From: Nocardia arthritidis
GTDB lineage: Bacteria; Actinomycetota; Actinomycetes; Mycobacteriales; Mycobacteriaceae
Assembly (NCBI RefSeq): GCF_011801145.1
Contig: NZ_CP046172.1
Coordinates: 8,060,001 to 8,124,000, forward strand
DNA: 64,000 nucleotides
Reading direction: 5' to 3'
Made by a program: the position numbers and the translations under genes
In this document: piece by piece, positions 1-64,000 of the stretch
How the letters are laid out: the number at the start of each line of letters is the position of its first letter
Position numbering within the stretch: position 1 is the first letter of the stretch
Notes under the pieces: generated by a model
Databases searched by the model: none
The model's input: only the letters and a program-made list of their open reading frames with translations
What the model was told of the DNA's origin: nothing

Positions 1-81
1 GGGTAGGTCGGGACCGTCGGCGGACGACGAGTTGTCGCCGCTCAGGTCGGCCCCGCTATCCCTGGGGCCCTCGTGGTGCAT
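1..81 (-). CDS. possible N-terminus of a gene running off the left edge
   Basis: A minus-strand frame opens with ATG at 81 and stays open for 27 codons to the edge. The visible peptide begins MHHEGPRDSGADLSGDNSSS and is rich in Gly, Asp and Ser, so it looks like a disordered leader. No clear Shine-Dalgarno is visible. It reads in the same direction as the phosphatase genes beside it. No domain can be recognised from so little sequence, so this is only a candidate. Confidence 0.3.
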   Translation of the reverse strand, partial: MHHEGPRDSGADLSGDNSSSADGPDLP

Positions 82-147
82 GCCGCAACGGTAGTGCGAT
101 GAACGCCGCCGCGGCGGAATTATGCGGCACCGCAACGGTATCGGAAC

Positions 148-1227
148 TCAGGCGAGACGCCGCGCGAACGCTTCCGCCGCCGCGCCGGACGCCAGGTCCA
201 CGGTGTGCACCGCCAGGTCGACGCGGTCCGGTGCGAGGTCCAGCACCATGAACCCGAGCTGGTGGTAGTTCTCGAACAGCACGGGATTCGTCCCATTGGG
301 ATTCAACTTCGGTTCGGCCGCAACGGTTTTGGCCGCCGCGCCGGAGACGATCTGCCGCGTCCCCCGGCAGGCCGGTGTCGGTTCGAGCACCTGCAGCGAG
401 TGATCGTGACCGGACAGCAACAGATTGACCCGGCCGAGCACGTGTTCCTCGAAGAAGCGCTGCGCGTGCACGCCGTTGATCGGCGCGATATCGAGACCCT
501 CGTAATGTCCGGCGTTGCCGTGCGGCCCATTGTTGAGATACGGCTGATGTGTGCAGGCGATCTTCCAGGTGGCGGGCGATTCGGCCAGGGCCCGGTCGAG
601 CCAGGCGCGCTGTTCGTTCATGAACTGCCCGTCGGGCGCCCAGTAGTCCGAAAGTACCTGCGGCACATAGGCGGCGAGCGGATTCACGTCCAGCACGAAG
701 AATTCCACGACCGGCTGACGCTGCGGGATCCGCACCGAGTAATACCGGCTCGGCATCCACCAGCGCGGCGAACGCGCATGGTAGGCCACCTCGTCGTTGC
801 CGCGCTGCAGCCAGCCGCCGTCACCGGGCAGAATCGAACTGTTGTCGTGGTTGCCGAGCACCATCAACCACGGGAAATCCAGTCCGGCATTGGGGTTTTC
901 GAATTTATCGGCGAACTGGGGGTCGTCCGGGCCGTTGGGCCCGCTCTCGTAGATATTGTCACCGAGCCCGAGCGCCAGCGAAAACGGCTGCCGCGCGTGG
1001 TGTTCCCGCATGGCGTTGGCGACCGCCCACTGATTGCGGTTGCCGGTGCCCGCGTCGCCGGTCACCAGCACGCGCAGGGTGCGCTCGGCGGGGAAGGCGA
1101 ATTTGGTGACGTCCGCCGCGACCGGGACCGCATGGGCGGGCGTCAACCCGACCAGCGATGTCCCAGCCGCGGCGGCGGCCGCACCCGCCAGAAAGCCGCG
1201 GCGGCCGAATCCGTTGTCAGCGTTCAT
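148..1227 (-). CDS. Tat-exported metallophosphoesterase (purple acid phosphatase-like)
   Basis: Calcineurin-like phosphoesterase, 359 residues. It probably hydrolyses phosphomonoesters outside the cytoplasm with a two-metal centre. The N-terminus carries a twin-arginine signal (GRRGFLAG near residues 8-15, then an Ala-rich stretch ending THAV-like at AHAV). The metal-binding blocks appear in family order: GDAGTG, GLGDNIY, LGNHD, ACTHQPY and SGHDHS. The GDNIYESG block is typical of the tartrate-resistant acid phosphatase group. It lies 27 bases downstream of a lipoprotein alkaline phosphatase on the same strand, so the two are probably cotranscribed. The substrate is inferred, not shown. Confidence 0.85.
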   Translation of the reverse strand: MNADNGFGRRGFLAGAAAAAAGTSLVGLTPAHAVPVAADVTKFAFPAERTLRVLVTGDAGTGNRNQWAVANAMREHHARQPFSLALGLGDNIYESGPNGPDDPQFADKFENPNAGLDFPWLMVLGNHDNSSILPGDGGWLQRGNDEVAYHARSPRWWMPSRYYSVRIPQRQPVVEFFVLDVNPLAAYVPQVLSDYWAPDGQFMNEQRAWLDRALAESPATWKIACTHQPYLNNGPHGNAGHYEGLDIAPINGVHAQRFFEEHVLGRVNLLLSGHDHSLQVLEPTPACRGTRQIVSGAAAKTVAAEPKLNPNGTNPVLFENYHQLGFMVLDLAPDRVDLAVHTVDLASGAAAEAFARRLA

Positions 1228-1254
1228 GATCGGTGAGGTTACCGACCGGTCGCA

Positions 1255-2733
1255 TCACTTGCCCGGCGCGGCCTTCTTGCTCCGGTCCAAGCCGAGCGCG
1301 TCGGTGATGGTGAAGAACATATCGGTCTGGTCGGTCAGGCCGACGACGTTCGCGGCGCGCGGACCGTAGGCGGCGACCCGCAGCTGAGTTCCGGTGTGCT
1401 CCTGCGAACCGCCCTCCTCGGCATTGCCGTAGGAGATGGCGATCTCGGCGCCGTCCTTGGTGACGACCTTGCTGGTGAGCGCGGGCGACTTGGTGTCGAG
1501 CGGCACGATCTGGCTGCTGTGCGCATGGTCGGCGGTCACCACGACCAGCGTGTTGCCGTCCTGCTTGGCGAATTCCAGCGCGGCCTGCACGGCGGCGTCC
1601 AGGTCGACGGTTTCACCGACCTGACCGCACGGGTTGGCATTGTGGTCCTCTTTGTCGATGGAGGCGCCCTCCACCTGGAGGAAGAAGCCGTCCTTGCGAT
1701 CCTTCAGCAGGTCGATCGCCTTGCGGGTCATGGCCGCGAGCTCGGGCTGGGTGTCCTTGCGCTCCGGGTTCGCCTTACAGGTTTGCGCCGGATTGTTGAT
1801 GCCGTTGTGCACGGCCTTCTCACCGGTCAGGCGAACCGGCATATTGCCCGGCGCGAACAGCCCGAGCAGCGGCTTGTCCTGATCGGCCTTGGCGATCCCG
1901 TCGAGTCCCGCCTTGTCCGAGACGATTTGGTAGCCGCGCGCGGTGGCCTGCTCCTTCAGCGTCTTGTCCTTGTACTGGCCCGCGGTCGCCTTCTGGTCGA
2001 AGGATTTCGCGCCGCCGCCGAGGGTGACATCGGCGCGGGTGTCGAGCAGTTGCTCGGAGATGGAGCCGAGGCCGCCCTGCTCCTTGGCGTTGGTCGGGCA
2101 TTTGGCGGCGGTTTCCTCCGGCCCGTAGCACTTGCGGTCGGTGACGTGCGCGGCGAGCACGGCCGGGGTGGCGTCCTGGATTTCCGCGGTGGTCACATTG
2201 CCGGTGGCCTTGCCGTTGGCCTTGGCGATCTCGATCAGATTGGTCTGCGGCTTACCGGCGATATCGACGCCGATGGCACCGTTGTAGGTCTTGGTGCCGG
2301 TGGCCCATGCGGTGCCGCTGGCCGCGGAGTCGGTGACGTAATTGGGCTTGCCGGTCGCTTTGTCCAGCGCGTAGTGGGTGTACGAGCCGGTGAGCGGCAG
2401 CGCGTCGATGCCCTTGAAGAATCCGCCCGCACCCTCGGCGACATTGCGGGCCACGGTGATCTCGGAATCGCCCATACCATCGCCGATCAGCAGGATGACG
2501 TTCTTGGCCTGCGACGAGTTGATGGCGGCGCGCAGCGCCTCGCTGCGGTCGCCGGTGAGCCTGCGGGCGCCGCCGGTCTCGCTGGCCTTGCCCGGTGCGG
2601 CCTGGCCGAACAGCTCGCCGGTGGCCTGTTTGGCGGTATCGGAGCCGCAGGCCGCGAGCGCGCCGACCAGCAGCGCGGCGGCGCCGGTGATGGCGCAGGC
2701 CCTGGCGAGCCGGGGCCGGGTAAGTACGGACAT
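1255..2733 (-). CDS. phoA: alkaline phosphatase, lipoprotein
   Basis: PhoA-family alkaline phosphatase, 492 residues, which releases phosphate from phosphomonoesters at the cell surface. The N-terminus is a lipoprotein signal with lipobox LAAC (Cys near residue 29), so the enzyme should be membrane-anchored. Family signatures are LLIGDGMGD (metal Asp), [14 protein letters not shown] (nucleophile Ser in DSAAS), [22 protein letters not shown], and EHTGTQLRV near the C-terminus. ATG at 2733 follows a TGAGG ribosome binding site. It leads a two-gene phosphatase unit with the Tat-exported enzyme downstream. Phosphate-starvation control is expected for the family, but I could not identify a Pho box. 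Confidence 0.92.
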
Positions 2734-2842
2734 CTCTATAACCTCATCTGTTCCGGATAGAAGTACCGATGACAGAGCGTGCCCGGAATGTCTGAATCAA
2801 CAGCAACCGGTTGGTTACCGACGGATGAAGTGACTGGCCAGG

Positions 2843-4714
2843 CTATCCGGCGGCCAGTACCTCCAGCACTCCTTCGCCGTATTTGGCGAGTTTGTTCTCG
2901 CCGACGCCGCTGATCGTGCCGAGTTCGGCGCGGTCTGCGGGTTTTCGGGCGGCGATCTCCCGGAGCGTGGCGTCGTGGAAGACGACGTAGGCGGGTACGC
3001 CCTGTTCCTTGGCCGTCGCCGCGCGCCACTGCCGCAGCCGCTCGAACAGACCGACATCCGCGGGCGCGAGATCGGCCGCGGCCTTCGGCGCCTTGGCCGT
3101 GCGCGCCGGTTTGGTGACGCGCTCGGGCTCACGCCGCAGCGGCACCTGTCGGCCGTCGAAGAGCACCTCATTACTGGCCTCGGTGAGGGTGAGCACCCCG
3201 TAGTCGCCGTGCACCGCGAGCAGCCCGGCGGCCAGCAACTGCCGGACCACGCCCCGCCATTCGGTATCGCGCAGATCGGTGCCGATGCCGAACACCTTCA
3301 GCTCGTGATGGTCGTACTGCAGCACCTTCGGATTCTGTTTGCCGAGCAGGATGTCGATGACGTGACCCGCGCCGAAGCTCTGCCCCCGCTCACGCTTGAG
3401 CCGCAACACGGTGGACATCAACTTCTGCGCCGCGACGGTGCCGTCCCACGACTCCGGCGGATTCAGGCAGGTGTCGCAGTTGCCGCAGGACTGTCCCGAC
3501 TGGCCGAAGTAGGCGAGCAGCTGGGTGCGGCGGCAGCTGACGGTCTCGCACAGTGCGAGCATCGCGTCCAGGTGCAGCTGCAGTTGACGGCGGTGCGCCG
3601 CATCGCCCTCGGAGTTGTCGATCAGCTTTCGTTGCTGCACAACATCATTGAGCCCGTACACCATCCACGCCGTCGACGGCAGACCGTCGCGGCCCGCGCG
3701 ACCGGTCTCCTGGTAGTAGCCCTCAACGGATTTCGGCAGATCGAGGTGGGCGACGAAACGCACATCCGGCTTGTCGATACCCATGCCGAAGGCGATGGTG
3801 GCGACCACGACCAACCCGTCCTCGCGCAGGAAGCGCGCCTGATTGGTGGCGCGGGTGCGATTGTCCAGGCCCGCGTGATAGGGCACCGCGCTGACGCCGT
3901 TCTCGTTGAGGAAGGCCGCGGTCTTCTCCACTGAATTGCGCGACAGGCAGTAGACGATGCCCGCGTCGCCGGCGTGCTCGGTGCGGATGAACTCCAGCAG
4001 CTGCCGGTCCGGCTTGTTCTTCGGCTCGATCCGGTACTGGATATTCGGCCGGTCGAAGCTGGCGACGAACTGGCGGGCATCGCCGAGATCGAGCCGGTGC
4101 ACGATCTCGTCCCGGGTGCGCTCGGTCGCGGTCGCGGTGAGCGCGATCCGGGGTACCCGCGGCCAACGCTGGTGCAGCATCGACAGTTCCAGATAATCCG
4201 GCCGGAAATCGTGGCCCCACTGCGAAACACAGTGCGCCTCATCGATCGCGAACAGCGCGACCTTGCCCCGATCCAGCAGTTGGGCCGTCGAGTCCAGCCG
4301 CAGCCGCTCCGGCGCGAGATAGAGCAGATCCAGCTCCCCCGCCAGGAACTGCTGCTCGACCGTGCGCCGCTCGTCCGGGAACTGGGTGGAGTTGAGGAAT
4401 CCGGCGCGCACGCCGAGCGCGCTGAGCGCGTCCACCTGATCCTGCATCAGCGCGATCAGCGGCGACACCACGACACCGACGCCGGAACGCACCAGCGCGG
4501 GCACCTGGTAGCACAGCGACTTGCCGCCGCCGGTGGGCATCAGCACCAGCGCATCGCCACCCGCGACAACGTGCTCGACGATCTCGGCCTGATCGCCCCG
4601 GAAGCTGTCGTAGCCGAAGACTCGCCGCAAAACCTCTTGTGCCGCACCGGATTCGGTGCGCGCATCGAGTTCTGCGGCGGCCGCGAAGGTTTCGGGTGGA
4701 GTCACGCGGCCCAT
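2843..4714 (-). CDS. recQ: ATP-dependent DNA helicase RecQ
   Basis: Superfamily 2 3'-5' DNA helicase for recombination and fork repair, about 623 residues from the ATG at 4714. An upstream in-frame start at 4771 would add 19 Arg-rich residues that look unnatural. Visible blocks: FRGDQ near the N-terminus, Walker A TGGGKS, DEAH box [16 protein letters not shown], the TATA motif, FDRPN, and [10 protein letters not shown] (motif VI). The RQC zinc site has four Cys (SCRR, then SCGNCDTC). An HRDC-type domain ends the protein ([20 protein letters not shown]). It sits about 100 bases from ftsX, where smpB would often be found in related genera. Confidence 0.95.
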
Positions 4715-4819
4715 CCTACGAGCGCGCGCCGACAGCCGGGCCGGTACCGTGCGCCGAATCCCGGGTGACACGGCAAGTTCTCCACAGGTGGATAACCCGA
4801 CCCGGCCTGCGCCGCAAGG

Positions 4820-5722
4820 TCATTCACGCACGTAGTAGCGCAGGGTGGCATACGCCGTCAGCGCCGCGAAGACGATTCCGATCGGCGCGATGGTCAACGC
4901 GACATTGGCGATATCCGGCCCGGTGATCCGCGGGAAGACGTTCTCGTCGAACAGCTGCCCGAGCACCCGGTCGATCACCATCGGCCGCGCGAGCAGCAGC
5001 GCGCCCACCGCGAGGATCGACCCGAGCACCGCGGACACCACCGCCTCCAACAGGAACGGCAGCTGGGTGTACCAGCGCGTCGCGCCGACCAGCCGCATGA
5101 TCCCGACCTCGGTGCGCCGGGTGAACGCCGCGATCTGCACCATATTCGCGATCAACAGCAGCGCCGCGATCGCCATCACGATCGCCAGACCGAACGCGGC
5201 ATTGCGCAATCCGTCGAACACGCTGATCATCCGGTCGACGATCTCCTTGTCGTTGGTGCCGAATTTGATGCCCTTGCGCTTGCCGAACTCGTCGAGCACC
5301 TTCGGGTAGTCCCTGGCGTCGGTCATCTTCACCCGCAGCGATGCGGGCAGCGGCGTCTGCTGGATGTACTCCACCATCGACGGCTGACCCTTGAACAGGT
5401 CCTGGGCCTCCTTCAAAGCCGCTGCGCGATTGAGGAATTGGACGCTCACCACGCCGTTGTGCTTCTTCAGATCGGCCATCAGCGACCGGCACGGTTCCTG
5501 GGAACAGTCCTGGTCGCTCTCGGAGACCTGATCGTCGAGGTAGAACCGCAGCTCGATGCGGCTGGCGAAGAATTCACCGGTTTTGTCGGCCATCCGCACC
5601 GAGAGCAGGCCGCCGCCGAGCATGGTCAGCGAGACCGCGGTGGTCAGGATCATCGCGATGGTGATGGTGACGTTGCGGCGCAGACCGCGCAGGACCTCGC
5701 TGAAGAGGAAGTTCAGTCGCAT
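4820..5722 (-). CDS. ftsX: cell division ABC transporter permease FtsX
   Basis: FtsX, 300 residues. This membrane partner of the FtsE ATPase passes a signal from the septum to peptidoglycan hydrolases (RipC in mycobacteria). One TM helix lies near residues 20-45. A periplasmic domain follows with paired cysteines (DCSQEPCR near residues 77-84). Three further TM helices lie in the C-terminal half, ending in RYYVRE. Its ATG overlaps the ftsE TAA by one base (TAATG), so the two are translationally coupled. Length and order match actinobacterial FtsEX. Confidence 0.96.
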   Translation of the reverse strand: MRLNFLFSEVLRGLRRNVTITIAMILTTAVSLTMLGGGLLSVRMADKTGEFFASRIELRFYLDDQVSESDQDCSQEPCRSLMADLKKHNGVVSVQFLNRAAALKEAQDLFKGQPSMVEYIQQTPLPASLRVKMTDARDYPKVLDEFGKRKGIKFGTNDKEIVDRMISVFDGLRNAAFGLAIVMAIAALLLIANMVQIAAFTRRTEVGIMRLVGATRWYTQLPFLLEAVVSAVLGSILAVGALLLARPMVIDRVLGQLFDENVFPRITGPDIANVALTIAPIGIVFAALTAYATLRYYVRE

Positions 5723-6411
5723 TACCGATCCACCCCGTACACGCCGGTCGACTCGTCACGCATCAGCTTGCCGCGATCGAGCTCGACCACCCGCCTGCGC
5801 ATGGCGTCCACGATATGGCTGTCGTGGGTGGCCATCAGCACCGTGGTGCCGGTGCGGTTGATCCGCTCGAGCAGCATCATGATGTCCCCGCTGGTGTCCG
5901 GATCCAGGTTGCCGGTCGGCTCGTCGGCCAGCAGCACCAGCGGCCGGTTGACGAACGCGCGGGCGATCGCCACCCGCTGCTGTTCACCACCGGACAGCTC
6001 GCTCGGTAGTCGGTCGGCTTTGCCGCCGAGCCCGACCATGTCGAGCACCTCGGGCACCGTGCGCTCGATGAACTGGCGCCGCTTGCCGATCACCTCCAGC
6101 GCGAACGCCACATTCTGCTGCACCGTCTTCTGCTGCAGCAGCCGGAAGTCCTGGAACACCACGCCCATGCGCTGACGCAGCTTCGGCACCTTGCGGCCGG
6201 GCAGCCGGTCGACCCGGAAGTCGGCGACCTGGATCTCGCCGGCCGTCGGGGCCTCCTCGCGCAGCAGCAGGCGCATGAACGTCGACTTGCCCGAACCGGA
6301 CGGTCCGATGATGAAGACGAATTCGCCCTTGTCCACCTCGACCGAGACATTGTCCAGCGCGGGCCGCGTCGACGTCTTGTAGGACTTGGTGACGTTCCGC
6401 ATGGTTATCAC
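5722..6411 (-). CDS. ftsE: cell division ATP-binding protein FtsE
   Basis: ABC-type ATPase of the FtsEX complex, 229 residues, acting on the inner face of the septal membrane. Walker A is GPSGSGKS (near residue 36). The Q-loop is VFQDFRLL, the signature is LSGGEQQR, Walker B is [11 protein letters not shown], and the switch His is in ATHDSHIV. It begins [11 protein letters not shown] and overlaps ftsX by one base. A 49-residue membrane protein gene and an MscS-type channel lie upstream on the same strand, in the same order as Rv3104c-Rv3103c-ftsE-ftsX of M. tuberculosis. Confidence 0.97.
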
Positions 6412-6494
6412 GGGGAGCCAGTGTAGCCAGGGACCCCGGGACGGCCGCGTTGCGAATACCGCCGGGCGCGGCTGTCACAGCACACTCACAGCGA

Positions 6495-6644
6495 CTACGG
6501 GCTCGAATTCTCAACCGCCGGTTTGGTATTCACCACCAACTCGGGTCCGGAAAAGACCGCGTGATCCGGCTTGACGATCAAATACAGCACGAACGTGGCG
6601 ATCCAGGTTGCCAACAGGATCGCCGTCGACTTACGAGTTCTCAC
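6495..6644 (-). CDS. small single-pass membrane protein between mscS and ftsE
   Basis: A 49-residue protein read from GTG at 6644 to TAG at 6495. It has a perfect GGGAGGG ribosome binding site and overlaps the last codons of the MscS gene in another frame. It starts VRTRKST and has one hydrophobic helix (ILLATWIATFVLYLIV, residues 9-24). A short acidic, Pro-containing tail (PAVENSSP) follows. The position corresponds to Rv3103c of M. tuberculosis, a longer protein of unknown role. Coupling to the channel gene and proximity to ftsE suggest an envelope or division accessory, which is inference. It is shorter than usual gene-calling limits. Confidence 0.6.
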   Translation of the reverse strand: MRTRKSTAILLATWIATFVLYLIVKPDHAVFSGPELVVNTKPAVENSSP

Positions 6645-7482
6645 TTATTCCCTCCCGGCGCAATGCCGCGGCCACCCGCACCCGCAGTTCGCGACCGACA
6701 TCGAATTGTTTGCCTGGCAACGTGCGGGCAACCATTCGGATATTCATCGTGTCCACCGTCAGATCCTCGACGCCCATCACACTGGGCTTGTCGAGCAGCA
6801 ACGGTTGCAGTAAGGGGTCGCTGTACGCCTCTGTACCGACCTCGTCCAGGATCTCGTTGATCCGTTTGATGTCGGCGCTCGCCGGAACCGGCACATCGAC
6901 CGCGGCGCGCGCCCAATCCTTCGACAGATTCGTGACTTTCACGATCTGGCCGTTGGGGACGGTGATCACCTCACCGTTCGAGTTGCGGACCGTGGTGATC
7001 CGCAAGGTCACATCCTCGACCGTACCTTCCGCGGGCTCTGGTTGTCCGGTCACCGCGATGCGAACCACATCACCGAATCCGTACTGCCGCTCCGTAATCA
7101 GGAAGAAGCCCGCCAGAATGTCCTGGACGATGCGCTGCGCGCCGAAACCGAGCGCGGCGCCGAGCACCGCCGCGGGCGCGACAAGGCCACTGACCTGAAA
7201 ACCCAAGCGCTCCAACACCGCCATGCCGACGAGCACGTAGACGATGACCAGTACCACCCAGGTGATCACCTGGGCGAGCGCATGCCGATGTTTGGCCGCC
7301 TCGGATCGCACCAGCGCATCGCTGCTGCGGAACTGGGTGTCGATCTTGCGGGTCAGCCGGTCGCGCAGGTAGGTCGCGAATCGGCTGAAGAGCATCGCGC
7401 CCAGGACGTAGAGCACGATCTCCAGGCCGTCGGATCGCAGCCAGTCCAGCGTGCCCGACGGGGAGGCGAGGAAAACGGTCAT
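6631..7482 (-). CDS. MscS-family mechanosensitive ion channel
   Basis: Small-conductance mechanosensitive channel, about 283 residues from ATG at 7482 (begins MTVFLASPSG). An in-frame start at 7548 would add an unlikely Cys/Arg-rich leader. Three or so TM segments occupy the first 130 residues. The pore helix region is VSGLVAPAAVLGAALGFGAQRIVQDILAGFF, with the ERQYGFGDVV turn that opens the MscS beta-domain. The soluble domain (ITTVRNSNGEVITVPNGQI) follows. It probably gates ions on membrane stretch. Its position between prfB and ftsE matches Rv3104c of M. tuberculosis. Confidence 0.9.
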   Translation of the reverse strand: MTVFLASPSGTLDWLRSDGLEIVLYVLGAMLFSRFATYLRDRLTRKIDTQFRSSDALVRSEAAKHRHALAQVITWVVLVIVYVLVGMAVLERLGFQVSGLVAPAAVLGAALGFGAQRIVQDILAGFFLITERQYGFGDVVRIAVTGQPEPAEGTVEDVTLRITTVRNSNGEVITVPNGQIVKVTNLSKDWARAAVDVPVPASADIKRINEILDEVGTEAYSDPLLQPLLLDKPSVMGVEDLTVDTMNIRMVARTLPGKQFDVGRELRVRVAAALRREGISENS

Positions 7483-7587
7483 CGCGCCGACCTTCGGACC
7501 TGCCGAAAATCGGCGTTCCCGCGCAACGCCCCCACATCTGGAACACACACGTCGAACAGGTTACAACGCGATCACGGCACAGGTGGA

Positions 7588-8184
7588 TCAGCCGTGGAAG
7601 GCGGCGATCAGCATGTCGACCAGTCTGTCGAGGTAGCCGGGGGCTTCGAGGTCGCCGCCGTTGATCGAACGCCAGAACATCGGCGCCACAAGGAAATCCA
7701 GCGCCAGCTCGAGATCGAGCCCGGCGGGCAGCTCGCCGCGCGCGATGGCGCGGCGCAGCATTTCGGCCACCTTCGCACGCCGGGACTGGCCGATGCCGAT
7801 CTGCAGCGCTTCGCGCAGCGCCGGGTTGCGCATCGATTCGGCAAATAGATCCGGGATGATCCGCGCCGCCAGGGGGTGGGATACACCGAGCAGGGTGATC
7901 TCCAGGAAGGCCAGCAGGTCACCGCGCAACGTCCCGGTGTCGGGCGTATCGGCCGCGGCCACCGCGACCTGGGTGATCAGCGCGATGACCAGCTGTTCCT
8001 TGGCGGGCCAGCGCCGGTACAGCGTCGGTTTGCTCACCCCGGCCCGGCGTGCGACCGCCTCCATGGACAGCTTCCCGTAGCCGACCTCGGCGAGCTCGGC
8101 GAAGGCGGCCTCGGTGATCGCCGCGGTGACCTGCGGCTGCATGACGGCGGCACCGGCGGGGACGCGTTTGCGGGTCTCTGACAT
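7588..8184 (-). CDS. TetR/AcrR-family transcriptional regulator
   Basis: TetR repressor, about 198 residues from ATG at 8184 (begins MSETRKRVPAG). The N-terminal helix-turn-helix is clear (FAELAEVGYGKLSMEAVARRAGVSKPTLYRRWPAKEQL). A TetR_C-type ligand-binding half follows (FLEITLLG through DFLVAPMFWRSI). It is divergent from an alpha/beta hydrolase. The 110-base gap between them contains strong inverted and direct repeats, so it very likely represses itself and the hydrolase. Ligand unknown. Confidence 0.92.
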   Translation of the reverse strand: MSETRKRVPAGAAVMQPQVTAAITEAAFAELAEVGYGKLSMEAVARRAGVSKPTLYRRWPAKEQLVIALITQVAVAAADTPDTGTLRGDLLAFLEITLLGVSHPLAARIIPDLFAESMRNPALREALQIGIGQSRRAKVAEMLRRAIARGELPAGLDLELALDFLVAPMFWRSINGGDLEAPGYLDRLVDMLIAAFHG

Positions 8185-8200
8185 GCACCGAAGCATACCA

Positions 8201-8268
8201 ACGACGAAACGCTTGCGTTTACACGCAAGCTGATCTACCGTTTCCAACGTACGACGAAACGCTTCCGT
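8201..8268. promoter_or_regulatory. probable TetR operator region
   Basis: The gap between the divergent TetR and hydrolase genes holds an 18-base direct repeat with one mismatch (ACGACGAAACGCTTGCGT at 8201 and ACGACGAAACGCTTCCGT at 8251). The first copy is also palindromic: AAACGC-TT-GCGTTT (8207-8220). It overlaps GCTTGCGT-TTAC-ACGCAAGC (8211-8230). The two direct copies start 50 bases apart. Binding by the adjacent TetR protein is inferred. Confidence 0.6.
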
Positions 8269-8294
8269 ATCGACGCAACATTCGAGGTAGACCC

Positions 8295-9488
8295 ATGAAA
8301 TTCCTGTTCGATGACGAATCCTTCTCGTTCGAGACGCTGCGTGCCGCCGGGTTCGCCTGCTACGGCGGCGCGGAACTCGGCGAGGTGCTGGTCACCGCCG
8401 CACACATCCCGAACGGCGACGAAGACGCCTGGCTGCGCGAATGGAAGGCAACCGCCACCAGAGTGCACGCCATCGGCGATGACAGCCTGGCCAAGGGCCA
8501 CCGGGTCAGCGCCCGCGAGGCCCTGCTGCGCGCCTCGAACTACTACCGCACCGCCGAGTTCTACCGGCGCGACAACCCGGCCACCGATCCGGAGGCCAGG
8601 GAACTGTCCCGCCTGTCCCGCGAAACCTTCGCCGCCGCAGCCGAATTGATGGATACCCCGGTCCGCGCGGTATCGATTCCCTACGGCGACACCACACTTC
8701 CGGGATACCTTTTCCTGGTTGACGATTCGGGTGCGCCGCGACCCACCGTGATCTTCAACAGCGGATTCGACTCGACCCTGGAAGAGGCCTACTTCGTCAT
8801 CGCCGCAGGCGCTTTGGCCCGCGGCTACCAGGTACTCGCCTTCGACGGTCCAGGGCAGGGCGCGGTCATCCGGGAGCAGGGCCTGCCGTTCCGGCACGAT
8901 TGGGAAGCCGTCGTCAGCCCCGTCGTCGACTACGCGCTGACGCAGCCGGAAATCGATCCCGCGCGAATCGCGTTGTACGGCTACAGCCTCGGCGGTTATC
9001 TGGTCGCCCGCGCAGCCGCCTTCGAACCCCGCATCGCCGCGCTGATCCTCAACGACGGACTGTTCAATTTCCACGCGATCACCCGCATGATGCCCGAATT
9101 CCTGGTGGAGTGGGTGAAGTCGGGCCGCGACACGGAGGCGGACGCCGTCCTGCGGTTGATCATGACCGCCAGTACCACCCTGCGTTGGGCGGTACGCAAC
9201 GGCATCTGGACCTTCGGCGCCACGGGCGGTGCCGACTTCCTCCGCCGGACCGAGCCGTTCACCATGGCCGGAATCAGCGACCGGATCGCCTGCCCCACAC
9301 TGGTTTTGGACGCGGAGGAAGATATGTTCTTCACGGGTGAGGCGGTGCGCATGTACGAGGCGCTCACCTGCCCGAAGGAGCTGATCGTCGGCACCGCCGC
9401 CGAAGGCGCGGGCGCGCACTGCCACATGGGTGCGATGCTGCGCACCAACCAGCGCGTCTTCGACTGGCTGGCAACCGTTTTCGCCTAG
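8295..9488 (+). CDS. alpha/beta hydrolase with N-terminal helical domain
   Basis: Serine hydrolase, 397 residues. About 130 N-terminal helical residues (many Arg/Glu, EALLRASNYYRTAEF) precede the alpha/beta fold. This resembles the 2,6-dihydropseudooxynicotine hydrolase / FrsA-like group. The nucleophile elbow is GYSLGG with Ser near residue 231. An oxyanion-type block FNSGFDSTLEE lies near residue 155. The acid is probably in LDAEEDMFF, and the His in GAGAHCHMGAM near residue 375. Substrate unknown; family members cleave C-C or ester bonds. It is divergent from the TetR gene, with shared operators between. Confidence 0.85.
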   Translation: MKFLFDDESFSFETLRAAGFACYGGAELGEVLVTAAHIPNGDEDAWLREWKATATRVHAIGDDSLAKGHRVSAREALLRASNYYRTAEFYRRDNPATDPEARELSRLSRETFAAAAELMDTPVRAVSIPYGDTTLPGYLFLVDDSGAPRPTVIFNSGFDSTLEEAYFVIAAGALARGYQVLAFDGPGQGAVIREQGLPFRHDWEAVVSPVVDYALTQPEIDPARIALYGYSLGGYLVARAAAFEPRIAALILNDGLFNFHAITRMMPEFLVEWVKSGRDTEADAVLRLIMTASTTLRWAVRNGIWTFGATGGADFLRRTEPFTMAGISDRIACPTLVLDAEEDMFFTGEAVRMYEALTCPKELIVGTAAEGAGAHCHMGAMLRTNQRVFDWLATVFA

Positions 9489-9523
9489 GAAACGGAGCGG
9501 TTCCGGTACTTACCGGAACCGCT

Positions 9524-10642
9524 TCAGCTGGCGGCCTTTTCGCGCATGCGCCAGCGGATACCGGATTCGATGAACCCGTCCAGATCGCCGTTCAGCACCG
9601 CGTCCGGGTTGTTCACCTCGTAGTTGGTGCGCAGATCCTTGACCATCTGGTAGGGGTGCAGCACATACGAGCGCATCTGATTGCCCCAGGAGGCGCCCTC
9701 GTTGGTCTTCAGCGCGTCCATCTCGGCGCGCTCCTCCTGGCGCTTGCGCTCCAACAGCTTGGCCTGCAGCACGCGCATCGCCGAAATCTTGTTCTGCAGC
9801 TGCGATTTCTCGTTCTGGCAGGTGACGACGATGCCGGTGGGCAGGTGGGTGATGCGGACCGCGGAGTCGGTGGTGTTGACGCTCTGCCCGCCGGGACCCG
9901 ACGACCGGTACACGTCCACCCGGATCTCGGTCTCCGGCACCTCGATGTGGTCGGTGGTCTCCACCACCGGCAGCACCTCGACCTCGGCGAAGGAGGTCTG
10001 GCGGCGGCCCTGGTTGTCGAACGGGCTGATCCGCACCAGGCGGTGGGTGCCCATCTCGACCGATAGCGTGCCGTAGGCGTACGGCGCCTTCACCGCGAAG
10101 GTCGCGCTCTTGATGCCCGCCTCCTCGGCGTAGGAGGTGTCGTATACCTCCACCGCGTACTTGTGCCGCTCGGCCCAGCGGATGTACATGCGCATCAGCA
10201 TCTCCGCCCAGTCGGCGGCATCGACGCCGCCGGCGCCGGAGCGGATGTTGACCAGCGCCTCCCGCTTGTCGTACTCACCCGACAGCAGGGTGCGGACCTC
10301 CATCGCCTCCACATCGCTGTGCAGCGCGGCCCGCTCGGCATCGGCCTCGGCCAGCGCGGACGTCCGGGACTCGCCCTCCTCCGCCTCGGCCAATTCGTAC
10401 AGCACCGGCAGATCGTCGAGGCGTTCCCGCAGCTTCTCCACCCGGCTCAGCTCGCCCTGCGCGTGCGACAGCTCGCTGGTCACCCGCTGGGCGTGGTCCT
10501 GGTCGTTCCACAGCTCGGGATCTGCGGCCTGATGCTCGAGCTCATCGATGCGACGGCGCAGCTCGTCGATATCGAGCACCGACTCGATCGTCTTCATGGT
10601 GGCGTCGAGTTCGGCGAGATCGGCGGAAACGTCAGGATGCAC
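9524..10642 (-). CDS. prfB: peptide chain release factor 2
   Basis: RF2, about 372 residues, ends translation at UGA and UAA codons. It has the SPF stop-codon recognition tripeptide ([11 protein letters not shown]) and the GGQ peptidyl-hydrolysis loop ([15 protein letters not shown]). The N-terminal coiled coil is intact. The reading frame is continuous, with no E. coli-type programmed frameshift. I favour GTG at 10642 ([13 protein letters not shown]), which aligns with the M. tuberculosis N-terminus; TTG at 10651 is the alternative. In M. tuberculosis the next gene is the MscS channel. Here a TetR/hydrolase pair separates them. Confidence 0.96.
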
Positions 10643-10656
10643 AATCTTCAAGGCTA

Positions 10657-11535
10657 CTAGCCGACGCCGCGGTCGACGAAACCCGATACCGCCCGCAGCG
10701 CGCCGGGCCTGCGGCCGGCCAGCAGGTCGAGCGCACGGGCGGCCGCGGGATCGGCGGGCAGCCGGACCACGATCCGCTGATCGTCGTCGGCGGACAGCTC
10801 CAGGGTTTCGAAGGCCAGGCGCAGCTCGCCGACCTCCGGGTGGGTCATCCGCTCGATACCGTTGGCGGCGGCCAGGCCCGGAATGTTGCGCATGCGGTCG
10901 GTGAACTCCGCGCCGACGGTGACCGTCAGCTCCTCCACCAGCGCCGAAATCAGCGAATCACCTTGCACCGGACCCTGTTTCAGCGTCGCCACGGTCTTGT
11001 CCGCGACGTGACCCCAATCCGGATATGCGGCCTTCGCCCGCTCGTCGGTGAAGATATAACGAACGACATTGGCGGGCAGGCCGCCATCGAGCAGGCCGAT
11101 CGGACCCATCAGCGCGCGGTAGCCGTCGGTGCAGGCCAGCACCTCGCAGAGCCGATTGACGACGGCGGCGGGCGCGGGCTCCAACTGCTCCAGCAGGCTC
11201 ATGACGAATGGGCGCACCACCCGATTCGGCTGCGCGCCGCCCAGACAATGGAAAGCCGAACTCGGGATCTTCGTCATGCGATACAGGTGCACCCGCTCGC
11301 TCGGCGACATGCGCAGCGCGTCGGCGAGCGCGGTCAGCACCTCGGCGGACGGATGCCGGTCCCGGCCCTGCTCCAACCGGATGATGTATTCGACGCTGAC
11401 ATCCGCGAGCATCGCGACCTCGGCGCGGCGCAGCCCGGATGTGCGCCTGCGCGGCCCGGCGGGCAGTCCGGCCTCGGCGGGTGTGACCGATTCGCGCTTC
11501 ATGCGCAGGAACAGCCCCAACTCGTTATCGCTCAC
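10657..11535 (-). CDS. XRE-family regulator with MmyB-like ligand domain
   Basis: Helix-turn-helix regulator, 292 residues, from GTG at 11535. The N-terminal HTH is [48 protein letters not shown] split over residues 27-75. The remainder matches the MmyB-type ligand-binding fold common in actinobacterial XRE regulators, which often bind fatty acids. It is divergent from an NAD(P)H-dependent FMN reductase, a recurrent pairing, so it probably controls that gene. It ends about 15 bases before prfB on the same strand, so transcripts could run on. Confidence 0.88.
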
Positions 11536-11676
11536 CCATCGAACGTAACAGCGGTGCGGCGGCCGATGGTGGCCCTCTCACTACCACTCTCCGCGTGGTC
11601 TCCCAACCGGCCTTGCGCGGCGGCAAATTTGGTTTCCGGTGGCCGGTGCGGCCGCCGGAAACCGAAGGAGAACACC

Positions 11677-12267
11677 ATGTCCCGTTTGAAGCTCGCGGTG
11701 ATCATCGGCAGCGTCCGCGAGGGCCGGTTCGGCCCGGTGGTCGCCCGCTGGTTCGCCGAACAGGCCGAAGCGCACGGCGCCTTCGATATCGACGTGATCG
11801 ATCTCGCCGAAATGACGCTGCCGCTGGAACTTCCGGCCACCTCGCCGATGCTCGACCCGAATCCGCCTCGGCCGGAAGGGATGCGCGAGCTGACCCGGCG
11901 GCTCGACGCGGCCGACGCCATGGTGATCGTCACGCCGGATATCAACCGCAGCTACCCGGCCTCGATCAAAACCGCCATCGACTGGCACTTCACCCAGTGG
12001 CAGCACAAGACGATCGGATTCGTCGGCTACAGCGGCAACAGCGGTGGCCTGCTCGCCATCGAACACCTGCGTCAGGTGTTCAACGAGCTCAATGCGCACA
12101 CGGTGCGCGATTACGTCTCGTTCCCGCGCTACTACCTGCTCTTCGACGAGGCGGGCCGACTGCGCCAACCCGATGAGCCCGCCGCGGCGGCTCAGCGCAT
12201 GCTCGACCAATTGCATTGGTGGGCAAGCGCGTTGGCCGCGGCCCGGGCGGTCCCGGCCGGGGTGTGA
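11677..12267 (+). CDS. NAD(P)H-dependent FMN reductase family protein
   Basis: Flavodoxin-fold reductase, 196 residues, from ATG at 11677 with a strong GAAGGAG site. The FMN phosphate loop is GSVREGRFGPVVARW (residues 11-25). The second flavin block is TPDINRSYPASIKTAIDW, and GYSGNSGGLLAIEHLRQVF completes the family pattern. It probably uses NAD(P)H to reduce flavin or quinones in the cytoplasm. The XRE regulator upstream is divergent. Confidence 0.9.
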   Translation: MSRLKLAVIIGSVREGRFGPVVARWFAEQAEAHGAFDIDVIDLAEMTLPLELPATSPMLDPNPPRPEGMRELTRRLDAADAMVIVTPDINRSYPASIKTAIDWHFTQWQHKTIGFVGYSGNSGGLLAIEHLRQVFNELNAHTVRDYVSFPRYYLLFDEAGRLRQPDEPAAAAQRMLDQLHWWASALAAARAVPAGV

Positions 12268-12312
12268 GGTGCCGCTGTCGCATTCGCCGGATGCGTCTGG
12301 TCTCATCGATGC

Positions 12313-12714
12313 GTGCGGATTCTCGGCGTCGACAATGTGCTGGCTCCGGTGGGAGATCTCGCGGCGGCCATCGAGTTCTATCGCGGCAAGCTGGGTTTGA
12401 CCATGAAATTCGAGCTGCCCGCGCACGGCATCGCGCTATTCGCCATCGCCGACGAGGCGCCCGGGATCATGGTCCGGACCGATCCCGACGCGGGCAGCGG
12501 GCAGACCCCGGCCATGCGGCTCTGGCTGGAGGTGCCCGATGCCAGAATCGCGGCCGCCGAACTCGTCCGGCGCGGCATCCCACCGCTGGCCGAGCCGTTC
12601 GAGGTCGGCACGGGCTGGGTCGTCGAAGTCGCCGACCCGTGGGGCAACGTCATCGGTTTGACCGACTACACCAAGCGGCCGGAGCTCGCCCGCGGCACCG
12701 CATCCGGCGAGTAG
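12313..12714 (+). CDS. VOC (glyoxalase/bleomycin resistance-like) protein
   Basis: Vicinal-oxygen-chelate fold protein, 133 residues, from GTG at 12313. Two beta-alpha-beta-beta-beta modules are visible: VDNVLAPVGDLAAAIEFYRGKLGL and VPDARIAAAELVRRGIPPLAEPFEVGTGW, ending with FxDPWGNxIGLTDY-like VADPWGNVIGLTDY. This points to a metal-dependent dioxygenase, isomerase or binding role. The specific reaction cannot be read from sequence. It sits between the FMN reductase and hisN on the same strand. Confidence 0.82.
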   Translation: MRILGVDNVLAPVGDLAAAIEFYRGKLGLTMKFELPAHGIALFAIADEAPGIMVRTDPDAGSGQTPAMRLWLEVPDARIAAAELVRRGIPPLAEPFEVGTGWVVEVADPWGNVIGLTDYTKRPELARGTASGE

Positions 12715-12770
12715 CGCAGTTGGTCTAGACCTGTCGACGTGCGGTTGTCCGCGCTCGATAGGGTGTGCGC

Positions 12771-13553
12771 GTGGCACACACCTCCGATCTCGAACTTGCC
12801 CTGCGGCTGGCCGATGCGGCCGATGCGATCACCCGGGCGCGTTTCGGCGCGCTCGATCTGCGGGTGGACGCCAAACCGGACCTGACCCCGGTGTCGGATG
12901 CCGACCTCGCGGTGGAGAAGTCGCTGCGCGAACTGCTCGAACAGCAGCGGTCGGGCGATGCGGTGCTCGGCGAGGAGTTCGGCGGGAGTGCCGAATTCAG
13001 CGGCAGGCAGTGGGTGATCGACCCGATCGACGGCACCAAGAATTTCGTGCGCGGGGTGCCGATCTGGTCGACCTTGATCGCGCTGCTCGAGGACGGTGTC
13101 CCCGTGGTCGGCGTTGTCAGCGCGCCCGCACTGGCGCGCCGCTGGTGGGCCGCTGCCGGGTCGGGCGCCTGGGCGAGCTTCGAAGGTGAAGCGGCGAAAC
13201 CGATTTCGGTATCCGCGGTGGGTGAGCTCGGCTCGGCCAGCCTGGCCTTCTCCAGCCTCTCCGGCTGGCGCGACCGTGGACTGCGCGACCGGTTCATCGC
13301 GCTCACCGACGAGGTGTGGCGGGTTCGCGGCTACGGCGATTTCCTCAGCTACTGCCTGCTGGCGGAGGGCGCCGTCGATATCGCCACCGAACCCGAGGTA
13401 TCGCTGTGGGATCTGGCGGCGCTCGACATCCTGGTCCGCGAGGCGGGCGGCCGGTTCACCGCGCTCGACGGTACGGCCGGCCCGCACGGCGGCGACGCCG
13501 TCGCCACCAACGGCCTGCTGCACGACGAGGTGCTTACCCGGCTGCGGGTTTAG
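12771..13553 (+). CDS. hisN: histidinol-phosphatase (IMPase family)
   Basis: Histidinol-phosphate phosphatase of the inositol monophosphatase fold, about 260 residues, for the penultimate step of histidine synthesis. Metal sites are [19 protein letters not shown] (DPxDGT) and [15 protein letters not shown]. The similarity to M. tuberculosis HisN (Rv3137) as I remember it runs the whole length, including [18 protein letters not shown] and [22 protein letters not shown]. The start is GTG at 12771 or 12765. The stop overlaps the convergent acetyltransferase stop by a few bases. Confidence 0.93.
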
Positions 13554-14062
13554 TCCAGCAGCTTCTCCATCAGCACCACTCGACGGTCACCGGTGAACTG
13601 CGGCGGCAGCGGCGCCTCCCTGACCTCGATGAATCCCTGTGTGTCATAGAACTTTCTGAGCACCGGATTGGTCGACACCACATCGAGGCGCTGCACCGAG
13701 ATGCCGCGGGCGATGGTGCGGTCGGCGCAGAAGCGGATGATCCGGGAGCCGAGGTCGTTACCGCGGAACTCCGGGGCGACCATGAGCCCGTGGATATATC
13801 CGGCCTCGGCGTCGTCCGCACCCCAGAAATCGGGATCGCGCCAGATCAGCCGGACCGTCGCGACCAGTTCGCCCTGCGCGCCGCGCCAGACGAACCATTC
13901 GCCGCGCTCGGCCTCCAGCGCCATCCGCTCGGCCGGGTATTCGCCCGGAAACCATTGGCGGATACCGCGTTCCACCATCCAGCCGGCCAACCGATCGCGC
14001 AGGCGGGCGATATCCGCGGCGTCCTCGGCGGTCGCGGCGATCATGGGCGCGGGTTCCGGCAT
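13550..14062 (-). CDS. GNAT-family N-acetyltransferase
   Basis: Acetyl-CoA-dependent acyltransferase, about 170 residues from ATG at 14062, preceded by GAGGAGGAG. The GNAT core is visible: [18 protein letters not shown] (beta 2-3), [24 protein letters not shown] (acetyl-CoA loop, motif A with R-G-N-D-L-G), then [22 protein letters not shown] (motif B). Acceptor unknown. The gene is convergent with hisN and overlaps its stop codon. Confidence 0.88.
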
Positions 14063-14137
14063 GGGTTCTCCTCCTCGGTCGGCGATGCCGCGGACTCTAC
14101 CGGCCGACCCGGACACACTGCGCCGCACTGTTTTCCG

Positions 14138-15100
14138 TCAGCGGTGCGTCGGATCGGCCGGGGTGAGGTCGATTCCGGCGGGCGGGCGCAGCTTGCGCAG
14201 CGCGCCGTCCATGCTGGTGACGTAAAGCGCCCATGAGTCACCGTCTTTCGCGATACGCACCGAGGTCGCGCCGTCCGGCGGATTCCGGAACGGTCCCGGC
14301 TTGATCAGGCCGGTGACAATCGAGCAGGCCGCACCGGTGGCCGGATCGATCTGGTAAACGGCGCCCTGCAGATGTTCGGCGAGAAAGAGTTTGCCGTCGC
14401 GGGTGGCTTCCATATCGTCGGGCAGCGCGAGCAGTTGCGGCGGGCCCGCGACCACCGTCACGTCATTCGGCGCGTCGAGAGGGACGCGGAACACCTGAAG
14501 CATGAGATTGTCGGTGTAGATGGACTTTCCATCCGGTGCGAGCGCGATTCCGTTGGTCCACGGCACATTCGACCAGGTCTTGGTGTACTCACCGGTGGCG
14601 GGCCGGTAGCGGCCGATTCCGGTGGGCGCGCCGTTGATACCGATCGTGGTGAACAGCAGGTCGCCGTCGGGCAGAAGCAGCAATCCGTTGGGTCCGTTGA
14701 GATCGGTGAGCAATACCTCGACCTCGCCGGTGTCGCGGTTGTACCGGCGCAGGGTTCCCGGCGCCTCCGCCACGCCGTCACCGGTCAGGAAGTAGACGTA
14801 GCGGCCCGCCACTCGGACGCCCGCCGGATGATCGAGACCCGTCACGAGCTTTTCGAAAGTCCCGGCCGCGTCGACGTGTCCGAGATAGCCGTCGATGATC
14901 CCGGTGAGGTAGAAACCCCCGCCGCCATCGGCGTCGAGATTCTCCAGATTCCCGATGCCGCTCACGATCGTGCTGACTTCCCAGCCCTGCGCACAGGATT
15001 GCGCCGCCGCCGAGCCGGGAACGGCGGCTACCACGCCGATCGCCAGCCCGGCCGCAACCAAGGCGGCCCGAATCCGTCTACTCCCCAGCCCGTTGATCAT
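14138..15100 (-). CDS. secreted SMP-30/NHL-like beta-propeller protein
   Basis: Exported protein of about 320 residues from ATG at 15100. The signal peptide is RRIRAALVAAGLAIGVVAAVPG with a likely cut after SAAA. The mature part has repeated propeller blades (GGGFYLTGIIDGYLGHVDAAG, LPDGDLLFTTIGINGAP, APDGKSIYTDNL, ATRDGKLFLAEHLQGAVYQID). These resemble SMP-30/gluconolactonase-type lactonases, but metal ligands cannot be assigned safely. It may be a lactonase or a binding protein of the cell envelope. Confidence 0.75.
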   Translation of the reverse strand: MINGLGSRRIRAALVAAGLAIGVVAAVPGSAAAQSCAQGWEVSTIVSGIGNLENLDADGGGGFYLTGIIDGYLGHVDAAGTFEKLVTGLDHPAGVRVAGRYVYFLTGDGVAEAPGTLRRYNRDTGEVEVLLTDLNGPNGLLLLPDGDLLFTTIGINGAPTGIGRYRPATGEYTKTWSNVPWTNGIALAPDGKSIYTDNLMLQVFRVPLDAPNDVTVVAGPPQLLALPDDMEATRDGKLFLAEHLQGAVYQIDPATGAACSIVTGLIKPGPFRNPPDGATSVRIAKDGDSWALYVTSMDGALRKLRPPAGIDLTPADPTHR

Positions 15101-15227
15101 GCTGGTCAACCTAACAGCGGTATCTCGGAGCCGCAGACCAGCCGACGCACCGGCCTGAGCGGACAATTTCGCGGTTCATCGCCAGACTTCCGCACTCTTC
15201 CGCCCGAAATTGTCCGCCGAGGCCGGG

Positions 15228-16709
15228 CTATCCCAAATGCTTTGCCTTCGGCCATATTTCAGACCAAGACGCGTTGAGTCCGTGGCACACGTAGATCGGC
15301 TTACCGCGCTCGTTGTTCTTGATGCCCTCGGCATTGTCGATGGTTCCCGCGAGCTCGATATCGTTGCAGTATCGCGCAAATCCCTCACGCGGCAGCCCGA
15401 CGGTGATGATCTCGCGCGCCGAATCGCTCGGCGGACCCCACCACCAGTAGGCATTGTGACCGGAGTGCGGCGTCGGCAGATGGTATTGCGCACCGAATCG
15501 CTCGATCGCACCGGCCTCGCCGTAGTTCCCGGTGACGATCGCGACATCCGGACCGAGTCCGGCCCGCACGTCGCCGATCCGGCGCACGAATTCCGGCCAG
15601 CCCACCGTCTCGCCGACGTCGTGGTTGATCGCGAGCACCGGCGAATCACGAAGTGCGGTAAGCGGAAGCACCGGCAGGAACAGGATCGCCGCGAAGACGG
15701 CGCTCACCGCGGCCACCGAACCGACCGCCGCCCAACGGATTCGGCGCGTGCCGAGCCAGCGCGCCAGCGGAACCGACGCGGCCGCAAGCAGAATCGGATA
15801 CATCCCGCCCAGGTAGTACGCCTTGCCCCCGGTTCCCAGATACAGCAGGAACATCAGCACATAGGTCGCGGCGAAGGCTCGGTAGCTCCGGTTGCGCCAC
15901 AACCACCACAGCCCGTACGCCCACATCGGCACCAGCAGCGGTCCCATCAAACCGAATTGCAGCAGTATGTATCCGATCGGCGTATTCGATGTGCTCGACG
16001 ATCCGCCCGCGATGGCCCGGCCCATCTCCAGCTGTGGCCATCCGTTGCGCGCCTGCCAGATCAACCAGGGCAGCCACAGCAGCACCGCGATGCCGACCGC
16101 GATCGGAAAATACTTGGTCGCGAAGATTTTTCGCGGCCCGAACAGGACAAGTGCGAGCACCAGCAGCACGACGGAAAAGCCGAGCAGCAGTTTGTTCTCC
16201 AGGCCGATGCCGACCGCTATCCCGATCGCGGGCCACCAGCGCGCGGCAGCACCATCCGCCATCAGGCGCAGCACGAGCACCCCCACCACGGACCACGCCG
16301 CTAGATCGAACACCTCGGTGTTGAGCATGTGCCCGGCGCCCATCAGCAGCGGGCTGCATGCCACCGCCCCGGCCGCCAGCGCCTGCGCCCCTCGACCGCC
16401 GCCGAATTCGCGCGCCATAAACCCGGCGCAGATCACCACGACGGTCGCGGCCAGGATCGCGGGCGCCCGCAGCAGCAATAACGAATCGGGATCGATTGCC
16501 GACATCGCCCGTGCCAGCAAGGGCGTTAGGACCGGCTGATCGGGGTACGCCCAATCAAGGTGCCTCCCCGCCGCGAGAAAGTACATTTCGTCACGGTGAT
16601 ACCCGTAGCGGGTGGCGAGTGAGGTGAGCAGCATGGCAAATAGTGCCGCGACGTAGAACACACCGACAGCGTCCCATGGCCCGGCGGCGTACGCTGGCCC
16701 TCGACGCAC
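15228..16709 (-). CDS. membrane glycosyltransferase, PMT_2/ArnT-like
   Basis: Polytopic glycosyltransferase, 493 residues, with about ten TM segments. The catalytic loop after the first TM helix has the GT-C acidic pattern (YGYHRDEMYFLAAGRHLDWAYPDQP). The C-terminal soluble part holds WPEFVRRIGDV and GAQYHLPTPHSGHNAYWWWG. It is expected to transfer a sugar from a polyprenyl-phosphate donor outside the membrane; acceptor unknown. The start at 16709 lies next to the twin palindromes before fadE24, so those sites could affect both genes. Confidence 0.82.
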   Translation of the reverse strand: MRRGPAYAAGPWDAVGVFYVAALFAMLLTSLATRYGYHRDEMYFLAAGRHLDWAYPDQPVLTPLLARAMSAIDPDSLLLLRAPAILAATVVVICAGFMAREFGGGRGAQALAAGAVACSPLLMGAGHMLNTEVFDLAAWSVVGVLVLRLMADGAAARWWPAIGIAVGIGLENKLLLGFSVVLLVLALVLFGPRKIFATKYFPIAVGIAVLLWLPWLIWQARNGWPQLEMGRAIAGGSSSTSNTPIGYILLQFGLMGPLLVPMWAYGLWWLWRNRSYRAFAATYVLMFLLYLGTGGKAYYLGGMYPILLAAASVPLARWLGTRRIRWAAVGSVAAVSAVFAAILFLPVLPLTALRDSPVLAINHDVGETVGWPEFVRRIGDVRAGLGPDVAIVTGNYGEAGAIERFGAQYHLPTPHSGHNAYWWWGPPSDSAREIITVGLPREGFARYCNDIELAGTIDNAEGIKNNERGKPIYVCHGLNASWSEIWPKAKHLG

Positions 16710-16711
16710 TT

Positions 16712-16748
16712 CTTACTCCAGAGTAAGATAGTCTTACTCAGGAGTAAG
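16712..16748. promoter_or_regulatory. twin palindromic operators between glycosyltransferase and fadE24
   Basis: Two perfect 7-base inverted repeats with a 2-base spacer: CTTACTC-CA-GAGTAAG at 16712-16727 and CTTACTC-AG-GAGTAAG at 16733-16748. Their centres are 21 bases apart, two helical turns. They lie 48 bases or fewer upstream of the fadE24 start and touch the 5' end of the divergent gene. Architecture suggests a TetR-type dimer pair. No regulator gene is adjacent. Confidence 0.75.
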
Positions 16749-16795
16749 ATAGCGGGGACACAGACCTCACCCACCCATCGAGAAAACAGGTGATG

Positions 16796-18184
16796 ATGAG
16801 CACTCGAGACAGCGCAACGAAGCGACGTCCAGACACGTCCGCGGTCGGCCTCAACCAACCCAAGCGGGATTGGATGGGTGCGGCGATGCGGGTGATGACG
16901 ACCATTACCGGGTCGGAGCTCGCCGAGAAGTACAACCTGCGCAAGCCGATCGAGCGAGTCACCTACGAGGGCACCAAGACCGGCTTCCGCACCCTTGGCG
17001 CGGCCACCCGCGTCTTCAGCAAGGTCGCGGGCGGCGGAGCGCCGAAACGCTTGGCCCCCAACGAGTCCAAGAAGAAGGACTTCTTCGACCTCACACCCAG
17101 CGACGAACAGCAGATGATCGTCGAGACGGTGCGGGAATTCGCCGCCGAGATCCTGCGGCCCGCCGCATACGACGCCGACGCCACCGCCAAGGCGCCGCGC
17201 GATCTGCTCGAGCGCGCCGCCGAACTCGGCATCACCCTGATCAATGTGCCGGAGGAGTTGGAGGGCGCGGCCTCCGAGCGCGGCGCGGTCACCAATTCCC
17301 TTGTCGCGGAGGCGCTCGCGCACGGTGACATGGGACTGGCGCTGCCGATCCTCGCGCCGAGCGGTGTCGCGGTCGCGCTGTCCCAGTGGGGCACCGACGC
17401 GCAGCAGCAGACCTACCTGCCCGCCTTCACCGGCGAGAACGTGCCGCAGGCCTCCGTGGTGATCGCCGAACCGCGCGCGCTGTTCGACCCGTTCGCGTTG
17501 CAGACCAAGGCCGTTCGCTCGCCGAGCGGCTACCGGCTCAACGGCGTGAAGAGCCTGGTGCCCGCGGCCGCTGATGCCGAGCTATTCCTCATCGCCGCCG
17601 AACTCGACGGTCGCCCAACGTTTTTCATCGTCGAATCGGATGCGCCGGGGCTGGTGGTCGAGGCCGATCCCGGAATGGGGCTGCGCGCGGCCGGAATCGG
17701 CAGGCTGGTGCTGAACAACGTCGCGGTCGGCACCGATGCGATCCTCGGCGACGGCGATGCCAAGCAGCGCGCCGAGGAATACGCCGACGCGGTGCGGCTG
17801 GCCCGGCTGGGCTGGGCCTCGCTCGCCGTCGGCACCGGACAGGCCGTGCTCGACTACGTGATCCCGTACGTCAACGAGCGCGAGGCGTTCGGCGAGCCGA
17901 TCTCGCACCGGCAGGCGGTCGCCTTCATGGTCGCCAATATCGCCATCGAACTCGACGGCCTACGGCTGGTGACCCTGCGGGGTGCGTCACGGGCGGAGCA
18001 GGGCTTGTCCTTCGGCCGCGAGGCGGCGCTGGCCCGAAAGTTGGCCACCGACAAGGGAATGCAGATCGGTCTGGACGGCGTGCAACTGCTCGGCGGCCAC
18101 GGCTTCACCAAGGAACACCCGGTCGAGCGCTGGTACCGCGATCTGCGGGCCATCGGCGTCGCCGAAGGTGTCGTGCTCATCTAA
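16796..18184 (+). CDS. fadE24: acyl-CoA dehydrogenase FadE24-like
   Basis: FAD-dependent acyl-CoA dehydrogenase, about 462 residues, oxidising acyl-CoA in beta-oxidation. ATG at 16796 is chosen; GTG 16790 and ATG 16793 are in frame. A basic N-terminal extension of about 90 residues precedes the ACAD fold (DEQQMIVETVREFAAEILRP). Other blocks: ELGITLINVPEELEG, GENVPQASVVIAEPR, YVNEREAFGEPISHRQAVAFMVA, LLGGHGFTKEHPVERWYRDLRAIGVAEG. It is followed 33 bases later by a second dehydrogenase, exactly as fadE24-fadE23 in M. tuberculosis. A heteromeric enzyme is plausible, since adjacent mycobacterial FadE pairs often form one. Confidence 0.88.
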   Translation: MSTRDSATKRRPDTSAVGLNQPKRDWMGAAMRVMTTITGSELAEKYNLRKPIERVTYEGTKTGFRTLGAATRVFSKVAGGGAPKRLAPNESKKKDFFDLTPSDEQQMIVETVREFAAEILRPAAYDADATAKAPRDLLERAAELGITLINVPEELEGAASERGAVTNSLVAEALAHGDMGLALPILAPSGVAVALSQWGTDAQQQTYLPAFTGENVPQASVVIAEPRALFDPFALQTKAVRSPSGYRLNGVKSLVPAAADAELFLIAAELDGRPTFFIVESDAPGLVVEADPGMGLRAAGIGRLVLNNVAVGTDAILGDGDAKQRAEEYADAVRLARLGWASLAVGTGQAVLDYVIPYVNEREAFGEPISHRQAVAFMVANIAIELDGLRLVTLRGASRAEQGLSFGREAALARKLATDKGMQIGLDGVQLLGGHGFTKEHPVERWYRDLRAIGVAEGVVLI

Positions 18185-18217
18185 CCGGCCCGTTCCTTAC
18201 CTTGTAGGAGACCTCCC

Positions 18218-19441
18218 ATGATCAACCTCGAACTCCCCAAGAAGCTGCGGGCCAGCGCCAACCAGGCCCACCAGGTCGCCAGCCAGATCTTCCGCCCGAT
18301 CTCGCGCAAATACGATCTCGCCGAACACGAATACCCGGTCGAGCTGGACACCATGGCCGCCATGGTCGAGGGCCTTGCCGACTCCGGCACCCAGAAGATC
18401 GGCGGCGCGGCGGGCGGCCGCTCGGACGAACCCGACCCGCACGCCACCGAACTGCTCGGAAACACCAACGGCGGCAATATGTCCGCGCTGCTGAACGCCC
18501 TGGAGACCTCCTGGGGCGACGTCGGCCTGATGCTGTCCATCCCGTACCAGGGACTCGGCAACGCGGCCATCGCGGCCGTCGCCACCGACGAACAGCTGGA
18601 GCGGTTCGGCAAGGTGTGGGCCGCGATGGCGATCACCGAGCCTTCCTTCGGCTCCGACTCGGCCGCGGTCAGCGCCACCGCGGTGCTCGACGGCGACGAA
18701 TGGGTGCTCAACGGCACCAAGATCTTCGTCACCGCCGGTTCGCGCGCCACCCACATCGTGGTGTGGGCGACCGTCGACAAGAGCCTGGGCCGGGCGGCGA
18801 TCAAATCGTTCGTCGTGCCGCGAGATGCGCCGGGGCTCACCGTATCCCGGCTCGAGCACAAGCTCGGCATCAAGGCCTCCGATACCGCGGAACTGCGGCT
18901 GGAGGACTGCCGGATCCCGAAGGACAACATCCTCGGCAGCCCGGAAGTGAACGTGGAGAAGGGTTTTGCCGGGGTCATGCAGACCTTCGACAACACCCGG
19001 CCGCTGGTCGCCGCGATGGCCGTCGGCGTCGCACGGGCCGCGCTGGAGGAACTGCGCACCATCCTCACCGAGGCCGGTGTGGAGATCTCCTATGACACTC
19101 CGCCGAACAACCAGCACGCCGCCGCGGCCGAATTCCTGCGTATGGAAGCGGATTACGAGGCGGCCTACCTGCTCTCGTTGCGCGCCGCCTGGATGGCCGA
19201 CAACAAGAAGCCCAATTCGCTGGAGGCCTCGATGTCCAAGGCCAAGGCGGGTCGCACGGGTACCGACGTCTCGCTCAAGGCGGTCGAACTCGCGGGCACC
19301 CTCGGATACTCGCAGCGAACCCTGCTCGAGAAGTGGGGCCGCGACTCCAAGATTCTGGACATCTTCGAAGGGACGCAACAGATTCAGCAGCTGATCGTTG
19401 CCCGCCGGGTGCTCAACAAGACCTCGGCCGAGCTGAAATAG
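18218..19441 (+). CDS. fadE23: acyl-CoA dehydrogenase FadE23-like
   Basis: Second acyl-CoA dehydrogenase of the pair, 407 residues, from ATG at 18218 with TAGGAGAC upstream. FAD/substrate blocks: AITEPSFGSDSAAVSATAVLDGDEWVLNGTKIFVTAG, VVPRDAPGLTVSRLEHKLGIKASDTAELRLEDCRIP, and FDNTRPLVAAMAVG. The C-terminal KWGRDSKILDIFEGTQQIQQLIVARRVL contains the expected catalytic Glu position. Control is presumably by the palindromes before fadE24. A hairpin terminator follows. Confidence 0.9.
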   Translation: MINLELPKKLRASANQAHQVASQIFRPISRKYDLAEHEYPVELDTMAAMVEGLADSGTQKIGGAAGGRSDEPDPHATELLGNTNGGNMSALLNALETSWGDVGLMLSIPYQGLGNAAIAAVATDEQLERFGKVWAAMAITEPSFGSDSAAVSATAVLDGDEWVLNGTKIFVTAGSRATHIVVWATVDKSLGRAAIKSFVVPRDAPGLTVSRLEHKLGIKASDTAELRLEDCRIPKDNILGSPEVNVEKGFAGVMQTFDNTRPLVAAMAVGVARAALEELRTILTEAGVEISYDTPPNNQHAAAAEFLRMEADYEAAYLLSLRAAWMADNKKPNSLEASMSKAKAGRTGTDVSLKAVELAGTLGYSQRTLLEKWGRDSKILDIFEGTQQIQQLIVARRVLNKTSAELK

Positions 19442-19455
19442 GCTGTTACGCAGTT

Positions 19456-19486
19456 CGGTGCGGGTCGAGGCATTCGGCCCGCACCG
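19456..19486 (+). terminator. hairpin after fadE23
   Basis: A perfect 9-base stem (CGGTGCGGG at 19456, CCCGCACCG at 19478) with a 13-base loop lies 15 bases after the fadE23 stop. It is followed by ATTTGCTTTGG, a weak T-rich stretch typical of high-GC terminators. Confidence 0.65.
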
Positions 19487-19630
19487 ATTTGCTTTGGGGG
19501 GCCAGTGGGCGCGTGCTGGGAACGTGCCCGAGGCCGCTGCCGACGGTCGCGGTTGCTCGGTGTGCGCTTTTCGATACCGTCGCTATCCGATGTCAAGTAT
19601 TATTGGGATGTCACGTGAGTGACGCCGAGG

Positions 19631-19659
19631 GTGGGACCGCCCCGTTTAGACGGCCCCAC
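19631..19659 (-). terminator. hairpin after the small membrane protein gene
   Basis: A 9-base stem with one mismatch (GTGGGACCG at 19631-19639 and CGGCCCCAC at 19651-19659) encloses an 11-base loop. It begins 10 bases past the stop of the minus-strand 39-residue gene and could terminate it. No T run is present. Confidence 0.4.
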
Positions 19660-19668
19660 CGGGTGGGT

Positions 19669-19788
19669 TTACCTAGCCCGCCAGACTCGGTGGACCAGGA
19701 TGAGCGCCCCGGCGATTACGGCAGCACCAACCAAGACGATGCCGTAATCGACCGGGGCATCGCTCTTCTTCCTGCGATGTTTCCCCAT
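19669..19788 (-). CDS. 39-residue single-pass membrane protein
   Basis: A short frame from ATG at 19788 to TAA at 19669. A purine-rich site with AGGAGGGAGG lies just upstream. The peptide has a basic start (MGKHRRKKSDAPVDYG), one hydrophobic helix (IVLVGAAVIAGALILV) and a basic end (HRVWRAR). It is convergent with fadE23 and is followed by a hairpin. No family is recognised. The ribosome site, clean TM helix and terminator argue for a real gene, though it is well below normal length limits. Confidence 0.5.
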   Translation of the reverse strand: MGKHRRKKSDAPVDYGIVLVGAAVIAGALILVHRVWRAR

Positions 19789-20094
19789 TTCCCCACCACC
19801 TCCCTCCTGGGCGCGGTGTGTGGACCAAGTCCACCGCCCCTCGGCTGGAGGTAACGATCACATTACTGCATGGTGGTGACAGGAAATATCAATTCGCGTA
19901 CGAAAGTTCCACTGCCCCAAGCCACTTCACCATTCCAATTGGACGAGCGACCGATATTCTCGCGCGCCGGGCCCCATCCCCGCTTGCCGTGGCATCGAAT
20001 CAACAAATTAACCGGACGTAACGACTGGTCGGCCTACCGCGAAAGATTCAGCGGACGAATTTTCAGCAAGCGGTACCAGATGGGAGAGCTGGTT
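19789..20094. other. intergenic region, no gene seen
   Basis: This 306-base gap between the divergent small membrane protein gene and the secreted protein gene has lower GC than its surroundings around 19855-20070. It must hold both promoters. In-frame codons run upstream of 20095 to 19870 without a plausible start or signal peptide. I see no repeat or RNA gene. Confidence 0.4.
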
Positions 20095-20724
20095 ATGCCA
20101 CTGAGTTTGAAGCGTCACCTCACCACCGCACTCGCCGCCACTGCGGCGGCAACCATTGTTTTCGCAGGTAACGCCGGCGCCGAGCCGTCGGCGCTCGACT
20201 GGGGCGTCGCGGGTCAGCGGTTGCGTGCCGCCGCGGCGGGCGACCCGGACGCGACGCGGGCCGTCGACCGACTGCTGGCCTCCGGGCAGCTTCCGGCGGC
20301 GGGGCAGGTGGCCCTGCCCGCGCAGCCGTTCCAGATACCGGCGCAATCGGATATCGGTCGCGGCGACGGCCCCGGTGTGTACGGCTCCGGGATCGCGCTC
20401 GGCCTGGACGGATTCCGGTTCGGCTTCTTCGGCGGGCCGGGCACCATCGCACCGGATCAGACCGGCGCGAAGCTCGAGGTGCTGTGGATCAACCTGTCCA
20501 ACGGGCGCAGCGGCACCGAGGTGCTGACCGAACATCAGGACGTCCCGGTCGATACCACGATTCGCACCCGCGTACTGGATCCGGGCGGCGGGCTCATCGT
20601 CGCCGCCGTGTACGGCAGCCTGTGGCACCGCTGGTCGGTTCCGGTCAGCGATGCCAACCCGGACGGTTACCAGTATCAGAAGGGCACCATATCGGTTCCG
20701 TCGTTCGGCGCCGTATACAACTGA
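20095..20724 (+). CDS. secreted protein of unknown function
   Basis: Exported protein, 209 residues, from ATG at 20095 with GGGAGAG upstream. ATG at 20080 is an alternative. The signal peptide is SLKRHLTTALAATAAATIVFAGNAGA, with a cut before EPSALDW. The mature part begins with a short helical segment rich in Ala/Asp, then a beta-rich domain (GIALGLDGFRFGFFGGPG, KLEVLWINLSNG, GTEVLTEHQDVPVDTTIRTRVLDPG, VYGSLWHRWSVPV). I recognise no family. A long GC-rich hairpin follows. Confidence 0.75.
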   Translation: MPLSLKRHLTTALAATAAATIVFAGNAGAEPSALDWGVAGQRLRAAAAGDPDATRAVDRLLASGQLPAAGQVALPAQPFQIPAQSDIGRGDGPGVYGSGIALGLDGFRFGFFGGPGTIAPDQTGAKLEVLWINLSNGRSGTEVLTEHQDVPVDTTIRTRVLDPGGGLIVAAVYGSLWHRWSVPVSDANPDGYQYQKGTISVPSFGAVYN

Positions 20725-20739
20725 GCGACAAACGATTCC

Positions 20740-20785
20740 GGCGCGGGCCGGTGCGCTACCTCGTCCGTACGCACCGGCCCGCGCC
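20740..20785 (+). terminator. long perfect hairpin after secreted protein gene
   Basis: A 16-base perfect stem (GGCGCGGGCCGGTGCG at 20740-20755 and its complement at 20770-20785) encloses a 14-base loop, 16 bases after the stop codon. There is no T run, so it may stabilise or terminate the transcript. Confidence 0.6.
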
Positions 20786-20893
20786 GCCGGTTGACGAGTG
20801 ATGATCGCCCCGTGCTCACGATAGTCCGCGCGAAGCGGCTGATCGGCGAATACCGAAGGGCCGGAAGGGATTTGCGACGCCAACTGCCGCGAT

Positions 20894-20918
20894 AATCTTT
20901 GCGTTGCACGCAAGGATT
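20894..20918. terminator. AT-richer hairpin between convergent genes
   Basis: An 11-base inverted repeat with one mismatch (AATCTTTGCGT, loop TGC, ACGCAAGGATT) lies 38 bases beyond the end of the minus-strand AhpD-like gene. It could terminate that gene or be a protein site. Confidence 0.35.
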
Positions 20919-20955
20919 ACATACCGAAGTTGCGCTGCGGATCATGCCCTGGCAG

Positions 20956-21537
20956 CTATCGATAGCCCCGCTTCAGCAGGTATTTCGCCCCTGTTTCGAA
21001 GCCCTCCGGGCCGAGTAGTTCGAAGCCGAAGGCGTCGGCCAGTCGATTGGTCGTATCGAATGCCGCGCAGACCGCGAGTGCGTCCTCGATCTGTTGGCGA
21101 GAGATGCCTGCCGACAACACTTCTCGCATGTCATCGGCGGCGACGGTGCCCTCGCGGGTCAGCTTGCCGAGCATGCGCAGCGTCGCTCGCAGGCCTTCGT
21201 CGATGGGGGCCGATTCCAGATCGGTGAGGACCGCTCGCACCTTCGCATCGTCCCGGTACGCCTGCGTCGCGGTCGCGGTGTGCGCGCCGACGCAGAACGC
21301 GCACTCGTTGACTTTGGATACGAAGGCCGCCATCAGTTCTCGGTCGGCGACCGACCAGGCGGATGGGCCGCGCATCGCCTCGTGCGTGAACTTCTTCGCC
21401 CTGGTTCCGTAGAAGCCGGGACGGTAGAAGACGAGTTTGGCGGCGTCGGGTATCGGCTGCCCGGAGAACATCCGGATGAGCGCGAACAGCATTTTGGTCG
21501 CGGGGCGGTAGCCGCTGTTGAGGATTTCGAGTCGCAT
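20956..21537 (-). CDS. AhpD/carboxymuconolactone decarboxylase-like protein with CxxC
   Basis: About 193 residues from ATG at 21537. The AhpD redox pattern is complete: ELMAAFVSKVNECAFCVGAHTATATQAY has the CxxC pair and the His four residues on. A peroxidase or disulfide reductase role in oxidative defence is likely. The start overlaps the stop of the upstream AhpD-like gene by one base (TAATG), so the pair is coupled. In-frame codons upstream of 21537 lie inside that gene and are not used. Confidence 0.85.
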   Translation of the reverse strand: MRLEILNSGYRPATKMLFALIRMFSGQPIPDAAKLVFYRPGFYGTRAKKFTHEAMRGPSAWSVADRELMAAFVSKVNECAFCVGAHTATATQAYRDDAKVRAVLTDLESAPIDEGLRATLRMLGKLTREGTVAADDMREVLSAGISRQQIEDALAVCAAFDTTNRLADAFGFELLGPEGFETGAKYLLKRGYR

Positions 21538-21851
21538 TATCCGGCCTCCGCCTCGGCCAAGGCGGCCAGCCCGGCGTCGTACATCCGGGCGGATCGGCCG
21601 ACCGCCGCGCATATCACCAGTTCGAAGAGTTGGTCCTCGCTGAATCCCGCCGTCTTCGCCGCCGCGAAGTCCGCATCGGTGACCCGCACCGGGCTCCTGG
21701 CGACCTTGCCGATCAGTGTCCGCAGCGCGGGCGGAAGGTCGGTGTTGTCGAAGGCTTGGGCTCGCAATTCCGCAGACGCCTCACCCGCCCCGTACAACAC
21801 GCCATCCACCAGTGCACGGTGCGCCGCGCGCTTGTTGTTCCCATCCGCCAC
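21537..21851 (-). CDS. small AhpD-like (CMD) protein lacking CxxC
   Basis: A 104-residue protein from GTG at 21851 with a GCGGAGG site six bases upstream. It has a CMD-like helical pattern (NNKRAAHRALVDGVLYGAGEASAELR, then FSEDQLFELVICAAVGRSARMYDAGLAAL) but no CxxC pair. The frame remains open to 21977 and beyond, and those upstream codons encode a peptidase-like stretch described separately. The start is therefore uncertain. It is coupled to the CxxC-containing AhpD-like gene and may form a heteromer with it. Confidence 0.65.
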   Translation of the reverse strand: MADGNNKRAAHRALVDGVLYGAGEASAELRAQAFDNTDLPPALRTLIGKVARSPVRVTDADFAAAKTAGFSEDQLFELVICAAVGRSARMYDAGLAALAEAEAG

Positions 21852-21977
21852 GCCGAGCCTCCGCTCCTCGCGTCCGCTGTGCCGGACTAGACGATAGCCG
21901 GACGGTCCGACAAAATCCGTCCGCCCGACCGGGTCGGTCCAGTGACCGATGCGAACGCCGGGGATCCCGATGGCCAT
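21852..21977 (-). pseudogene. possible remnant of a P1-family (DmpA/S58) peptidase N-terminus
   Basis: Starting at ATG 21977 the frame reads MAIGIPGVRIGHWTDPVGRT. This is very like the opening of P1-family aminopeptidases (xTDVPGVRVGHxTDP). After GRTDFVGPSGYR the similarity stops and the frame runs straight into the CMD-like gene. Either a deletion fused a peptidase start to that gene, or the resemblance is chance. No more of the peptidase is visible on either strand here. Confidence 0.35.
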
Positions 21978-22139
21978 ATTCGTGTCTCCGATCCGCTCGT
22001 CAGCACGAATCCGCGCTGTCACAACGCTTCTCGGTTCGATCATGCCACCCAGTAGCCTCGGACACCGCTGGCGAGGCGCGGTCCGCTCGGCCGCCGCGAT
22101 CAATTCGAATTTCGCGGCGACCGATTCGATCGGCGGCAA

Positions 22140-22622
22140 TCACGAGAATTTCACAACATATTTCTCGGCCGGACTGGCGACACCTGTCACGGTGATCTCC
22201 CCACGCGCATCCGAATAGTCGCCGGTACCTCCGGTAATTGCGATGACCATCGGGGCGAGCGTGTGCGGAGTCAGCCCGCGAGCGAATATCTGCCCCTGCG
22301 CGAGTTGGATTGTCAATTCGCAATAAGCCGTCGGACTGTCCGGCGCAATATTGGTGAAGAAACACGCGCCGCCGTCGTGCCCGACCACATTGCCGTCGAC
22401 GGACAGTATGTCGGAGAAGACATCCATATCACCGACGTCGAGGCCGGGATTGCCGAAATCGTGCCTGGCCACCTGATCGTTCTTCACCTCGAGCGTCAGC
22501 GTGGCCGGTTTCGGGTTCGCCGATACGCGTGGTGCGCCGACGACCAGTAACGAACAAATTCCCAACACGACGCAACAGGCCGCCGCCATACCGCCGATGG
22601 CAACTCTTTTCGAGAGTGTCAC
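22140..22622 (-). CDS. secreted allene oxide cyclase/dirigent-like barrel protein
   Basis: Exported protein, 160 residues, from GTG at 22622 with AGGAGGAG upstream. The signal peptide is about 36 residues (VAIGGMAAACCVVLGICSLLVVGAPRVSA). The mature part has the calycin-type pattern seen in allene oxide cyclase and dirigent barrels: LTLEVKNDQV, VGDMDVFSDIL, CFFTNIAPDSPTAYCELTIQLAQGQIFARG, and the diagnostic ITGGTGDYSDARGEITV. In bacteria such proteins are mostly uncharacterised. It is divergent from a LysR regulator. Confidence 0.72.
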   Translation of the reverse strand: MTLSKRVAIGGMAAACCVVLGICSLLVVGAPRVSANPKPATLTLEVKNDQVARHDFGNPGLDVGDMDVFSDILSVDGNVVGHDGGACFFTNIAPDSPTAYCELTIQLAQGQIFARGLTPHTLAPMVIAITGGTGDYSDARGEITVTGVASPAEKYVVKFS

Positions 22623-22727
22623 GCGCTCCTCCTAGAGAATGTGAAATTATTTCCGCACCCACAACAATGCGACCGCGCGGCATGAATGTCCAATATGGAA
22701 AAATGCTGACTGTTATCATTCTCGGAT

Positions 22728-23723
22728 ATGGAACTGCGACAACTGGAATACTTCGTGGCCGTCGCCGAGGAAGGCAGTTTCACCAGGGCGGCCGCCCGTA
22801 TGCATATCGCACAGTCGGGGGTGAGTGCCCAGATACTCCAATTGGAACGCGAGCTCGGCCTGCGGCTGTTCGCCCGCTCGCGCCGGTCGGTGCGGCTCAC
22901 CGAGGCCGGGGCCGCGGTATTGAACCACGCCCGCACGGCGCTGGCCGCGGTGACCGACGCCCGACAGGTCGCCGACGAGTACAGCGGTCTGTTGCGCGGC
23001 CGGGTCCGCTTCGGGCTGGCGGCATCGTCGTCGTTCGCCTTCGACCTCGCCGACATGCTGGCCGAATTCCACCGCGACTATCCGATGGTCGAAATTTCGC
23101 TGCTGGAGGCGAGCACCGATGAGCTGGTCGCCGGGTTGCTCGACGGCAGTCAGGACGCGGCGATCATCGCTCCGCCCGCCACCCCGCCAACGGAGTTGCG
23201 GCTGCAGTTGATCGCGGACGAAGCCCTGGTGGCCGCGGTGAGCCCCGCGGATCCGATGGCCGCCAACGCCACGGTCACCCTCGCGGAGCTGAGTGGGCGC
23301 CGGCTGATCACCTTCTCGCGCATGATCGGAACCCACAGCGTCATCGTCGCCGCATTCGCGGCCGCCGGGTTACCGGCGCGGATCGCCATCGAGGCAGGTG
23401 ACCCGAATGTGCTGGCTGATCTCGCGGCAGGCGGCCTCGGCGTCGCGCTACTGCCGGAACCCTACGCCCGCGATAGGCGGCTGCACGCCCTGCCGATCAC
23501 CGGCGTCCGGTTGCGCGGTTCCCTCGCGCTGGCGTGGAACGGCACCCGGCCACCGACGCCCTGCGCACGGCGGCTGATCGACTACGCCCGCCAGTCGCTG
23601 CGGGCGGCCCAGGGCCGAGCAACCAAAGCCCTCGCCGCCGATAGACCGATAACCGGTCGGCACGCCTGCTATCGCCCGGATCGTCAAGCCTTCGGGAATC
23701 GAGATGACATTGCGGCTCAATAG
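22728..23723 (+). CDS. LysR-family transcriptional regulator
   Basis: LysR regulator, 331 residues. The HTH is at the N-terminus (MELRQLEYFVAVAEEGSFTR, AARMHIAQSGVSAQILQLERELGLRLFARSRR in residues 1-57). A periplasmic-binding-like effector domain follows to about residue 290. The last 35 residues form an Arg-rich tail beyond the usual LysR length. No good ribosome site precedes ATG 22728, so the message may be leaderless. It probably controls the divergent barrel-protein gene. Confidence 0.92.
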   Translation: MELRQLEYFVAVAEEGSFTRAAARMHIAQSGVSAQILQLERELGLRLFARSRRSVRLTEAGAAVLNHARTALAAVTDARQVADEYSGLLRGRVRFGLAASSSFAFDLADMLAEFHRDYPMVEISLLEASTDELVAGLLDGSQDAAIIAPPATPPTELRLQLIADEALVAAVSPADPMAANATVTLAELSGRRLITFSRMIGTHSVIVAAFAAAGLPARIAIEAGDPNVLADLAAGGLGVALLPEPYARDRRLHALPITGVRLRGSLALAWNGTRPPTPCARRLIDYARQSLRAAQGRATKALAADRPITGRHACYRPDRQAFGNRDDIAAQ

Positions 23724-23944
23724 TATTCATTCGAAAATGCGGGCGTGACCGCGACATGCGGGACACCCGCGCAAAGGTTTGCACGCGCCGCGTGAATCGC
23801 GGCCCGGCGGCGCACCGGCTCTAGTACGCTGAAATACGCACGGGGGCAACCCTCCGGGGGATCCACTCTCCCGATTCATTTGGGGTGAAAGATCTTTCGC
23901 TCCGAGTCCGTTACCCCGAAACTTCTGACCATGGGGAAGTTACG

Positions 23945-25471
23945 ATGAGCGCTGATCAACCCTTTTTCGACCCGGTGGCATACGGCAACGGTCCCGACGA
24001 CAACGTTACCGACGCCACCGAGGCCGCCGCCGTCACCCACCACACCATCACGCTCGGCGGTCGCGAAATCGCTTACACCGCAACGGCGGGGCATCTCGTC
24101 ACGGTGGATCCGAGCAGTTCACAACCGAATGCGAAGATGTTCTATGTCGCATTCACCGAGGACGGCCAGTCCGAGGAATCGCGGCCGGTCACCTTCTTCT
24201 ACAACGGCGGCCCCGGCTCGTCCGCGGTTTTCGTCATGCTCGGTTCGTTCGCGCCGCGCCGGATCGTGACGAATATGCCGGATTTCACCCCGCCTGCGCC
24301 GTATCGCATGGAGGACAATCCCGACAGCCTGCTCGACAAGAGCGACCTGGTGTTCATCAATCCGGTCGGTACGGGTTATTCGGTCGCCGTCGCACCGCAC
24401 AAGAACCGGGAATTCTGGGGCGTGGACCAGGATGCCGAATCGCTGAAGGATTTCATCAAGCGGTACCTGACCAAGAACAATCGCTGGAATTCGCCGAAGT
24501 TCCTTTTCGGCGAGTCGTACGGCACCCCGCGCAGCTGCGTACTCGGCTACCGGCTGCACGAGGACGGCGTGGATCTGAACGGCATAACGCTGCTGTCGTC
24601 GATCCTGGATTACGGACAGTCGGGTAATCCGATCGGCATCCTGCCGACCGCCGCCGCGGACGCCTGGTATCACAAGCGGCTCGGAATCAACCCGCCGCCA
24701 ACCGATCTCGCGGAATTCGTGCAGGAGGTCGAGCGGTTCGCGAGCGTGGACTACGCGAACGCGCTGCAAGCATTCCCGAAGGCCGATCCGGCCACCGTCG
24801 ACAAGCTCGCCGCGTACACCGGAATCGATAAAACCATCCTGACCTCGTGGAGCCTGGTCGTGAGCTGGCCGTTCCTGACGACCCTGCTCCAGGACAAGCA
24901 CCTGGCCCTCGGTGCGTACGACGGCCGGGTCACGGGCATCGATTCGGGTATCGCGGGCCGGGTCGACCCGGCGTCGGGCGGCAACGACCCGACGATGGCC
25001 GCGGTATCCGGCGTCTATACCACGATGTGGAACAACTACCTGAACGAACAGCTGCTGTACACGTCGAATTCGGCGTTCACCGATCTCAACGATCAGGTAT
25101 TCCAGAATTGGGATTTCAGCCATACCGATCCGACCGGCACGAAACGGACGGGACCGGCCCTGTACACGGCGGGCGATCTGGCCGCGCTGATGGCGATCAA
25201 CGTGGATCTGAAGGTGTTGTCGGCCAACGGATATTTCGACTTCGTGACACCGTGCTATCAGACGGTGATGGATCTGCAGAATATGCCACTGGAGGATCAG
25301 ACGGTGCGACAGAACCTGACGATCCGCTTCTACCACTCCGGGCACATGGTGTATCTGGACGGGCACTCGCGCACCGAGCTCAAACAGGATCTGGTGCAAC
25401 TGTACGACTCGGCGGTAGAGGATAAGGAGGCTCGGCACCGCATCCTCTCACTGCAGGCCGCCAAACGCTGA
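23945..25471 (+). CDS. serine carboxypeptidase-like peptidase (S10 family)
   Basis: S10-type peptidase, about 508 residues, from ATG at 23945. Family blocks: PVTFFYNGGPGSSAVFVMLGSFAPRR (oxyanion loop), DKSDLVFINPVGTGYS, the nucleophile elbow GESYGTPRS, ANGYFDFVTPCYQT with the Asp, and SGHMVYLDG with the His. No signal peptide is visible, which is unusual because most S10 enzymes are secreted or lysosomal. The gene stands alone; the next gene is convergent. Confidence 0.88.
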   Translation: MSADQPFFDPVAYGNGPDDNVTDATEAAAVTHHTITLGGREIAYTATAGHLVTVDPSSSQPNAKMFYVAFTEDGQSEESRPVTFFYNGGPGSSAVFVMLGSFAPRRIVTNMPDFTPPAPYRMEDNPDSLLDKSDLVFINPVGTGYSVAVAPHKNREFWGVDQDAESLKDFIKRYLTKNNRWNSPKFLFGESYGTPRSCVLGYRLHEDGVDLNGITLLSSILDYGQSGNPIGILPTAAADAWYHKRLGINPPPTDLAEFVQEVERFASVDYANALQAFPKADPATVDKLAAYTGIDKTILTSWSLVVSWPFLTTLLQDKHLALGAYDGRVTGIDSGIAGRVDPASGGNDPTMAAVSGVYTTMWNNYLNEQLLYTSNSAFTDLNDQVFQNWDFSHTDPTGTKRTGPALYTAGDLAALMAINVDLKVLSANGYFDFVTPCYQTVMDLQNMPLEDQTVRQNLTIRFYHSGHMVYLDGHSRTELKQDLVQLYDSAVEDKEARHRILSLQAAKR

Positions 25472-25516
25472 GACACCCGCGGTGGCCGCGCACCGAGCGA
25501 TGCGCGGCCACGGCGA

Positions 25517-26188
25517 TCATGCCTTGGAAAACGTTGCCCGCCAACGATTTACTTCGGCAACCTGTTCGATCTCGACCGCTCGCAGACCATCCGAGCCGAA
25601 CGATTCGAGTTCGGTCCTGGTCAACGGCCACGGCGGACCGTCGGCCGTCGCGCCCTCGGCGCGGATACCGGCGATCACCACGAGTTCACCTGCGGGAGCG
25701 ACCATTCGGCCGACATTCGCGATGGCAGGCTCTCGCACCGAAAGCGGCATCGACTGCACGGTGATCGACTCGACCACCAGATCGAACGCACCGGTCCACG
25801 CCGCGGGCGGATCGAGCAGATCGGCCACCACATATTCGACCGGCGATCCGGGATGACGTTGTGCCGCACCGCGGATCGCGGTTTCCGAGATATCGAATGC
25901 CGTGGTACGGAATCCTTGTGCGGCAACGTATTCCGCATCGGTACCGTAACCGCAACCGATCACCAACGCCCGCCCGGATCCGGCCGCCGCGCGCCGCTCG
26001 AACCATTCGACCAGTAGCTGGTTGGGCACATCGCGATCCCACGGCACCGTCGCCTGCCCATTCGCCGCCGCGGCGTACAGCGGCTCGAACCATCCGGTCG
26101 GATCGTCGCGGGTGACGAATCCCGCAGCCAGTTCCCGCGCCGCCGCGTCCGCAGCCTGCTGTGCTTCGACCTTCCCCTTTTCAACCAT
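25517..26188 (-). CDS. class I SAM methyltransferase (TPMT-like)
   Basis: Methyltransferase, 223 residues, with the Rossmann SAM site ALVIGCGYGTDAEYVAAQG (motif I), the acidic strand end TTAFDISETAI, and VEYVVADLLDPPAAW and FDLVVESITVQSM (motifs II-III). The PWDRDVPNQLLVEWF leader before motif I is typical of thiopurine methyltransferase-like proteins. It acts on an unknown small molecule in the cytoplasm. The C-terminus (EIEQVAEVNRWRATFSKA) is complete. Confidence 0.88.
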   Translation of the reverse strand: MVEKGKVEAQQAADAAARELAAGFVTRDDPTGWFEPLYAAAANGQATVPWDRDVPNQLLVEWFERRAAAGSGRALVIGCGYGTDAEYVAAQGFRTTAFDISETAIRGAAQRHPGSPVEYVVADLLDPPAAWTGAFDLVVESITVQSMPLSVREPAIANVGRMVAPAGELVVIAGIRAEGATADGPPWPLTRTELESFGSDGLRAVEIEQVAEVNRWRATFSKA

Positions 26189-26240
26189 TTCGAGCAGTCT
26201 GCCGCATACCGCCCGGCCGATCGATCGAATATGTCGTGTA

Positions 26241-26410
26241 GGCGCTGTCGGGCGAAGGCGGAGGTACGCCTAATAGACGCTGTCGGGCGAAGCCCGTCCC
26301 TAGCCCGCGCACGGCCGGAGCGAAGGCGGAGGTACGCCTAATAGACGCTGTCGGGCGAAGCCCGTCCGCAGCTCCGCGCACGGCCGGAGCGAATGCGGAG
26401 GTACGCCTAC
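26241..26410. repeat. tandem REP-like intergenic repeat, three partial copies
   Basis: A 68-69-base unit occurs from 26271 and again from 26339. A third, internally deleted copy lies at 26241-26270. Each contains GCTGTCGGGCGAAGCCCGTCC, whose core CGGGC-GAA-GCCCG forms a hairpin, and ends GCGGAGGTACGCCTA. The first copy lacks the segment between two GCGAA words, as if slipped. It sits between divergent genes. It resembles dispersed extragenic repeats of actinobacteria. Confidence 0.75.
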
Positions 26411-26464
26411 GCTGCGATAATTGTCCTCTTGTCACGTATTACGTAGTTCCGTAACTTCACCGGC

Positions 26465-26974
26465 ATGGGTCTAGCGGAGCGGGTTGCGGAGTTGGAGCGG
26501 CGGGTCGCGGCGCTCGAGGGCGGCCGGACTCAGGACGACCATCCGTCGGCGGACGGCCAGGACCTATGGGCGGTGACCCGACTACGCGTGGAGTTCGCCG
26601 AATCCGGCGAACCGGGCGGCGGCGTCATGCTCGCCGGCTCGGTCCGCCTGCCGACCGAGGAGCGCTACGGCTGGCAGTCGCAGTTCGATACCGGCGGCCT
26701 GCTGGAGGATGGCTGGGATGAGGCCGCCGCGGATTGCCTTGCGGCACTTGGCAGTCCGGTACGGTTGCGCTTGCTGCGGGCCATCCTCGACGGCCGCAGG
26801 ACCGCGGCGGAACTCACCGAACTCGACGGCGTCGGCACCTCGGGGCAGATCTACCACCATCTGCGGCAGCTCGCGGCGGTCGGCTGGTTGCAGACCGCCG
26901 GACGCGGGCGGTTCGAGGTGCCGCCGGTGCGCATCGTCCCGCTGCTGGTGGCGCTGGCCAGCGCTCGGCGCTGA
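26465..26974 (+). CDS. ArsR-like winged-helix regulator with N-terminal coiled coil
   Basis: A 169-residue protein. It opens with a heptad helix (GLAERVAELERRVAALEGG), then a variable region with a short beta segment. The winged-helix domain is near residues 90-165 (CLAALGSPVRLRLLRAILDGRRTAAELTELDGVGTSGQIYHHLRQLAAVGWLQTAGRGRFEVPP). The pattern fits ArsR-type regulators; no metal-binding Cys is present. Target unknown. A convergent lipoprotein gene follows. Confidence 0.82.
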   Translation: MGLAERVAELERRVAALEGGRTQDDHPSADGQDLWAVTRLRVEFAESGEPGGGVMLAGSVRLPTEERYGWQSQFDTGGLLEDGWDEAAADCLAALGSPVRLRLLRAILDGRRTAAELTELDGVGTSGQIYHHLRQLAAVGWLQTAGRGRFEVPPVRIVPLLVALASARR

Positions 26975-26999
26975 AGGACTGCGGCACAATACTTTTCGG

Positions 27000-27686
27000 C
27001 TAGCAGCCGTAGATCAGGCCGTAGGTCTCGTCCTTGTTCGCGGCCCGTTCCCGCAGGCAGCCGAATGCAACGACGCCCGCATCGCTCAGCTGCACACCAG
27101 CATGGTTCGTCGGGTCGACGCAGTACAGCCCGGTGGTGTCCATCCGGCAGACGAAGTCGTGCACGGTGATTCGCGAACCGTAGCCGAGTTGTGCGCCGTC
27201 ACCGCGAACGAACGGCCCCGGATCGCCGTGGAACGAGCCGACGGTCAGCTCCGATCCGGGAAAGTCGACCCAGCCGCCGACCCAGTGCCCGACATCGTCG
27301 ACGGGCCGCTGCGGTGGATTCTTCAATTCGACCAGACAGCTCAGGCCCCGAATATGGTCCTGATAGTCACTGGTGCACTTGATCTTTCCCGTCGGACTGA
27401 CGAAAGCCCGGTCATCGCTTTGCAATTGGGTCGGGCCACCATCGGATGGGCGCACCGTACCGTAGCTCGCCGCGTCCACCGCGGTACCGGCCTGGACCCA
27501 GGCCGCGAATTCCTTGATCGGCGTTCCCGGTTTGGGCGGTCCGGCCTTCGCCGTTGTCGTTGCGGCGGTGCTCGTTCGGGAGCTCTCGGCGGTGACCGCA
27601 CCGGCCGCGTCATGCGATTGATGATCCGTCGATGCGGCACATCCGGCCACGAACAGGAGTATGGCCGCAATGGCCGCGATACGCAT
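27000..27686 (-). CDS. lipoprotein of unknown function
   Basis: Exported lipoprotein, 228 residues. The lipobox is FVAGC (Cys16) after a short hydrophobic signal. A Ser/Thr/Ala-rich linker runs to about residue 50. The remaining domain has five or six Cys (KCTSDYQ, LSCLVEL, VCRMDTTGLYCVD, GCLRERA, IYGC) that probably form disulfides. No named family recognised. It is divergent from the amidase gene, and the gap between them is only about 85 bases. Confidence 0.75.
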   Translation of the reverse strand: MRIAAIAAILLFVAGCAASTDHQSHDAAGAVTAESSRTSTAATTTAKAGPPKPGTPIKEFAAWVQAGTAVDAASYGTVRPSDGGPTQLQSDDRAFVSPTGKIKCTSDYQDHIRGLSCLVELKNPPQRPVDDVGHWVGGWVDFPGSELTVGSFHGDPGPFVRGDGAQLGYGSRITVHDFVCRMDTTGLYCVDPTNHAGVQLSDAGVVAFGCLRERAANKDETYGLIYGC

Positions 27687-27771
27687 GCGTGCACCCTATC
27701 GGCCGGTTCCCGACCCGGCATCCGGGCCAACAATGGCTGCCGCCGTATGGAATTCGACCTACGCTCGGTAC

Positions 27772-29163
27772 ATGCGACTGAATGCCTTCGCCGATGACGC
27801 CATGGGCCGCGGTGACGCGGTGGCCCTCGCCGAGGCGGTCCGCACCGGCGCGACGACGCCGGAGGAGTTGGCCGCGGCGGCGGCCGCCCGCGCCGCGCTG
27901 GTCGACCCGGAACTGCACGCCATCGCCCACGCCGCATTCGACCGCCCGCGTTACGCCGACGACAAGGACGGCGCGCTGTACGGCGTCCCGACCTTCGTCA
28001 AGGACAACACCGATATCCGCGGACTGCCGACCAATCACGGCACCGCCGCGTTCCGCGCCGGACCCGCCCACCGCGACGGCGCGTACGCCAAACAGCTGCG
28101 CAGCACCGGACTCACCGTGCTCGGCAAAACCCGGCTGCCCGAGTTCGGCTTCAGTCCCACAACGGAATTCATGTCCGAGGCGCCGACGCACAACCCGTGG
28201 AACACCGACTATTCCGTCGGCGCCTCATCGGGCGGTTCGGCGGCGCTGGTCGCGGCGGGCGTCGTCCCGATCGCGCACGCCAACGACGGCGGCGGCTCGA
28301 TCCGCATCCCCGCCGCGTGCACCGGACTCGTCGGGCTGAAACCGAGCCGAGGCAGACATGTCGACGGCGAGGCGGCCCGCACCATGCCGATCAATATCGT
28401 GTCCGAGGGCGTGCTCACCCGCACCGTCCGCGATACCGCCGCCTACCTCGCGGCCATCGAGGACTATCGGCGCAATCCGGCGCTGCCGCCGATCGGCCGG
28501 GTCGACGGCCCGGCCCGGCGCAGGCTGCGGATCGGCCTGATCACCGACAGCATCACCGGTGCGCCGACCGACGAGCAGACCAGGGCCGCCGTGCTGCGCG
28601 CCGCGTCGCTGCTGGAGCGGGCCGGACATCGCGTCGAACCGATGGCGCTGCCGGTGACCAAGCAGTGGGCCGACGATTTCCTGCAACTGTGGGCGCTGCT
28701 CGCCGATATGGCCGCGTCCGCGGGCCGATTCGTGCTCGACCGCTCCTTCGATACGGCCGAACTCGACGGGTTGACCCGCGGCCTGCGCGCCCGGCACCGC
28801 GCCGCGATGCACCGCACGCCGGGTGCGCTGCTGCGGCTGCGCCGCACCGGCGAGGCATACGCTCGCATGTTCGCCAGGCACGAACTGGTGCTGTCGCCGG
28901 TGCTGACGCATATCACCCCTAAGCTCGGATACCTCAGCCCCACAGTCGATTTCGATGAATTGCTGGAACGCCTGTTCAGCTATGTCGGCTTCACGCCGCT
29001 GAACAATGTCGCGGGCACGCCGGCGATCTCGCTGCCGATGGGTCTGGCCGAAAGCGGTGTTCCGATCGGCATCCAGCTGTCGGCCGCCTACGGTGACGAG
29101 CGCACGCTGCTGGAGATCGCGTACGAAATCGAGGCCGCACAACCGTTTCCGTCGCTCGCCTAG
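27772..29163 (+). CDS. amidase (amidase signature family)
   Basis: Amidase of about 463 residues from ATG at 27772. ATG 27733 and 27661 are in frame but weaker, as the latter lies in the lipoprotein gene. The catalytic Lys is in GVPTFVKDN. The Gly/Ser-rich signature with the two catalytic serines is YSVGASSGGSAALVAAGVVPIAHANDGGGSIRIPAACTGLVGLKPSRGR. It hydrolyses carboxylic amides; substrate unknown. No ribosome site is obvious. A sequence of two acyl-CoA synthetase genes follows on the same strand. Confidence 0.92.
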   Translation: MRLNAFADDAMGRGDAVALAEAVRTGATTPEELAAAAAARAALVDPELHAIAHAAFDRPRYADDKDGALYGVPTFVKDNTDIRGLPTNHGTAAFRAGPAHRDGAYAKQLRSTGLTVLGKTRLPEFGFSPTTEFMSEAPTHNPWNTDYSVGASSGGSAALVAAGVVPIAHANDGGGSIRIPAACTGLVGLKPSRGRHVDGEAARTMPINIVSEGVLTRTVRDTAAYLAAIEDYRRNPALPPIGRVDGPARRRLRIGLITDSITGAPTDEQTRAAVLRAASLLERAGHRVEPMALPVTKQWADDFLQLWALLADMAASAGRFVLDRSFDTAELDGLTRGLRARHRAAMHRTPGALLRLRRTGEAYARMFARHELVLSPVLTHITPKLGYLSPTVDFDELLERLFSYVGFTPLNNVAGTPAISLPMGLAESGVPIGIQLSAAYGDERTLLEIAYEIEAAQPFPSLA

Positions 29164-29206
29164 GTATCTGTCACCGGGAGTCTGTGATACGCGACACTAC
29201 CCACTG

Positions 29207-29225
29207 CTACGGTGAGGTTCCGTAG
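29207..29225. promoter_or_regulatory. inverted repeat before first acyl-CoA synthetase
   Basis: CTACGG-N7-CCGTAG, a perfect 6-base inverted repeat, lies 21 bases before ATG 29246. It could be an operator or a leader hairpin. No regulator is assigned. Confidence 0.3.
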
Positions 29226-29245
29226 TCCTGGTGGAGGTGTTCGAC

Positions 29246-30868
29246 ATGAAGGTGGCGCACGCGCTCGAGGCGGTCAAGGCGCTGGGTGTTCTCCGAGCGA
29301 GGGGGGTCACCGACCCCACGAAACCGTTGGAGACATTGCGAACCGTGCGGGAATCGCAGGTTCTCGGTCCGTCCGCCACGCTGACCAGGCATTCCGCCCG
29401 GGTCATCCCGCACGCGCCCGCGCTGGTCGACGAGCGCGGTGAGCTCACCTACCGGCAGCTCGACGAGCAGTCCACCGCGGTCGCCCGCGGCCTGCGCGCG
29501 GCGGGTATCACCGAGGGCACCGTGATCGGCCTGCTGGCCCGCGACCATCGCGGCCTGGCGCTGACGATGATCGCGGCGGGCAAACTCGGGGCGCGAATCG
29601 CGCTGATGAACACCGGATTCGCCAAACCGCAGTTCGCCGAGGTGTGCGCGCGGGAGAAGGTGCGGGCGGTGCTGCACGACAGCGAATTCCTCGGCCTGCT
29701 CGATGCGCTGCCGACGGGTATGCCGCGCTACCTGACCTGGGTGGACGAGGGCGTCGAGCTGCCGAGCGGCGCGCAGACGCTCGACGATCTGATCGCCGGG
29801 AATTCGACCGAGGAACTGCCCGCGCCGAGTAAGCCGGGCGGGTTCGTCATCCTGACCAGCGGCACCACCGGCCTGCCGAAGGGCGCGCCGCGCAGCAAGG
29901 TGACCCCACTCAGCACCGCCCAGATGGTGGACCGAATCGCGTTCCCGCACAAAGGAACTCAGGTGATCGTCTCACCACTGTTCCACAGCACCGGGCTCGG
30001 CACCTGGCTGGTCGCCCTCGCACTCGGCAACAAGACGGTGGTGCGCAGGCGATTCGACGCCGAGGCCACGCTGCGAATGGTGGCCGACCACCGGGCGGAA
30101 ATGCTGGTCGCGGTGCCGACGATGCTGCACCGGATCGTCGAATTGGATCCGGCGATCCGCGCGAAATACGACACCTCCTCGTTGAAGTGCATCCTGCTGG
30201 CCGGATCGGCCCTGTCACCCGAGCTGTGCGTCAAGGCGACGAAGGTATTCGGGCCGGTGCTCTACAACCTGTACGGCTCGACCGAATGCGCGGTGGCCAC
30301 GGTCGCGACGCCCGAGGATCTGGCCCTCACCCCCGGCACCGCGGGCCGTGCGCCGATCACCTGCGAGATCCGCCTCTACGACGACCAGGACCGCCGGATC
30401 ACCACGCGCAACACCACCGGACGGATCTTCGTGCGCAGCGGCGCACCCTTCGAGGGCTACACCGACGGACGGCACAAGCAGATCATCGACGGCTATATGT
30501 CCAGCGGCGATGTCGGGCATATCAACGAGCACGGCCTGCTCATGGTCGACGGCCGCGACGACGACATGATCGTCTCCGGCGGCGAGAACGTCTTCCCGCA
30601 GGAGGTGGAGAACCTGCTGCTGGAGCGGCCGGACATCTTCGACGCCGCCGTGGTCGGGGTGGACGACGCCGAATTCGGCAAACGCCTGCGCGCGTTCGTC
30701 GTACCCGAACCGGGACAGTCGCCGGACGGCGAGGAGATCAAGACCTACGTCAAGGACAATCTGGCGAGGTACAAGGTGCCGCGCGAGGTGGTCTTCCTCG
30801 ACGATCTGCCGCGCAATGCCACGGGCAAGCTGCTGCGCAGGGCGCTGGTGGAGTACGAGGTGTCCTGA
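29246..30868 (+). CDS. fatty-acid-CoA ligase (FadD2/FadD12-like), copy 1
   Basis: Adenylate-forming acyl-CoA synthetase, about 540 residues, from ATG at 29246 with GGAGG upstream. The AMP/ATP loop is ILTSGTTGLPKGAPR. A5-type YGSTECAVATVAT, the A7-A8 region MSSGDVGHINEHGLLMVDGRDDDMIVSGGENVFPQEVE and the A10 Lys in LPRNATGKLLRR are all intact. It activates fatty or related carboxylic acids with ATP and CoA. The N-terminus is a basic amphipathic helix. A paralogue follows 156 bases downstream. Confidence 0.9.
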   Translation: MKVAHALEAVKALGVLRARGVTDPTKPLETLRTVRESQVLGPSATLTRHSARVIPHAPALVDERGELTYRQLDEQSTAVARGLRAAGITEGTVIGLLARDHRGLALTMIAAGKLGARIALMNTGFAKPQFAEVCAREKVRAVLHDSEFLGLLDALPTGMPRYLTWVDEGVELPSGAQTLDDLIAGNSTEELPAPSKPGGFVILTSGTTGLPKGAPRSKVTPLSTAQMVDRIAFPHKGTQVIVSPLFHSTGLGTWLVALALGNKTVVRRRFDAEATLRMVADHRAEMLVAVPTMLHRIVELDPAIRAKYDTSSLKCILLAGSALSPELCVKATKVFGPVLYNLYGSTECAVATVATPEDLALTPGTAGRAPITCEIRLYDDQDRRITTRNTTGRIFVRSGAPFEGYTDGRHKQIIDGYMSSGDVGHINEHGLLMVDGRDDDMIVSGGENVFPQEVENLLLERPDIFDAAVVGVDDAEFGKRLRAFVVPEPGQSPDGEEIKTYVKDNLARYKVPREVVFLDDLPRNATGKLLRRALVEYEVS

Positions 30869-30928
30869 TATTTGCTCTCCGCACAGGCCGGGTCGGTCCG
30901 GAGTGAGATGCGAGACACATCGGTTTCA

Positions 30929-30948
30929 CTAACGCTTGCTATTGTTAG
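30929..30948. promoter_or_regulatory. inverted repeat before second acyl-CoA synthetase
   Basis: CTAAC-N10-GTTAG (30929-30948) lies in a lower-GC patch about 75 bases before ATG 31024. This suggests the second synthetase has its own regulated promoter. The binding protein is unknown. Confidence 0.4.
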
Positions 30949-31023
30949 CAGCAGCACTGGATCTCGAAGTTGCGGTCCGAATCACCCGAGTCCCGGCGGG
31001 TGGACCGCGGAAGGTTGTCATCG

Positions 31024-32682
31024 ATGTCTTTGTCCTTCCCTGCGCTGAATGACTCGGTCCGCAAGGCGGGCGATCTCGCCTCCAGCGTCAACGTCATGGT
31101 CAAGCGGCGGTTGTTCAACCCGCTCCGGCCCGATCACGCGATGCGTTCCGCGTTCAACATGCTCAAATTCGGGCCGTTCGCCGGTGTCGTCATGCACGCC
31201 GCGCAGACCAGGCCACACGCCGGAGCCATCGTCGACGAGCGCGGCGAGCTGACCTTCGGTCAGCTCAACGAGCAGTCCAATGCGTTGGCCCGCGGTTTGC
31301 AGGCGCAGGGAATCAAGCCCGGCGACGTGATCGCGCTGCTGGCCCGCGACCATCGCGGCATGGTGCTGAGCCTGGTCGCCACCGGCAAACTCGGTGTGCG
31401 CGCGGTGCTGATGAACACCGGCTTCGCCAAACCCCAGTTCGCCGATGTCGCCAAGCGCGAGAACGTCAAGGCCGTGCTGCACGACAGCGAATTCATCGAT
31501 CTGATGAGCGCCATCCCCGCCGAGATCCCGCGGGTGCTCACCTGGGTGGACGAAAAGGACAATGCCGACCCGTCGATCGAGACCATCGAATCGCTGATCG
31601 CCGGACAGTCCGCCGCTCCCCTGCCCGCGCCCGATAAGCCGGGCGGCATGGTCATCCTGACCAGCGGCACCACCGGCACGCCGAAGGGTGCGCCGCGGGA
31701 CAAGGTGAGCCCGTTCGCCTCGGCCCAGTTCGTCGACCGGGTGCCGCTGCCCAACAACGGCACCATGATCATGGCCGCGCCGATCTTCCACGGCACCGGG
31801 CTTTCCCAATTCACCCTCGGCCTCGCGCTCGGCAATCGGGTGATCTTCCAGCAACGCCGGTTCAACCCGGAGCAGACCCTCGCGAATATCGCCGAGTACC
31901 GGGCGGATTCGCTGGTGGTGGTGCCGACGATGCTGCAGCGCATCCTGGATCTGGACGAGACGGTCCTGGCCAAGTACGACGTGAGCAGCATCAAGGTGAT
32001 CTTCGCGGCCGGCTCGGCGATCGCGCCCGACGTGGTCACCCGGACACTCGACCACTTCAACGACAGCCTCTACAACCTGTACGGCTCCACCGAATGTGCG
32101 GTGATGACCGTGGCGACCCCGGCGGATCTGCGCAAGGCGCCCACCACCGCGGGCCGCGCACCCGTCGGCATCCGGATCGTGCTGCTCGACGAGAACCGCA
32201 AGCCGATCACTGCGCCGAATGTCACCGGCACGATCTTCGTCGACAACGGCTTCGCCTTCAGCGGATACACCGACGGGCGCACCAAGGAGACCGTCGACGG
32301 CATGATGTCCAGCGGTGACGTCGGGCACTTCGACGAGGACGGGCTGCTCTACATCGACGGCCGCGACGACGACATGATCGTCTCCGGCGGCGAGAACGTC
32401 TTCCCGCTGGAGGTGGAGAACCTGATCGCGGGCCGCGAGGACATCTTCGAGGCCGCGGTGGTCGGCGTCGACGACCGCGAATTCGGAAAACGGCTGCGCG
32501 CATTCGTTGTTCCCGGACCCGATTCCAAGCGGGATCCGCAGGAGATCAAGGATTACGTCAAGGCGAACCTGGCCAGGTACAAGGTGCCGCGCGAGGTGAT
32601 CTTCCTGGACGAACTGCCGCGCAATGCCACCGGCAAACTGCTCCGCAAACCGCTCATGGAGATGCGAATCGACGCCGACTGA
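31024..32682 (+). CDS. fatty-acid-CoA ligase (FadD2/FadD12-like), copy 2
   Basis: Second acyl-CoA synthetase, about 552 residues, from ATG at 31024 with GGAAGG upstream. It is closely related to its neighbour: DERGELTFGQLNEQSNALARGL, LMNTGFAKPQFADV, ILTSGTTGTPKGAPR, GRDDDMIVSGGENVFPLEVE and LPRNATGKLLRKPL all have near-identical counterparts. The longer N-terminus (VRKAGDLASSVNVMVKRRLFNPLRP) differs most. Presumably an ancient tandem duplication with altered chain-length preference, which is inference. Confidence 0.9.
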   Translation: MSLSFPALNDSVRKAGDLASSVNVMVKRRLFNPLRPDHAMRSAFNMLKFGPFAGVVMHAAQTRPHAGAIVDERGELTFGQLNEQSNALARGLQAQGIKPGDVIALLARDHRGMVLSLVATGKLGVRAVLMNTGFAKPQFADVAKRENVKAVLHDSEFIDLMSAIPAEIPRVLTWVDEKDNADPSIETIESLIAGQSAAPLPAPDKPGGMVILTSGTTGTPKGAPRDKVSPFASAQFVDRVPLPNNGTMIMAAPIFHGTGLSQFTLGLALGNRVIFQQRRFNPEQTLANIAEYRADSLVVVPTMLQRILDLDETVLAKYDVSSIKVIFAAGSAIAPDVVTRTLDHFNDSLYNLYGSTECAVMTVATPADLRKAPTTAGRAPVGIRIVLLDENRKPITAPNVTGTIFVDNGFAFSGYTDGRTKETVDGMMSSGDVGHFDEDGLLYIDGRDDDMIVSGGENVFPLEVENLIAGREDIFEAAVVGVDDREFGKRLRAFVVPGPDSKRDPQEIKDYVKANLARYKVPREVIFLDELPRNATGKLLRKPLMEMRIDAD

Positions 32683-32713
32683 GAGTCGGTAATCCTTCGG
32701 CTATCATCAGCGC

Positions 32714-33277
32714 GTGAGTTTCCAGGTCGGCCGCGCGGTTGCGGCGCAGCGCGGCGCGACGGCGCGGCTGCGCGGCGCGGCCGCCGGAACGACCTCGGGA
32801 GCGATATCCGTTGCGGCACATGGGTGGGCCTCCGGTGGCATGGCACCGGACGGCACCACCTTCGCTCTGCTCACCGCCGCGGCGGCGGTGATCGGGGCGC
32901 TGGTCGCCGGGCTCGCGCCGCTGCGTGACACCTCGGTCGGGCTGGTCGCCGCGCTGGTCGGCGGGCAACTGCTCGGCCACCTCACCATGGGTTTCAGCTC
33001 GGGGCATATGCATCACGGCGATGCGCAGCTGACACCCGCCATGCTTACCGCACACCTGGTGGCGGCCGTTGTCGCCGCCGTTTTGATTCGCGGCGCGGAG
33101 GCCGCGTACCGGATCGGGTGCGCGGTGCTGTCGCGGGTGTTGCCGCTGCGGTACCACCCACCCGCCGTCATCGGTCCGGCGTCGCTGCGGTCCGCGCATC
33201 GCGACCGGGTCATCCTGCGGATCTTCGCCGCGGAAACGCTGCGGACCCGCGGGCCGCCGATCTCTGTTCGTCTCTGA
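32714..33277 (+). CDS. integral membrane protein with His-rich loop
   Basis: A 187-residue protein from GTG at 32714. Three or four TM segments are visible (TTFALLTAAAAVIGALVAGL, GLVAALVGGQLLGHLTMGF, AHLVAAVVAAVLIRG). Between the last two lies SSGHMHHGDAQLTP, with three His and two Met-type ligands that could bind copper or another metal. The C-terminal tail is basic and cytosolic (SLRSAHRDRVILRIFAAETLRTR). It precedes a PepSY-TM protein, a pairing reminiscent of actinobacterial copper handling genes. Function inferred from context only. Confidence 0.7.
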   Translation: MSFQVGRAVAAQRGATARLRGAAAGTTSGAISVAAHGWASGGMAPDGTTFALLTAAAAVIGALVAGLAPLRDTSVGLVAALVGGQLLGHLTMGFSSGHMHHGDAQLTPAMLTAHLVAAVVAAVLIRGAEAAYRIGCAVLSRVLPLRYHPPAVIGPASLRSAHRDRVILRIFAAETLRTRGPPISVRL

Positions 33278-33458
33278 TATTTCATTCCCGGACACACGGG
33301 TCTCGCGACTCGTGTGGTCGCTGGTTTCACGGCGCGATTGTGCGCTGCCGCATGGGGGTTCGGCATCGTTCGCCGCACAGGTCGGCTGAGACCACGTCAG
33401 GCAGATCGGCCTGTTCAGCGGCATCCGGGGTTCCATCGACTCCGAGAAACGAACAGAT

Positions 33459-34925
33459 ATGAGCATTACCGAGGACCTGAGTCCGCCGTCCACCGAAATA
33501 CCCACGCCGCCAACGGAATCCGCACAACGCAAGCGCCCGGGAAATGGGCTCTACGCGCTGGCGATGCGGCTGCACTTCTACGCCGGAATCTTCGTCGCGC
33601 CGTTCATCCTCATCGCCGCCGTCACCGGCGCGCTCTACGCCATCGCGCCGACGCTGGAGCGGATCGTGTCGCACGACCTGCTGTACGTCGACGGGTCGGG
33701 GCCGGAAAAGCCCTTGTCCGAGCAGGTTTCGGCGGCAGTGCGGGAGCGGCCGGACCTGCCGCTCGTCGCCGTCGCGCCCGCGCCGGAGGCCGGGCAGACC
33801 ACCCGGGTGATCTTCGGCGACACCACGCTCGGCGAAGGTGAGCGGCGCGCGGTATTCGTGAATCCCTATACCGCACAACCGGTCGGCGAATCCGTCGTCT
33901 ACGGCAGTTCGGGCGCGTTGCCGCTGCGCACCTGGATCGATCACCTGCACCGGGACCTGCATCTCGGTGAGCCCGGCCGCATCTACAGCGAGATGGCCGC
34001 ATCTTGGCTGTGGATTATCGCGCTGGCCGGACTGGTGCTGTGGTGGCGCCGGGTGCGCGGCCGCCGCAACCGCAACTCCGCCAAATGGCTGCTGACGCCG
34101 GATCGTTCACAGGGCGGTCGCGGTAAGTCGCTCAACTGGCATGGCGCCGTTGGTATTTGGGTGTTGCCGCTGCTGTTGATCATCTCGGTGACCGGCATGA
34201 CCTGGTCCACCTATGCGGGCGACAATATCGCCGAACTGCGCAAGCAGCTGAGCTGGACCACTCCGTCGGTGAGTACGAAACTGCCGGGAAGCCAAGGGTC
34301 CGTTGCGCATTCGGGCGGCGAGCATGCCGAGCACGGCGCCGCCACCGCGACCGCGCCCGCCGATCCCGCGGCGCGGATCGCCCAGCTCACCACGGTGTAC
34401 GCGGTCGCGCGGGCGAACGGGGTCACCCAGCCCGTCGAGATCAGCGTGCCGGCCAAGGCGGATCAGGCCTTCGCGGTGAAGGAACGGCGCATGCCCGGCA
34501 CGTACACGGTCGACGCGATCGCGGTGAACGGGTTGACCGGCGTGGTCACCGATCGGCTGCCGTACGCGCAGTGGTCGCTGATGGCCAAGTTGACCAACTG
34601 GGGCATCCAGTTCCATATGGGTCTGATGTTCGGGTTGGCCAACCAGTTGCTGTTGCTCGCCGCCATGATCGGGCTGATCGTCGTGATCGTGCTCGGCTAC
34701 CGGATGTGGTGGCAGCGGCGGCCGATGCGGACCGGGGCGCGCCTCGCGCTCGGTCGGGCGCCGCGCCGCGGCGCGATCCGGCAGTCGGCGTGGTGGCTGG
34801 CACTGCCGCTGGTGGCGGCCGCGCTCGTGGTCGGGTGGTTCGTTCCGCTCGTCGGGCTGAGCCTGCTCGGGTTCGTCGCCGTCGATGTGGTCATCGGGAT
34901 AGCGGGCAGGTTGCGCTCGGTTTAA
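33459..34925 (+). CDS. PepSY-associated TM helix protein (PiuB family)
   Basis: A 488-residue membrane protein. TM1 is near residues 28-52 (RLHFYAGIFVAPFILIAAVTGALYAI). A periplasmic PepSY-like segment holds VFVNPYTAQPVGESV. WIDHLHRDLHLGEPGRIYSEMAASWLWIIALAGLVLWWRR is the classic PiuB second TM with its His cluster. A third TM follows STHRGLH-like NWHGAVGIWVLPLLLIISVTGMTWSTYAG, then a second PepSY half and more helices. Related proteins reduce or transport metal (iron or copper). A His/Glu-rich stretch (SGGEHAEHGAA) lies near residue 285. Confidence 0.88.
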   Translation: MSITEDLSPPSTEIPTPPTESAQRKRPGNGLYALAMRLHFYAGIFVAPFILIAAVTGALYAIAPTLERIVSHDLLYVDGSGPEKPLSEQVSAAVRERPDLPLVAVAPAPEAGQTTRVIFGDTTLGEGERRAVFVNPYTAQPVGESVVYGSSGALPLRTWIDHLHRDLHLGEPGRIYSEMAASWLWIIALAGLVLWWRRVRGRRNRNSAKWLLTPDRSQGGRGKSLNWHGAVGIWVLPLLLIISVTGMTWSTYAGDNIAELRKQLSWTTPSVSTKLPGSQGSVAHSGGEHAEHGAATATAPADPAARIAQLTTVYAVARANGVTQPVEISVPAKADQAFAVKERRMPGTYTVDAIAVNGLTGVVTDRLPYAQWSLMAKLTNWGIQFHMGLMFGLANQLLLLAAMIGLIVVIVLGYRMWWQRRPMRTGARLALGRAPRRGAIRQSAWWLALPLVAAALVVGWFVPLVGLSLLGFVAVDVVIGIAGRLRSV

Positions 34926-35035
34926 TCAATTCTTTTACACAGTTATAACTTCCCTTTACCTGGACGTCTGACCGACTGAGCAGGATGGCCGTTGTCCCGC
35001 CATGCCCTCAGCAAGTACTAAGGAACATCTCGAGT

Positions 35036-35740
35036 ATGAAGATCACGAAGTTCGCCCTGGCCGCCGCGTTCATGAGCATCGCGGTCGGCGTTGCCGCGGG
35101 CGCGAGCTCCGCCGAAATCAACGAAAGCCGGGGCATCGGTGTGACGGCTCGCACCGCGGACGGTGCGAGCATCATCGAAACCGATTCCGGCACAATGGTT
35201 GTCGAGGACGGGGTATTCAAGGTCAAGGACGGAAACGGTGCGGTGCTCGCGGGCACGCCGCTGAAATTCCGCCTCGATGACTTCGAATTCCCCATCGCCG
35301 CAACCATTTCCGGTCACACCGCCACTCTCACCCCGCAACTGGATATGGCGCATGCCGCCTACAAGCCGGTCGCGCTGCCCTTCGAGGACACCGCCCCCTG
35401 GAAGACGCCGTACGACCGGGAGAAGGATGCCTGGAGCCGGATGACCGGCACCGTCAGCCTCGGCGCATCCATTGCCGCCATCGTCGGCGGCATCGGCGGC
35501 GCGGCCGTCGGCTGCGTCCTGGGCGGCTCGCTCGGCGCGGTCGCCGCGCTCGGCACCATCGTCGGACTATTCGGCCCGTTCCTGCCCGCCGCCGTCGTCG
35601 GCTGCCTCGCCGGCGCCGTCATCGCCGCACCACTCGGCGCCATCGCCGCCCAGTTCGTCATCACCGCGCCGGTGGCCATCGCCGCCGCGGTGCAGTACTT
35701 CAGCACGATCAATTCGCCGATGCCGAACAAGGCCAAGTGA
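35036..35740 (+). CDS. secreted protein with Gly/Ala-rich membrane-like C-terminus
   Basis: Exported protein, 234 residues, from ATG at 35036 (AAGGA upstream). The signal peptide is FALAAAFMSIAVGVAAGASSA. A short beta-domain follows (SIIETDSGTMVVEDGVFKVKDGNGAVLAGTPLKFRLDDFEFPIAATISGH split over residues 40-95). Then DREKDAWSRM leads into about 90 hydrophobic residues full of small-residue repeats (GGIGGAAVGCVLGGSLGAVAALG, PAAVVGCLAGAVIAAPLGAIAA). This glycine-zipper-like region could insert in the outer mycolate membrane. Similar architecture recurs in Nocardia and Rhodococcus secreted proteins; function unknown. Confidence 0.78.
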   Translation: MKITKFALAAAFMSIAVGVAAGASSAEINESRGIGVTARTADGASIIETDSGTMVVEDGVFKVKDGNGAVLAGTPLKFRLDDFEFPIAATISGHTATLTPQLDMAHAAYKPVALPFEDTAPWKTPYDREKDAWSRMTGTVSLGASIAAIVGGIGGAAVGCVLGGSLGAVAALGTIVGLFGPFLPAAVVGCLAGAVIAAPLGAIAAQFVITAPVAIAAAVQYFSTINSPMPNKAK

Positions 35741-35805
35741 TGCGTTGAGCCCTTGCGGCACAATCGAACCCCGCTCGGCTCAGCAGCCGGGCGGGGTTTG
35801 TTCCA

Positions 35806-36165
35806 TCAGAGGCAGTGGTCGGTGTGCCAGTCCATGACGTCACCCCAGGCCTGGAAGACCGGATCGGTGCGCAGCACGAGATCGCTTGGTGCACCGTTCA
35901 ATACCGCCGTTTCCGCATATGCCTCGATCAGCGAGTCGAGCTCTATTTCGGCGGGCGCGCTTGCCGCGAAGGTCTGGGCGCGGGCGGCGGCGCCCGCGCG
36001 ATCCACCGGCGGGGTGTGTTCGAACAGATCCGTGAAAAGGCTGGTGACGTATTGCGACTCCGTGCAGAGATCGTAATTCGGCGCGGCGTTCGCGGCGCCC
36101 GCCCCCGACACTGTTGCGGCACCGGCGGCGATGACGAGGCCGGCCGCGGCAATGGTACGAAGCAC
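35806..36165 (-). CDS. small secreted protein of unknown function
   Basis: Exported protein, 119 residues, from GTG at 36165 with AAGGAG six bases upstream. The frame is open further upstream, but those codons look like noise. The signal peptide is LRTIAAAGLVIAAGAATVSGAGAANA with a cut before APNYDL. The mature part is mostly helical (LFTDLFEHTPPVDRAGAAARAQTFAAS) with two Cys (near the mature N-terminus and the penultimate residue) that could pair. No known family. Confidence 0.7.
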   Translation of the reverse strand: MLRTIAAAGLVIAAGAATVSGAGAANAAPNYDLCTESQYVTSLFTDLFEHTPPVDRAGAAARAQTFAASAPAEIELDSLIEAYAETAVLNGAPSDLVLRTDPVFQAWGDVMDWHTDHCL

Positions 36166-36248
36166 GTGAAACTCCTTGTTGTCGAACCGGTCCCGATCCC
36201 GGGCACCGACGGAGATTCGAAGGCTAGGTGCGGCCGATTTCAGTCGAA

Positions 36249-36695
36249 TTACATTGCGCCGGCGCCATCTTCCTGGGCGAGGATCATGAGTTTCTCCGGA
36301 TCGGGAAAGGGCACGAAACCGACCTTCTCGTACAGCTCGTGGGCGTCGAGGGTGGACAGCAGCACCCGCTTCAGCCGGTACGGTGCGAGATGGTCGCGGA
36401 CGGCGGATGCCAGCCACACCCCGAGCCCGAACCCGCGGTGGGCACGGTCGACATACACATCACACAGCCACGCGAAGGTCGCCAGATCGGTGACGACCCG
36501 GGCGTAGGCGACCTGATTACCGAGTCCGTCGTAGATACCGAAATTCAGCGAACCCGCCATCGACCGTTCGACGGTCTCTCGGTCGCGCCCGAGCGCCCAG
36601 AACGCGTCGGTGGACAACCAGTGATGCACCAGCGCCACATCGATGCGGCCTTCGTCCATGTCGATCTCGTAGCCGTCTTCCCTGCGGTCGATCAT
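36249..36695 (-). CDS. GNAT-family N-acetyltransferase
   Basis: Acetyltransferase, 148 residues from ATG at 36695. An in-frame ATG at 36794 would give 181. Family features are DVALVHHWLSTDAFWALGRDRETVERSMAGSLNFG, VAYARVVTDLATFAWLCDVYVDRAHRGFGLGVWLASAVRDHL (acetyl-CoA loop R-G-F-G-L-G), then LLSTLDAHELYEKVGFVPFPDPEKLM. This is the subgroup of small stand-alone GNATs common in soil bacteria. Substrate unknown. Confidence 0.87.
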   Translation of the reverse strand: MIDRREDGYEIDMDEGRIDVALVHHWLSTDAFWALGRDRETVERSMAGSLNFGIYDGLGNQVAYARVVTDLATFAWLCDVYVDRAHRGFGLGVWLASAVRDHLAPYRLKRVLLSTLDAHELYEKVGFVPFPDPEKLMILAQEDGAGAM

Positions 36696-36885
36696 GTCCT
36701 CGACACTAATCGCTTCGCCCGAAACCGCTGCCGCCCAAGACTTCTCCCCCGCGATCCGTACCACCGTCCAACTTTTCGGCGTTTCGTGCGACATTTGCTG
36801 GCGAGTCGCGAGAAACGCCGACGCTGACCGAGCAAACTTTTAGCATCGAACAGGTTTTCGACGATTTCGAATTACGTTGGGCCGC

Positions 36886-37749
36886 ATGGTTACTGCCAGA
36901 CACGAAGCGATGCACGAGCTATTCAAGCGGAACCCAGGCGTCTTCGCCCACGCGTTCCGAGCGCTGGGCCTCCCCTTCGACGACCCACTCGAAACGGACC
37001 TGCTCTCAACGGATCTGACGGAAACCGAGCCACTGGAGCGCCGAGCCGACACGATCTTGCGCATCCGTACCGCCAACAGCACGTTCCTGTTGTTGGTCGA
37101 GGCGCAGGGCAAAAAGAAGGCCGACAAGCCGGTGTCCTGGGCCTACTACCTGTCCTTCCTGCACGCGAAGTACGACTTACCGGTGGTGCTGCTGGTGGTC
37201 TGCCAGTGCCCGAAGGTCGCAAGCTGGGCACGAGGACCGTTGAAGCTCGGCCCACCCGGCTGGACAAGCCTCACCGTGGAGCCGCTGGCCCTCGGGCCGG
37301 ACAACGTCCCCGTCATTACCGACCTCGAAACAGCGATGGCCTATATACCGCTTGCCGCATTGTCGGTCATCACGCACGCTTACGAGACAGTGGTCGATGA
37401 GATAATGAAACCGGTGGCCACGGCCGTCCTGAGTCTCGAAGACCCCGACAAACAAATCACCATCGAACTTATCGAACGCGGCCTGGTCGGCACCCCGGCC
37501 CTCAACCTTTGGAGGCAACTCGTGTCCGTCGATCCGTCCTGGTTCCAGGGACCCACCGCCCAAGCTATACGCGAGGAGGAGGCGGTGCGCAGAACGCAAC
37601 AGCACATCCTCCGCATCCTGGAGGTTCGCGGCGTCACCACACCTGCCAACGATCGATCGAAGATATTGACCTGCCGAGACGGCAACCTGCTCGACAGGTG
37701 GCTCGAGCGCTCCGGCATTGCCAACACCATCTCCGACGTGTTCGCCTAG
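36886..37749 (+). CDS. Rpn-like PD-(D/E)XK nuclease with internal antitoxin-type start
   Basis: A 287-residue protein from ATG at 36886, possibly leaderless. A TTG at 36877 is in frame. The N-terminal two thirds fit the Rpn/YhgA-like nuclease fold: ERRADTILRI with Asp55 and LLLVEAQGKKKADK with Glu72 and Gln74 give the D...ExQ(K) site. SWAYYLSFLHAKYDLPVVLLVVCQ and LAALSVITHA are typical of actinobacterial members. At residue 213 a GTG follows a perfect GGAGG by six bases, in frame. It could make a separate 75-residue C-terminal protein. Family precedent: Rpn proteins are anti-phage toxins blocked by such intragenic products. Here this is inference. Confidence 0.72.
   Translation: MVTARHEAMHELFKRNPGVFAHAFRALGLPFDDPLETDLLSTDLTETEPLERRADTILRIRTANSTFLLLVEAQGKKKADKPVSWAYYLSFLHAKYDLPVVLLVVCQCPKVASWARGPLKLGPPGWTSLTVEPLALGPDNVPVITDLETAMAYIPLAALSVITHAYETVVDEIMKPVATAVLSLEDPDKQITIELIERGLVGTPALNLWRQLVSVDPSWFQGPTAQAIREEEAVRRTQQHILRILEVRGVTTPANDRSKILTCRDGNLLDRWLERSGIANTISDVFA
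37470..37577 (+). repeat. near-identical 108-base block, copy 1
   Basis: This block, inside the nuclease gene, recurs at 37762-37869 at an offset of 292 bases. I count about three mismatches. It covers IERGLVGTPALN, the GGAGG site, the GTG start and the first 18-19 codons of the small protein. Identity drops sharply after it. Confidence 0.85.
37522..37749 (+). CDS. putative intragenic small protein (RpnS-like antitoxin)
   Basis: A gene within a gene: GTG at 37522 in the frame of the Rpn-like nuclease, preceded by TTTGGAGGCAACTC. It gives 75 residues starting VSVDPSWFQGPTAQAIREEE, followed by a charged helix and a compact tail (QHILRILEVRG, DRSKILTCRD, LLDRWLERS, DVFA). The same ribosome site and start are preserved in the free-standing second copy at 37814. 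This argues that the signal is functional rather than incidental. Expected role by analogy: bind and restrain the full-length nuclease. Confidence 0.5.
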   Translation: MSVDPSWFQGPTAQAIREEEAVRRTQQHILRILEVRGVTTPANDRSKILTCRDGNLLDRWLERSGIANTISDVFA

Positions 37750-37761
37750 CATCGCGAACCC

Positions 37762-37869
37762 TATCGAACGCGGCCTGGTCGGCACCCCGGCCCTCAACCC
37801 TTGGAGGCAACTCGTGTCCGTCGATCCGTCCTGGTTCCAGGGACCCACCGCCCAAGCTATCCGCGAGGA
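37762..37869 (+). repeat. near-identical 108-base block, copy 2
   Basis: Second copy, beginning 13 bases after the nuclease stop codon. It is not in the nuclease frame. It carries the same ribosome binding site and GTG and leads into a different C-terminal half. This arrangement would allow homologous exchange of tails. Confidence 0.85.
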
Positions 37870-38059
37870 AGGCCGCAAGGAGGCAGCGGTGCAGCATATC
37901 CTCGAAAGCCTGGAGATTCGTGGCATCTCCATCTCAGCCGCCGACCGCTCCAAAGTCTCGGCCTGCCGAGATATTGACCTGCTCCGTGAGTGGTTCAGGC
38001 GCTCCATCACTGCCAAGACCGTCGACGACCTGTTCACCGGGATAAAGGAATCCAACTGA
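37814..38059 (+). CDS. free-standing Rpn C-terminal paralogue (solo antitoxin-like)
   Basis: An 81-residue protein from GTG at 37814 with a perfect GGAGG six bases upstream. The first 19 residues equal the nuclease internal product (VSVDPSWFQGPTAQAIREE). The rest (GRKEAAVQHILESLEIRGI, DRSKVSACRDIDLLREWF, TVDDLFTGIKESN) aligns without gaps at roughly 45 percent identity by hand count. The EEGRKEA segment looks like one unit of the short charged repeats that vary in this family. No nuclease half accompanies it, so it may be an orphan antitoxin, a spare tail, or decay. A long terminator follows. Confidence 0.6.
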   Translation: MSVDPSWFQGPTAQAIREEGRKEAAVQHILESLEIRGISISAADRSKVSACRDIDLLREWFRRSITAKTVDDLFTGIKESN

Positions 38060-38137
38060 ACACCGACGACATGTTCCAATATTGAACTAGCAATTTACTA
38101 CTGAGAAGATCGCCGATATCTTGTAAATCTCCGATGA

Positions 38138-38191
38138 CTTGCCGCCGAGCCGAATTCTGCTCATAACTGCCGAATTCAGCTCGGCGGCAAG
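38138..38191. terminator. strong bidirectional terminator hairpin
   Basis: A 20-base stem with one mismatch (left arm 38138-38157, right arm 38172-38191 with 14-base loop) contains CTTGCCGCCGAGC and GAATTC words. It is followed on the plus strand by CTTTT. It separates the Rpn locus from the convergent symporter operon, whose last stop codon starts four bases beyond. Confidence 0.85.
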
Positions 38192-38194
38192 CTT

Positions 38195-38446
38195 TTACGC
38201 GACGTCGTCCGAATCCTCCTCGGCGGGTGGGGTTTCGGGTTCGGGTGGGACTACCGGGCGGAGCAGGGTCCAGGCCAGGAAGACCAGGGCGACGGCGATC
38301 ATGGCGAGGCCGGACCAGAGGTTGATATCGACGCCGCCGGTTTTGGCTTTTTCCTTGGCGGCGTCGGAGAGCAGGTCGGTGATGACGAGGATGATGCCGT
38401 AGAGGCCGAGGAGGGCGGCGACGATGGTGCGGATGTCGAAAAGCAT
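38195..38446 (-). CDS. two-TM small membrane protein, symporter-associated
   Basis: An 83-residue protein from ATG at 38446 with AAGGGGAT upstream, 12 bases after the symporter stop codon. Two TM helices (IVAALLGLYGIILVITDLL and LWSGLAMIAVALVFLAWTLL) flank a short basic loop (DAAKEKAKTGGVDIN). The tail is acidic and Pro-rich (VVPPEPETPPAEEDSDDVA). The tight operon position suggests an accessory subunit of the sodium/sugar symporter, inferred from position. No named family. Confidence 0.75.
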   Translation of the reverse strand: MLFDIRTIVAALLGLYGIILVITDLLSDAAKEKAKTGGVDINLWSGLAMIAVALVFLAWTLLRPVVPPEPETPPAEEDSDDVA

Positions 38447-38458
38447 TGGCGGATCCCC

Positions 38459-40210
38459 TTATCCGACGAAGATGTTGAGGGCGATGACCAGGACGAGGGC
38501 GATGCCGGCGAGCAGAACGGGCCGCTGATACCAGGGCAGCGTTTCGGCCTCCGGGTCGGTGCGCTGGGATTTCGGGGTTTCGGAGTAGACGAGGCCGACG
38601 AGTTCGGCGGCCGGTTTCGGGGTGCTCACCTGTGTGACGAGCACGCTCACCACGATATCGACCACGAATGCGACACCCGCCGCGACGAAACTGGAACCCT
38701 GCCCGGACAGGTGGAACACATCCGCCCTGTGCAGGACGAAAACGATGATGGCCGAACCGGTTCCGCTGATCAGGCCGATCCAACCGGCCGCGGGCGTCAT
38801 CTTCTTCCAGAACATGCCGAGGATGAAGGTGGCGAAAAGGGGCGCGTTGAAGAAGCTGAACAGCGTTTGCAGGTAGTCCATCATGTTCTGAAATTCCGAC
38901 GCGATGAAGGAGGTCAGGATCGCGACCGTGGTCGCGCCGACGGTGGCGAGCCGCCCGACCGTCAGGTAGTAGCCGTCGGGCCGGTCCTTCTTGACGTACT
39001 GCTGCCACAGGTCGTAGCTGAAAACCGTATTGAACGCGGAGATATTGGCGGCCATCCCGGCCATGAACGCGGCGAGCAGACCGGCGAGCCCGACGCCGAG
39101 CAAACCGTTCGGCAGCACATCCTTCATCAGATAGAGCAGCGCCTGGTTGTAGGTGGTGTCACCGGTTTTCCCGCCGGCCGATTCCGCGGCCTTGTACTCG
39201 ATCATCTGCGGCACCAGCGCGGCGCTGATCATGCCGGGAATCACCACGATCAACGGTATGAACATCTTCGGGTAGGCGCCGATGATCGGGGTGCGGCGGG
39301 CCGCCGAGATCGAATGGGTCGCCATGGCCCGCTGCACCTCGACGAAGTTGGTGGTCCAGTACCCGAAGGACAGTACGAATCCGAGCCCGAACACAATCCC
39401 GATCACCGAAAGGAAATTATTGGAGAATCCGCTGAGCGCATTACCCGGCCACGACTCCAGTTGCGCGGACCCGCCCGGCGAGTGAGTCACCTTGTCGCGC
39501 AAGCCGTCCCAGCCGCCGATCTTGTGCAGACCCACCAGGGTGAGCGGCAGCAGCGCGGCGACGATGACGAAGAACTGCAGCACCTCGTTGTAGATGGCGG
39601 CCGAGAGTCCGCCGAGGGTGATATAGGACAGCACGATCACCGCGGCGACGATCACCGACACCCACAGCGGCCAGCCGAGCAGCACGTTCACGATCGATCC
39701 GAGCAGGTACAGATTCACGCCCGCGATGAGGACCTGCGCGATGGCGAAGCTCAACGCGTTCACCAGATGCGCGCCGGTGCCGAACCGCCTGCGCATGAAC
39801 TCGGGCACGCTGCGCACCTTGGAGCCGTAATAGAACGGCATCATCACCACGCCGAGGAACAGCATGGCGGGCACCGCGCCGATCCAGAAGTAATGGAAGG
39901 TCGGGAAGCCGTATTGGGCGCCGTTGGCGGACATGCCCATGATCTCGACCGCGCCGAGGTTGGCGGAGATGAAGGCGAGACCGGTCACCCAGGCGGGAAG
40001 TGACCTGCCGGAAAGGAAGAAGTCGATACTCGACGAGACCCGCTGCCTGGCCAGCAGACCGATGCCGATTACGAAGACGAAATACAGTGCGACCAGGGCA
40101 TAGTCGACCGGCGCCGCATCCAGCCGCAGGGTGGACTGGGCGAGCAGGGGTGAATCGGCAAGCGGCACAGGGGCGTCGAGCCCGATGAAGTCGGCGGGGC
40201 GGGTGAGCAC
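38459..40210 (-). CDS. sodium:solute symporter (SSS family, SGLT-like)
   Basis: Secondary transporter, about 583 residues, from GTG at 40210 with AGGAGGAAAG upstream. The earlier in-frame codon at 40264 has no such site. About 14 TM helices. SSS features: VDYALVALYFVFVIGIGLLARQR, FFLSGRSLPAWVTGLAFISANLGAVEIMGMSANGAQYG (sodium and sugar site region), RRRFGTGAHLVNALSFAIAQV, and YNQALLYLMKDVLPNGLLGVGLAGLLAAFMAGMAANISAFNTVFSYDLW. It resembles the vibrio and mammalian galactose/glucose symporters. Next to galK, galactose is the likely substrate. Confidence 0.9.
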   Translation of the reverse strand: MLTRPADFIGLDAPVPLADSPLLAQSTLRLDAAPVDYALVALYFVFVIGIGLLARQRVSSSIDFFLSGRSLPAWVTGLAFISANLGAVEIMGMSANGAQYGFPTFHYFWIGAVPAMLFLGVVMMPFYYGSKVRSVPEFMRRRFGTGAHLVNALSFAIAQVLIAGVNLYLLGSIVNVLLGWPLWVSVIVAAVIVLSYITLGGLSAAIYNEVLQFFVIVAALLPLTLVGLHKIGGWDGLRDKVTHSPGGSAQLESWPGNALSGFSNNFLSVIGIVFGLGFVLSFGYWTTNFVEVQRAMATHSISAARRTPIIGAYPKMFIPLIVVIPGMISAALVPQMIEYKAAESAGGKTGDTTYNQALLYLMKDVLPNGLLGVGLAGLLAAFMAGMAANISAFNTVFSYDLWQQYVKKDRPDGYYLTVGRLATVGATTVAILTSFIASEFQNMMDYLQTLFSFFNAPLFATFILGMFWKKMTPAAGWIGLISGTGSAIIVFVLHRADVFHLSGQGSSFVAAGVAFVVDIVVSVLVTQVSTPKPAAELVGLVYSETPKSQRTDPEAETLPWYQRPVLLAGIALVLVIALNIFVG

Positions 40211-40356
40211 AGCTTTCCTCCTGGATCCTCCGGGGGTACCGCGGTGCGGCGGCAGCGACCGCACGACCGCGCGCTACCGCTCACTGTGCGTGATTGTGCC
40301 GCAACGAGGAGGCGAAATCGGGCATTGAACCCGACCGTTTCGATCGATTCGCCGAT

Positions 40357-41472
40357 TCAATCGATCCGGTGCGCACCCGCTGACGGGACGACCACGAACG
40401 TGCGCGGTTCTTCGAAACCGTTGCGTGCGAACGCTTCTCGTATCGATGAAGCGACGGTCGCGGTTCGTTCGCGGTCGGTGAGCGCGATGGCGCTGCCGCC
40501 GAATCCGCCGCCGACCATGCGCGCGCCGTGCGCGCCCGCGGCGAGTGCGGTGGCGACCGCGGTGTCCAGGGCGGGCGTAGACACCTCGAAATCGTCGCGC
40601 AGCGAGTCGTGCGTCGCGGTCAGCAGCGGCCCGATCTCGCGCGGATCCGCACCGGCGCGCAGCTTTTCGACGACCGCGAGCACCCGCCGGTTCTCGCCGA
40701 CCACGTGCCGGGCGCGCCGCCGCAGCACCGGATCGCCGATCCGCTCGACGGCGGCCGGATCGGCATCGCGCAGTGCGGGCACCCCGAGTGCGGCAGCAGC
40801 GGCCTCGCACTGCGCCCGCCGCTCGGCGTATCCGCCGTCCACCAGACGATGCGGCTGTCCCGTATCGATCACCAGCAGCTCGAGACCGAATCGGGCGAGG
40901 TCGAAGGGGATCTGCTGGTACGCGGATCCGGTTTCGGCGCCGGCGAATCGGCGCACGTCGAGGAATAGCGCATGCCCGGCCGTGCACAGGATCGCGGCCG
41001 ACTGGTCGAGCACGCCGGTCGGCGCGCCCGCGTAGTCGTTCTCGGCGGCGCGCGCCATATCGATCAGCTCGCGGTCGGACAGCTTGGGCGCGAACAGATC
41101 TCGCAGCGCGATCGCCACCGAACAGGACAGCGCGGCCGATGACGACAGACCCGCTCCGATCGGCACCGCACCGTCGAGCATGAGTTCCACCCCGGCGATC
41201 GGCAGGCCGCGCCGCACGAATTCGGCGACGACGCCGAGCGGATACCGTGCCCAATCGGGCAGCCGGTCGCGTTGCGCGGCCAATTCGGTGAGCGCGGCCC
41301 GAACCGGCGCTCCGGGCCGCTGGCGCGAACTCACTTGAGCGAAGCCGTCGCTGGTCGCCTCGGCGGCACACCTCACCACCAGCGGCAACGCGATAGGCAA
41401 CACGTAGCCGTCGCTGTAATCGGTGTGTTCACCGATGATGTTGACCCGCCCTGGCGCCACCCATGTCTGCAC
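40357..41472 (-). CDS. galK: galactokinase
   Basis: GHMP kinase, 371 residues, from GTG at 41472. It phosphorylates galactose at C1 for the Leloir pathway. Signatures: APGRVNIIGEHTDYSDGYVLPIAL (galactokinase signature near residues 6-28), GAGLSSSAALSCSVAIAL (GHMP ATP loop), NDYAGAPTGVLDQSAAIL, and HGARMVGGGFGGSAIAL (motif 3). galT is not in the window. The order galK, symporter, small membrane protein on one strand suggests a galactose uptake operon. About 150 bases separate galK and the symporter. Confidence 0.94.
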   Translation of the reverse strand: MQTWVAPGRVNIIGEHTDYSDGYVLPIALPLVVRCAAEATSDGFAQVSSRQRPGAPVRAALTELAAQRDRLPDWARYPLGVVAEFVRRGLPIAGVELMLDGAVPIGAGLSSSAALSCSVAIALRDLFAPKLSDRELIDMARAAENDYAGAPTGVLDQSAAILCTAGHALFLDVRRFAGAETGSAYQQIPFDLARFGLELLVIDTGQPHRLVDGGYAERRAQCEAAAAALGVPALRDADPAAVERIGDPVLRRRARHVVGENRRVLAVVEKLRAGADPREIGPLLTATHDSLRDDFEVSTPALDTAVATALAAGAHGARMVGGGFGGSAIALTDRERTATVASSIREAFARNGFEEPRTFVVVPSAGAHRID

Positions 41473-42130
41473 CGGCCCACCCTACGAGAGCCGCTGATGA
41501 CCCGAGACATGCCGCGCCAGCACGACTTTCGGTAAACGACCGACCGGCCGGACCGCCGCAGAATTAACCGCAAGATCAACCTGCAAAACGGGGTTCCGCA
41601 ATCGGGTGGGCAACTATGATTCACACCACCGCGCGCAGCGGCCTGATGGCAACCCGCGCACCGGTTTTCCGCCATACCGGACGCCCGGATCGCGGCAGCT
41701 CACTCGACCGCGCTCGACGTGGATTCGGCACGTCCGGAAAGGTGGGTGAACTCGACTTGATTCGACTGCGCACCAGCGTAACTCACCGCGCCGTGCCCGC
41801 ACCCCGCGCGACGCGCTACCCTGAGCATACGGCCCGCAATGCGATTCACTGCGCGGGTCGCATCCCTGTTGCGCCGAGCGCGGGACAGGGGACGGCTGTT
41901 CGTGCCATGATCAGATCAGTTGTCCAGTTTTCCGTGGCCGAACGAGCCGCGTCCGATCGGAACATCCGCTCGGACAACAACGCTCGGTTCTCATCGGCCC
42001 GCACGGTTCGATCGGCGCCTGATGAGCAATCGAATGTCGAAGTCGCAGTGACGGATTCACAGATGTACTACACAGCACAGATGTCCTACACAGCGCGGTG
42101 CACAGGGGACGGAGCGACCGAGGGGGGCTG
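41473..42130. other. 658-base intergenic region without a convincing gene
   Basis: The gap lies between the divergent galK and GGDEF genes. Open frames on both strands lack ribosome sites, TM or signal features, and look random. AT-richer patches around 41520-41590 and 41990-42080 may hold promoters. A tandem 18-base repeat lies at its right end. A small RNA cannot be excluded from sequence alone. Confidence 0.5.
42059..42094. repeat. tandem 18-base repeat upstream of GGDEF gene
   Basis: ACAGATGTACTACACAGC at 42059-42076 is repeated head to tail as ACAGATGTCCTACACAGC at 42077-42094, one mismatch. It ends 36 bases before ATG 42131, where an operator or promoter element would be expected. Confidence 0.65.
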
Positions 42131-43672
42131 ATGACAGAGACCGAAAGCGAGCCGACGAGCCTGCCGAACATCGGAAGACGATGCTACGCACTGCTTCTGG
42201 GGGGAAGCGCGGCCGCGATCGGACTCGAGCTGTTCGCCGCGTCGCCGCTGGTCTCGCTGCTGACGACGCTCGCGGTACTCGGCGCCATGCTGACCATGAT
42301 CGCGATCGGCGTGCGGCGGCACCGGCCCGCGCGGCCGCTGCCGTGGTGCCTGCTTCCGGTCGCGGCGCTTTCACTCGCCACCGGAACGGTGTTGCGCGAC
42401 ACCGGCGGTCATGCCGTACACCTGCTCGACGACGCGTTCACCCTCGGCGGATACGCCGGATTCGGCCTGGCCGCGCTGATCTGGCTGCGGCCGCGCCAGG
42501 TGCGCGGCAACTACGACATGCTGCTGGATTCCGCGCTGATCGGGCTCAGCGCGCTGCTCGCCTCCTGGACCTTCCTCATCTCACCGATCCTGCGCACGCA
42601 TGCGACAACGCTGTCCACCGTGGTCGCGGCCGTCTATCCGGTGTGCGACGCGCTGCTGCTGACGCTGATCGCGCATTCGGTCGCCACCTCGGCCCGTTCG
42701 GAGACCTCGCTGCGCCTGCTGCACCTCGGCCTGTTCGCGGTGCTGGTCGGCGATTTCGGCTCCAGCCTGGAAACCGTTGGCACCGCGGTGATCCGGAAGG
42801 AGCTGCTACTAGCCCCGCTGCTGCTCGCGTACACGGTGGTCGGTTTGGCCGCACTGCATCCGACGATGAATGCCCTCGGCGAGCCGCGGCGCATCCACCC
42901 GCATCGTTCCCGGCAGCGGGCGAGCGTCATCGCGGTCGCGCTGATCGTGGCCTCGCTGGTGCCTGTGGTCGGCGCGCGCCTGGCTCCGCTGGACCGGGTG
43001 GTGGTGTCGACGCTGTTCGCGCTGTTGTTGATCGGTGTGCTGGTGCGCAGCGAACGGGCGATCGCGCGCAGCGCCCGCAGCGAGCGCCGCGCGCAGTATC
43101 AGGCCGACCACGACATGCTGACCGGACTGCTGAACCGGTCGGCCCTGCTGCGCGCGCTCAACCGGCACCGCGAGCCGTGGCGGACGACGGAAGAGCCCGG
43201 CGCCGATCAGCCGCTGTGCCTGCTGTTCATCGACCTCGACGGGTTCAAGATGGTCAACGACAGCTACGGGCATGCGGTCGGTGACGAGCTGATCGCCAAC
43301 GCGGCCTCCAGGATTCGGCGGGTGATCCAGCGCGACGCGATGGTATCCCGGTACGGCGGTGACGAATTCGTCGTGCTCGCGCCGCTGGATCGGCCGGGGG
43401 CGGCGCTGCTTGCCGAACGGTTGCTCGCCGCCTTCGTGCGACCGTTCGAACTCAGCGCGGGCGAAATCCCGATCACCGCCAGCATCGGCCTCGCCTGTGG
43501 CAGCCCGCGCAGCTCGGACGCCACCGTCTACGACCTGATCCGGGACGCGGATTCGGCCATGTATCACGCGAAGGAGTTTTCGCTCGGCTACTCCTTCCAC
43601 GAGGACATCAGACACGCCCCGCCGACCGCCGACTCCGGGCGCCGCATCTGGCGCCGGGAGACGGCGGTCTGA
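42131..43672 (+). CDS. membrane diguanylate cyclase (GGDEF)
   Basis: GGDEF protein, about 513 residues, from ATG at 42131 with GAGGGGGG upstream. Eight or so TM helices fill residues 20-300 as a membrane sensor. The cyclase domain begins DHDMLTGLLNRSALL. LLFIDLDGFKMVNDSYGHAVGDELI carries the first metal Asp, and RYGGDEFVVLAP is the intact active site. The expected RxxD inhibitory site is not in place (QRDA precedes MVSRYGGDEF). It makes c-di-GMP from GTP. A 13-15 residue tail is Arg-rich. No EAL domain. Confidence 0.93.
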   Translation: MTETESEPTSLPNIGRRCYALLLGGSAAAIGLELFAASPLVSLLTTLAVLGAMLTMIAIGVRRHRPARPLPWCLLPVAALSLATGTVLRDTGGHAVHLLDDAFTLGGYAGFGLAALIWLRPRQVRGNYDMLLDSALIGLSALLASWTFLISPILRTHATTLSTVVAAVYPVCDALLLTLIAHSVATSARSETSLRLLHLGLFAVLVGDFGSSLETVGTAVIRKELLLAPLLLAYTVVGLAALHPTMNALGEPRRIHPHRSRQRASVIAVALIVASLVPVVGARLAPLDRVVVSTLFALLLIGVLVRSERAIARSARSERRAQYQADHDMLTGLLNRSALLRALNRHREPWRTTEEPGADQPLCLLFIDLDGFKMVNDSYGHAVGDELIANAASRIRRVIQRDAMVSRYGGDEFVVLAPLDRPGAALLAERLLAAFVRPFELSAGEIPITASIGLACGSPRSSDATVYDLIRDADSAMYHAKEFSLGYSFHEDIRHAPPTADSGRRIWRRETAV

Positions 43673-43677
43673 ACCGC

Positions 43678-44460
43678 TCAGTCGTCGAGTTCGTCGAGCA
43701 GTTTGCGCGCCGCCTCCAATTCGGCCTGCAGCTGTTCCACTTTCGCGCGCTGGGCGCCGCGCGCGGCCTCCAGCACGCCCGAAACCACATCGGCCACTTC
43801 CGGATGCAGCAGTTTGGCCGCCTGGGCCACCGCGGAACCCTGCACGGCAAGTCCGCGCACGGCCCGCTTCTTACCGCTCACCACATCGACGGACCATTCG
43901 CCGTCGGCGGTGCCGGTGAGGGTAATGGTCACCTCCGGCGTCTTCGCCTTGGCGGCGCGTGCGGCGGGCGCCTTCGCCGCCTTGGCGGCCGGCTTCGGGG
44001 CGGCCTTCTCGTCTGCCGGATCTGGCTGTGCCGGAACGGGTTTCGGCACGATCGGCGGGGTGTCCAGATCCGGGCGGACCTGGCTCTCGATGGGCGTGCT
44101 CGGCAGGGTCGACGGCTGGGTCACGGTGGATTCCTTCCTTGTTGTCGACTTCGGCTGGGCTGTGGATTGCTGTGCTTTCGATGCGCCTGCCTTCGGCGCG
44201 GCCGCCCGCGGCGGCTTGGTCAACGTCACTTCGGTCGGAGAAAAGGACAGTACATCCTTCGAGCCGGTCGGCCGCACCTGCAGGAAGTCGCCGTCGGACG
44301 GGTCGCCGAGCGCGATCACCTTGCCGGAGCGGCCCTCCGGGACCCCGACCGCTGCCGCGGTGAACCACACCATGGGTGGGCGGCCATCGGCGATTTGCGT
44401 GGCGATCTGCTGAATCTCTGTGTCGGACAACGGGCGTGGCTTCGTTCTTGGCGACGGCAT
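43678..44460 (-). CDS. Ala/Pro/Lys-rich protein with conserved ends (DUF6319-like)
   Basis: A 260-residue protein from ATG at 44460. The N-terminal domain (LSDTEIQQIATQIADGRPPMVWFTAAAVGVPEGRSGKVIALGDPSDGDFLQVRP split, residues 10-75) seems to be a small beta-barrel that could bind nucleic acid. A disordered linker follows, rich in Ala, Pro, Lys and Thr (residues 85-165). The C-terminal domain (VTITLTGTADGEWSVDVVSGKKRAVRGLAVQGSAVAQAAKLLHPEVADVV) ends in a coiled coil (AKVEQLQAELEAARKLLDELDD). It resembles an uncharacterised mycolata family I associate with DUF6319, from memory. Confidence 0.7.
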   Translation of the reverse strand: MPSPRTKPRPLSDTEIQQIATQIADGRPPMVWFTAAAVGVPEGRSGKVIALGDPSDGDFLQVRPTGSKDVLSFSPTEVTLTKPPRAAAPKAGASKAQQSTAQPKSTTRKESTVTQPSTLPSTPIESQVRPDLDTPPIVPKPVPAQPDPADEKAAPKPAAKAAKAPAARAAKAKTPEVTITLTGTADGEWSVDVVSGKKRAVRGLAVQGSAVAQAAKLLHPEVADVVSGVLEAARGAQRAKVEQLQAELEAARKLLDELDD

Positions 44461-44660
44461 GGGGCACTCCGAGCGGTTTTCGTTGCGGTTTCGTTCGATG
44501 GCTGCGTGCACCGATGATGCCGCAAGGCACCGACACTTTCACCGACTGGGAGGCCGATCGATGTTCGTGACCGGCAGTCGCGCGCGTTTACCCACAAGTC
44601 AGCGAACTATCCGCTACATTCCTCGCCGATCCACTTCGACAAATCGCGAGGAGGAGTTCG

Positions 44661-45068
44661 ATGCGTCTGTTCCGCCGTGCCGTCGCCGTCTCGGTGATCG
44701 CCGTCCCCGCGCTGACCGGTACGGCGGGCTGCGTCCTACATCAGGTCCGGGCCGACGTGCCGCGCTCCGGCACCACCGCGGTGCTGAACTGCGTATCCCG
44801 GGCCAGGGTTCGCCCGGCGGACATCCCGATCACCTGCGCCGATCCCAACCATTTCATCACCGGGATCACCTGGGACAGCTGGGATGACGCGTCCGCGCAC
44901 GGCCGCGGCACCGACGACCGGAACCTGTGCGTCCCGGACTGCGCGGCCGACAAACGCCAGGCCGTCGAGGTCGAACTGGATCTGAGCAACCCGATCAACG
45001 GGGTGTTCACCCTCGTCACCATCACGGGCCCCTATGGCAAACAGGGGCATTACGCGCTGCCCGGCTGA
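44661..45068 (+). CDS. small lipoprotein
   Basis: A 135-residue exported protein from ATG at 44661 with GAGGAGGAG upstream. The lipobox is GTAGC (Cys24). The mature part has further Cys (VLNCVSRA, PITCADPN, LCVPDC) and beta-rich ends (VEVELDLSNPINGVFTLVTITGPYG). No family recognised. Its last 19 bases overlap the convergent TetR gene. Confidence 0.72.
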   Translation: MRLFRRAVAVSVIAVPALTGTAGCVLHQVRADVPRSGTTAVLNCVSRARVRPADIPITCADPNHFITGITWDSWDDASAHGRGTDDRNLCVPDCAADKRQAVEVELDLSNPINGVFTLVTITGPYGKQGHYALPG

Positions 45069-45700
45069 TCTCGCGGCGACTGCAACGCCGGATACCAGAT
45101 ATCGCCGAGCACCTCGGCGGCCTGTTCGGCGGTGACGTCGATGGTGCCCTGCATGGCCCAACGGGTGAAGAACCGTTCCAACTGGGCCACCAGCAATTCC
45201 ACCCGCAGCCGTGCCTCGTCCCGGCGCGCCTCGGGCCAGCGGGACAGGTATGAGGTCATGGATTCGGGCAGGGACATGATGCCGCGGCGGGCGATCTCGC
45301 GGAATTCCGGTTCCAGTGCCGTCGCCTCGTCCCAGGCGGGCAGCAGGTCCTTGTATTCGTGGAACCAGGCGATGGCGCGGGTCATCCAGGCGACGAATTC
45401 GGCGCGGGAGCCGGTGTCGAGCACCCGGTCCAGGTCCTGGTAGAAGTGCCGCGCGCTGGGCGCGGTGCCCTCTTCGGCCACCGCCCGCAACACCTCCAGC
45501 TTGCTGGTGAAATGCAGGTAGAAGGTGGCGCGGCTGGCGCCGGCCGCCGCGGCGATCTCGTCCACCCGCACCGCCGCGTAGCCGCGGGCGGTGAACAGTT
45601 CCTTGGCGGCATCCAGCAGCCGGGCCCTGGTCTGCGATTTCTGCTCATCGCGCAGCGTCGGCGTCTGCCGCGCATTCGGGGCCTTCACGGGCAGCCTCAT
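45050..45700 (-). CDS. TetR/AcrR-family regulator of the monooxygenase operon
   Basis: TetR repressor, about 216 residues, from ATG at 45700. In-frame codons up to 45793 cross the operator and are unlikely. HTH: RARLLDAAKELFTARGYAAVRVDEIAAAAGASRATFYLHFTSKLEVL (residues 23-69). The ligand domain has WMTRAIAWFHEYKDLLPAWDEAT and a C-terminal aromatic helix pair (LERFFTRWAMQGTIDVTAEQAAEVLGDIWYPAL). It is divergent from the FMO operon, and the gap carries a clear palindrome. It likely represses the operon until an ester, ketone or acyl-CoA is bound (inferred). Confidence 0.92.
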   Translation of the reverse strand: MRLPVKAPNARQTPTLRDEQKSQTRARLLDAAKELFTARGYAAVRVDEIAAAAGASRATFYLHFTSKLEVLRAVAEEGTAPSARHFYQDLDRVLDTGSRAEFVAWMTRAIAWFHEYKDLLPAWDEATALEPEFREIARRGIMSLPESMTSYLSRWPEARRDEARLRVELLVAQLERFFTRWAMQGTIDVTAEQAAEVLGDIWYPALQSPRDQPGSA

Positions 45701-45764
45701 TTCTCGTCGACGAAAAGCGTTGCCGTCCTGCGGCTTCCGGTGCACAAGTCTATGACTCAACCTT

Positions 45765-45804
45765 CGATAGACACAATGCCAGTCACTAGACATACAGTCT
45801 ATCG
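45765..45804. promoter_or_regulatory. TetR operator before the monooxygenase operon
   Basis: A 15-base palindrome TAGAC-ATACA-GTCTA lies at 45787-45801. A second arm CGATAGAC at 45765 pairs with GTCTATCG at 45797-45804, so the left half-site is repeated upstream. It lies between the divergent TetR gene and the FMO gene, a typical TetR arrangement. Confidence 0.65.
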
Positions 45805-45845
45805 ACTGCTATTTTGTTGCCCAAGTCACAGACGAGGACAACCGC

Positions 45846-47207
45846 ATGACTTCACACGCACTCCCCCGGGTCGCCGTCATCGGCGCGGGACCGTCCGGGA
45901 TCACCACCGCGAAACGCCTGCGGGATCACGGAATTCCGTTCGACTGCTTCGAGGCCTCCGACGAGGTCGGCGGCAACTGGTATTTCAAGAATCCGAACGG
46001 CATGTCGGCCTGCTACCAGTCGCTGCACATCGATACGAGCAAGTGGCGCTTGGCCTTCGAGGACTATCCGGTGCCCGCGTCGTGGCCGGACTTCCCGCAT
46101 CACTCCCAGCTGTTCCGGTATTTCCGGGACTATGTCGACCATTTCGGCCTGCGCGACCGAATCCTGTTCAACACCAAGGTTGTTCACGCCGAACGCGGGT
46201 CCGGCGGCGGCTGGCTGGTGCACACCGCCGACGGGACGTCCCGCGACTACGACGCGCTGATCGTGGCGAACGGACACCACTGGGATCCCCGGATACCGGA
46301 CTATCCGGGCGAATTCGACGGCGTGCTGCTGCACAGCCACGCCTACAACGACCCGTTCGACCCCGTCGATATGCGCGGCAAGCGCATCGTCGTGGTCGGC
46401 ATGGGCAATTCCGGGTTGGATATCGCCTCGGAACTGTCACAGCGGTTCGTCGCCGCGAAGCTGACCGTATCGGCGCGGCGCGGGGTATGGGTGTTGCCGA
46501 AGTACGTCAACGGCCGGGTCGGTGACAAACAGAGTGTGCCGCAGTGGATTCCGCGCAGGGTTGCGCTGCGGCTCAAGCAGCGGTTCGTCCGGAAATTCCG
46601 CGGCGAGATGGAGTTCTACGGTCTGCCGAAACCGGATCATCGCCCGTTCGAGGCGCATCCGTCGGCCAGCGAGGAATTTCTGCACCGGGCGGGTTGCGGC
46701 GATATCGCGTTCAAACCGGCCATCACGGCGCTGGAGGGGCCGCTGGTGCGCTTCGCCGACGGCAGCGCCGAGGCGGTGGACGTGATCGTCTGCGCCACCG
46801 GGTACCGCATCAGCTTCCCGTTCTTCACCGACCCGAATCTGTTGCCGGACAACGAGAATCGCTTTCCGCTGTTCAAGCAGATGGTGAAGCCCGGATATCC
46901 GGACCTGTTCTTCATGGGGCTGGCCCAGCCGCTGCCGACGCTGGTGAACTTCGCCGAGCAGCAGAGTAAGTTCGTCGCCGCCTATCTCACGGGAAAGTAC
47001 CGGCTGCCCACCGACGCCGAGATGACCGCCGCCATCCGGGCCGCCGAAAACCGCCGTATCGGACGGTATTACGACTCGCCGCGACATACCATCCAAACGG
47101 AATTCGAACCGTATGTGCGGGATCTGAAGCGGGAGTTGGCCCGCGGCGCGAAACGCGCCGCCGCGGCCGGATACGCCCTACCCGTGCCCGCGCTGGCCAG
47201 AGTATGA
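45846..47207 (+). CDS. flavin-containing monooxygenase (FMO/Baeyer-Villiger type)
   Basis: Class B flavoprotein monooxygenase, 453 residues. The FAD loop is VAVIGAGPSGITTAKRLRDHG. Two blocks characteristic of FMOs follow: FEASDEVGGNWYF, then the LIVANGHHWDPRIPDYPG region at the place of the FMO fingerprint. The NADPH loop is IVVVGMGNSGLDIASELS, and VDVIVCATGYRISFPFF is the ATG-containing motif. It uses NADPH and oxygen to hydroxylate N or S atoms or insert oxygen beside a ketone. It is the first gene of a five-gene operon with esterase, alcohol dehydrogenase and acyl-CoA synthetase, so ketone oxidation is my preferred reading. Confidence 0.9.
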   Translation: MTSHALPRVAVIGAGPSGITTAKRLRDHGIPFDCFEASDEVGGNWYFKNPNGMSACYQSLHIDTSKWRLAFEDYPVPASWPDFPHHSQLFRYFRDYVDHFGLRDRILFNTKVVHAERGSGGGWLVHTADGTSRDYDALIVANGHHWDPRIPDYPGEFDGVLLHSHAYNDPFDPVDMRGKRIVVVGMGNSGLDIASELSQRFVAAKLTVSARRGVWVLPKYVNGRVGDKQSVPQWIPRRVALRLKQRFVRKFRGEMEFYGLPKPDHRPFEAHPSASEEFLHRAGCGDIAFKPAITALEGPLVRFADGSAEAVDVIVCATGYRISFPFFTDPNLLPDNENRFPLFKQMVKPGYPDLFFMGLAQPLPTLVNFAEQQSKFVAAYLTGKYRLPTDAEMTAAIRAAENRRIGRYYDSPRHTIQTEFEPYVRDLKRELARGAKRAAAAGYALPVPALARV

Positions 47208-48361
47208 GGTCCGCGATGTCTGTCGAGGGTTACTGTGCCGACGAATTCACCGGCGTGCGAACGGAATTGGCGGGTCAGCTGGCATCGGGCGCGGAGGTGG
47301 GCGCATCGGTCTGCGTGACGGTGGACGGCGAGCGCGTCGTCGATCTGTGGGGTGGGCACCGCGACCGGGAACGCACCGAGCCGTGGACCGCGGATACGCT
47401 CACCAACGTCTTCTCCATCACCAAGACCATGACGGCACTCTGCGCGCTGCTGCTCGTCGACCGCGGTGAGCTGGACGTGCGTCAGAAGGTGGCGCACTAC
47501 TGGCCCGAATTCGCCGCGAACGGCAAGGGCGGTATCGAGATCCGGCATCTGTTGAGCCACACCTCAGGTGTGTCCGGCTGGCAGCCGCCGATCGCGCTCG
47601 CCGATATCTACGACACCGCGGCCGCCGCGGCCCGGCTCGCCGCGCAACCGCCGTGGTGGGAGCCCGGCACGGCGTCCGGATATCACGCGCTCAACTACGG
47701 CCATCTCATCGGCACGGTGATCGAGCGGATCACCGGACGCTCGCTGGGCCGATTCTTCGCCGAGGAGTTGGCCAGGCCGCTCGGCGCCGACTTCCACATC
47801 GGCACCGGGCCCGAATATCGGCACCGCATCGCGCCGCTGATCCCGCCGCCGACACCGGAATTCGATCTTTCGGCGCTCGACCAGGACAGCGTCCTGGTCA
47901 AAACGCTCACCTGCCCGCTGCTCGACGTGGCCGAAACCGCGACGCCCGCATGGCAGCAGGCCGAGAACGGCGCGGTGAACGGGCACGGCAACGCCAGATC
48001 GGTGGCGCGGGTGCAGTCCGTGATCTCCTGCGGCGGTGTGCTCGACGGACGAAAATTCCTGTCGGACAAGACGATCGACCTGATTTTCGAGGAGCAGTCC
48101 AACGGTGTCGACCTGGCGCTGCTGCTGCCGCTGCGCTTCGGCATCGGCTACGGATTGCCACAGCCGCAGACCGCGCCCGCGGTGCCGGACGGGCGGGTCT
48201 GCTGGTGGGCGGGCTACGGCGGCGCCATGGTGGTCAACGATCTGGACCGGCGAATCACCTTCGCCTACACCATGAATCGGATGGAACCCGGACTCGTCGG
48301 GTCGGCGCGGGCGGATGCGTATCTGCGGGCCACCCTCGCCGCGGCCGAGGCGGCGGCATGA
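47204..48361 (+). CDS. beta-lactamase-fold serine hydrolase (EstB-like esterase)
   Basis: Class C beta-lactamase-like esterase, 385 residues, with no signal peptide and so cytoplasmic. Catalytic SxxK is NVFSITKTMTALCALL (near residue 71). The Tyr motif is GYHALNYGHLIG, and the third motif region is WWAGYGGAMVVNDLDRRITFAYTMN. ATG 47204 overlaps the FMO stop (ATGA); ATG 47216 after GAGGT is the alternative. Relatives hydrolyse short esters. Here it could cleave the ester made by the monooxygenase (context inference). Confidence 0.88.
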   Translation: MRSAMSVEGYCADEFTGVRTELAGQLASGAEVGASVCVTVDGERVVDLWGGHRDRERTEPWTADTLTNVFSITKTMTALCALLLVDRGELDVRQKVAHYWPEFAANGKGGIEIRHLLSHTSGVSGWQPPIALADIYDTAAAAARLAAQPPWWEPGTASGYHALNYGHLIGTVIERITGRSLGRFFAEELARPLGADFHIGTGPEYRHRIAPLIPPPTPEFDLSALDQDSVLVKTLTCPLLDVAETATPAWQQAENGAVNGHGNARSVARVQSVISCGGVLDGRKFLSDKTIDLIFEEQSNGVDLALLLPLRFGIGYGLPQPQTAPAVPDGRVCWWAGYGGAMVVNDLDRRITFAYTMNRMEPGLVGSARADAYLRATLAAAEAAA

Positions 48362-49401
48362 TGCGCGCGCTGCAATTGACCGCACCCGGCACCCTAGAGC
48401 TGCGCGAGGTTCCGGTGCCCGAGATCGGCCCGGCCGACCTGTTGCTGCGGGTGGGCGCGGCGGGGATCTGTCATTCGGATCTGTATGCGCTGGGACTGCC
48501 GGTCCGGATGCGCGATGACCCACTCACCCTCGGTCACGAGGTGGCGGGCACCATTGATGCGGTGGGCAGCGCCGTCACCGGACGGACCGTCGGCGAGCGC
48601 GGGCTGGTGTACCTGTGCTGGTCCTGCGGACAGTGCCGGGAATGCGTGGGCGGCAACGAGAACGTCTGCCTTGCCGCCGGACGCGGTGCGATGCCGCCGT
48701 GCCCCGGCCTCGGTCCCGACGGCGGTATGGCGGAATACATTCGGATTCCGGCGAATTCGTTCGTGCCGATCGGCGACCTGGACTTCCCGCAGGCCGCCCC
48801 GCTGGCGGACGCGGCACTGACCAGCTACCACGCCATCGAGGGTGCGCGCGAACAGCTGCGGCCCGGGTCGACGGCCGTGGTCATCGGCATCGGCGGGCTC
48901 GGACATGTTGCGGTGCAGATACTTTCGGCCACCACCACAGCCAGGATCATCGCGGTGGATGTCGACGCGAAGAAGCTGTTCCTCGCCGCGAACTACGGCG
49001 CGGACGAATGTGTGCGCAGCGATGCCGACGCCGTGCGATACATCCTGGACCGCACCGATGGTCGTGGCGCGGAGGCGGTATTCGACTTCGTCGGCGTCGA
49101 CGCGACGGTGCGGCTCGCGGTGGAATCGGTTGCGCCCAACGGTGCTTACCGGATGGTCGGGCTGGGCGGGGGCGTCTCCGAGATCGCAGCGGTCCCGGCG
49201 GGCGGACCCGGTCTACCGTGGGGTGCGACGGTGCGGAAGTCCTACGGCGGCACCAAATCCGATCTCGTCGAAGCGGTCGCGCTCGCGCGGGCGGGCAAGA
49301 TCACCGTCGAGGTCGAGCAATTCGATCTGGCCGACGGGCCCGCCGCATTCGAACGCCTGGAGCGCGGGGAGATCACCGGCCGTGCGGTGTTGATCCCATG
49401 A
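48358..49401 (+). CDS. zinc-dependent alcohol dehydrogenase
   Basis: Medium-chain dehydrogenase, 347 residues, from ATG 48358, overlapping the esterase stop (ATGA). Catalytic zinc region: [15 protein letters not shown] and [17 protein letters not shown]. The structural zinc Cys cluster is [18 protein letters not shown]. The Rossmann loop is [16 protein letters not shown], with an acidic DVDAKK end that favours NAD. It interconverts an alcohol and a ketone or aldehyde. In this operon it would supply the ketone to the monooxygenase or oxidise the released alcohol (inference). Confidence 0.92.
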
Positions 49402-49502
49402 CGAGCGGCGCCGGTGATGCCGATATGACGCGGAAATTGCCCGGCGACCGAATGCGAACGGTAGGACGGTTAAGCGATACCGGTGTGGCAAGGAGTTCGA
49501 CG

Positions 49503-51152
49503 ATGACGAAACAGGTTGATCTGCAAGCACTCACCGCCGAGGTGGCGGGCAGGCTCACCGGGCCCGGCGGCCCGTTCGAGTTGACCGTCGAAGAGGTGCT
49601 CGGCGCGCCGACCCCGCTCATGCGCAACCGGCGGCGTTCGCTCACCGAGGTCCTTCGAGCCTCGCTGACTTGGGGCGACAACGACTACCTGGTGACCGAG
49701 GACCGCCGCATCTCCTTCACCGAGCACGTCGCGGCCGTGGCGGCGCTGGCCACCGGGCTGCGCGACCGGTACGGCATCGAAAAGGGCGACCGCATCGGCA
49801 TTCTCGCCGCCAATACGCCCGAGTGGGTGCTGGCCTTCTGGGCGGCGCAGACGCTCGGCGCGATCGCCGTCGGCTACAACGCCTGGTGGGCGCCGCGCGA
49901 AATCGCATACGGCATCGGACATACCGAGCCCGCGGTGTTGGTCGTCGACACCAAGCGCGCCGCACTCCTCGCGAAGCTGGAAACGCGGATTCCGGTGCTC
50001 ACCATGGAGCACGATATTCCCAGGCTCATCGCCGAGTACACCGGCGCCGAACTGCCGGAAACGCCGGTGGCCGAGGATGATCCGGCCGTCGTCATGTACA
50101 CCAGCGGCACCAGCGGACGTCCGAAGGGTGCGGTGCATTCCCAGCGAAATCTGTTGGCGGTGGTCGAATATCACCGCTTCAACGATGCGCTGGCCGCGGG
50201 TATGGCCGGCCGCACCGAACTGCCGAGCGGCAGGCGCTACCTGCTCACCTCGCCGCTGTTCCACATCGCCAGCCTGCACAACGGGGTGGTGCCACGGGTG
50301 TTGAGCGGTGACGCGGCCGTGCTGTATCAGGGTGCGTTCGACGCGGATCGGGTGCTCGGGCTGATCGAGCGGGAGCGGATCACGCACTGGGGCGCGATGC
50401 CTACCATGGCCACCCGGCTGCTCGGCGCGGACCTCGACCGCTACGACCTGTCGTCGATGGCCGCGATGTCGCTGAACTCGGCGCCGTCCTCGGCGGCGTT
50501 GCAGCGGCGGCTGCGCGAGCGAATTCCGGTGGCGCGCACCGTGCTCGTCACCAGCTACGGCATGACCGAATGCAGTACCGCGGCCACCATCACCAGTCCG
50601 GCGGAGCTGGCCGCCTTCCCGGATACCGTCGGGCGTCCGGTGATCGGCGCGACCGTGCAGATCCGCGACGAGCACGGCGAACCGGCGCCGGACGGCGTCG
50701 AGGGCGAGATCTGGGTGCGCGGCCCGTATGTCATGCTCGGCTACTGGAACGATCCGGCCGCGACCGCCGCGGCGATCACCCCCGACCGCTGGCTGCGCAC
50801 CGGCGATATCGGCATCATCGCCGACGGCAGGCTGCGGCTGTCCGGCCGCCGCTCGGATCTCATCCTGCGCGGCGGGGAGAACGTCTACCCGGTCGAGATC
50901 GAACAGGTGCTGGAGGATCATCCGGCGGTGCACGAATGCGCGGTGATCGGCGTGCCCGACGACGATCTGGGCCAGCTGGTGGCCGCCCTGGTCGTCGTCG
51001 AGAACGAATCCGCGACCACCGAGTCCGAGCTGCGCGAATTCACCGCCGAGCGACTGGCCTACTACAAGGTGCCTGCCCGCTGGCGCCTCACCACCACCCC
51101 GCTGACCAGGAACGCCACCGGGAAGGTGGTGCGCACGGCGATCGAGGTTTGA
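49503..51152 (+). CDS. acyl-CoA synthetase (class I adenylate-forming)
   Basis: ATP-dependent acid-CoA ligase, 549 residues, from ATG at 49503 with AAGGAG seven bases upstream. Core motifs: [21 protein letters not shown] (P-loop), [55 protein letters not shown], and a final catalytic Lys in [16 protein letters not shown]. It would activate the acid released in this pathway for beta-oxidation. About 100 bases separate it from the dehydrogenase gene, more than elsewhere in the operon. Confidence 0.92.
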
Positions 51153-51214
51153 CAGCGCGGGCTACCGTGGTGGTGCGGGCGTCTCAAAGTCGAACGCCGG
51201 CGAGGGGAGCCATC

Positions 51215-52075
51215 GTGCCGATATTTCATCATCGCGGCCGCGCCGTCGTCTACGACCGATGGGGCGACGGGCCACCGCTCGTCCTACTGCACAACGCGGG
51301 GACCCAGCGGCACATCTGGGACGATCAGGTCACCGTGCTGCGCCGCTCCTATGAGGTGTTCGCGCTGGATCTGCCCGGCTACGGCGAATCGGAGCGGCCC
51401 GCCGACGGCTACCGGCTGACCGATTACGCGCGGCTGCTGGAGGCATTCCTCGCGGCGGGCGGCCATACCGATGTGGTGCTGATCGGTAACTGTCTCGGCG
51501 CGGCCACCTCGCTGCGCTACGCGATGACCCACCCGGACAACGTGCGGGCGCTGGTGCTGATCAACCCGCTCACCTGGAATACCGTGTCCGGCGGCCGTTG
51601 TGGGCCACTGGCCTGGGCCGACGCCCGGCTGCCGCTCGGACCGCTGGCCGACCGGCTCGCTCTGCCCGGTCCGGTTGTCTCGCGAATCATCAACGAGCAG
51701 TTGGGTGTTCGCGGCAGGCAGCGCGGGCTGCGACATTCGCCGCGGCTCACCGCGCACTGGGGCGATCGCGGGCGGCTGCGCGCGCTGCACGGGCTGGTAC
51801 AGGATTTCCCGAACTATCGCGAGCTCGACACCTTCACTCCCACAGCGGATTTTCCGCCGCGCTGCATGATCTGGGGTAAGCAGAACCGCATCCTCTCGGC
51901 CGCGGCCGGTGCGCGCCTGGCGGATACGCTGCGCCCGCAGTCCAGCGCGGTGCTGTCGGATTGCGGCCATCTGCCGATGGTGGAGGATCCCGAGCGAATC
52001 ACCGGCCTGATCACCGAATTCCTCGGTTCGGCCGCGGTACGGCCGTATCGGGAGGCCGGACCGCTGGCCCGCTGA
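51215..52075 (+). CDS. alpha/beta hydrolase with Cys in the nucleophile elbow
   Basis: Alpha/beta-fold hydrolase, 286 residues, from GTG at 51215 with GAGGGGAG upstream. N-terminal strands HHRGRAVVYDRWGDGPPLVLLHNAGTQRHIWDDQ include the oxyanion HNAG. The elbow reads IGNCLGAATSLRYA, so the usual GxSxG Ser is Cys. The Asp candidate is in MIWGKQNRILSAAAG (no obvious Asp) and the His is in SDCGHLPMVEDPE. A thiol hydrolase like dienelactone hydrolase, or a non-hydrolytic member, is possible. It is last in the monooxygenase operon. Confidence 0.82.
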   Translation: MPIFHHRGRAVVYDRWGDGPPLVLLHNAGTQRHIWDDQVTVLRRSYEVFALDLPGYGESERPADGYRLTDYARLLEAFLAAGGHTDVVLIGNCLGAATSLRYAMTHPDNVRALVLINPLTWNTVSGGRCGPLAWADARLPLGPLADRLALPGPVVSRIINEQLGVRGRQRGLRHSPRLTAHWGDRGRLRALHGLVQDFPNYRELDTFTPTADFPPRCMIWGKQNRILSAAAGARLADTLRPQSSAVLSDCGHLPMVEDPERITGLITEFLGSAAVRPYREAGPLAR

Positions 52076-52141
52076 ACCGGCGTTCCCGGAAACGGCAACA
52101 AACCTCGACGGTTTCGCCCACCCCGACGCACTCTCGCTGCC

Positions 52142-53167
52142 ATGAGATCGAACGAGACGAACGGCGAAGTGTGGGACGCGGTGCTCATCGGCGGTGGCGC
52201 CGCCGGATTGAGCGCGGCCGTCGCCCTCGGCCGGGCTGGGCGCAAAATCGTTGTGGTGGACGATGATTCACCGCGTAACGCACCGGCCGAACAGGTGCAC
52301 GCCTTCCTCACCCGCGACGGCATGCCGCCCGCCGAACTATTGCTGCTCGGCCGGGCCGAGGCGTCGGGCTACGGCGCGAAACTGCTCGACGGCCGCGCGA
52401 TATCGCTGAGCTGGCGTGGCGAAGAGCCCGGTTTCGTGATCGGGCTCGACGACGGCGCCGATCTGGTGACGCGCGCGGTGCTGGTGAGCACCGGCCTGCG
52501 CGACGAACTGCCCGACATCCCCGGCCTGCGCGAACGCTGGGGCAAGGATGTACTGCACTGCCCGTACTGCCACGGATTCGAGGTCCGCGACCAACCGATC
52601 GGTCTGCTCGGTGGCGGCGATCCGGATCTTTCCGTGGCACACGCCCAGCTGATCCGGCAGTGGTCGAACGATCTGGTCTACTTCCCCGGCGGCCTCGAGC
52701 TGACCGGAGAGCATCGGAATTCGCTGGCGGCCCGCGATATCCGGGTCGTCGACGGCGAGGTGGCACGGGTGGTCACCGTCGAGGACCGGCTGCGCGGGCT
52801 GGAACTCACCGATGGGCGGGCGGTGCCGAGGCGGGCGCTGTTCGTCACGCCGCGGATGACCCCGCACGACGAACTGCTGCGCGCGATCGGCTGCGATATC
52901 GACGAAACCGGTTATGTCACAGTCGATTCCCTCGGCGCGACCAGCGTGCCCGGCGTATTCGCCGCCGGCAACGTCGCCGATTTCTTCGCCCAGGTGATCA
53001 ATGCGGCGGCCGCCGGGAACGCCGCGGGCGCGGGGATCAACCGCTATCTGGTGGAACTGGACGTCGCCGCGGCCCGCGCGAAATTCCGCCCCGAGCAGCC
53101 CTTCTCGGCGGCTCTGGAGCAACTCGCGCATCGGGTGCTGCACGGCGACGACGGCCACGGGCTGTAA
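52142..53167 (+). CDS. NAD(P)/FAD-dependent thioredoxin reductase-like oxidoreductase
   Basis: A 341-residue two-dinucleotide-binding flavoprotein. FAD loop: VLIGGGAAGLSAAVALGRAGR. The redox pair is in HCPYCHGFEVRDQP. GLLGGGDPDLSVAHAQLI replaces the usual GGGDSA NADPH loop. SVPGVFAAGNVADFFAQVINAAAAGNAAGAGINRYLVELD is the C-terminal FAD block. Related proteins are called thioredoxin reductase-like or bacillithiol/gliotoxin-type reductases. The partner substrate is unknown. It stands between the monooxygenase operon and ctaD. Confidence 0.9.
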   Translation: MRSNETNGEVWDAVLIGGGAAGLSAAVALGRAGRKIVVVDDDSPRNAPAEQVHAFLTRDGMPPAELLLLGRAEASGYGAKLLDGRAISLSWRGEEPGFVIGLDDGADLVTRAVLVSTGLRDELPDIPGLRERWGKDVLHCPYCHGFEVRDQPIGLLGGGDPDLSVAHAQLIRQWSNDLVYFPGGLELTGEHRNSLAARDIRVVDGEVARVVTVEDRLRGLELTDGRAVPRRALFVTPRMTPHDELLRAIGCDIDETGYVTVDSLGATSVPGVFAAGNVADFFAQVINAAAAGNAAGAGINRYLVELDVAAARAKFRPEQPFSAALEQLAHRVLHGDDGHGL

Positions 53168-53270
53168 TCCGGCTATAGGGGCGTACCTGGGCCAAACCGC
53201 TGCAAGAGCAACAGTGACGGTGGCATACTGCGGCCAACCGGATACCTACTCGTGCTGAGGTGGCGGCGAC

Positions 53271-55043
53271 ATGACTGTTGCTGAAATCCAAGCCGTCCGG
53301 CCCTATCCCAAGCGGATGGGGCCGAAGGGTTCGTTCCTCTACAAAATGGTGACGACCACCGATCCCAAGGTGCTCGGCGTCCTGTACATCGTGTCGGCGA
53401 TGTCGTTCTTCTTCATCGGCGGGCTGATGGCGCTGCTGATGCGCACCGAACTGGCCAGACCCGGCCTGCAGTTCCTTTCGACGGAACAGTTCAACCAGCT
53501 GTTCACCATGCACGGCACGATCATGCTGCTGTTCTACGCGACGCCGATCCTGTTCGGTTTCGCCAATTGCGTACTGCCACTGCAGATCGGCGCGCCGGAT
53601 GTGGCGTTCCCGCGCTTGAACGCGCTGAGCTATTGGCTGTACCTGTTCGGCGCGACCATCGCCACCGCGGGCTTCCTGACCCCTGGCGGCGCGGCCGATT
53701 TCGGCTGGACCGGATACACACCGCTGAGCTCCATCACCCACGCACCGGGCGTCGGCTGCGATATGTGGATCATGGGGTTGGCGGTATCCGGCGTCGGCAC
53801 CATCCTCGGCGGCGTCAACATGATCACCACGGTCATCTGCCTGCGCGCGCCGGGTATGACCATGTTCCGCATGCCGATCTTCACCTGGAACATCCTGGTG
53901 ACGAGCATCCTTGTGCTGCTTGCCTTTCCGATCCTGACCGCGGCGCTGATGGCGTTGGCGATCGACCGGCATCTCGGCGCGCACATCTACGATCCGGCCA
54001 ACGGCGGGGCGTTGCTATGGCAGCACCTGTTCTGGTTCTTCGGCCACCCCGAGGTGTACATCGTCGCGCTGCCGTTCTTCGGCATCGTCACCGAGATCTT
54101 CCCGGTGTTCAGCCGCAAACCGCTATTCGGTTACACCACACTGGTTTACGCGACTCTGTCGATCGGCGCGCTCTCGATGGCGGTGTGGGCGCACCACATG
54201 TACGCCACCGGCGCCGTGCTGCTGCCGTACTTCTCGTTCATGACCTTCCTCATCGCCGTCCCCACCGGGGTCAAATTCTTCAACTGGATCGGCACCATGT
54301 GGCGCGGTCAACTGACCTTCGAATCGCCGATGCTGTTCTCGGTCGGCTTCCTGGTGACCTTCCTGTTCGGCGGTCTGTCCGGCGTCATCCTGGCCAGCCC
54401 GCCGCTCGACTTCCACGTCACGGACACGTATTTCGTGGTGGCGCACTTCCACTACGTGCTGTTCGGCACCATCGTGTTCGCCACGTTCGCGGGCATCTAC
54501 TTCTGGTTCCCGAAGATGACCGGCCGTATGCTCGACGAGCGCCTCGGCAAACTGCATTTCTGGACCACCTTCCTCGGCTTCCACGCCACCTTCCTGGTGC
54601 AGCACTGGTTGGGCGCCGAGGGTATGCCGCGCCGCTACGCCGACTACCTGCCCAGCGACGGATTCACCACGCTGAACACCATTTCCACCATCGGCTCGTT
54701 CATTCTGGGCACATCGATGGTCGTGTTCGTCTGGAACGTATTCAAGAGCTACCGCTACGGCGAGGTCGTCACAGTCGACGATCCGTGGGGTTACGGCAAT
54801 TCGCTCGAGTGGGCCACCTCCTGCCCGCCGCCGCGGCACAACTTCTACGAGCTGCCGCGGATCCGGTCGGAGCGCCCGGCGTTCGAACTGCACTACCCGC
54901 ATATGGCCGAACGGATGCGCGCCGAATCGGCGGTGGGTTGGGGTTCGCATGCGCGCCGGGCCGCCGATCTGGCGGACGCGCACCGGGCCGCGGTCGCCCT
55001 CCAGGAGAAATCGGATGCGGCGGAGCCGGGCGAGCCCGAATAG
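53271..55043 (+). CDS. ctaD: cytochrome c oxidase subunit I
   Basis: Heme-copper oxidase subunit I of the aa3 branch, 590 residues, about 12 TM helices. It reduces oxygen to water and pumps protons. Ligands: heme a His in [14 protein letters not shown], the CuB His and cross-linked Tyr in [14 protein letters not shown], the His pair in [10 protein letters not shown], and [14 protein letters not shown] for the heme a3/heme a His residues. ATG at 53271 follows GAGGTGG. The C-terminal 60 residues are a charged cytosolic tail. As in mycobacteria, ctaD stands apart from ctaC and ctaE. A GAAA-loop hairpin follows. Confidence 0.97.
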
Positions 55044-55051
55044 ACTTTGCC

Positions 55052-55077
55052 GCTTCGGCAACGAAAGTTGCCGAAGC
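55052..55077 (+). terminator. perfect GAAA-tetraloop hairpin after ctaD
   Basis: An 11-base perfect stem (GCTTCGGCAAC and its complement) closed by a GAAA tetraloop begins nine bases after the ctaD stop. There is no T run, so it may act as a stabilising 3' end. It makes translation of the next gene from 55047 unlikely. Confidence 0.7.
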
Positions 55078-55103
55078 AGATCGCCCCGGTGGACAGTTGG
55101 CGC

Positions 55104-55763
55104 GTGGGCACGACACATGAGCACGAGGGCGACACTTCGATCGAATACTGGGAGAACTTCTATCGGGATCGCGAGCAGATCTGGTCCCGCTCGCCCAATC
55201 CGCTGCTGGTGCGCGAGGTCACCGGGCTGATACCGGGCGCGGCGCTGGATCTCGGCTGCGGCGAGGGCGCCGACGCGGTGTGGCTGGCCAGTCGCGGCTG
55301 GCGCGTCACCGCGGTGGATGTCTCGGCCACCGCACTGGGCCGGGCCGCCGAACTCGCCGTGCGCGACGGCGTCGCCGAGCGAATCGACTGGCAGCGGCAC
55401 GATCTCGCCGAAACCTTTCCCGCGGGCAGCTTCGAATTGGTTTCGGCGCAGTTCTTCCACTCGCCGGTGGCGCGCGGCGGTGAGCGGGAGAAGGTCCTGC
55501 GCCTGGCGGCCGACGCGGTCGCGCCGGGCGGCACCCTGCTCATCGTCGGCCACGCGGAATGGCCGTCCTGGGTGCGCGCCGGGGAGGAGCCGCGCCGCGA
55601 TATCCACTTCCCCACCAACCGCGAGGTGCTCGACGCCCTGCAACTGCCGCAAGGAGATTGGCGCGTCGAAGTCGACGAGTCGGTGCTGCGCGAGCTGACC
55701 GGACCGGACGGTCTACCGGCCACCCGGCGCGACTGTGTACTACGGCTGCACCGGATTCATTGA
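55104..55763 (+). CDS. class I SAM methyltransferase
   Basis: Methyltransferase, about 219 residues from GTG 55104; GTG 55089 is the alternative. Motif I is AALDLGCGEGADAVWLASRGW and the acidic strand end is VTAVDVSATALGRA. Motif II and III regions are ESTGIDWQRHDL-like RIDWQRHDLAETFPAGSFELVSAQFFHSP and VAPGGTLLIVGHAEWPSW. The YWENFYRDREQIWSRSPNPLLV leader is typical of this small-molecule group. Substrate unknown. Confidence 0.88.
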   Translation: MGTTHEHEGDTSIEYWENFYRDREQIWSRSPNPLLVREVTGLIPGAALDLGCGEGADAVWLASRGWRVTAVDVSATALGRAAELAVRDGVAERIDWQRHDLAETFPAGSFELVSAQFFHSPVARGGEREKVLRLAADAVAPGGTLLIVGHAEWPSWVRAGEEPRRDIHFPTNREVLDALQLPQGDWRVEVDESVLRELTGPDGLPATRRDCVLRLHRIH

Positions 55764-56069
55764 TAGCACAGTGCGATTCGGCACATGGGGATCGGCCAAC
55801 GGCGGCGCAACATCTGGTGTCGGCCGCTTGAATTCACCGTAACAGCCAGGGCGGTAACGGTATTCGGGACAGCTGCGGCGCAACGACGTGCCGCGACCGG
55901 ATACCGCGGCCCGAACCGGGATTGACCTGCGCCGGATCCATCTCGGACGGTTGAGCGAGATATGCTCCGGCGCAAGCAATATCACGTCGAACGCCGCCGC
56001 ACACCCGGTCCGAGGCACTTTTCAGCTCCGCTACAGTTGGCCCGTCGCACAGCCGGTGCCGAGGAGATA
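55764..56069. other. intergenic region, no gene seen
   Basis: About 306 bases between the methyltransferase and the membrane-anchored binding-like protein. Upstream in-frame codons of the latter start at 55962 but lack a ribosome site and look random. The region presumably contains its promoter; no repeat or RNA is apparent. Confidence 0.4.
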
Positions 56070-56072
56070 GTG

Positions 56073-57476
56073 GTGAGCGTCGAAACTGCCGACGAGGAAA
56101 AGGCGGCCCGCGAGGCGAAGGCGATCCGGCGGGTGGTGGACACGCTCGTCGAGTCGTTCACCGAAACGCATTCCGCCGTCGAGATCGAGCAGACGATCGA
56201 CACCGCGCGCCGCCGGTTCGACGGCGACCCGATTCGCGACTTCATCCCGATTCTGGTGGAGCGCATCGTGCGACGGGAGTTGGCGCCGATCTCCCTGGCC
56301 AAGTCGACTGTCGAAACTCCTTCGGCGCCAGTCGAATCCGAACCCCGCGACCCGCTGGCCGTACTGCGGCGAATTCCGTTCGGCGACAAGCGCGTGCTCG
56401 CGGGCATCGGCGCGGCGGTCGTCGCGCTGGTTGCGGTGGTCGTACTCGCGACCCGGCAGTCGACGCCCGCGCCCGCGCCGGTCATCGCCGTGACGCCGCC
56501 GCTCACCGCCGTGCACGGCGTTGTCGGCTCGGAGAAAATGCCATTTTTCGAGGATCCGAAGGTCGCCAAAGCCTTGGCCGACAAGGGTTTCAAGGTCGAC
56601 GTCGAACCCGCGGGCTCGCGACAGATCGCGACCTCGATCGATCTCGGCAAATACGATTTCGCCTTTCCGTCCAGCGAAACCGCCGCCGAACGAATCCAGC
56701 GCCAGCGCAACATCACCGCGAAATACACGCCGTTTTCCTCGCCGATGGCCATCGCCACCTTCCGGCCCATCGCGGATCTGCTCACCAAACAGGGCGTGGT
56801 GCGGCCCGGCCCGGTGACCACCTTCGACGTCGCCGAATATCTGCGCCTGGTGCGCTCGGAAACCCAGTGGAGCCAGCTGCCGGACAACGCCGCCTACCCG
56901 GTGCGCAAGAACATCCTGATCTCCACCACCGATCCGCGGACCTCCAACTCCGCGGCCATGTACCTGGCCATCGCAAGCTATATCGCCAACGACGACACCA
57001 TCGTCCAGGGACAGAATGCGGAACAGGCGGTATTGCCAACGGTGGCAAAGCTTTTCGTCGGGCAGGGCCATACCGGGAACAGCACCGAGGGACCGTTCGA
57101 GCAGTATCTGCGCGACGGCATGGGCCCGACGCCGATGGTCTGGATCTACGAGGCCCAGTACGTCGACGCCGCCGTCAACGGCCGCCTCGGCCCGGATGCC
57201 GTGCTCATGTACCCGTCGCCGACCGTGCTGTCCCGGCACACCCTGATCCCGCTGGATCAGGCGGGCGACAAACTGGGCCGCCTGCTGACCACCGACCCGG
57301 AGCTGCGGCGACTGGCCGCCGAGCACGGATTCCGCACCGGCGACGCGGACCGATTCGCCAAGGTCACCACCGATCGTCAGGTGCCGGTGCCCGCCGAGCT
57401 GATCGACGTGGTCGAAACCCCCACCTACGACACCATGGAACATCTGCTCGACGGCGTCACCAAGTCGTACAACTGA
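56073..57476 (+). CDS. membrane-anchored substrate-binding-like protein with three-helix bundle
   Basis: A 467-residue protein from GTG 56073 (56070 also possible), GAGGAG upstream. A cytosolic N-terminal helical domain (AIRRVVDTLVESFTETHSAVEIEQTIDTARRRF through LVERIVRREL, residues 10-75) precedes one TM helix (VLAGIGAAVVALVAVVVLA near 110-130). Outside is a periplasmic-binding-like domain (VVGSEKMPFFEDPKVAKALADKGFKVDVEPAGSRQIATSIDLGKYDFAFPS split over 155-210, then VWIYEAQYVDAA). Similar modules occur with von Willebrand A domains in actinobacteria. No ABC permease is nearby, so transport is doubtful. Confidence 0.75.
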   Translation: MSVETADEEKAAREAKAIRRVVDTLVESFTETHSAVEIEQTIDTARRRFDGDPIRDFIPILVERIVRRELAPISLAKSTVETPSAPVESEPRDPLAVLRRIPFGDKRVLAGIGAAVVALVAVVVLATRQSTPAPAPVIAVTPPLTAVHGVVGSEKMPFFEDPKVAKALADKGFKVDVEPAGSRQIATSIDLGKYDFAFPSSETAAERIQRQRNITAKYTPFSSPMAIATFRPIADLLTKQGVVRPGPVTTFDVAEYLRLVRSETQWSQLPDNAAYPVRKNILISTTDPRTSNSAAMYLAIASYIANDDTIVQGQNAEQAVLPTVAKLFVGQGHTGNSTEGPFEQYLRDGMGPTPMVWIYEAQYVDAAVNGRLGPDAVLMYPSPTVLSRHTLIPLDQAGDKLGRLLTTDPELRRLAAEHGFRTGDADRFAKVTTDRQVPVPAELIDVVETPTYDTMEHLLDGVTKSYN

Positions 57477-57488
57477 TCCGGCACCCGT

Positions 57489-57502
57489 TGTAACTTGTTC
57501 TA
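57489..57502. promoter_or_regulatory. candidate KstR operator
   Basis: TGTAACTTGTTCTA fits every fixed base of the mycobacterial KstR consensus TnnAACnnGTTnnA. It is 39 bases upstream of ATG 57541, the usual distance for KstR repression of cholesterol catabolic genes. Binding is inferred from the match. Confidence 0.6.
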
Positions 57503-57540
57503 ACATTGAGCGGCAAGCCCTCAACGTGGAGGAACGTGTC

Positions 57541-58341
57541 ATGCCGCCGAATTCGACAGCCGCCGAACTACTCGCCGCGGTACAGGCCTCGCCGCGGGCC
57601 GTCACCGCGCACGACAGGGCCGCCTGGGTCGGACTTTTCACCGCGGACGCCGTCGTCAACGATCCGGTCGGCTCCCGGCCGCACACCGGTCGCGATGCCA
57701 TCGAACGGTTCTACGACACCTTCATCGCGCCCAACACCATCGTCTTCGCCGCATCGCACGATATCGTCTGCCCACCAACGGTTTTCCGCGATCTGACGAT
57801 CGAGATCACCATGTCGGCCGGTGCGACGGTCGCGGTGCCGATGCATCTGCGCTACGACCTGGCCGACCAGGACGGACACTGGAAAATCGCCCGCCTGCAC
57901 GCACATTGGGAACTCGGCCCGATGATCGGGCAACTGCTGCGCACCGGCGGACCCGGCCTGCTGGCCGGGCTTCAGCTCGGCCGCCGACTCGTCCGCCATC
58001 AGGGCATCGGCGGCGCCACCGGAATGCTGCGCGCGCTCGTCGGGGTCGGCGACGCGGGTAAAGACGAAGCGGAGCGGGTGTTCTCGGCCGCGGCCGCCAC
58101 CGAGATCGGCGACATCCGCGGGTTGCTCGGCGCGGACACCATCGTCGAGCTCGGCGGAAACCGGGTCACCATCGAGGAATTCACCAATCGGACCCGCAAT
58201 ATGGTGTGGGACAAGCTGATTGCCGCAGGTAATACGGTGACCGCGAGTGTGCTGATCGGCGAGGCACCCGGAATAGCGCTGGTCGAATTCGTCTCCAGCA
58301 CCGGCCGGATCACCGCGGTGCGGCTCTTTCTCGATCGCTGA
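57541..58341 (+). CDS. NTF2/ketosteroid isomerase-like protein with two domains
   Basis: A 266-residue protein from ATG 57541 with GGAGGAACG upstream. The first half is a clear SnoaL/NTF2 domain (VTAHDRAAWVGLFTADAVVNDPVGSRPHTGRDAIERFYDTF through HWKIARLHAHWEL). The second half (DEAERVFSAAAATEIGDIRGLLGADTIVEL through VEFVSSTGRITAVRLFLDR) looks like another NTF2-type domain. Such folds isomerise or hydrate steroids and polyketides, or only bind them. A KstR-type site upstream and a sterol desaturase-like neighbour support steroid metabolism (inference). Confidence 0.85.
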   Translation: MPPNSTAAELLAAVQASPRAVTAHDRAAWVGLFTADAVVNDPVGSRPHTGRDAIERFYDTFIAPNTIVFAASHDIVCPPTVFRDLTIEITMSAGATVAVPMHLRYDLADQDGHWKIARLHAHWELGPMIGQLLRTGGPGLLAGLQLGRRLVRHQGIGGATGMLRALVGVGDAGKDEAERVFSAAAATEIGDIRGLLGADTIVELGGNRVTIEEFTNRTRNMVWDKLIAAGNTVTASVLIGEAPGIALVEFVSSTGRITAVRLFLDR

Positions 58342-58402
58342 TAATGCGCCCCCGAGCCGGACACCCATTGTCCCGGGTGTCCGGCTCGCAGTCGGAAACA
58401 GC

Positions 58403-59290
58403 TCAGGCCGGCACGGAAACCTTTGCCGCGGTGTCGGTTTCCGCCGATTGCTCCGACCATCCCGGCGGTCCGAAGACATAACCGAAGCGCCCACGCCAGG
58501 TCTTCGCCTCGCGCACATCGCGCAGCAGCGCGCCGAGCTCGTGGTAGTTCACCCGCAGTGGATTGTCGGTGCCGATATTCTTGGTGAGCCCGTAGCGGAT
58601 CGGTTCGGATTCGGCGGCGAAACTACCGAATATGCGGTCCCAGATGATGAAGATGCCGCCGTAGTTCTTATCGATGTACGGCTTGTTCGAGCCGTGGTGG
58701 ATGCGGTGGTGGGCCGGGGTGTTGAAGACGAATTCGATGGGCCGCCACAGGGTTGCGATCTTCTGGGTGTGGATCGGGAACTGGTAGAGCAGCCCGATGC
58801 TCTGCAACAGGAAGATCATCCACGGCGGAATGCCGATCAAAGCCGCTGGCACCCAAGCCATTCCGCGAATCAGGTTGGCCACCGGATGCAGCCACGGCAG
58901 CCGGATCGCGGTGGTGAAGTTGAAGTACTCGCTGGAGTGGTGCACGCTGTGCGCGGTCCACAGCAGCCGCACCCGATGGTCGGCGCGATGCGCCCAGTAG
59001 TAGCAGAAATCGGTGACCACCAGGCCGAGCACCCACACCCACCACGATTTCGCCGAAAGGTGTAGCGGGGTGATCGCGGCAGCGGCCACCACCGCCGAGA
59101 ACGGCAGGATGTACTGCATCAGCGGTTTCACCAGGCGGCCGAGGAAGAAGGTCGCCACATTGGACGCGGTATCGCGGGCCGCGCCGCCGTTGTCCGGCCG
59201 ATCCGGATCGCGCCGGTAGGCGATCCATTCCACCAGCATCAGCAGCGCGAATGCCGGCACCGCGTATCCGAGCAACTCCACCGGAGCCAT
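58403..59290 (-). CDS. sterol desaturase / fatty acid hydroxylase family protein
   Basis: Di-iron membrane hydroxylase, 295 residues, from ATG 59290 with GGAGGTTG upstream. Upstream in-frame codons are antisense to the sensor kinase. Four or so TM helices. The three His boxes are complete: HRADH, HSVHHSSE and HHRIHHG. It uses oxygen to hydroxylate or desaturate a lipid or sterol. It is convergent with the NTF2-like gene, whose promoter has a KstR-type site. Its substrate may be a steroid, but fatty acid is equally possible. Confidence 0.9.
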   Translation of the reverse strand: MAPVELLGYAVPAFALLMLVEWIAYRRDPDRPDNGGAARDTASNVATFFLGRLVKPLMQYILPFSAVVAAAAITPLHLSAKSWWVWVLGLVVTDFCYYWAHRADHRVRLLWTAHSVHHSSEYFNFTTAIRLPWLHPVANLIRGMAWVPAALIGIPPWMIFLLQSIGLLYQFPIHTQKIATLWRPIEFVFNTPAHHRIHHGSNKPYIDKNYGGIFIIWDRIFGSFAAESEPIRYGLTKNIGTDNPLRVNYHELGALLRDVREAKTWRGRFGYVFGPPGWSEQSAETDTAAKVSVPA

Positions 59291-59485
59291 CGACAACCTC
59301 CTCCACTCTGGCCTTCCGCAGCAACGGTACGGGCGCCTGCCTGCGGTTTCATCCCGCTGACGAGGGGTTTTCGGTCCCTCACACGGGGGACGCGCCGAAC
59401 CGGGCGGCCGGGCAGAGTTGACCTCCGGCGTCCCGGAATCGGCTCGGTAGGATCGCCGCGACGACGGCAGGCGGAGGTGAGGCTC

Positions 59486-60649
59486 GTGGACGTGAGCAGG
59501 TCGCTGGCCCGCCAGTCGGTGGTGGTCGCGGTGGTGGCCGCCGTTATCGACACGCTGGTGCTCGGGGTGTGCGGGATATTCGCGGTCGCACCGTGGCAGA
59601 CCGGTGTCGTGCTGGCGGGCATCCTGGTGGCCGACCTCGCGCTGGCCGGACCGCCGCGCTCGGCGGGCGCCGTGGCGCTGATCCAGGTGGCGCTGCGCTT
59701 CCTCGCGGCGATTCTGCTGCACCGGCACGGTTTTCCGGTCCGGTTCGCCGATGTCGGGTTCCTGGTGGCCGGATACCGGGCGGGCGCCTGGCTGACGGGC
59801 CCGGAATCGGTGTGCACGGTGCTCGCCATGTCGGCGGGCGTCGCCACGGCGAATATCGTGGCCGACAGCACCGCCGCACACGATTGGCGGATGCTGGTGG
59901 CCACCACCGTCGCGGGTGGTTGTGTCCCGTGGCTGGTCGGCCGGTACACGGCGGCGCGCAGCGCGTACATCGCCGACCTGGAACAACGTGCCCGGCTGCG
60001 CGATCAGGAGCACCGGGCCGCGCTGGACCGCGCGGTCACCGACGAACGCGCGGCCATCGCCCGCGATCTACACGATGTGATCTCCCATCACGTCAGCGCC
60101 ATCGGCATACACGCCGGCGCGGCGCGGATGGCCCTCGCCGATACCGAAAATCCAGCGGCGACAAGGTCATTGACCGCCGTGGAGGCGAGCAGCCGAGCCG
60201 CCATGATCGATCTGCGCCGCCAGCTCGACCTGCTGCACGGCCACGAGGACGACGGCCAGCGTCAGCCGGGCCTCGCCGATATCGACGGGCTGCTCGAGCG
60301 GGTACGCGCCGCCGGGTTGAATATCGAACTGTCCGAACGCGGTTCGGCGGTGCCGCTGCCGGATTCGTTGAATATCACCCTGTACCGGATCGTCCAGGAA
60401 ATGCTGACCAACGCACTGCGCCACGGCGACGGGGAAAACGCCCGCCTGACAGTGCGATACCGGCCGGACCGCATCGTCGTCGAGTCGGAGAACCCGCTGA
60501 GCGGCACACCCGCCGAGACCGGATCGCAGGTGCCGCGCGGGCTGGCGGGCATCCGCCGCCGGGTCGAACTCTTCGATGGCGAACTCGACTACGGCGTCAC
60601 CGGAAAGCGCTGGCGCATCACCGTTTCCATGCCGATCGGAGGACTATGA
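59486..60649 (+). CDS. sensor histidine kinase, NarL/HisKA_3 type
   Basis: Two-component kinase, about 387 residues, from GTG 59486 (GGAGG eight bases upstream; GTG 59477 possible). Five or six TM helices fill residues 8-150 as the sensor. A coiled coil leads to ERAAIARDLHDVISHHVSAIGIHAG, the HisKA_3 box with the phosphorylated His. The ATPase part has LYRIVQEMLTNALRHG (N-box) and RGLAGIRRRVELFDGELDYG (G-box). Its stop overlaps the response regulator ATG, so they are one operon. Signal unknown. Confidence 0.92.
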   Translation: MDVSRSLARQSVVVAVVAAVIDTLVLGVCGIFAVAPWQTGVVLAGILVADLALAGPPRSAGAVALIQVALRFLAAILLHRHGFPVRFADVGFLVAGYRAGAWLTGPESVCTVLAMSAGVATANIVADSTAAHDWRMLVATTVAGGCVPWLVGRYTAARSAYIADLEQRARLRDQEHRAALDRAVTDERAAIARDLHDVISHHVSAIGIHAGAARMALADTENPAATRSLTAVEASSRAAMIDLRRQLDLLHGHEDDGQRQPGLADIDGLLERVRAAGLNIELSERGSAVPLPDSLNITLYRIVQEMLTNALRHGDGENARLTVRYRPDRIVVESENPLSGTPAETGSQVPRGLAGIRRRVELFDGELDYGVTGKRWRITVSMPIGGL

Positions 60650-61302
60650 GCGGGCCGGTGCGGGTACTCATCGCCGACGACCACAGCATGTTCCGCTCCG
60701 GCCTGCGCGCCGTCGTGGACAGCCAGGCCGACCTGGAGTGCGTCGCCGAGGTCGCGGACGGTCGCGCGGCCGTCGCCGAAACCGCCCGGCTGCGACCGGA
60801 TGTCGCGATCCTGGACGTGCGGATGCCGAAGCTGGACGGGCTGGCCGCCACCGAGGCCATCGTCGCGGCGGGCGGCACCCGGGTGGTGGTGCTGACCACC
60901 TACGACAGCGACGCCAACCTCTACCGGGCGCTGCAGGCCAGCGCCAGCGGCTTCCTGCTGAAAAGCCTTCCCCCGGAAGAACTCGTCACCGCCATCCGGA
61001 TCGCCGCCCGCGGTGACGCCCTCATCGACCCATCGATGACCCGGCGGCTGGTCTCCCGTTTCGCGACCACCCTGGCGCCGCCGCCCGCACCGCCGGAGAT
61101 GGATCAGCTCACCGCCCGCGAACTGGAGGTGCTGCTGCTACTCGCCGATGCGCGCAGTAACGCCGAGATCGCGGCGGCGCTCGGTGTCGGCGAGGAGACG
61201 GTGAAAACGCACGTCTCCCGGGTGCTCGCCAAACTCGGTGTACGCGACCGGATTCACGCGGTGGTGTACGCGCATCAGAACGGCCTGGTGCGGCGCCGCT
61301 AG
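60646..61302 (+). CDS. LuxR/NarL-family response regulator
   Basis: Response regulator, 218 residues, from ATG 60646 with GGAGGACT. The receiver has the acidic pair in VLIADDHSMFRSGL, the phosphorylated Asp in VAILDVRMPKLDG, Thr in VVVLTTYDSD and Lys in LLKSLPPEEL. The C-terminal LuxR HTH is LTARELEVLLLLADARSNAEIAAALGVGEETVKTHVSRVLAKLGVRDRIHAVVYAHQNG. It is coupled to the kinase by a 4-base ATGA overlap. Target genes unknown. Confidence 0.95.
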   Translation: MSGPVRVLIADDHSMFRSGLRAVVDSQADLECVAEVADGRAAVAETARLRPDVAILDVRMPKLDGLAATEAIVAAGGTRVVVLTTYDSDANLYRALQASASGFLLKSLPPEELVTAIRIAARGDALIDPSMTRRLVSRFATTLAPPPAPPEMDQLTARELEVLLLLADARSNAEIAAALGVGEETVKTHVSRVLAKLGVRDRIHAVVYAHQNGLVRRR

Positions 61303-61369
61303 CCGGACTCTGTTAGACGAGACTCAAAGTAACGGTTTCATAACACGGGCGGGCGGGTACACGCTTGAT

Positions 61370-61567
61370 ATGACAGTAAGGCGACACCGACAAGTGCGGA
61401 TCGCCGGCCTGGAATGGGGCACAGCAGTATTGTCACTATTGACCTGCCTTTTCTTCGTCGGCGGCATAGCCGCGCTCTCCCGCTCCCCGGTCATCGCGGC
61501 GCTGGCCGCCGTCAGCATCCTGACCGGGCTAGCCGTGACGCGCAGCATCCTCCCGCACGACAGGTAG
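61370..61567 (+). CDS. small two-TM membrane protein
   Basis: A 65-residue protein from ATG 61370. It begins basic (MTVRRHRQVRIAGLEWG) and has two hydrophobic helices (TAVLSLLTCLFFVGGIAAL and VIAALAAVSILTGLAVTRSIL). No ribosome binding site is evident, so the start may be leaderless. It lies 68 bases after the response regulator and converges on the mannosyltransferase gene. No family recognised; it could be a target or part of the two-component unit. Confidence 0.6.
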   Translation: MTVRRHRQVRIAGLEWGTAVLSLLTCLFFVGGIAALSRSPVIAALAAVSILTGLAVTRSILPHDR

Positions 61568-61578
61568 CCGCGCCCACG

Positions 61579-63123
61579 TCAACGCCAACTCGGCAACCAC
61601 AGCTCCTGCTGCCAGCGCGACGGCGTGATCGGCGTCGCGGTGAGTATCGGGTGAATCCAGATGAAGTTGGCGACGACGAGCCCGAGGTAGAGACAGACCA
61701 CGAGTCGGCCGGTACCTCGACGCTCGCTGGAATCGGTTGCCCTGCCCAGTATTTCACCCAGCGGCAGGGCAATCAGCATGACCAGGAACGGTGCCATGGC
61801 GGTGGCGTAGAAGAAGTACATCTGCCGGTCCAGCTCGATGAACCACGGCAGCCACCCGGCGCAGTACCCGGTGAGCACCGCGGCATACCGCCAGTCACGG
61901 TGCGCGATCGAGCGCCATCCGGCCCAGCCGAGCGCCGGGAACGCGAGCCACCAGATGGCCGGGGTGCCGAGCAGCATCAGCGCCGAAACACATTGGGGCG
62001 CGCCACAACCGGCCCCGGGTTCCGGACCGGTGTAGAGGTAGTAGAGCATCGGACGCAGGCCCATCGGCCAGGTCCACGGTTTGGATTCCCAATTATGGTG
62101 TTGCCCTGAGGAATTCGTGAGATTTACGTGGAAGTTCAAAACCCAGGCGCTGTTGTACCAGAGTGAGCGCAGCGCGTCCGGCACGAAGGCGAAGTAGCCG
62201 TCCCGGCCCACGGTCACCCCGACCGCGTAACGGTTGACGCCCGTTTCGCTGGCGAACCACCCGGCATACGAAAACAGATACACCGCAAGGGGAATCGCCA
62301 CCAACGCGAACAGCGCGGGCCCGGCGTCGCGAACCAGCGTGCCGAGCAGCGGGCGCTCGACACGGTTGGCCCGCCGCGCCGCGTAGTCGAAACCCAGGCA
62401 CAGCACCAGGAAACACAGCATGAAATACCCGCCGGACCATTTGGTGCCGCACGCCAGCCCGAGCAGCACCCCGGCGCCGAACCGCCACCAGCGCACGCCG
62501 AGGCGAGGGCCGTAGGGGCTCAACGATATTCGTCCCTCGGCCAGTACCGGCGCGAACCGCTCGCGCACCTCGTCCCGGTCCACGATCAGGCAGCCGAACG
62601 CGGCCGTCACCAGCAACGCGAGGAATATGTCCAGCATGCCGATCCGCGACGACACCATGCTGACACCGTCGGCGATCAGCAGAATTCCGGCGATCGCCCC
62701 GACCAGCGTCGACCGCGTCAGCCGCCGCACGATCCGGATCACCAGCAGCACCAACAGGGTTCCGCACACCGCCGCGGAAAACCGCCAGCCCCAAGGGCTC
62801 CAACCGAACAGCAGCTCGCCGACGGTCATCAGCAACTTGCCGACCGGCGGATGGGCGACGAGCGGAAATCCGGGATTGTCCTCGATGCCCATCCCGTTGT
62901 TGAGGATCTCCCAGGCCTGCGCCGAGTAGTACTTCTCGTCGAAGACCGGCGTCCGGCCGTCCGTCGGCGATCCGAGGCCGACGAATCTGGTCACCGCGGC
63001 GAGTGCGGTGAGCGTGATGGTCACCAACCAGCCGCGCAGCCGATCTCGCGGCATCGGCTCCGCACCCGGCCGCAACGGGGCGGGCCCGGTCATCGGCCGG
63101 GACTCGAAGGTAACCCCGGTCAT
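61579..63123 (-). CDS. pmt: protein O-mannosyltransferase (PMT family, Rv1002c-like)
   Basis: Dolichol/polyprenyl-phosphate-mannose protein mannosyltransferase, 514 residues, with 9-11 TM helices. It adds mannose to Ser/Thr of Sec-exported proteins. The first loop holds the catalytic acidic pair (TDGRTPVFDEKYYSAQAWEILNN with GIEDNPGFPLVAHPPVGK). The MIR-free actinobacterial form is supported by SSGQHHNWESKPWTWPMGLRPMLYYLY and IELDRQMYFFYATAMAPF. ATG 63123 has AGG upstream. It corresponds to Rv1002c of M. tuberculosis in family and length. It is the first minus-strand gene after the sensor kinase at the window end. Confidence 0.92.
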   Translation of the reverse strand: MTGVTFESRPMTGPAPLRPGAEPMPRDRLRGWLVTITLTALAAVTRFVGLGSPTDGRTPVFDEKYYSAQAWEILNNGMGIEDNPGFPLVAHPPVGKLLMTVGELLFGWSPWGWRFSAAVCGTLLVLLVIRIVRRLTRSTLVGAIAGILLIADGVSMVSSRIGMLDIFLALLVTAAFGCLIVDRDEVRERFAPVLAEGRISLSPYGPRLGVRWWRFGAGVLLGLACGTKWSGGYFMLCFLVLCLGFDYAARRANRVERPLLGTLVRDAGPALFALVAIPLAVYLFSYAGWFASETGVNRYAVGVTVGRDGYFAFVPDALRSLWYNSAWVLNFHVNLTNSSGQHHNWESKPWTWPMGLRPMLYYLYTGPEPGAGCGAPQCVSALMLLGTPAIWWLAFPALGWAGWRSIAHRDWRYAAVLTGYCAGWLPWFIELDRQMYFFYATAMAPFLVMLIALPLGEILGRATDSSERRGTGRLVVCLYLGLVVANFIWIHPILTATPITPSRWQQELWLPSWR

Positions 63124-63264
63124 ACCTGCACACTAGGCAGTACCGGCGGATCGCTCAAGATCGCTGCGCCACACCGATTCTCGGCCGGCGGGGTGGTTCG
63201 GGCACACGAACCTGCGTAAACGCCGGGTAGCCGGGCGATCAATGTCGCGACGATGATCCCGCCG

Positions 63265-64000
63265 TTATGCCGAACCGCTGAGCGGGAGGCGCAGGCGCAC
63301 CACCGCGCCGCCCTCCGCGCGATTGGCGGCATCGGCGTGGCCGCCGTGCAGCGCGACGATCGAGCGGACCAGCGCCAAACCCAGTCCGTGCCCCTGACCG
63401 TGGCCGCGGGCGAAGCGACGGAAAACATGTGGCAGGACAGCCGGATCGAAGCCGGGACCGTCGTCGGTCACCGTGACGACGGCCTCGCGCCCTTCGACCT
63501 GCACGCCGACCCAGACGTGGCCGGCGCGGGCCACCGCGTTGCGGACCAGGTTATCGATCGCCTGCCGCAGCAGCACATCGTCGCCGTCGACAACGGCCCG
63601 CTGGACGTCGGTGAGTTCGACCGCCGCACCGCCCGCGGCCGCCGTCGCGACGATCTCCTCGGCGAGCAGATCCACCCGCAGCAGCGCACGAACCGGTTCC
63701 ACCTGCCCCGCCTCCAGCCGGGCCAGGTCGAGCAGCTGCACGACACCCTCCCCCGCGCGTTCGGTGGCATCCCGGATTTCGGTGAGCGTGCGCACGTATT
63801 CGTCGGGTTCTCGCGGGCGGGCCAGCGCCTGACTCGCCGCGGCGCGGATCACCGCGATCGGGGTGCGCAGCTCGTGCGCCGCATCGGCGAGGAAGTCGCG
63901 CTGGGATTGCTGGGTGCGCACCAGCGGGGCCAGCATGCGGCCGGACAGCAGCCAGGCGGCCAGCGTCGCCAGCGCGACAACTCCGGCGGCGGTGCCGCCG
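63265..64000 (-). CDS. sensor histidine kinase, partial (window edge)
   Basis: The C-terminal part of an HK, at least 245 residues, whose start lies beyond the right edge. A TM helix (VVALATLAAWLLSG) is visible at the edge. The HisKA box QRDFLADAAHELRTPIAVIRAAAS then has the phosphorylated His. The ATPase domain has AIDNLVRNAVARAG (N-box), VTDDGPGFDPAVLPHVFRRF (G1/F box) and GHGLGLALVRSIVALHGG (G2). This is the OmpR-type HPK class, unlike the NarL kinase at 59.5 kb. The partner regulator is presumably upstream, outside the window. Confidence 0.93.
   Translation of the reverse strand, partial: GGTAAGVVALATLAAWLLSGRMLAPLVRTQQSQRDFLADAAHELRTPIAVIRAAASQALARPREPDEYVRTLTEIRDATERAGEGVVQLLDLARLEAGQVEPVRALLRVDLLAEEIVATAAAGGAAVELTDVQRAVVDGDDVLLRQAIDNLVRNAVARAGHVWVGVQVEGREAVVTVTDDGPGFDPAVLPHVFRRFARGHGQGHGLGLALVRSIVALHGGHADAANRAEGGAVVRLRLPLSGSA

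Follow-up and report, generated by a model that had tools for sequence, protein, structure and literature searches.

What does a nuclease-like gene gain from carrying a second translation start within its own coding sequence, and why should it be followed by a free-standing copy of the very segment that such a start would release? These questions arise from a locus in a window of 64,000 nucleotides of Nocardia arthritidis DNA, taken from a genome that consists of a single contig of 10.0 Mb. The original prediction described an Rpn-like nuclease, an intragenic start for a small protein and a free-standing extra RpnS-like unit, a description that is supported at sequence level.

The nuclease gene and its relatives

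The gene at 36886..37749 (plus strand) begins with an ATG that lacks a Shine-Dalgarno site, ends with TAG and encodes a putative RpnL-like nuclease of 287 residues; the program-made list of open reading frames opens this frame three codons earlier, at a TTG. A protein of this length with a D...ExQ(K) pattern of the PD-(D/E)XK type had been predicted, and the anatomy matches base for base. The catalytic motif D55...E72-x-Q74 is encoded at 37048..37107 (plus strand), with E7 at 36904-36906. The alignment examined comprises 109 homologous loci from Nocardia and Streptomyces, which yield 91 distinct genes and, with the window gene, a set of 92. E7, E72 and Q74 are each present in 92/92 of these genes and D55 in 91/92; loss of the nuclease residues in close homologues, which the original prediction had named as a point that would speak against it, is not observed, as each residue is kept in at least 91 of the 92.

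A comparison by hhalign with E. coli RpnA, RpnB, RpnC and RpnE is weak (probability 14%, E 0.002), and it pairs E7/D55/E72/Q74 with D11/D63/E82/Q84 of RpnA. According to the available part of PMC5350276, the substitutions D11A, D63A, E82A and Q84K each abolished RpnA activity. The structural model of the nuclease (pLDDT 85.6) finds endonuclease 2vld as its best Foldseek match, at an E-value of only 0.055, and several restriction-type nucleases are present among its other weak matches.

Pfam, NCBIfam and PADLOC assign no family to either window protein (Pfam and NCBIfam at E 1, including the Pfam families transposase_31/PF04754 and DUF4351), and a PDB sequence search returned nothing relevant. 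Among 21 homologues Pfam likewise gave no confident match, DUF4351 alone appearing in two of them with a best E of 0.12. The source names of some homologues are RpnC/YadD family, YhgA-like, DUF4351 or Rpn family. Because the curated profiles give no match, the family is called Rpn-like here and is not filed as a formal member. The protein database holds 482 homologues, and those named among the best 120 of the 482 are from Nocardia, Streptomyces and, in a few cases, other actinobacteria; of 150 Nocardia genomes searched, 99 contained matches, that of N. arthritidis itself included. A literature search of titles and the beginnings of abstracts, in which subscription journals were mostly not covered, found no actinobacterial Rpn system. 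As for the surroundings of the locus, a neighbouring acetyltransferase gene is present in 7/60 genomes, again including the genome of origin, and PADLOC matched a defence gene in 0/6 neighbours tested.

Signals within and ahead of the nuclease gene

As foreseen, a GGAGG (37511..37515, plus strand), formed by codons W209-R210 (TGG AGG), stands six bases ahead of codon 213, an in-frame GTG at 37522. Initiation there would produce an RpnS-like protein of 75 residues (37522..37749, plus strand). A residue at column 213 is present in 90/92 aligned genes, the two exceptions being L048 and L076, and the codon is conserved as a start codon, with ATG in 70/90 and GTG in 20/90; valine at this position is always encoded by GTG (20/20) and by no other Val codon.

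As TGG for tryptophan supplies half of the Shine-Dalgarno motif, the GGAGG/GTG pair might be regarded as an unused by-product of the protein sequence Trp-Arg-x-Leu-Met/Val. The choice of codons, including the exclusive use of GTG for Val213, renders this highly improbable. Arginine in column 210 is encoded by the rare AGG in 80/90 genes, compared with 98/2,007 arginine codons elsewhere and at most six in each of 16 other Arg-rich columns; although the aligned sequences are related and the counts are not independent events, most other synonymous positions are far more variable. Of the columns in which 20 or more codons were scored, that of codon 210 carries the strongest synonymous bias in the gene. 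The combination of GGAGG with a start at codon 213 is found in 80/90 genes, against a mean of 5.9 and a largest value of 14 in 300 synonymous-codon randomisations, and five other in-frame ATG or GTG codons in the aligned genes have GGAGG at equal spacing.

A sister subfamily, sampled as 20 Nocardia loci and a paralogue from the N. arthritidis genome, has GGAG ahead of an in-frame ATG in 20/21 members. The paralogue is distant and, apart from the free-standing unit discussed below, the only one in this genome (two matches, one open frame). Situated at C1:8528918 onward, it is Rpn-like, with a long RAEG-type repeat helix and a GGAG...ATG internal start of its own.

If the locus operates as an Rpn system, the long gene would give rise to an RpnL-like nuclease, and a restart at GTG 37522 would give rise to the C-terminal 75 residues alone. 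This RpnS-like product would pair with the nuclease's own C-terminal helix, thereby holding the nuclease inactive.

A candidate promoter for the small product also lies inside the gene. The extended -10 motif TGAGATAAT at 37398..37406 (plus strand), whose end is 116 nt from the internal GTG, is the putative promoter of a short transcript. Its conserved form, TGnnATAnT, occurs at this place in 81/90 aligned genes, with no other occurrence in 80,310 nt, whereas randomisation gives a mean of 1.5 and a largest value of 7. Codon 173 is the isoleucine codon ATA in 83/90 genes, and the third base of codon 171 is almost invariably T, irrespective of the residue encoded. The original prediction missed this motif, which as an internal promoter motif is well supported in the aligned subfamily.

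Two points count against this interpretation: no -35 partner was found, a sigma-70 scan having detected no promoter, and in the sister subfamily the motif precedes the internal start in 1/21 members only. Function cannot be read from conservation alone, and TGnnATAnT could be a site bound by a protein or an RNA instead. This is unlikely, however, as the sequence fits an extended -10 element and E. coli rpn genes are depicted with an internal promoter (PMC10327210, legend of Fig. 1), with dRNA-seq transcript starts cited inside all of them (PMC10327210). Taken as a promoter, the motif would drive a short mRNA from whose two good start sites the internal antitoxin and the free-standing copy would be made, so that antitoxin would normally be present in excess of toxin. 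Codons 194 and 197 (window positions 37465-37467 and 37474-37476), which lie between this motif and the inner GTG or ATG, strongly favour GAA over GAG.

A further element missed by the original prediction lies upstream of the nuclease gene. The LexA/SOS-box-like palindrome TCGAACAGGTTTTCGA at 36846..36861 (plus strand), 40 to 25 nt ahead of the nuclease ATG, has one mismatch to TCGAACNNNNGTTCGA. Across 40 Nocardia loci with 200 nt of upstream sequence, the genus being assigned by record title, a box with at most one mismatch is present in 19/40, window included, always at -36 to -40; with at most two mismatches the count is 30/40, and 29 of those lie at -36 to -51. The reversed pattern, used as a control, occurs in 0/40, and a Markov model gives 0.1% per locus for at most one mismatch and 1.9% for at most two. 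Among the 50 other loci, the box is found in none with at most one mismatch and in one with at most two. Within the N. arthritidis genome, 101 places lie within one mismatch, compared with 13 for the reversed control, and one-mismatch boxes are located upstream of the matched domains of its own lexA and recA. The LexA motif of S. venezuelae is presented as tCGAAC-N4-GNNCGa in the available part of PMC9380542, where the recA box lacks the G; the window box likewise lacks that G of the S. venezuelae consensus.

The LexA-type box is well supported as a feature of Nocardia loci, and LexA is predicted to bind at the window box. The nuclease's own start lacks a Shine-Dalgarno motif in 80/90 genes examined (window included). 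Repressed by LexA and without such a site, the nuclease mRNA would be produced chiefly in response to DNA damage or phage attack, which would shift the balance towards the nuclease. Apart from LexA, which scores better, the same genome encodes a further LexA-like DNA-binding domain at C1:4264584, in whose stretch no SOS box has fewer than three mismatches. In the Streptomyces loci no SOS box within one mismatch precedes the nuclease gene; in some of them (e.g., L088 and L080), GCATAT...GTATGCC-like sequences recur upstream of the nuclease and possibly represent the site of another regulator.

The free-standing unit and its length

A repeat block is present twice on the plus strand. Copy 1 (37470..37577) spans the Shine-Dalgarno site, the GTG and the start of the RpnS helix, and copy 2 (37762..37869) begins 13 nt past the last stop base; the 108-base recurrence that had been predicted is thus real, with 2 mismatches (106/108 identical). 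The second copy supplies a GGAGG (37803..37807, plus strand) and a GTG, together at 37803-37816, to a free-standing second RpnS-like protein of 81 residues (37814..38059, plus strand), hereafter the solo, which agrees with the prediction of an 81-residue product under the same start signal. The solo had also been credited with a different C-terminal half. Different it is, but not unrelated: the half is homologous to the internal tail, though diverged, with 69% nucleotide identity over 147 nt past the linker. A 23-nt inverted repeat at 38138..38191 (no strand assigned), 78 nt past the solo stop, may mark the end of the transcript; the consensus scan for terminators, which found none, did not call it.

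The AlphaFold2 model of the solo (pLDDT 90.1) contains helices at residues 5-9, 11-35, 42-50, 54-66 and 70-74. Foldseek and VIA-align gave weak helical matches only, and the three-helix bundle of RpnS (7TH0) was not among the matches reported, an absence that is no proof of different folds. An orthologue from another Nocardia, P0122, is 86% identical to the solo; the longest contigs of its source and of the source of the closest nuclease homologue, P0002, are equally long (1,342,075), the adjacency of the two genes being itself unseen. Beyond the linker, the solo tail is closest to P0122 (0.84), compared with 0.47 for its own neighbour, and the near-identical block therefore points to a recent exchange between the two copies, which would have covered no more than the start and the first part of the helix.

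The survey for solo C-terminal copies beside Rpn-like genes that had been proposed with the original prediction was carried out in Nocardia and Streptomyces, and tail-like copies were found downstream in 28 of the 87 loci, that of the window among them, for which 450 nt or more of sequence past the gene could be inspected. A start codon lies near the expected place in 25 of these 28 copies, and L007, L009 and L050 are stretches without a nearby start. Some solo copies keep the TGGAGG...ATG/GTG signal and others overlap the parent's stop codon. At L053, L077, L049 and L106 the solos run on to 154, 168, 180 and 174 residues, respectively, and are possibly fused to another domain.

Such copies could be decaying relics of a partial duplication. 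The startless stretches are compatible with decay, as are the differences between the window solo and the internal tail, which are spread over the three codon positions (19, 12 and 14), and the dN/dS of this pair, which at 0.83 (0.77 past the block) is the highest of 22 own-pairs, although inflated by misaligned linker codons. Against this stand the intact reading frame of the window solo with its perfect start signal, its orthologue in another Nocardia, and the dN/dS of solos compared between loci, which is 0.11-0.66 in 16/16 pairs, hand-chosen and with ten of them within one group of five Streptomyces loci. As these values are below 1, the solos appear to be maintained by purifying selection. 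Decay is also at odds with a four-residue phase that is kept in every clean solo-tail pair, and the relic explanation is distinctly unlikely.

This phase recalls the four-residue repeats by which RpnS varies in its first helix (PMC10327210). The linker from the conserved aromatic residue 220 to Cys263 has a length of 3 mod 4 in 88 of 91 tails (90 and P0002) and of 2 mod 4 in three; in the sister subfamily, where the count ran from the Met to the Cys motif, lengths are spread over several phases of four, not one. Three of 25 solos, L049, L074 and L106, were left out as poorly alignable or fused (differing by -4, +4 and +85); L048 and L076, whose parent gene falls short of codon 213, were also set aside. 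In the 22 clean pairs of solo and tail all length differences are multiples of four, being zero in 7/22 and non-zero in 15/22. The window pair is equal, with 50 residues from the start to the conserved Cys in both, apparently through two different compensating 12-nt gaps relative to P0122 (short linkers, aligned by eye). With a pairing helix as long as the internal one, the solo could back up neutralisation. Selection on solos for a helix as long as that of the neighbour is unsupported, 7/22 matched pairs comparing with a shuffle mean of 5.1 (P 0.20); as equal lengths are not clearly above random pairing, the match in the window may be luck.

A similar pattern is seen in E. coli, where 5,371/5,426 genomes match the query somewhere. 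The lengths of rpnE and ypaA differ in 9/9 loci (seven distinct pairs), always by multiples of four, the loci having been picked for length diversity among 40 of 5,371 records and not as a random sample; at L118, for instance, reading of the sequences gives 27 versus 39. In 3/3 E. coli alleles for which no downstream copy is annotated (L171-L173), RpnE ends in a YpaA-type tail, as recombination across the repeat would leave it, and fusions of the RpnE-YpaA type are mentioned by Zhong et al. (PMC10327210). In RpnC, one four-residue repeat more abolished neutralisation, and the reverse (PMC10327210), so the adjacent nuclease may not be the target of most solos. No statement on a length mismatch between neighbours was found in the main text of PMC10327210.

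It is possible, if somewhat doubtful, that the solo does not act as a second antitoxin for its neighbour and is instead an off-length spare, directed as an antitoxin at foreign or ancestral RpnL variants or serving as a cassette by which recombination at the repeat would exchange the nuclease tail. The 15 unequal actinobacterial pairs suggest as much, as do the consistently unequal rpnE/ypaA pairs in the face of the strict length requirement of RpnC, and the three E. coli alleles with a transplanted tail; in the window, both frames are alike within the block, and a 292-nt deletion would swap the tails in frame. However, the lengths in the window match, as they do in seven pairs overall, the E. 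coli loci were chosen for diversity, and differences arise at about the rate of random pairing, with no sign of active selection for mismatch.

It is intriguing to extend this thought to a scheme in which solos are kept as a repertoire of off-length antitoxins, identity is encoded in the count of four-residue units and, in Nocardia, the SOS response frees the nuclease arm. The internal copy, encoded by the same DNA as its nuclease, would always match it, while a solo, often with another code, would either disarm the Rpn nucleases of other lineages or, through recombination across the repeat, recode the nuclease in one step. As a whole this scheme is rather unlikely to hold.

The proposed system and its known counterparts

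Comparison of the sequences leaves the anatomy, the internal start signal, the catalytic residues, the four-residue phase and the recurrence of solos on firm ground. It also supports the view that the locus is a variant of the Rpn kind, an Rpn-like toxin-antitoxin apparently wired to the SOS response, in which a second antitoxin-like unit is maintained; toxicity, neutralisation, release by SOS and phage defence are properties that we infer. The interpretation that probably accounts best for the locus is an Rpn-like toxin-antitoxin system in which an inner promoter would provide both the internal and the solo antitoxin, LexA would repress the nuclease, and the solo would be a maintained second antitoxin.

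The group that described the Rpn nucleases named their release from the built-in antitoxin as a key unresolved issue (PMC10327210). A LexA-type box on the nuclease combined with an inner promoter motif for the antitoxin would offer a testable trigger, in which DNA damage shifts the relative amounts of the two proteins that a single gene encodes. In addition, gene-within-gene antitoxins would be extended, with codon-level evidence, to an actinobacterial family missed by the profile and defence-gene libraries tried, and the question is raised why a second antitoxin is kept that is often of a length unfit for the neighbour.

Among known systems, the LexA regulon of S. venezuelae, as far as the available part of PMC9380542 describes it, resembles the present locus in placing a 16-nt palindrome near TCGAAC-N4-GTTCGA upstream of the gene. 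It differs in that no Rpn-like nuclease was found in that part, and in that LexA binding in Nocardia is a prediction.

The E. coli set comprises RpnA-E and RpnP2 and corresponds to COG5464 (Zhong et al. 2023, PMC10327210); there the gene-within-gene layout restrains a toxic nuclease directed against phage. Downstream second RpnS copies have already been reported there for rpnE (ypaA) and rpnC (PMC10327210), and as such they are not new. RefSeq marks the YpaA-type solo RpnS as incomplete, with a missing N-terminus, in L115-L122 and L174, although at L115-L122 the sequence shows a small open frame that is intact and preceded by a Shine-Dalgarno-like AAGGAG. RpnE/YpaA (RpnES) is similar in having a free-standing C-terminal copy downstream, 12 nt past the stop in E. 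coli, and in lengths that differ by multiples of four. The two are unlike in sequence, and K-12 RpnE is annotated as inactive, whereas the catalytic residues of the window protein are intact.

With E. coli RpnL/RpnS in general, the Nocardia family shares the nuclease residues, an in-frame internal start with a Shine-Dalgarno site, an internal promoter (in Nocardia a candidate motif), a small protein whose first helix varies by four-residue repeats, and downstream second RpnS copies. Unlike its E. coli counterparts, it has diverged beyond detection by the Pfam profiles tried and has a LexA-type box in most Nocardia members, and the tail of the window solo is nearer to the solo of another Nocardia than to its own neighbour, near-identity with the neighbour being restricted to the 108 nt around the start.
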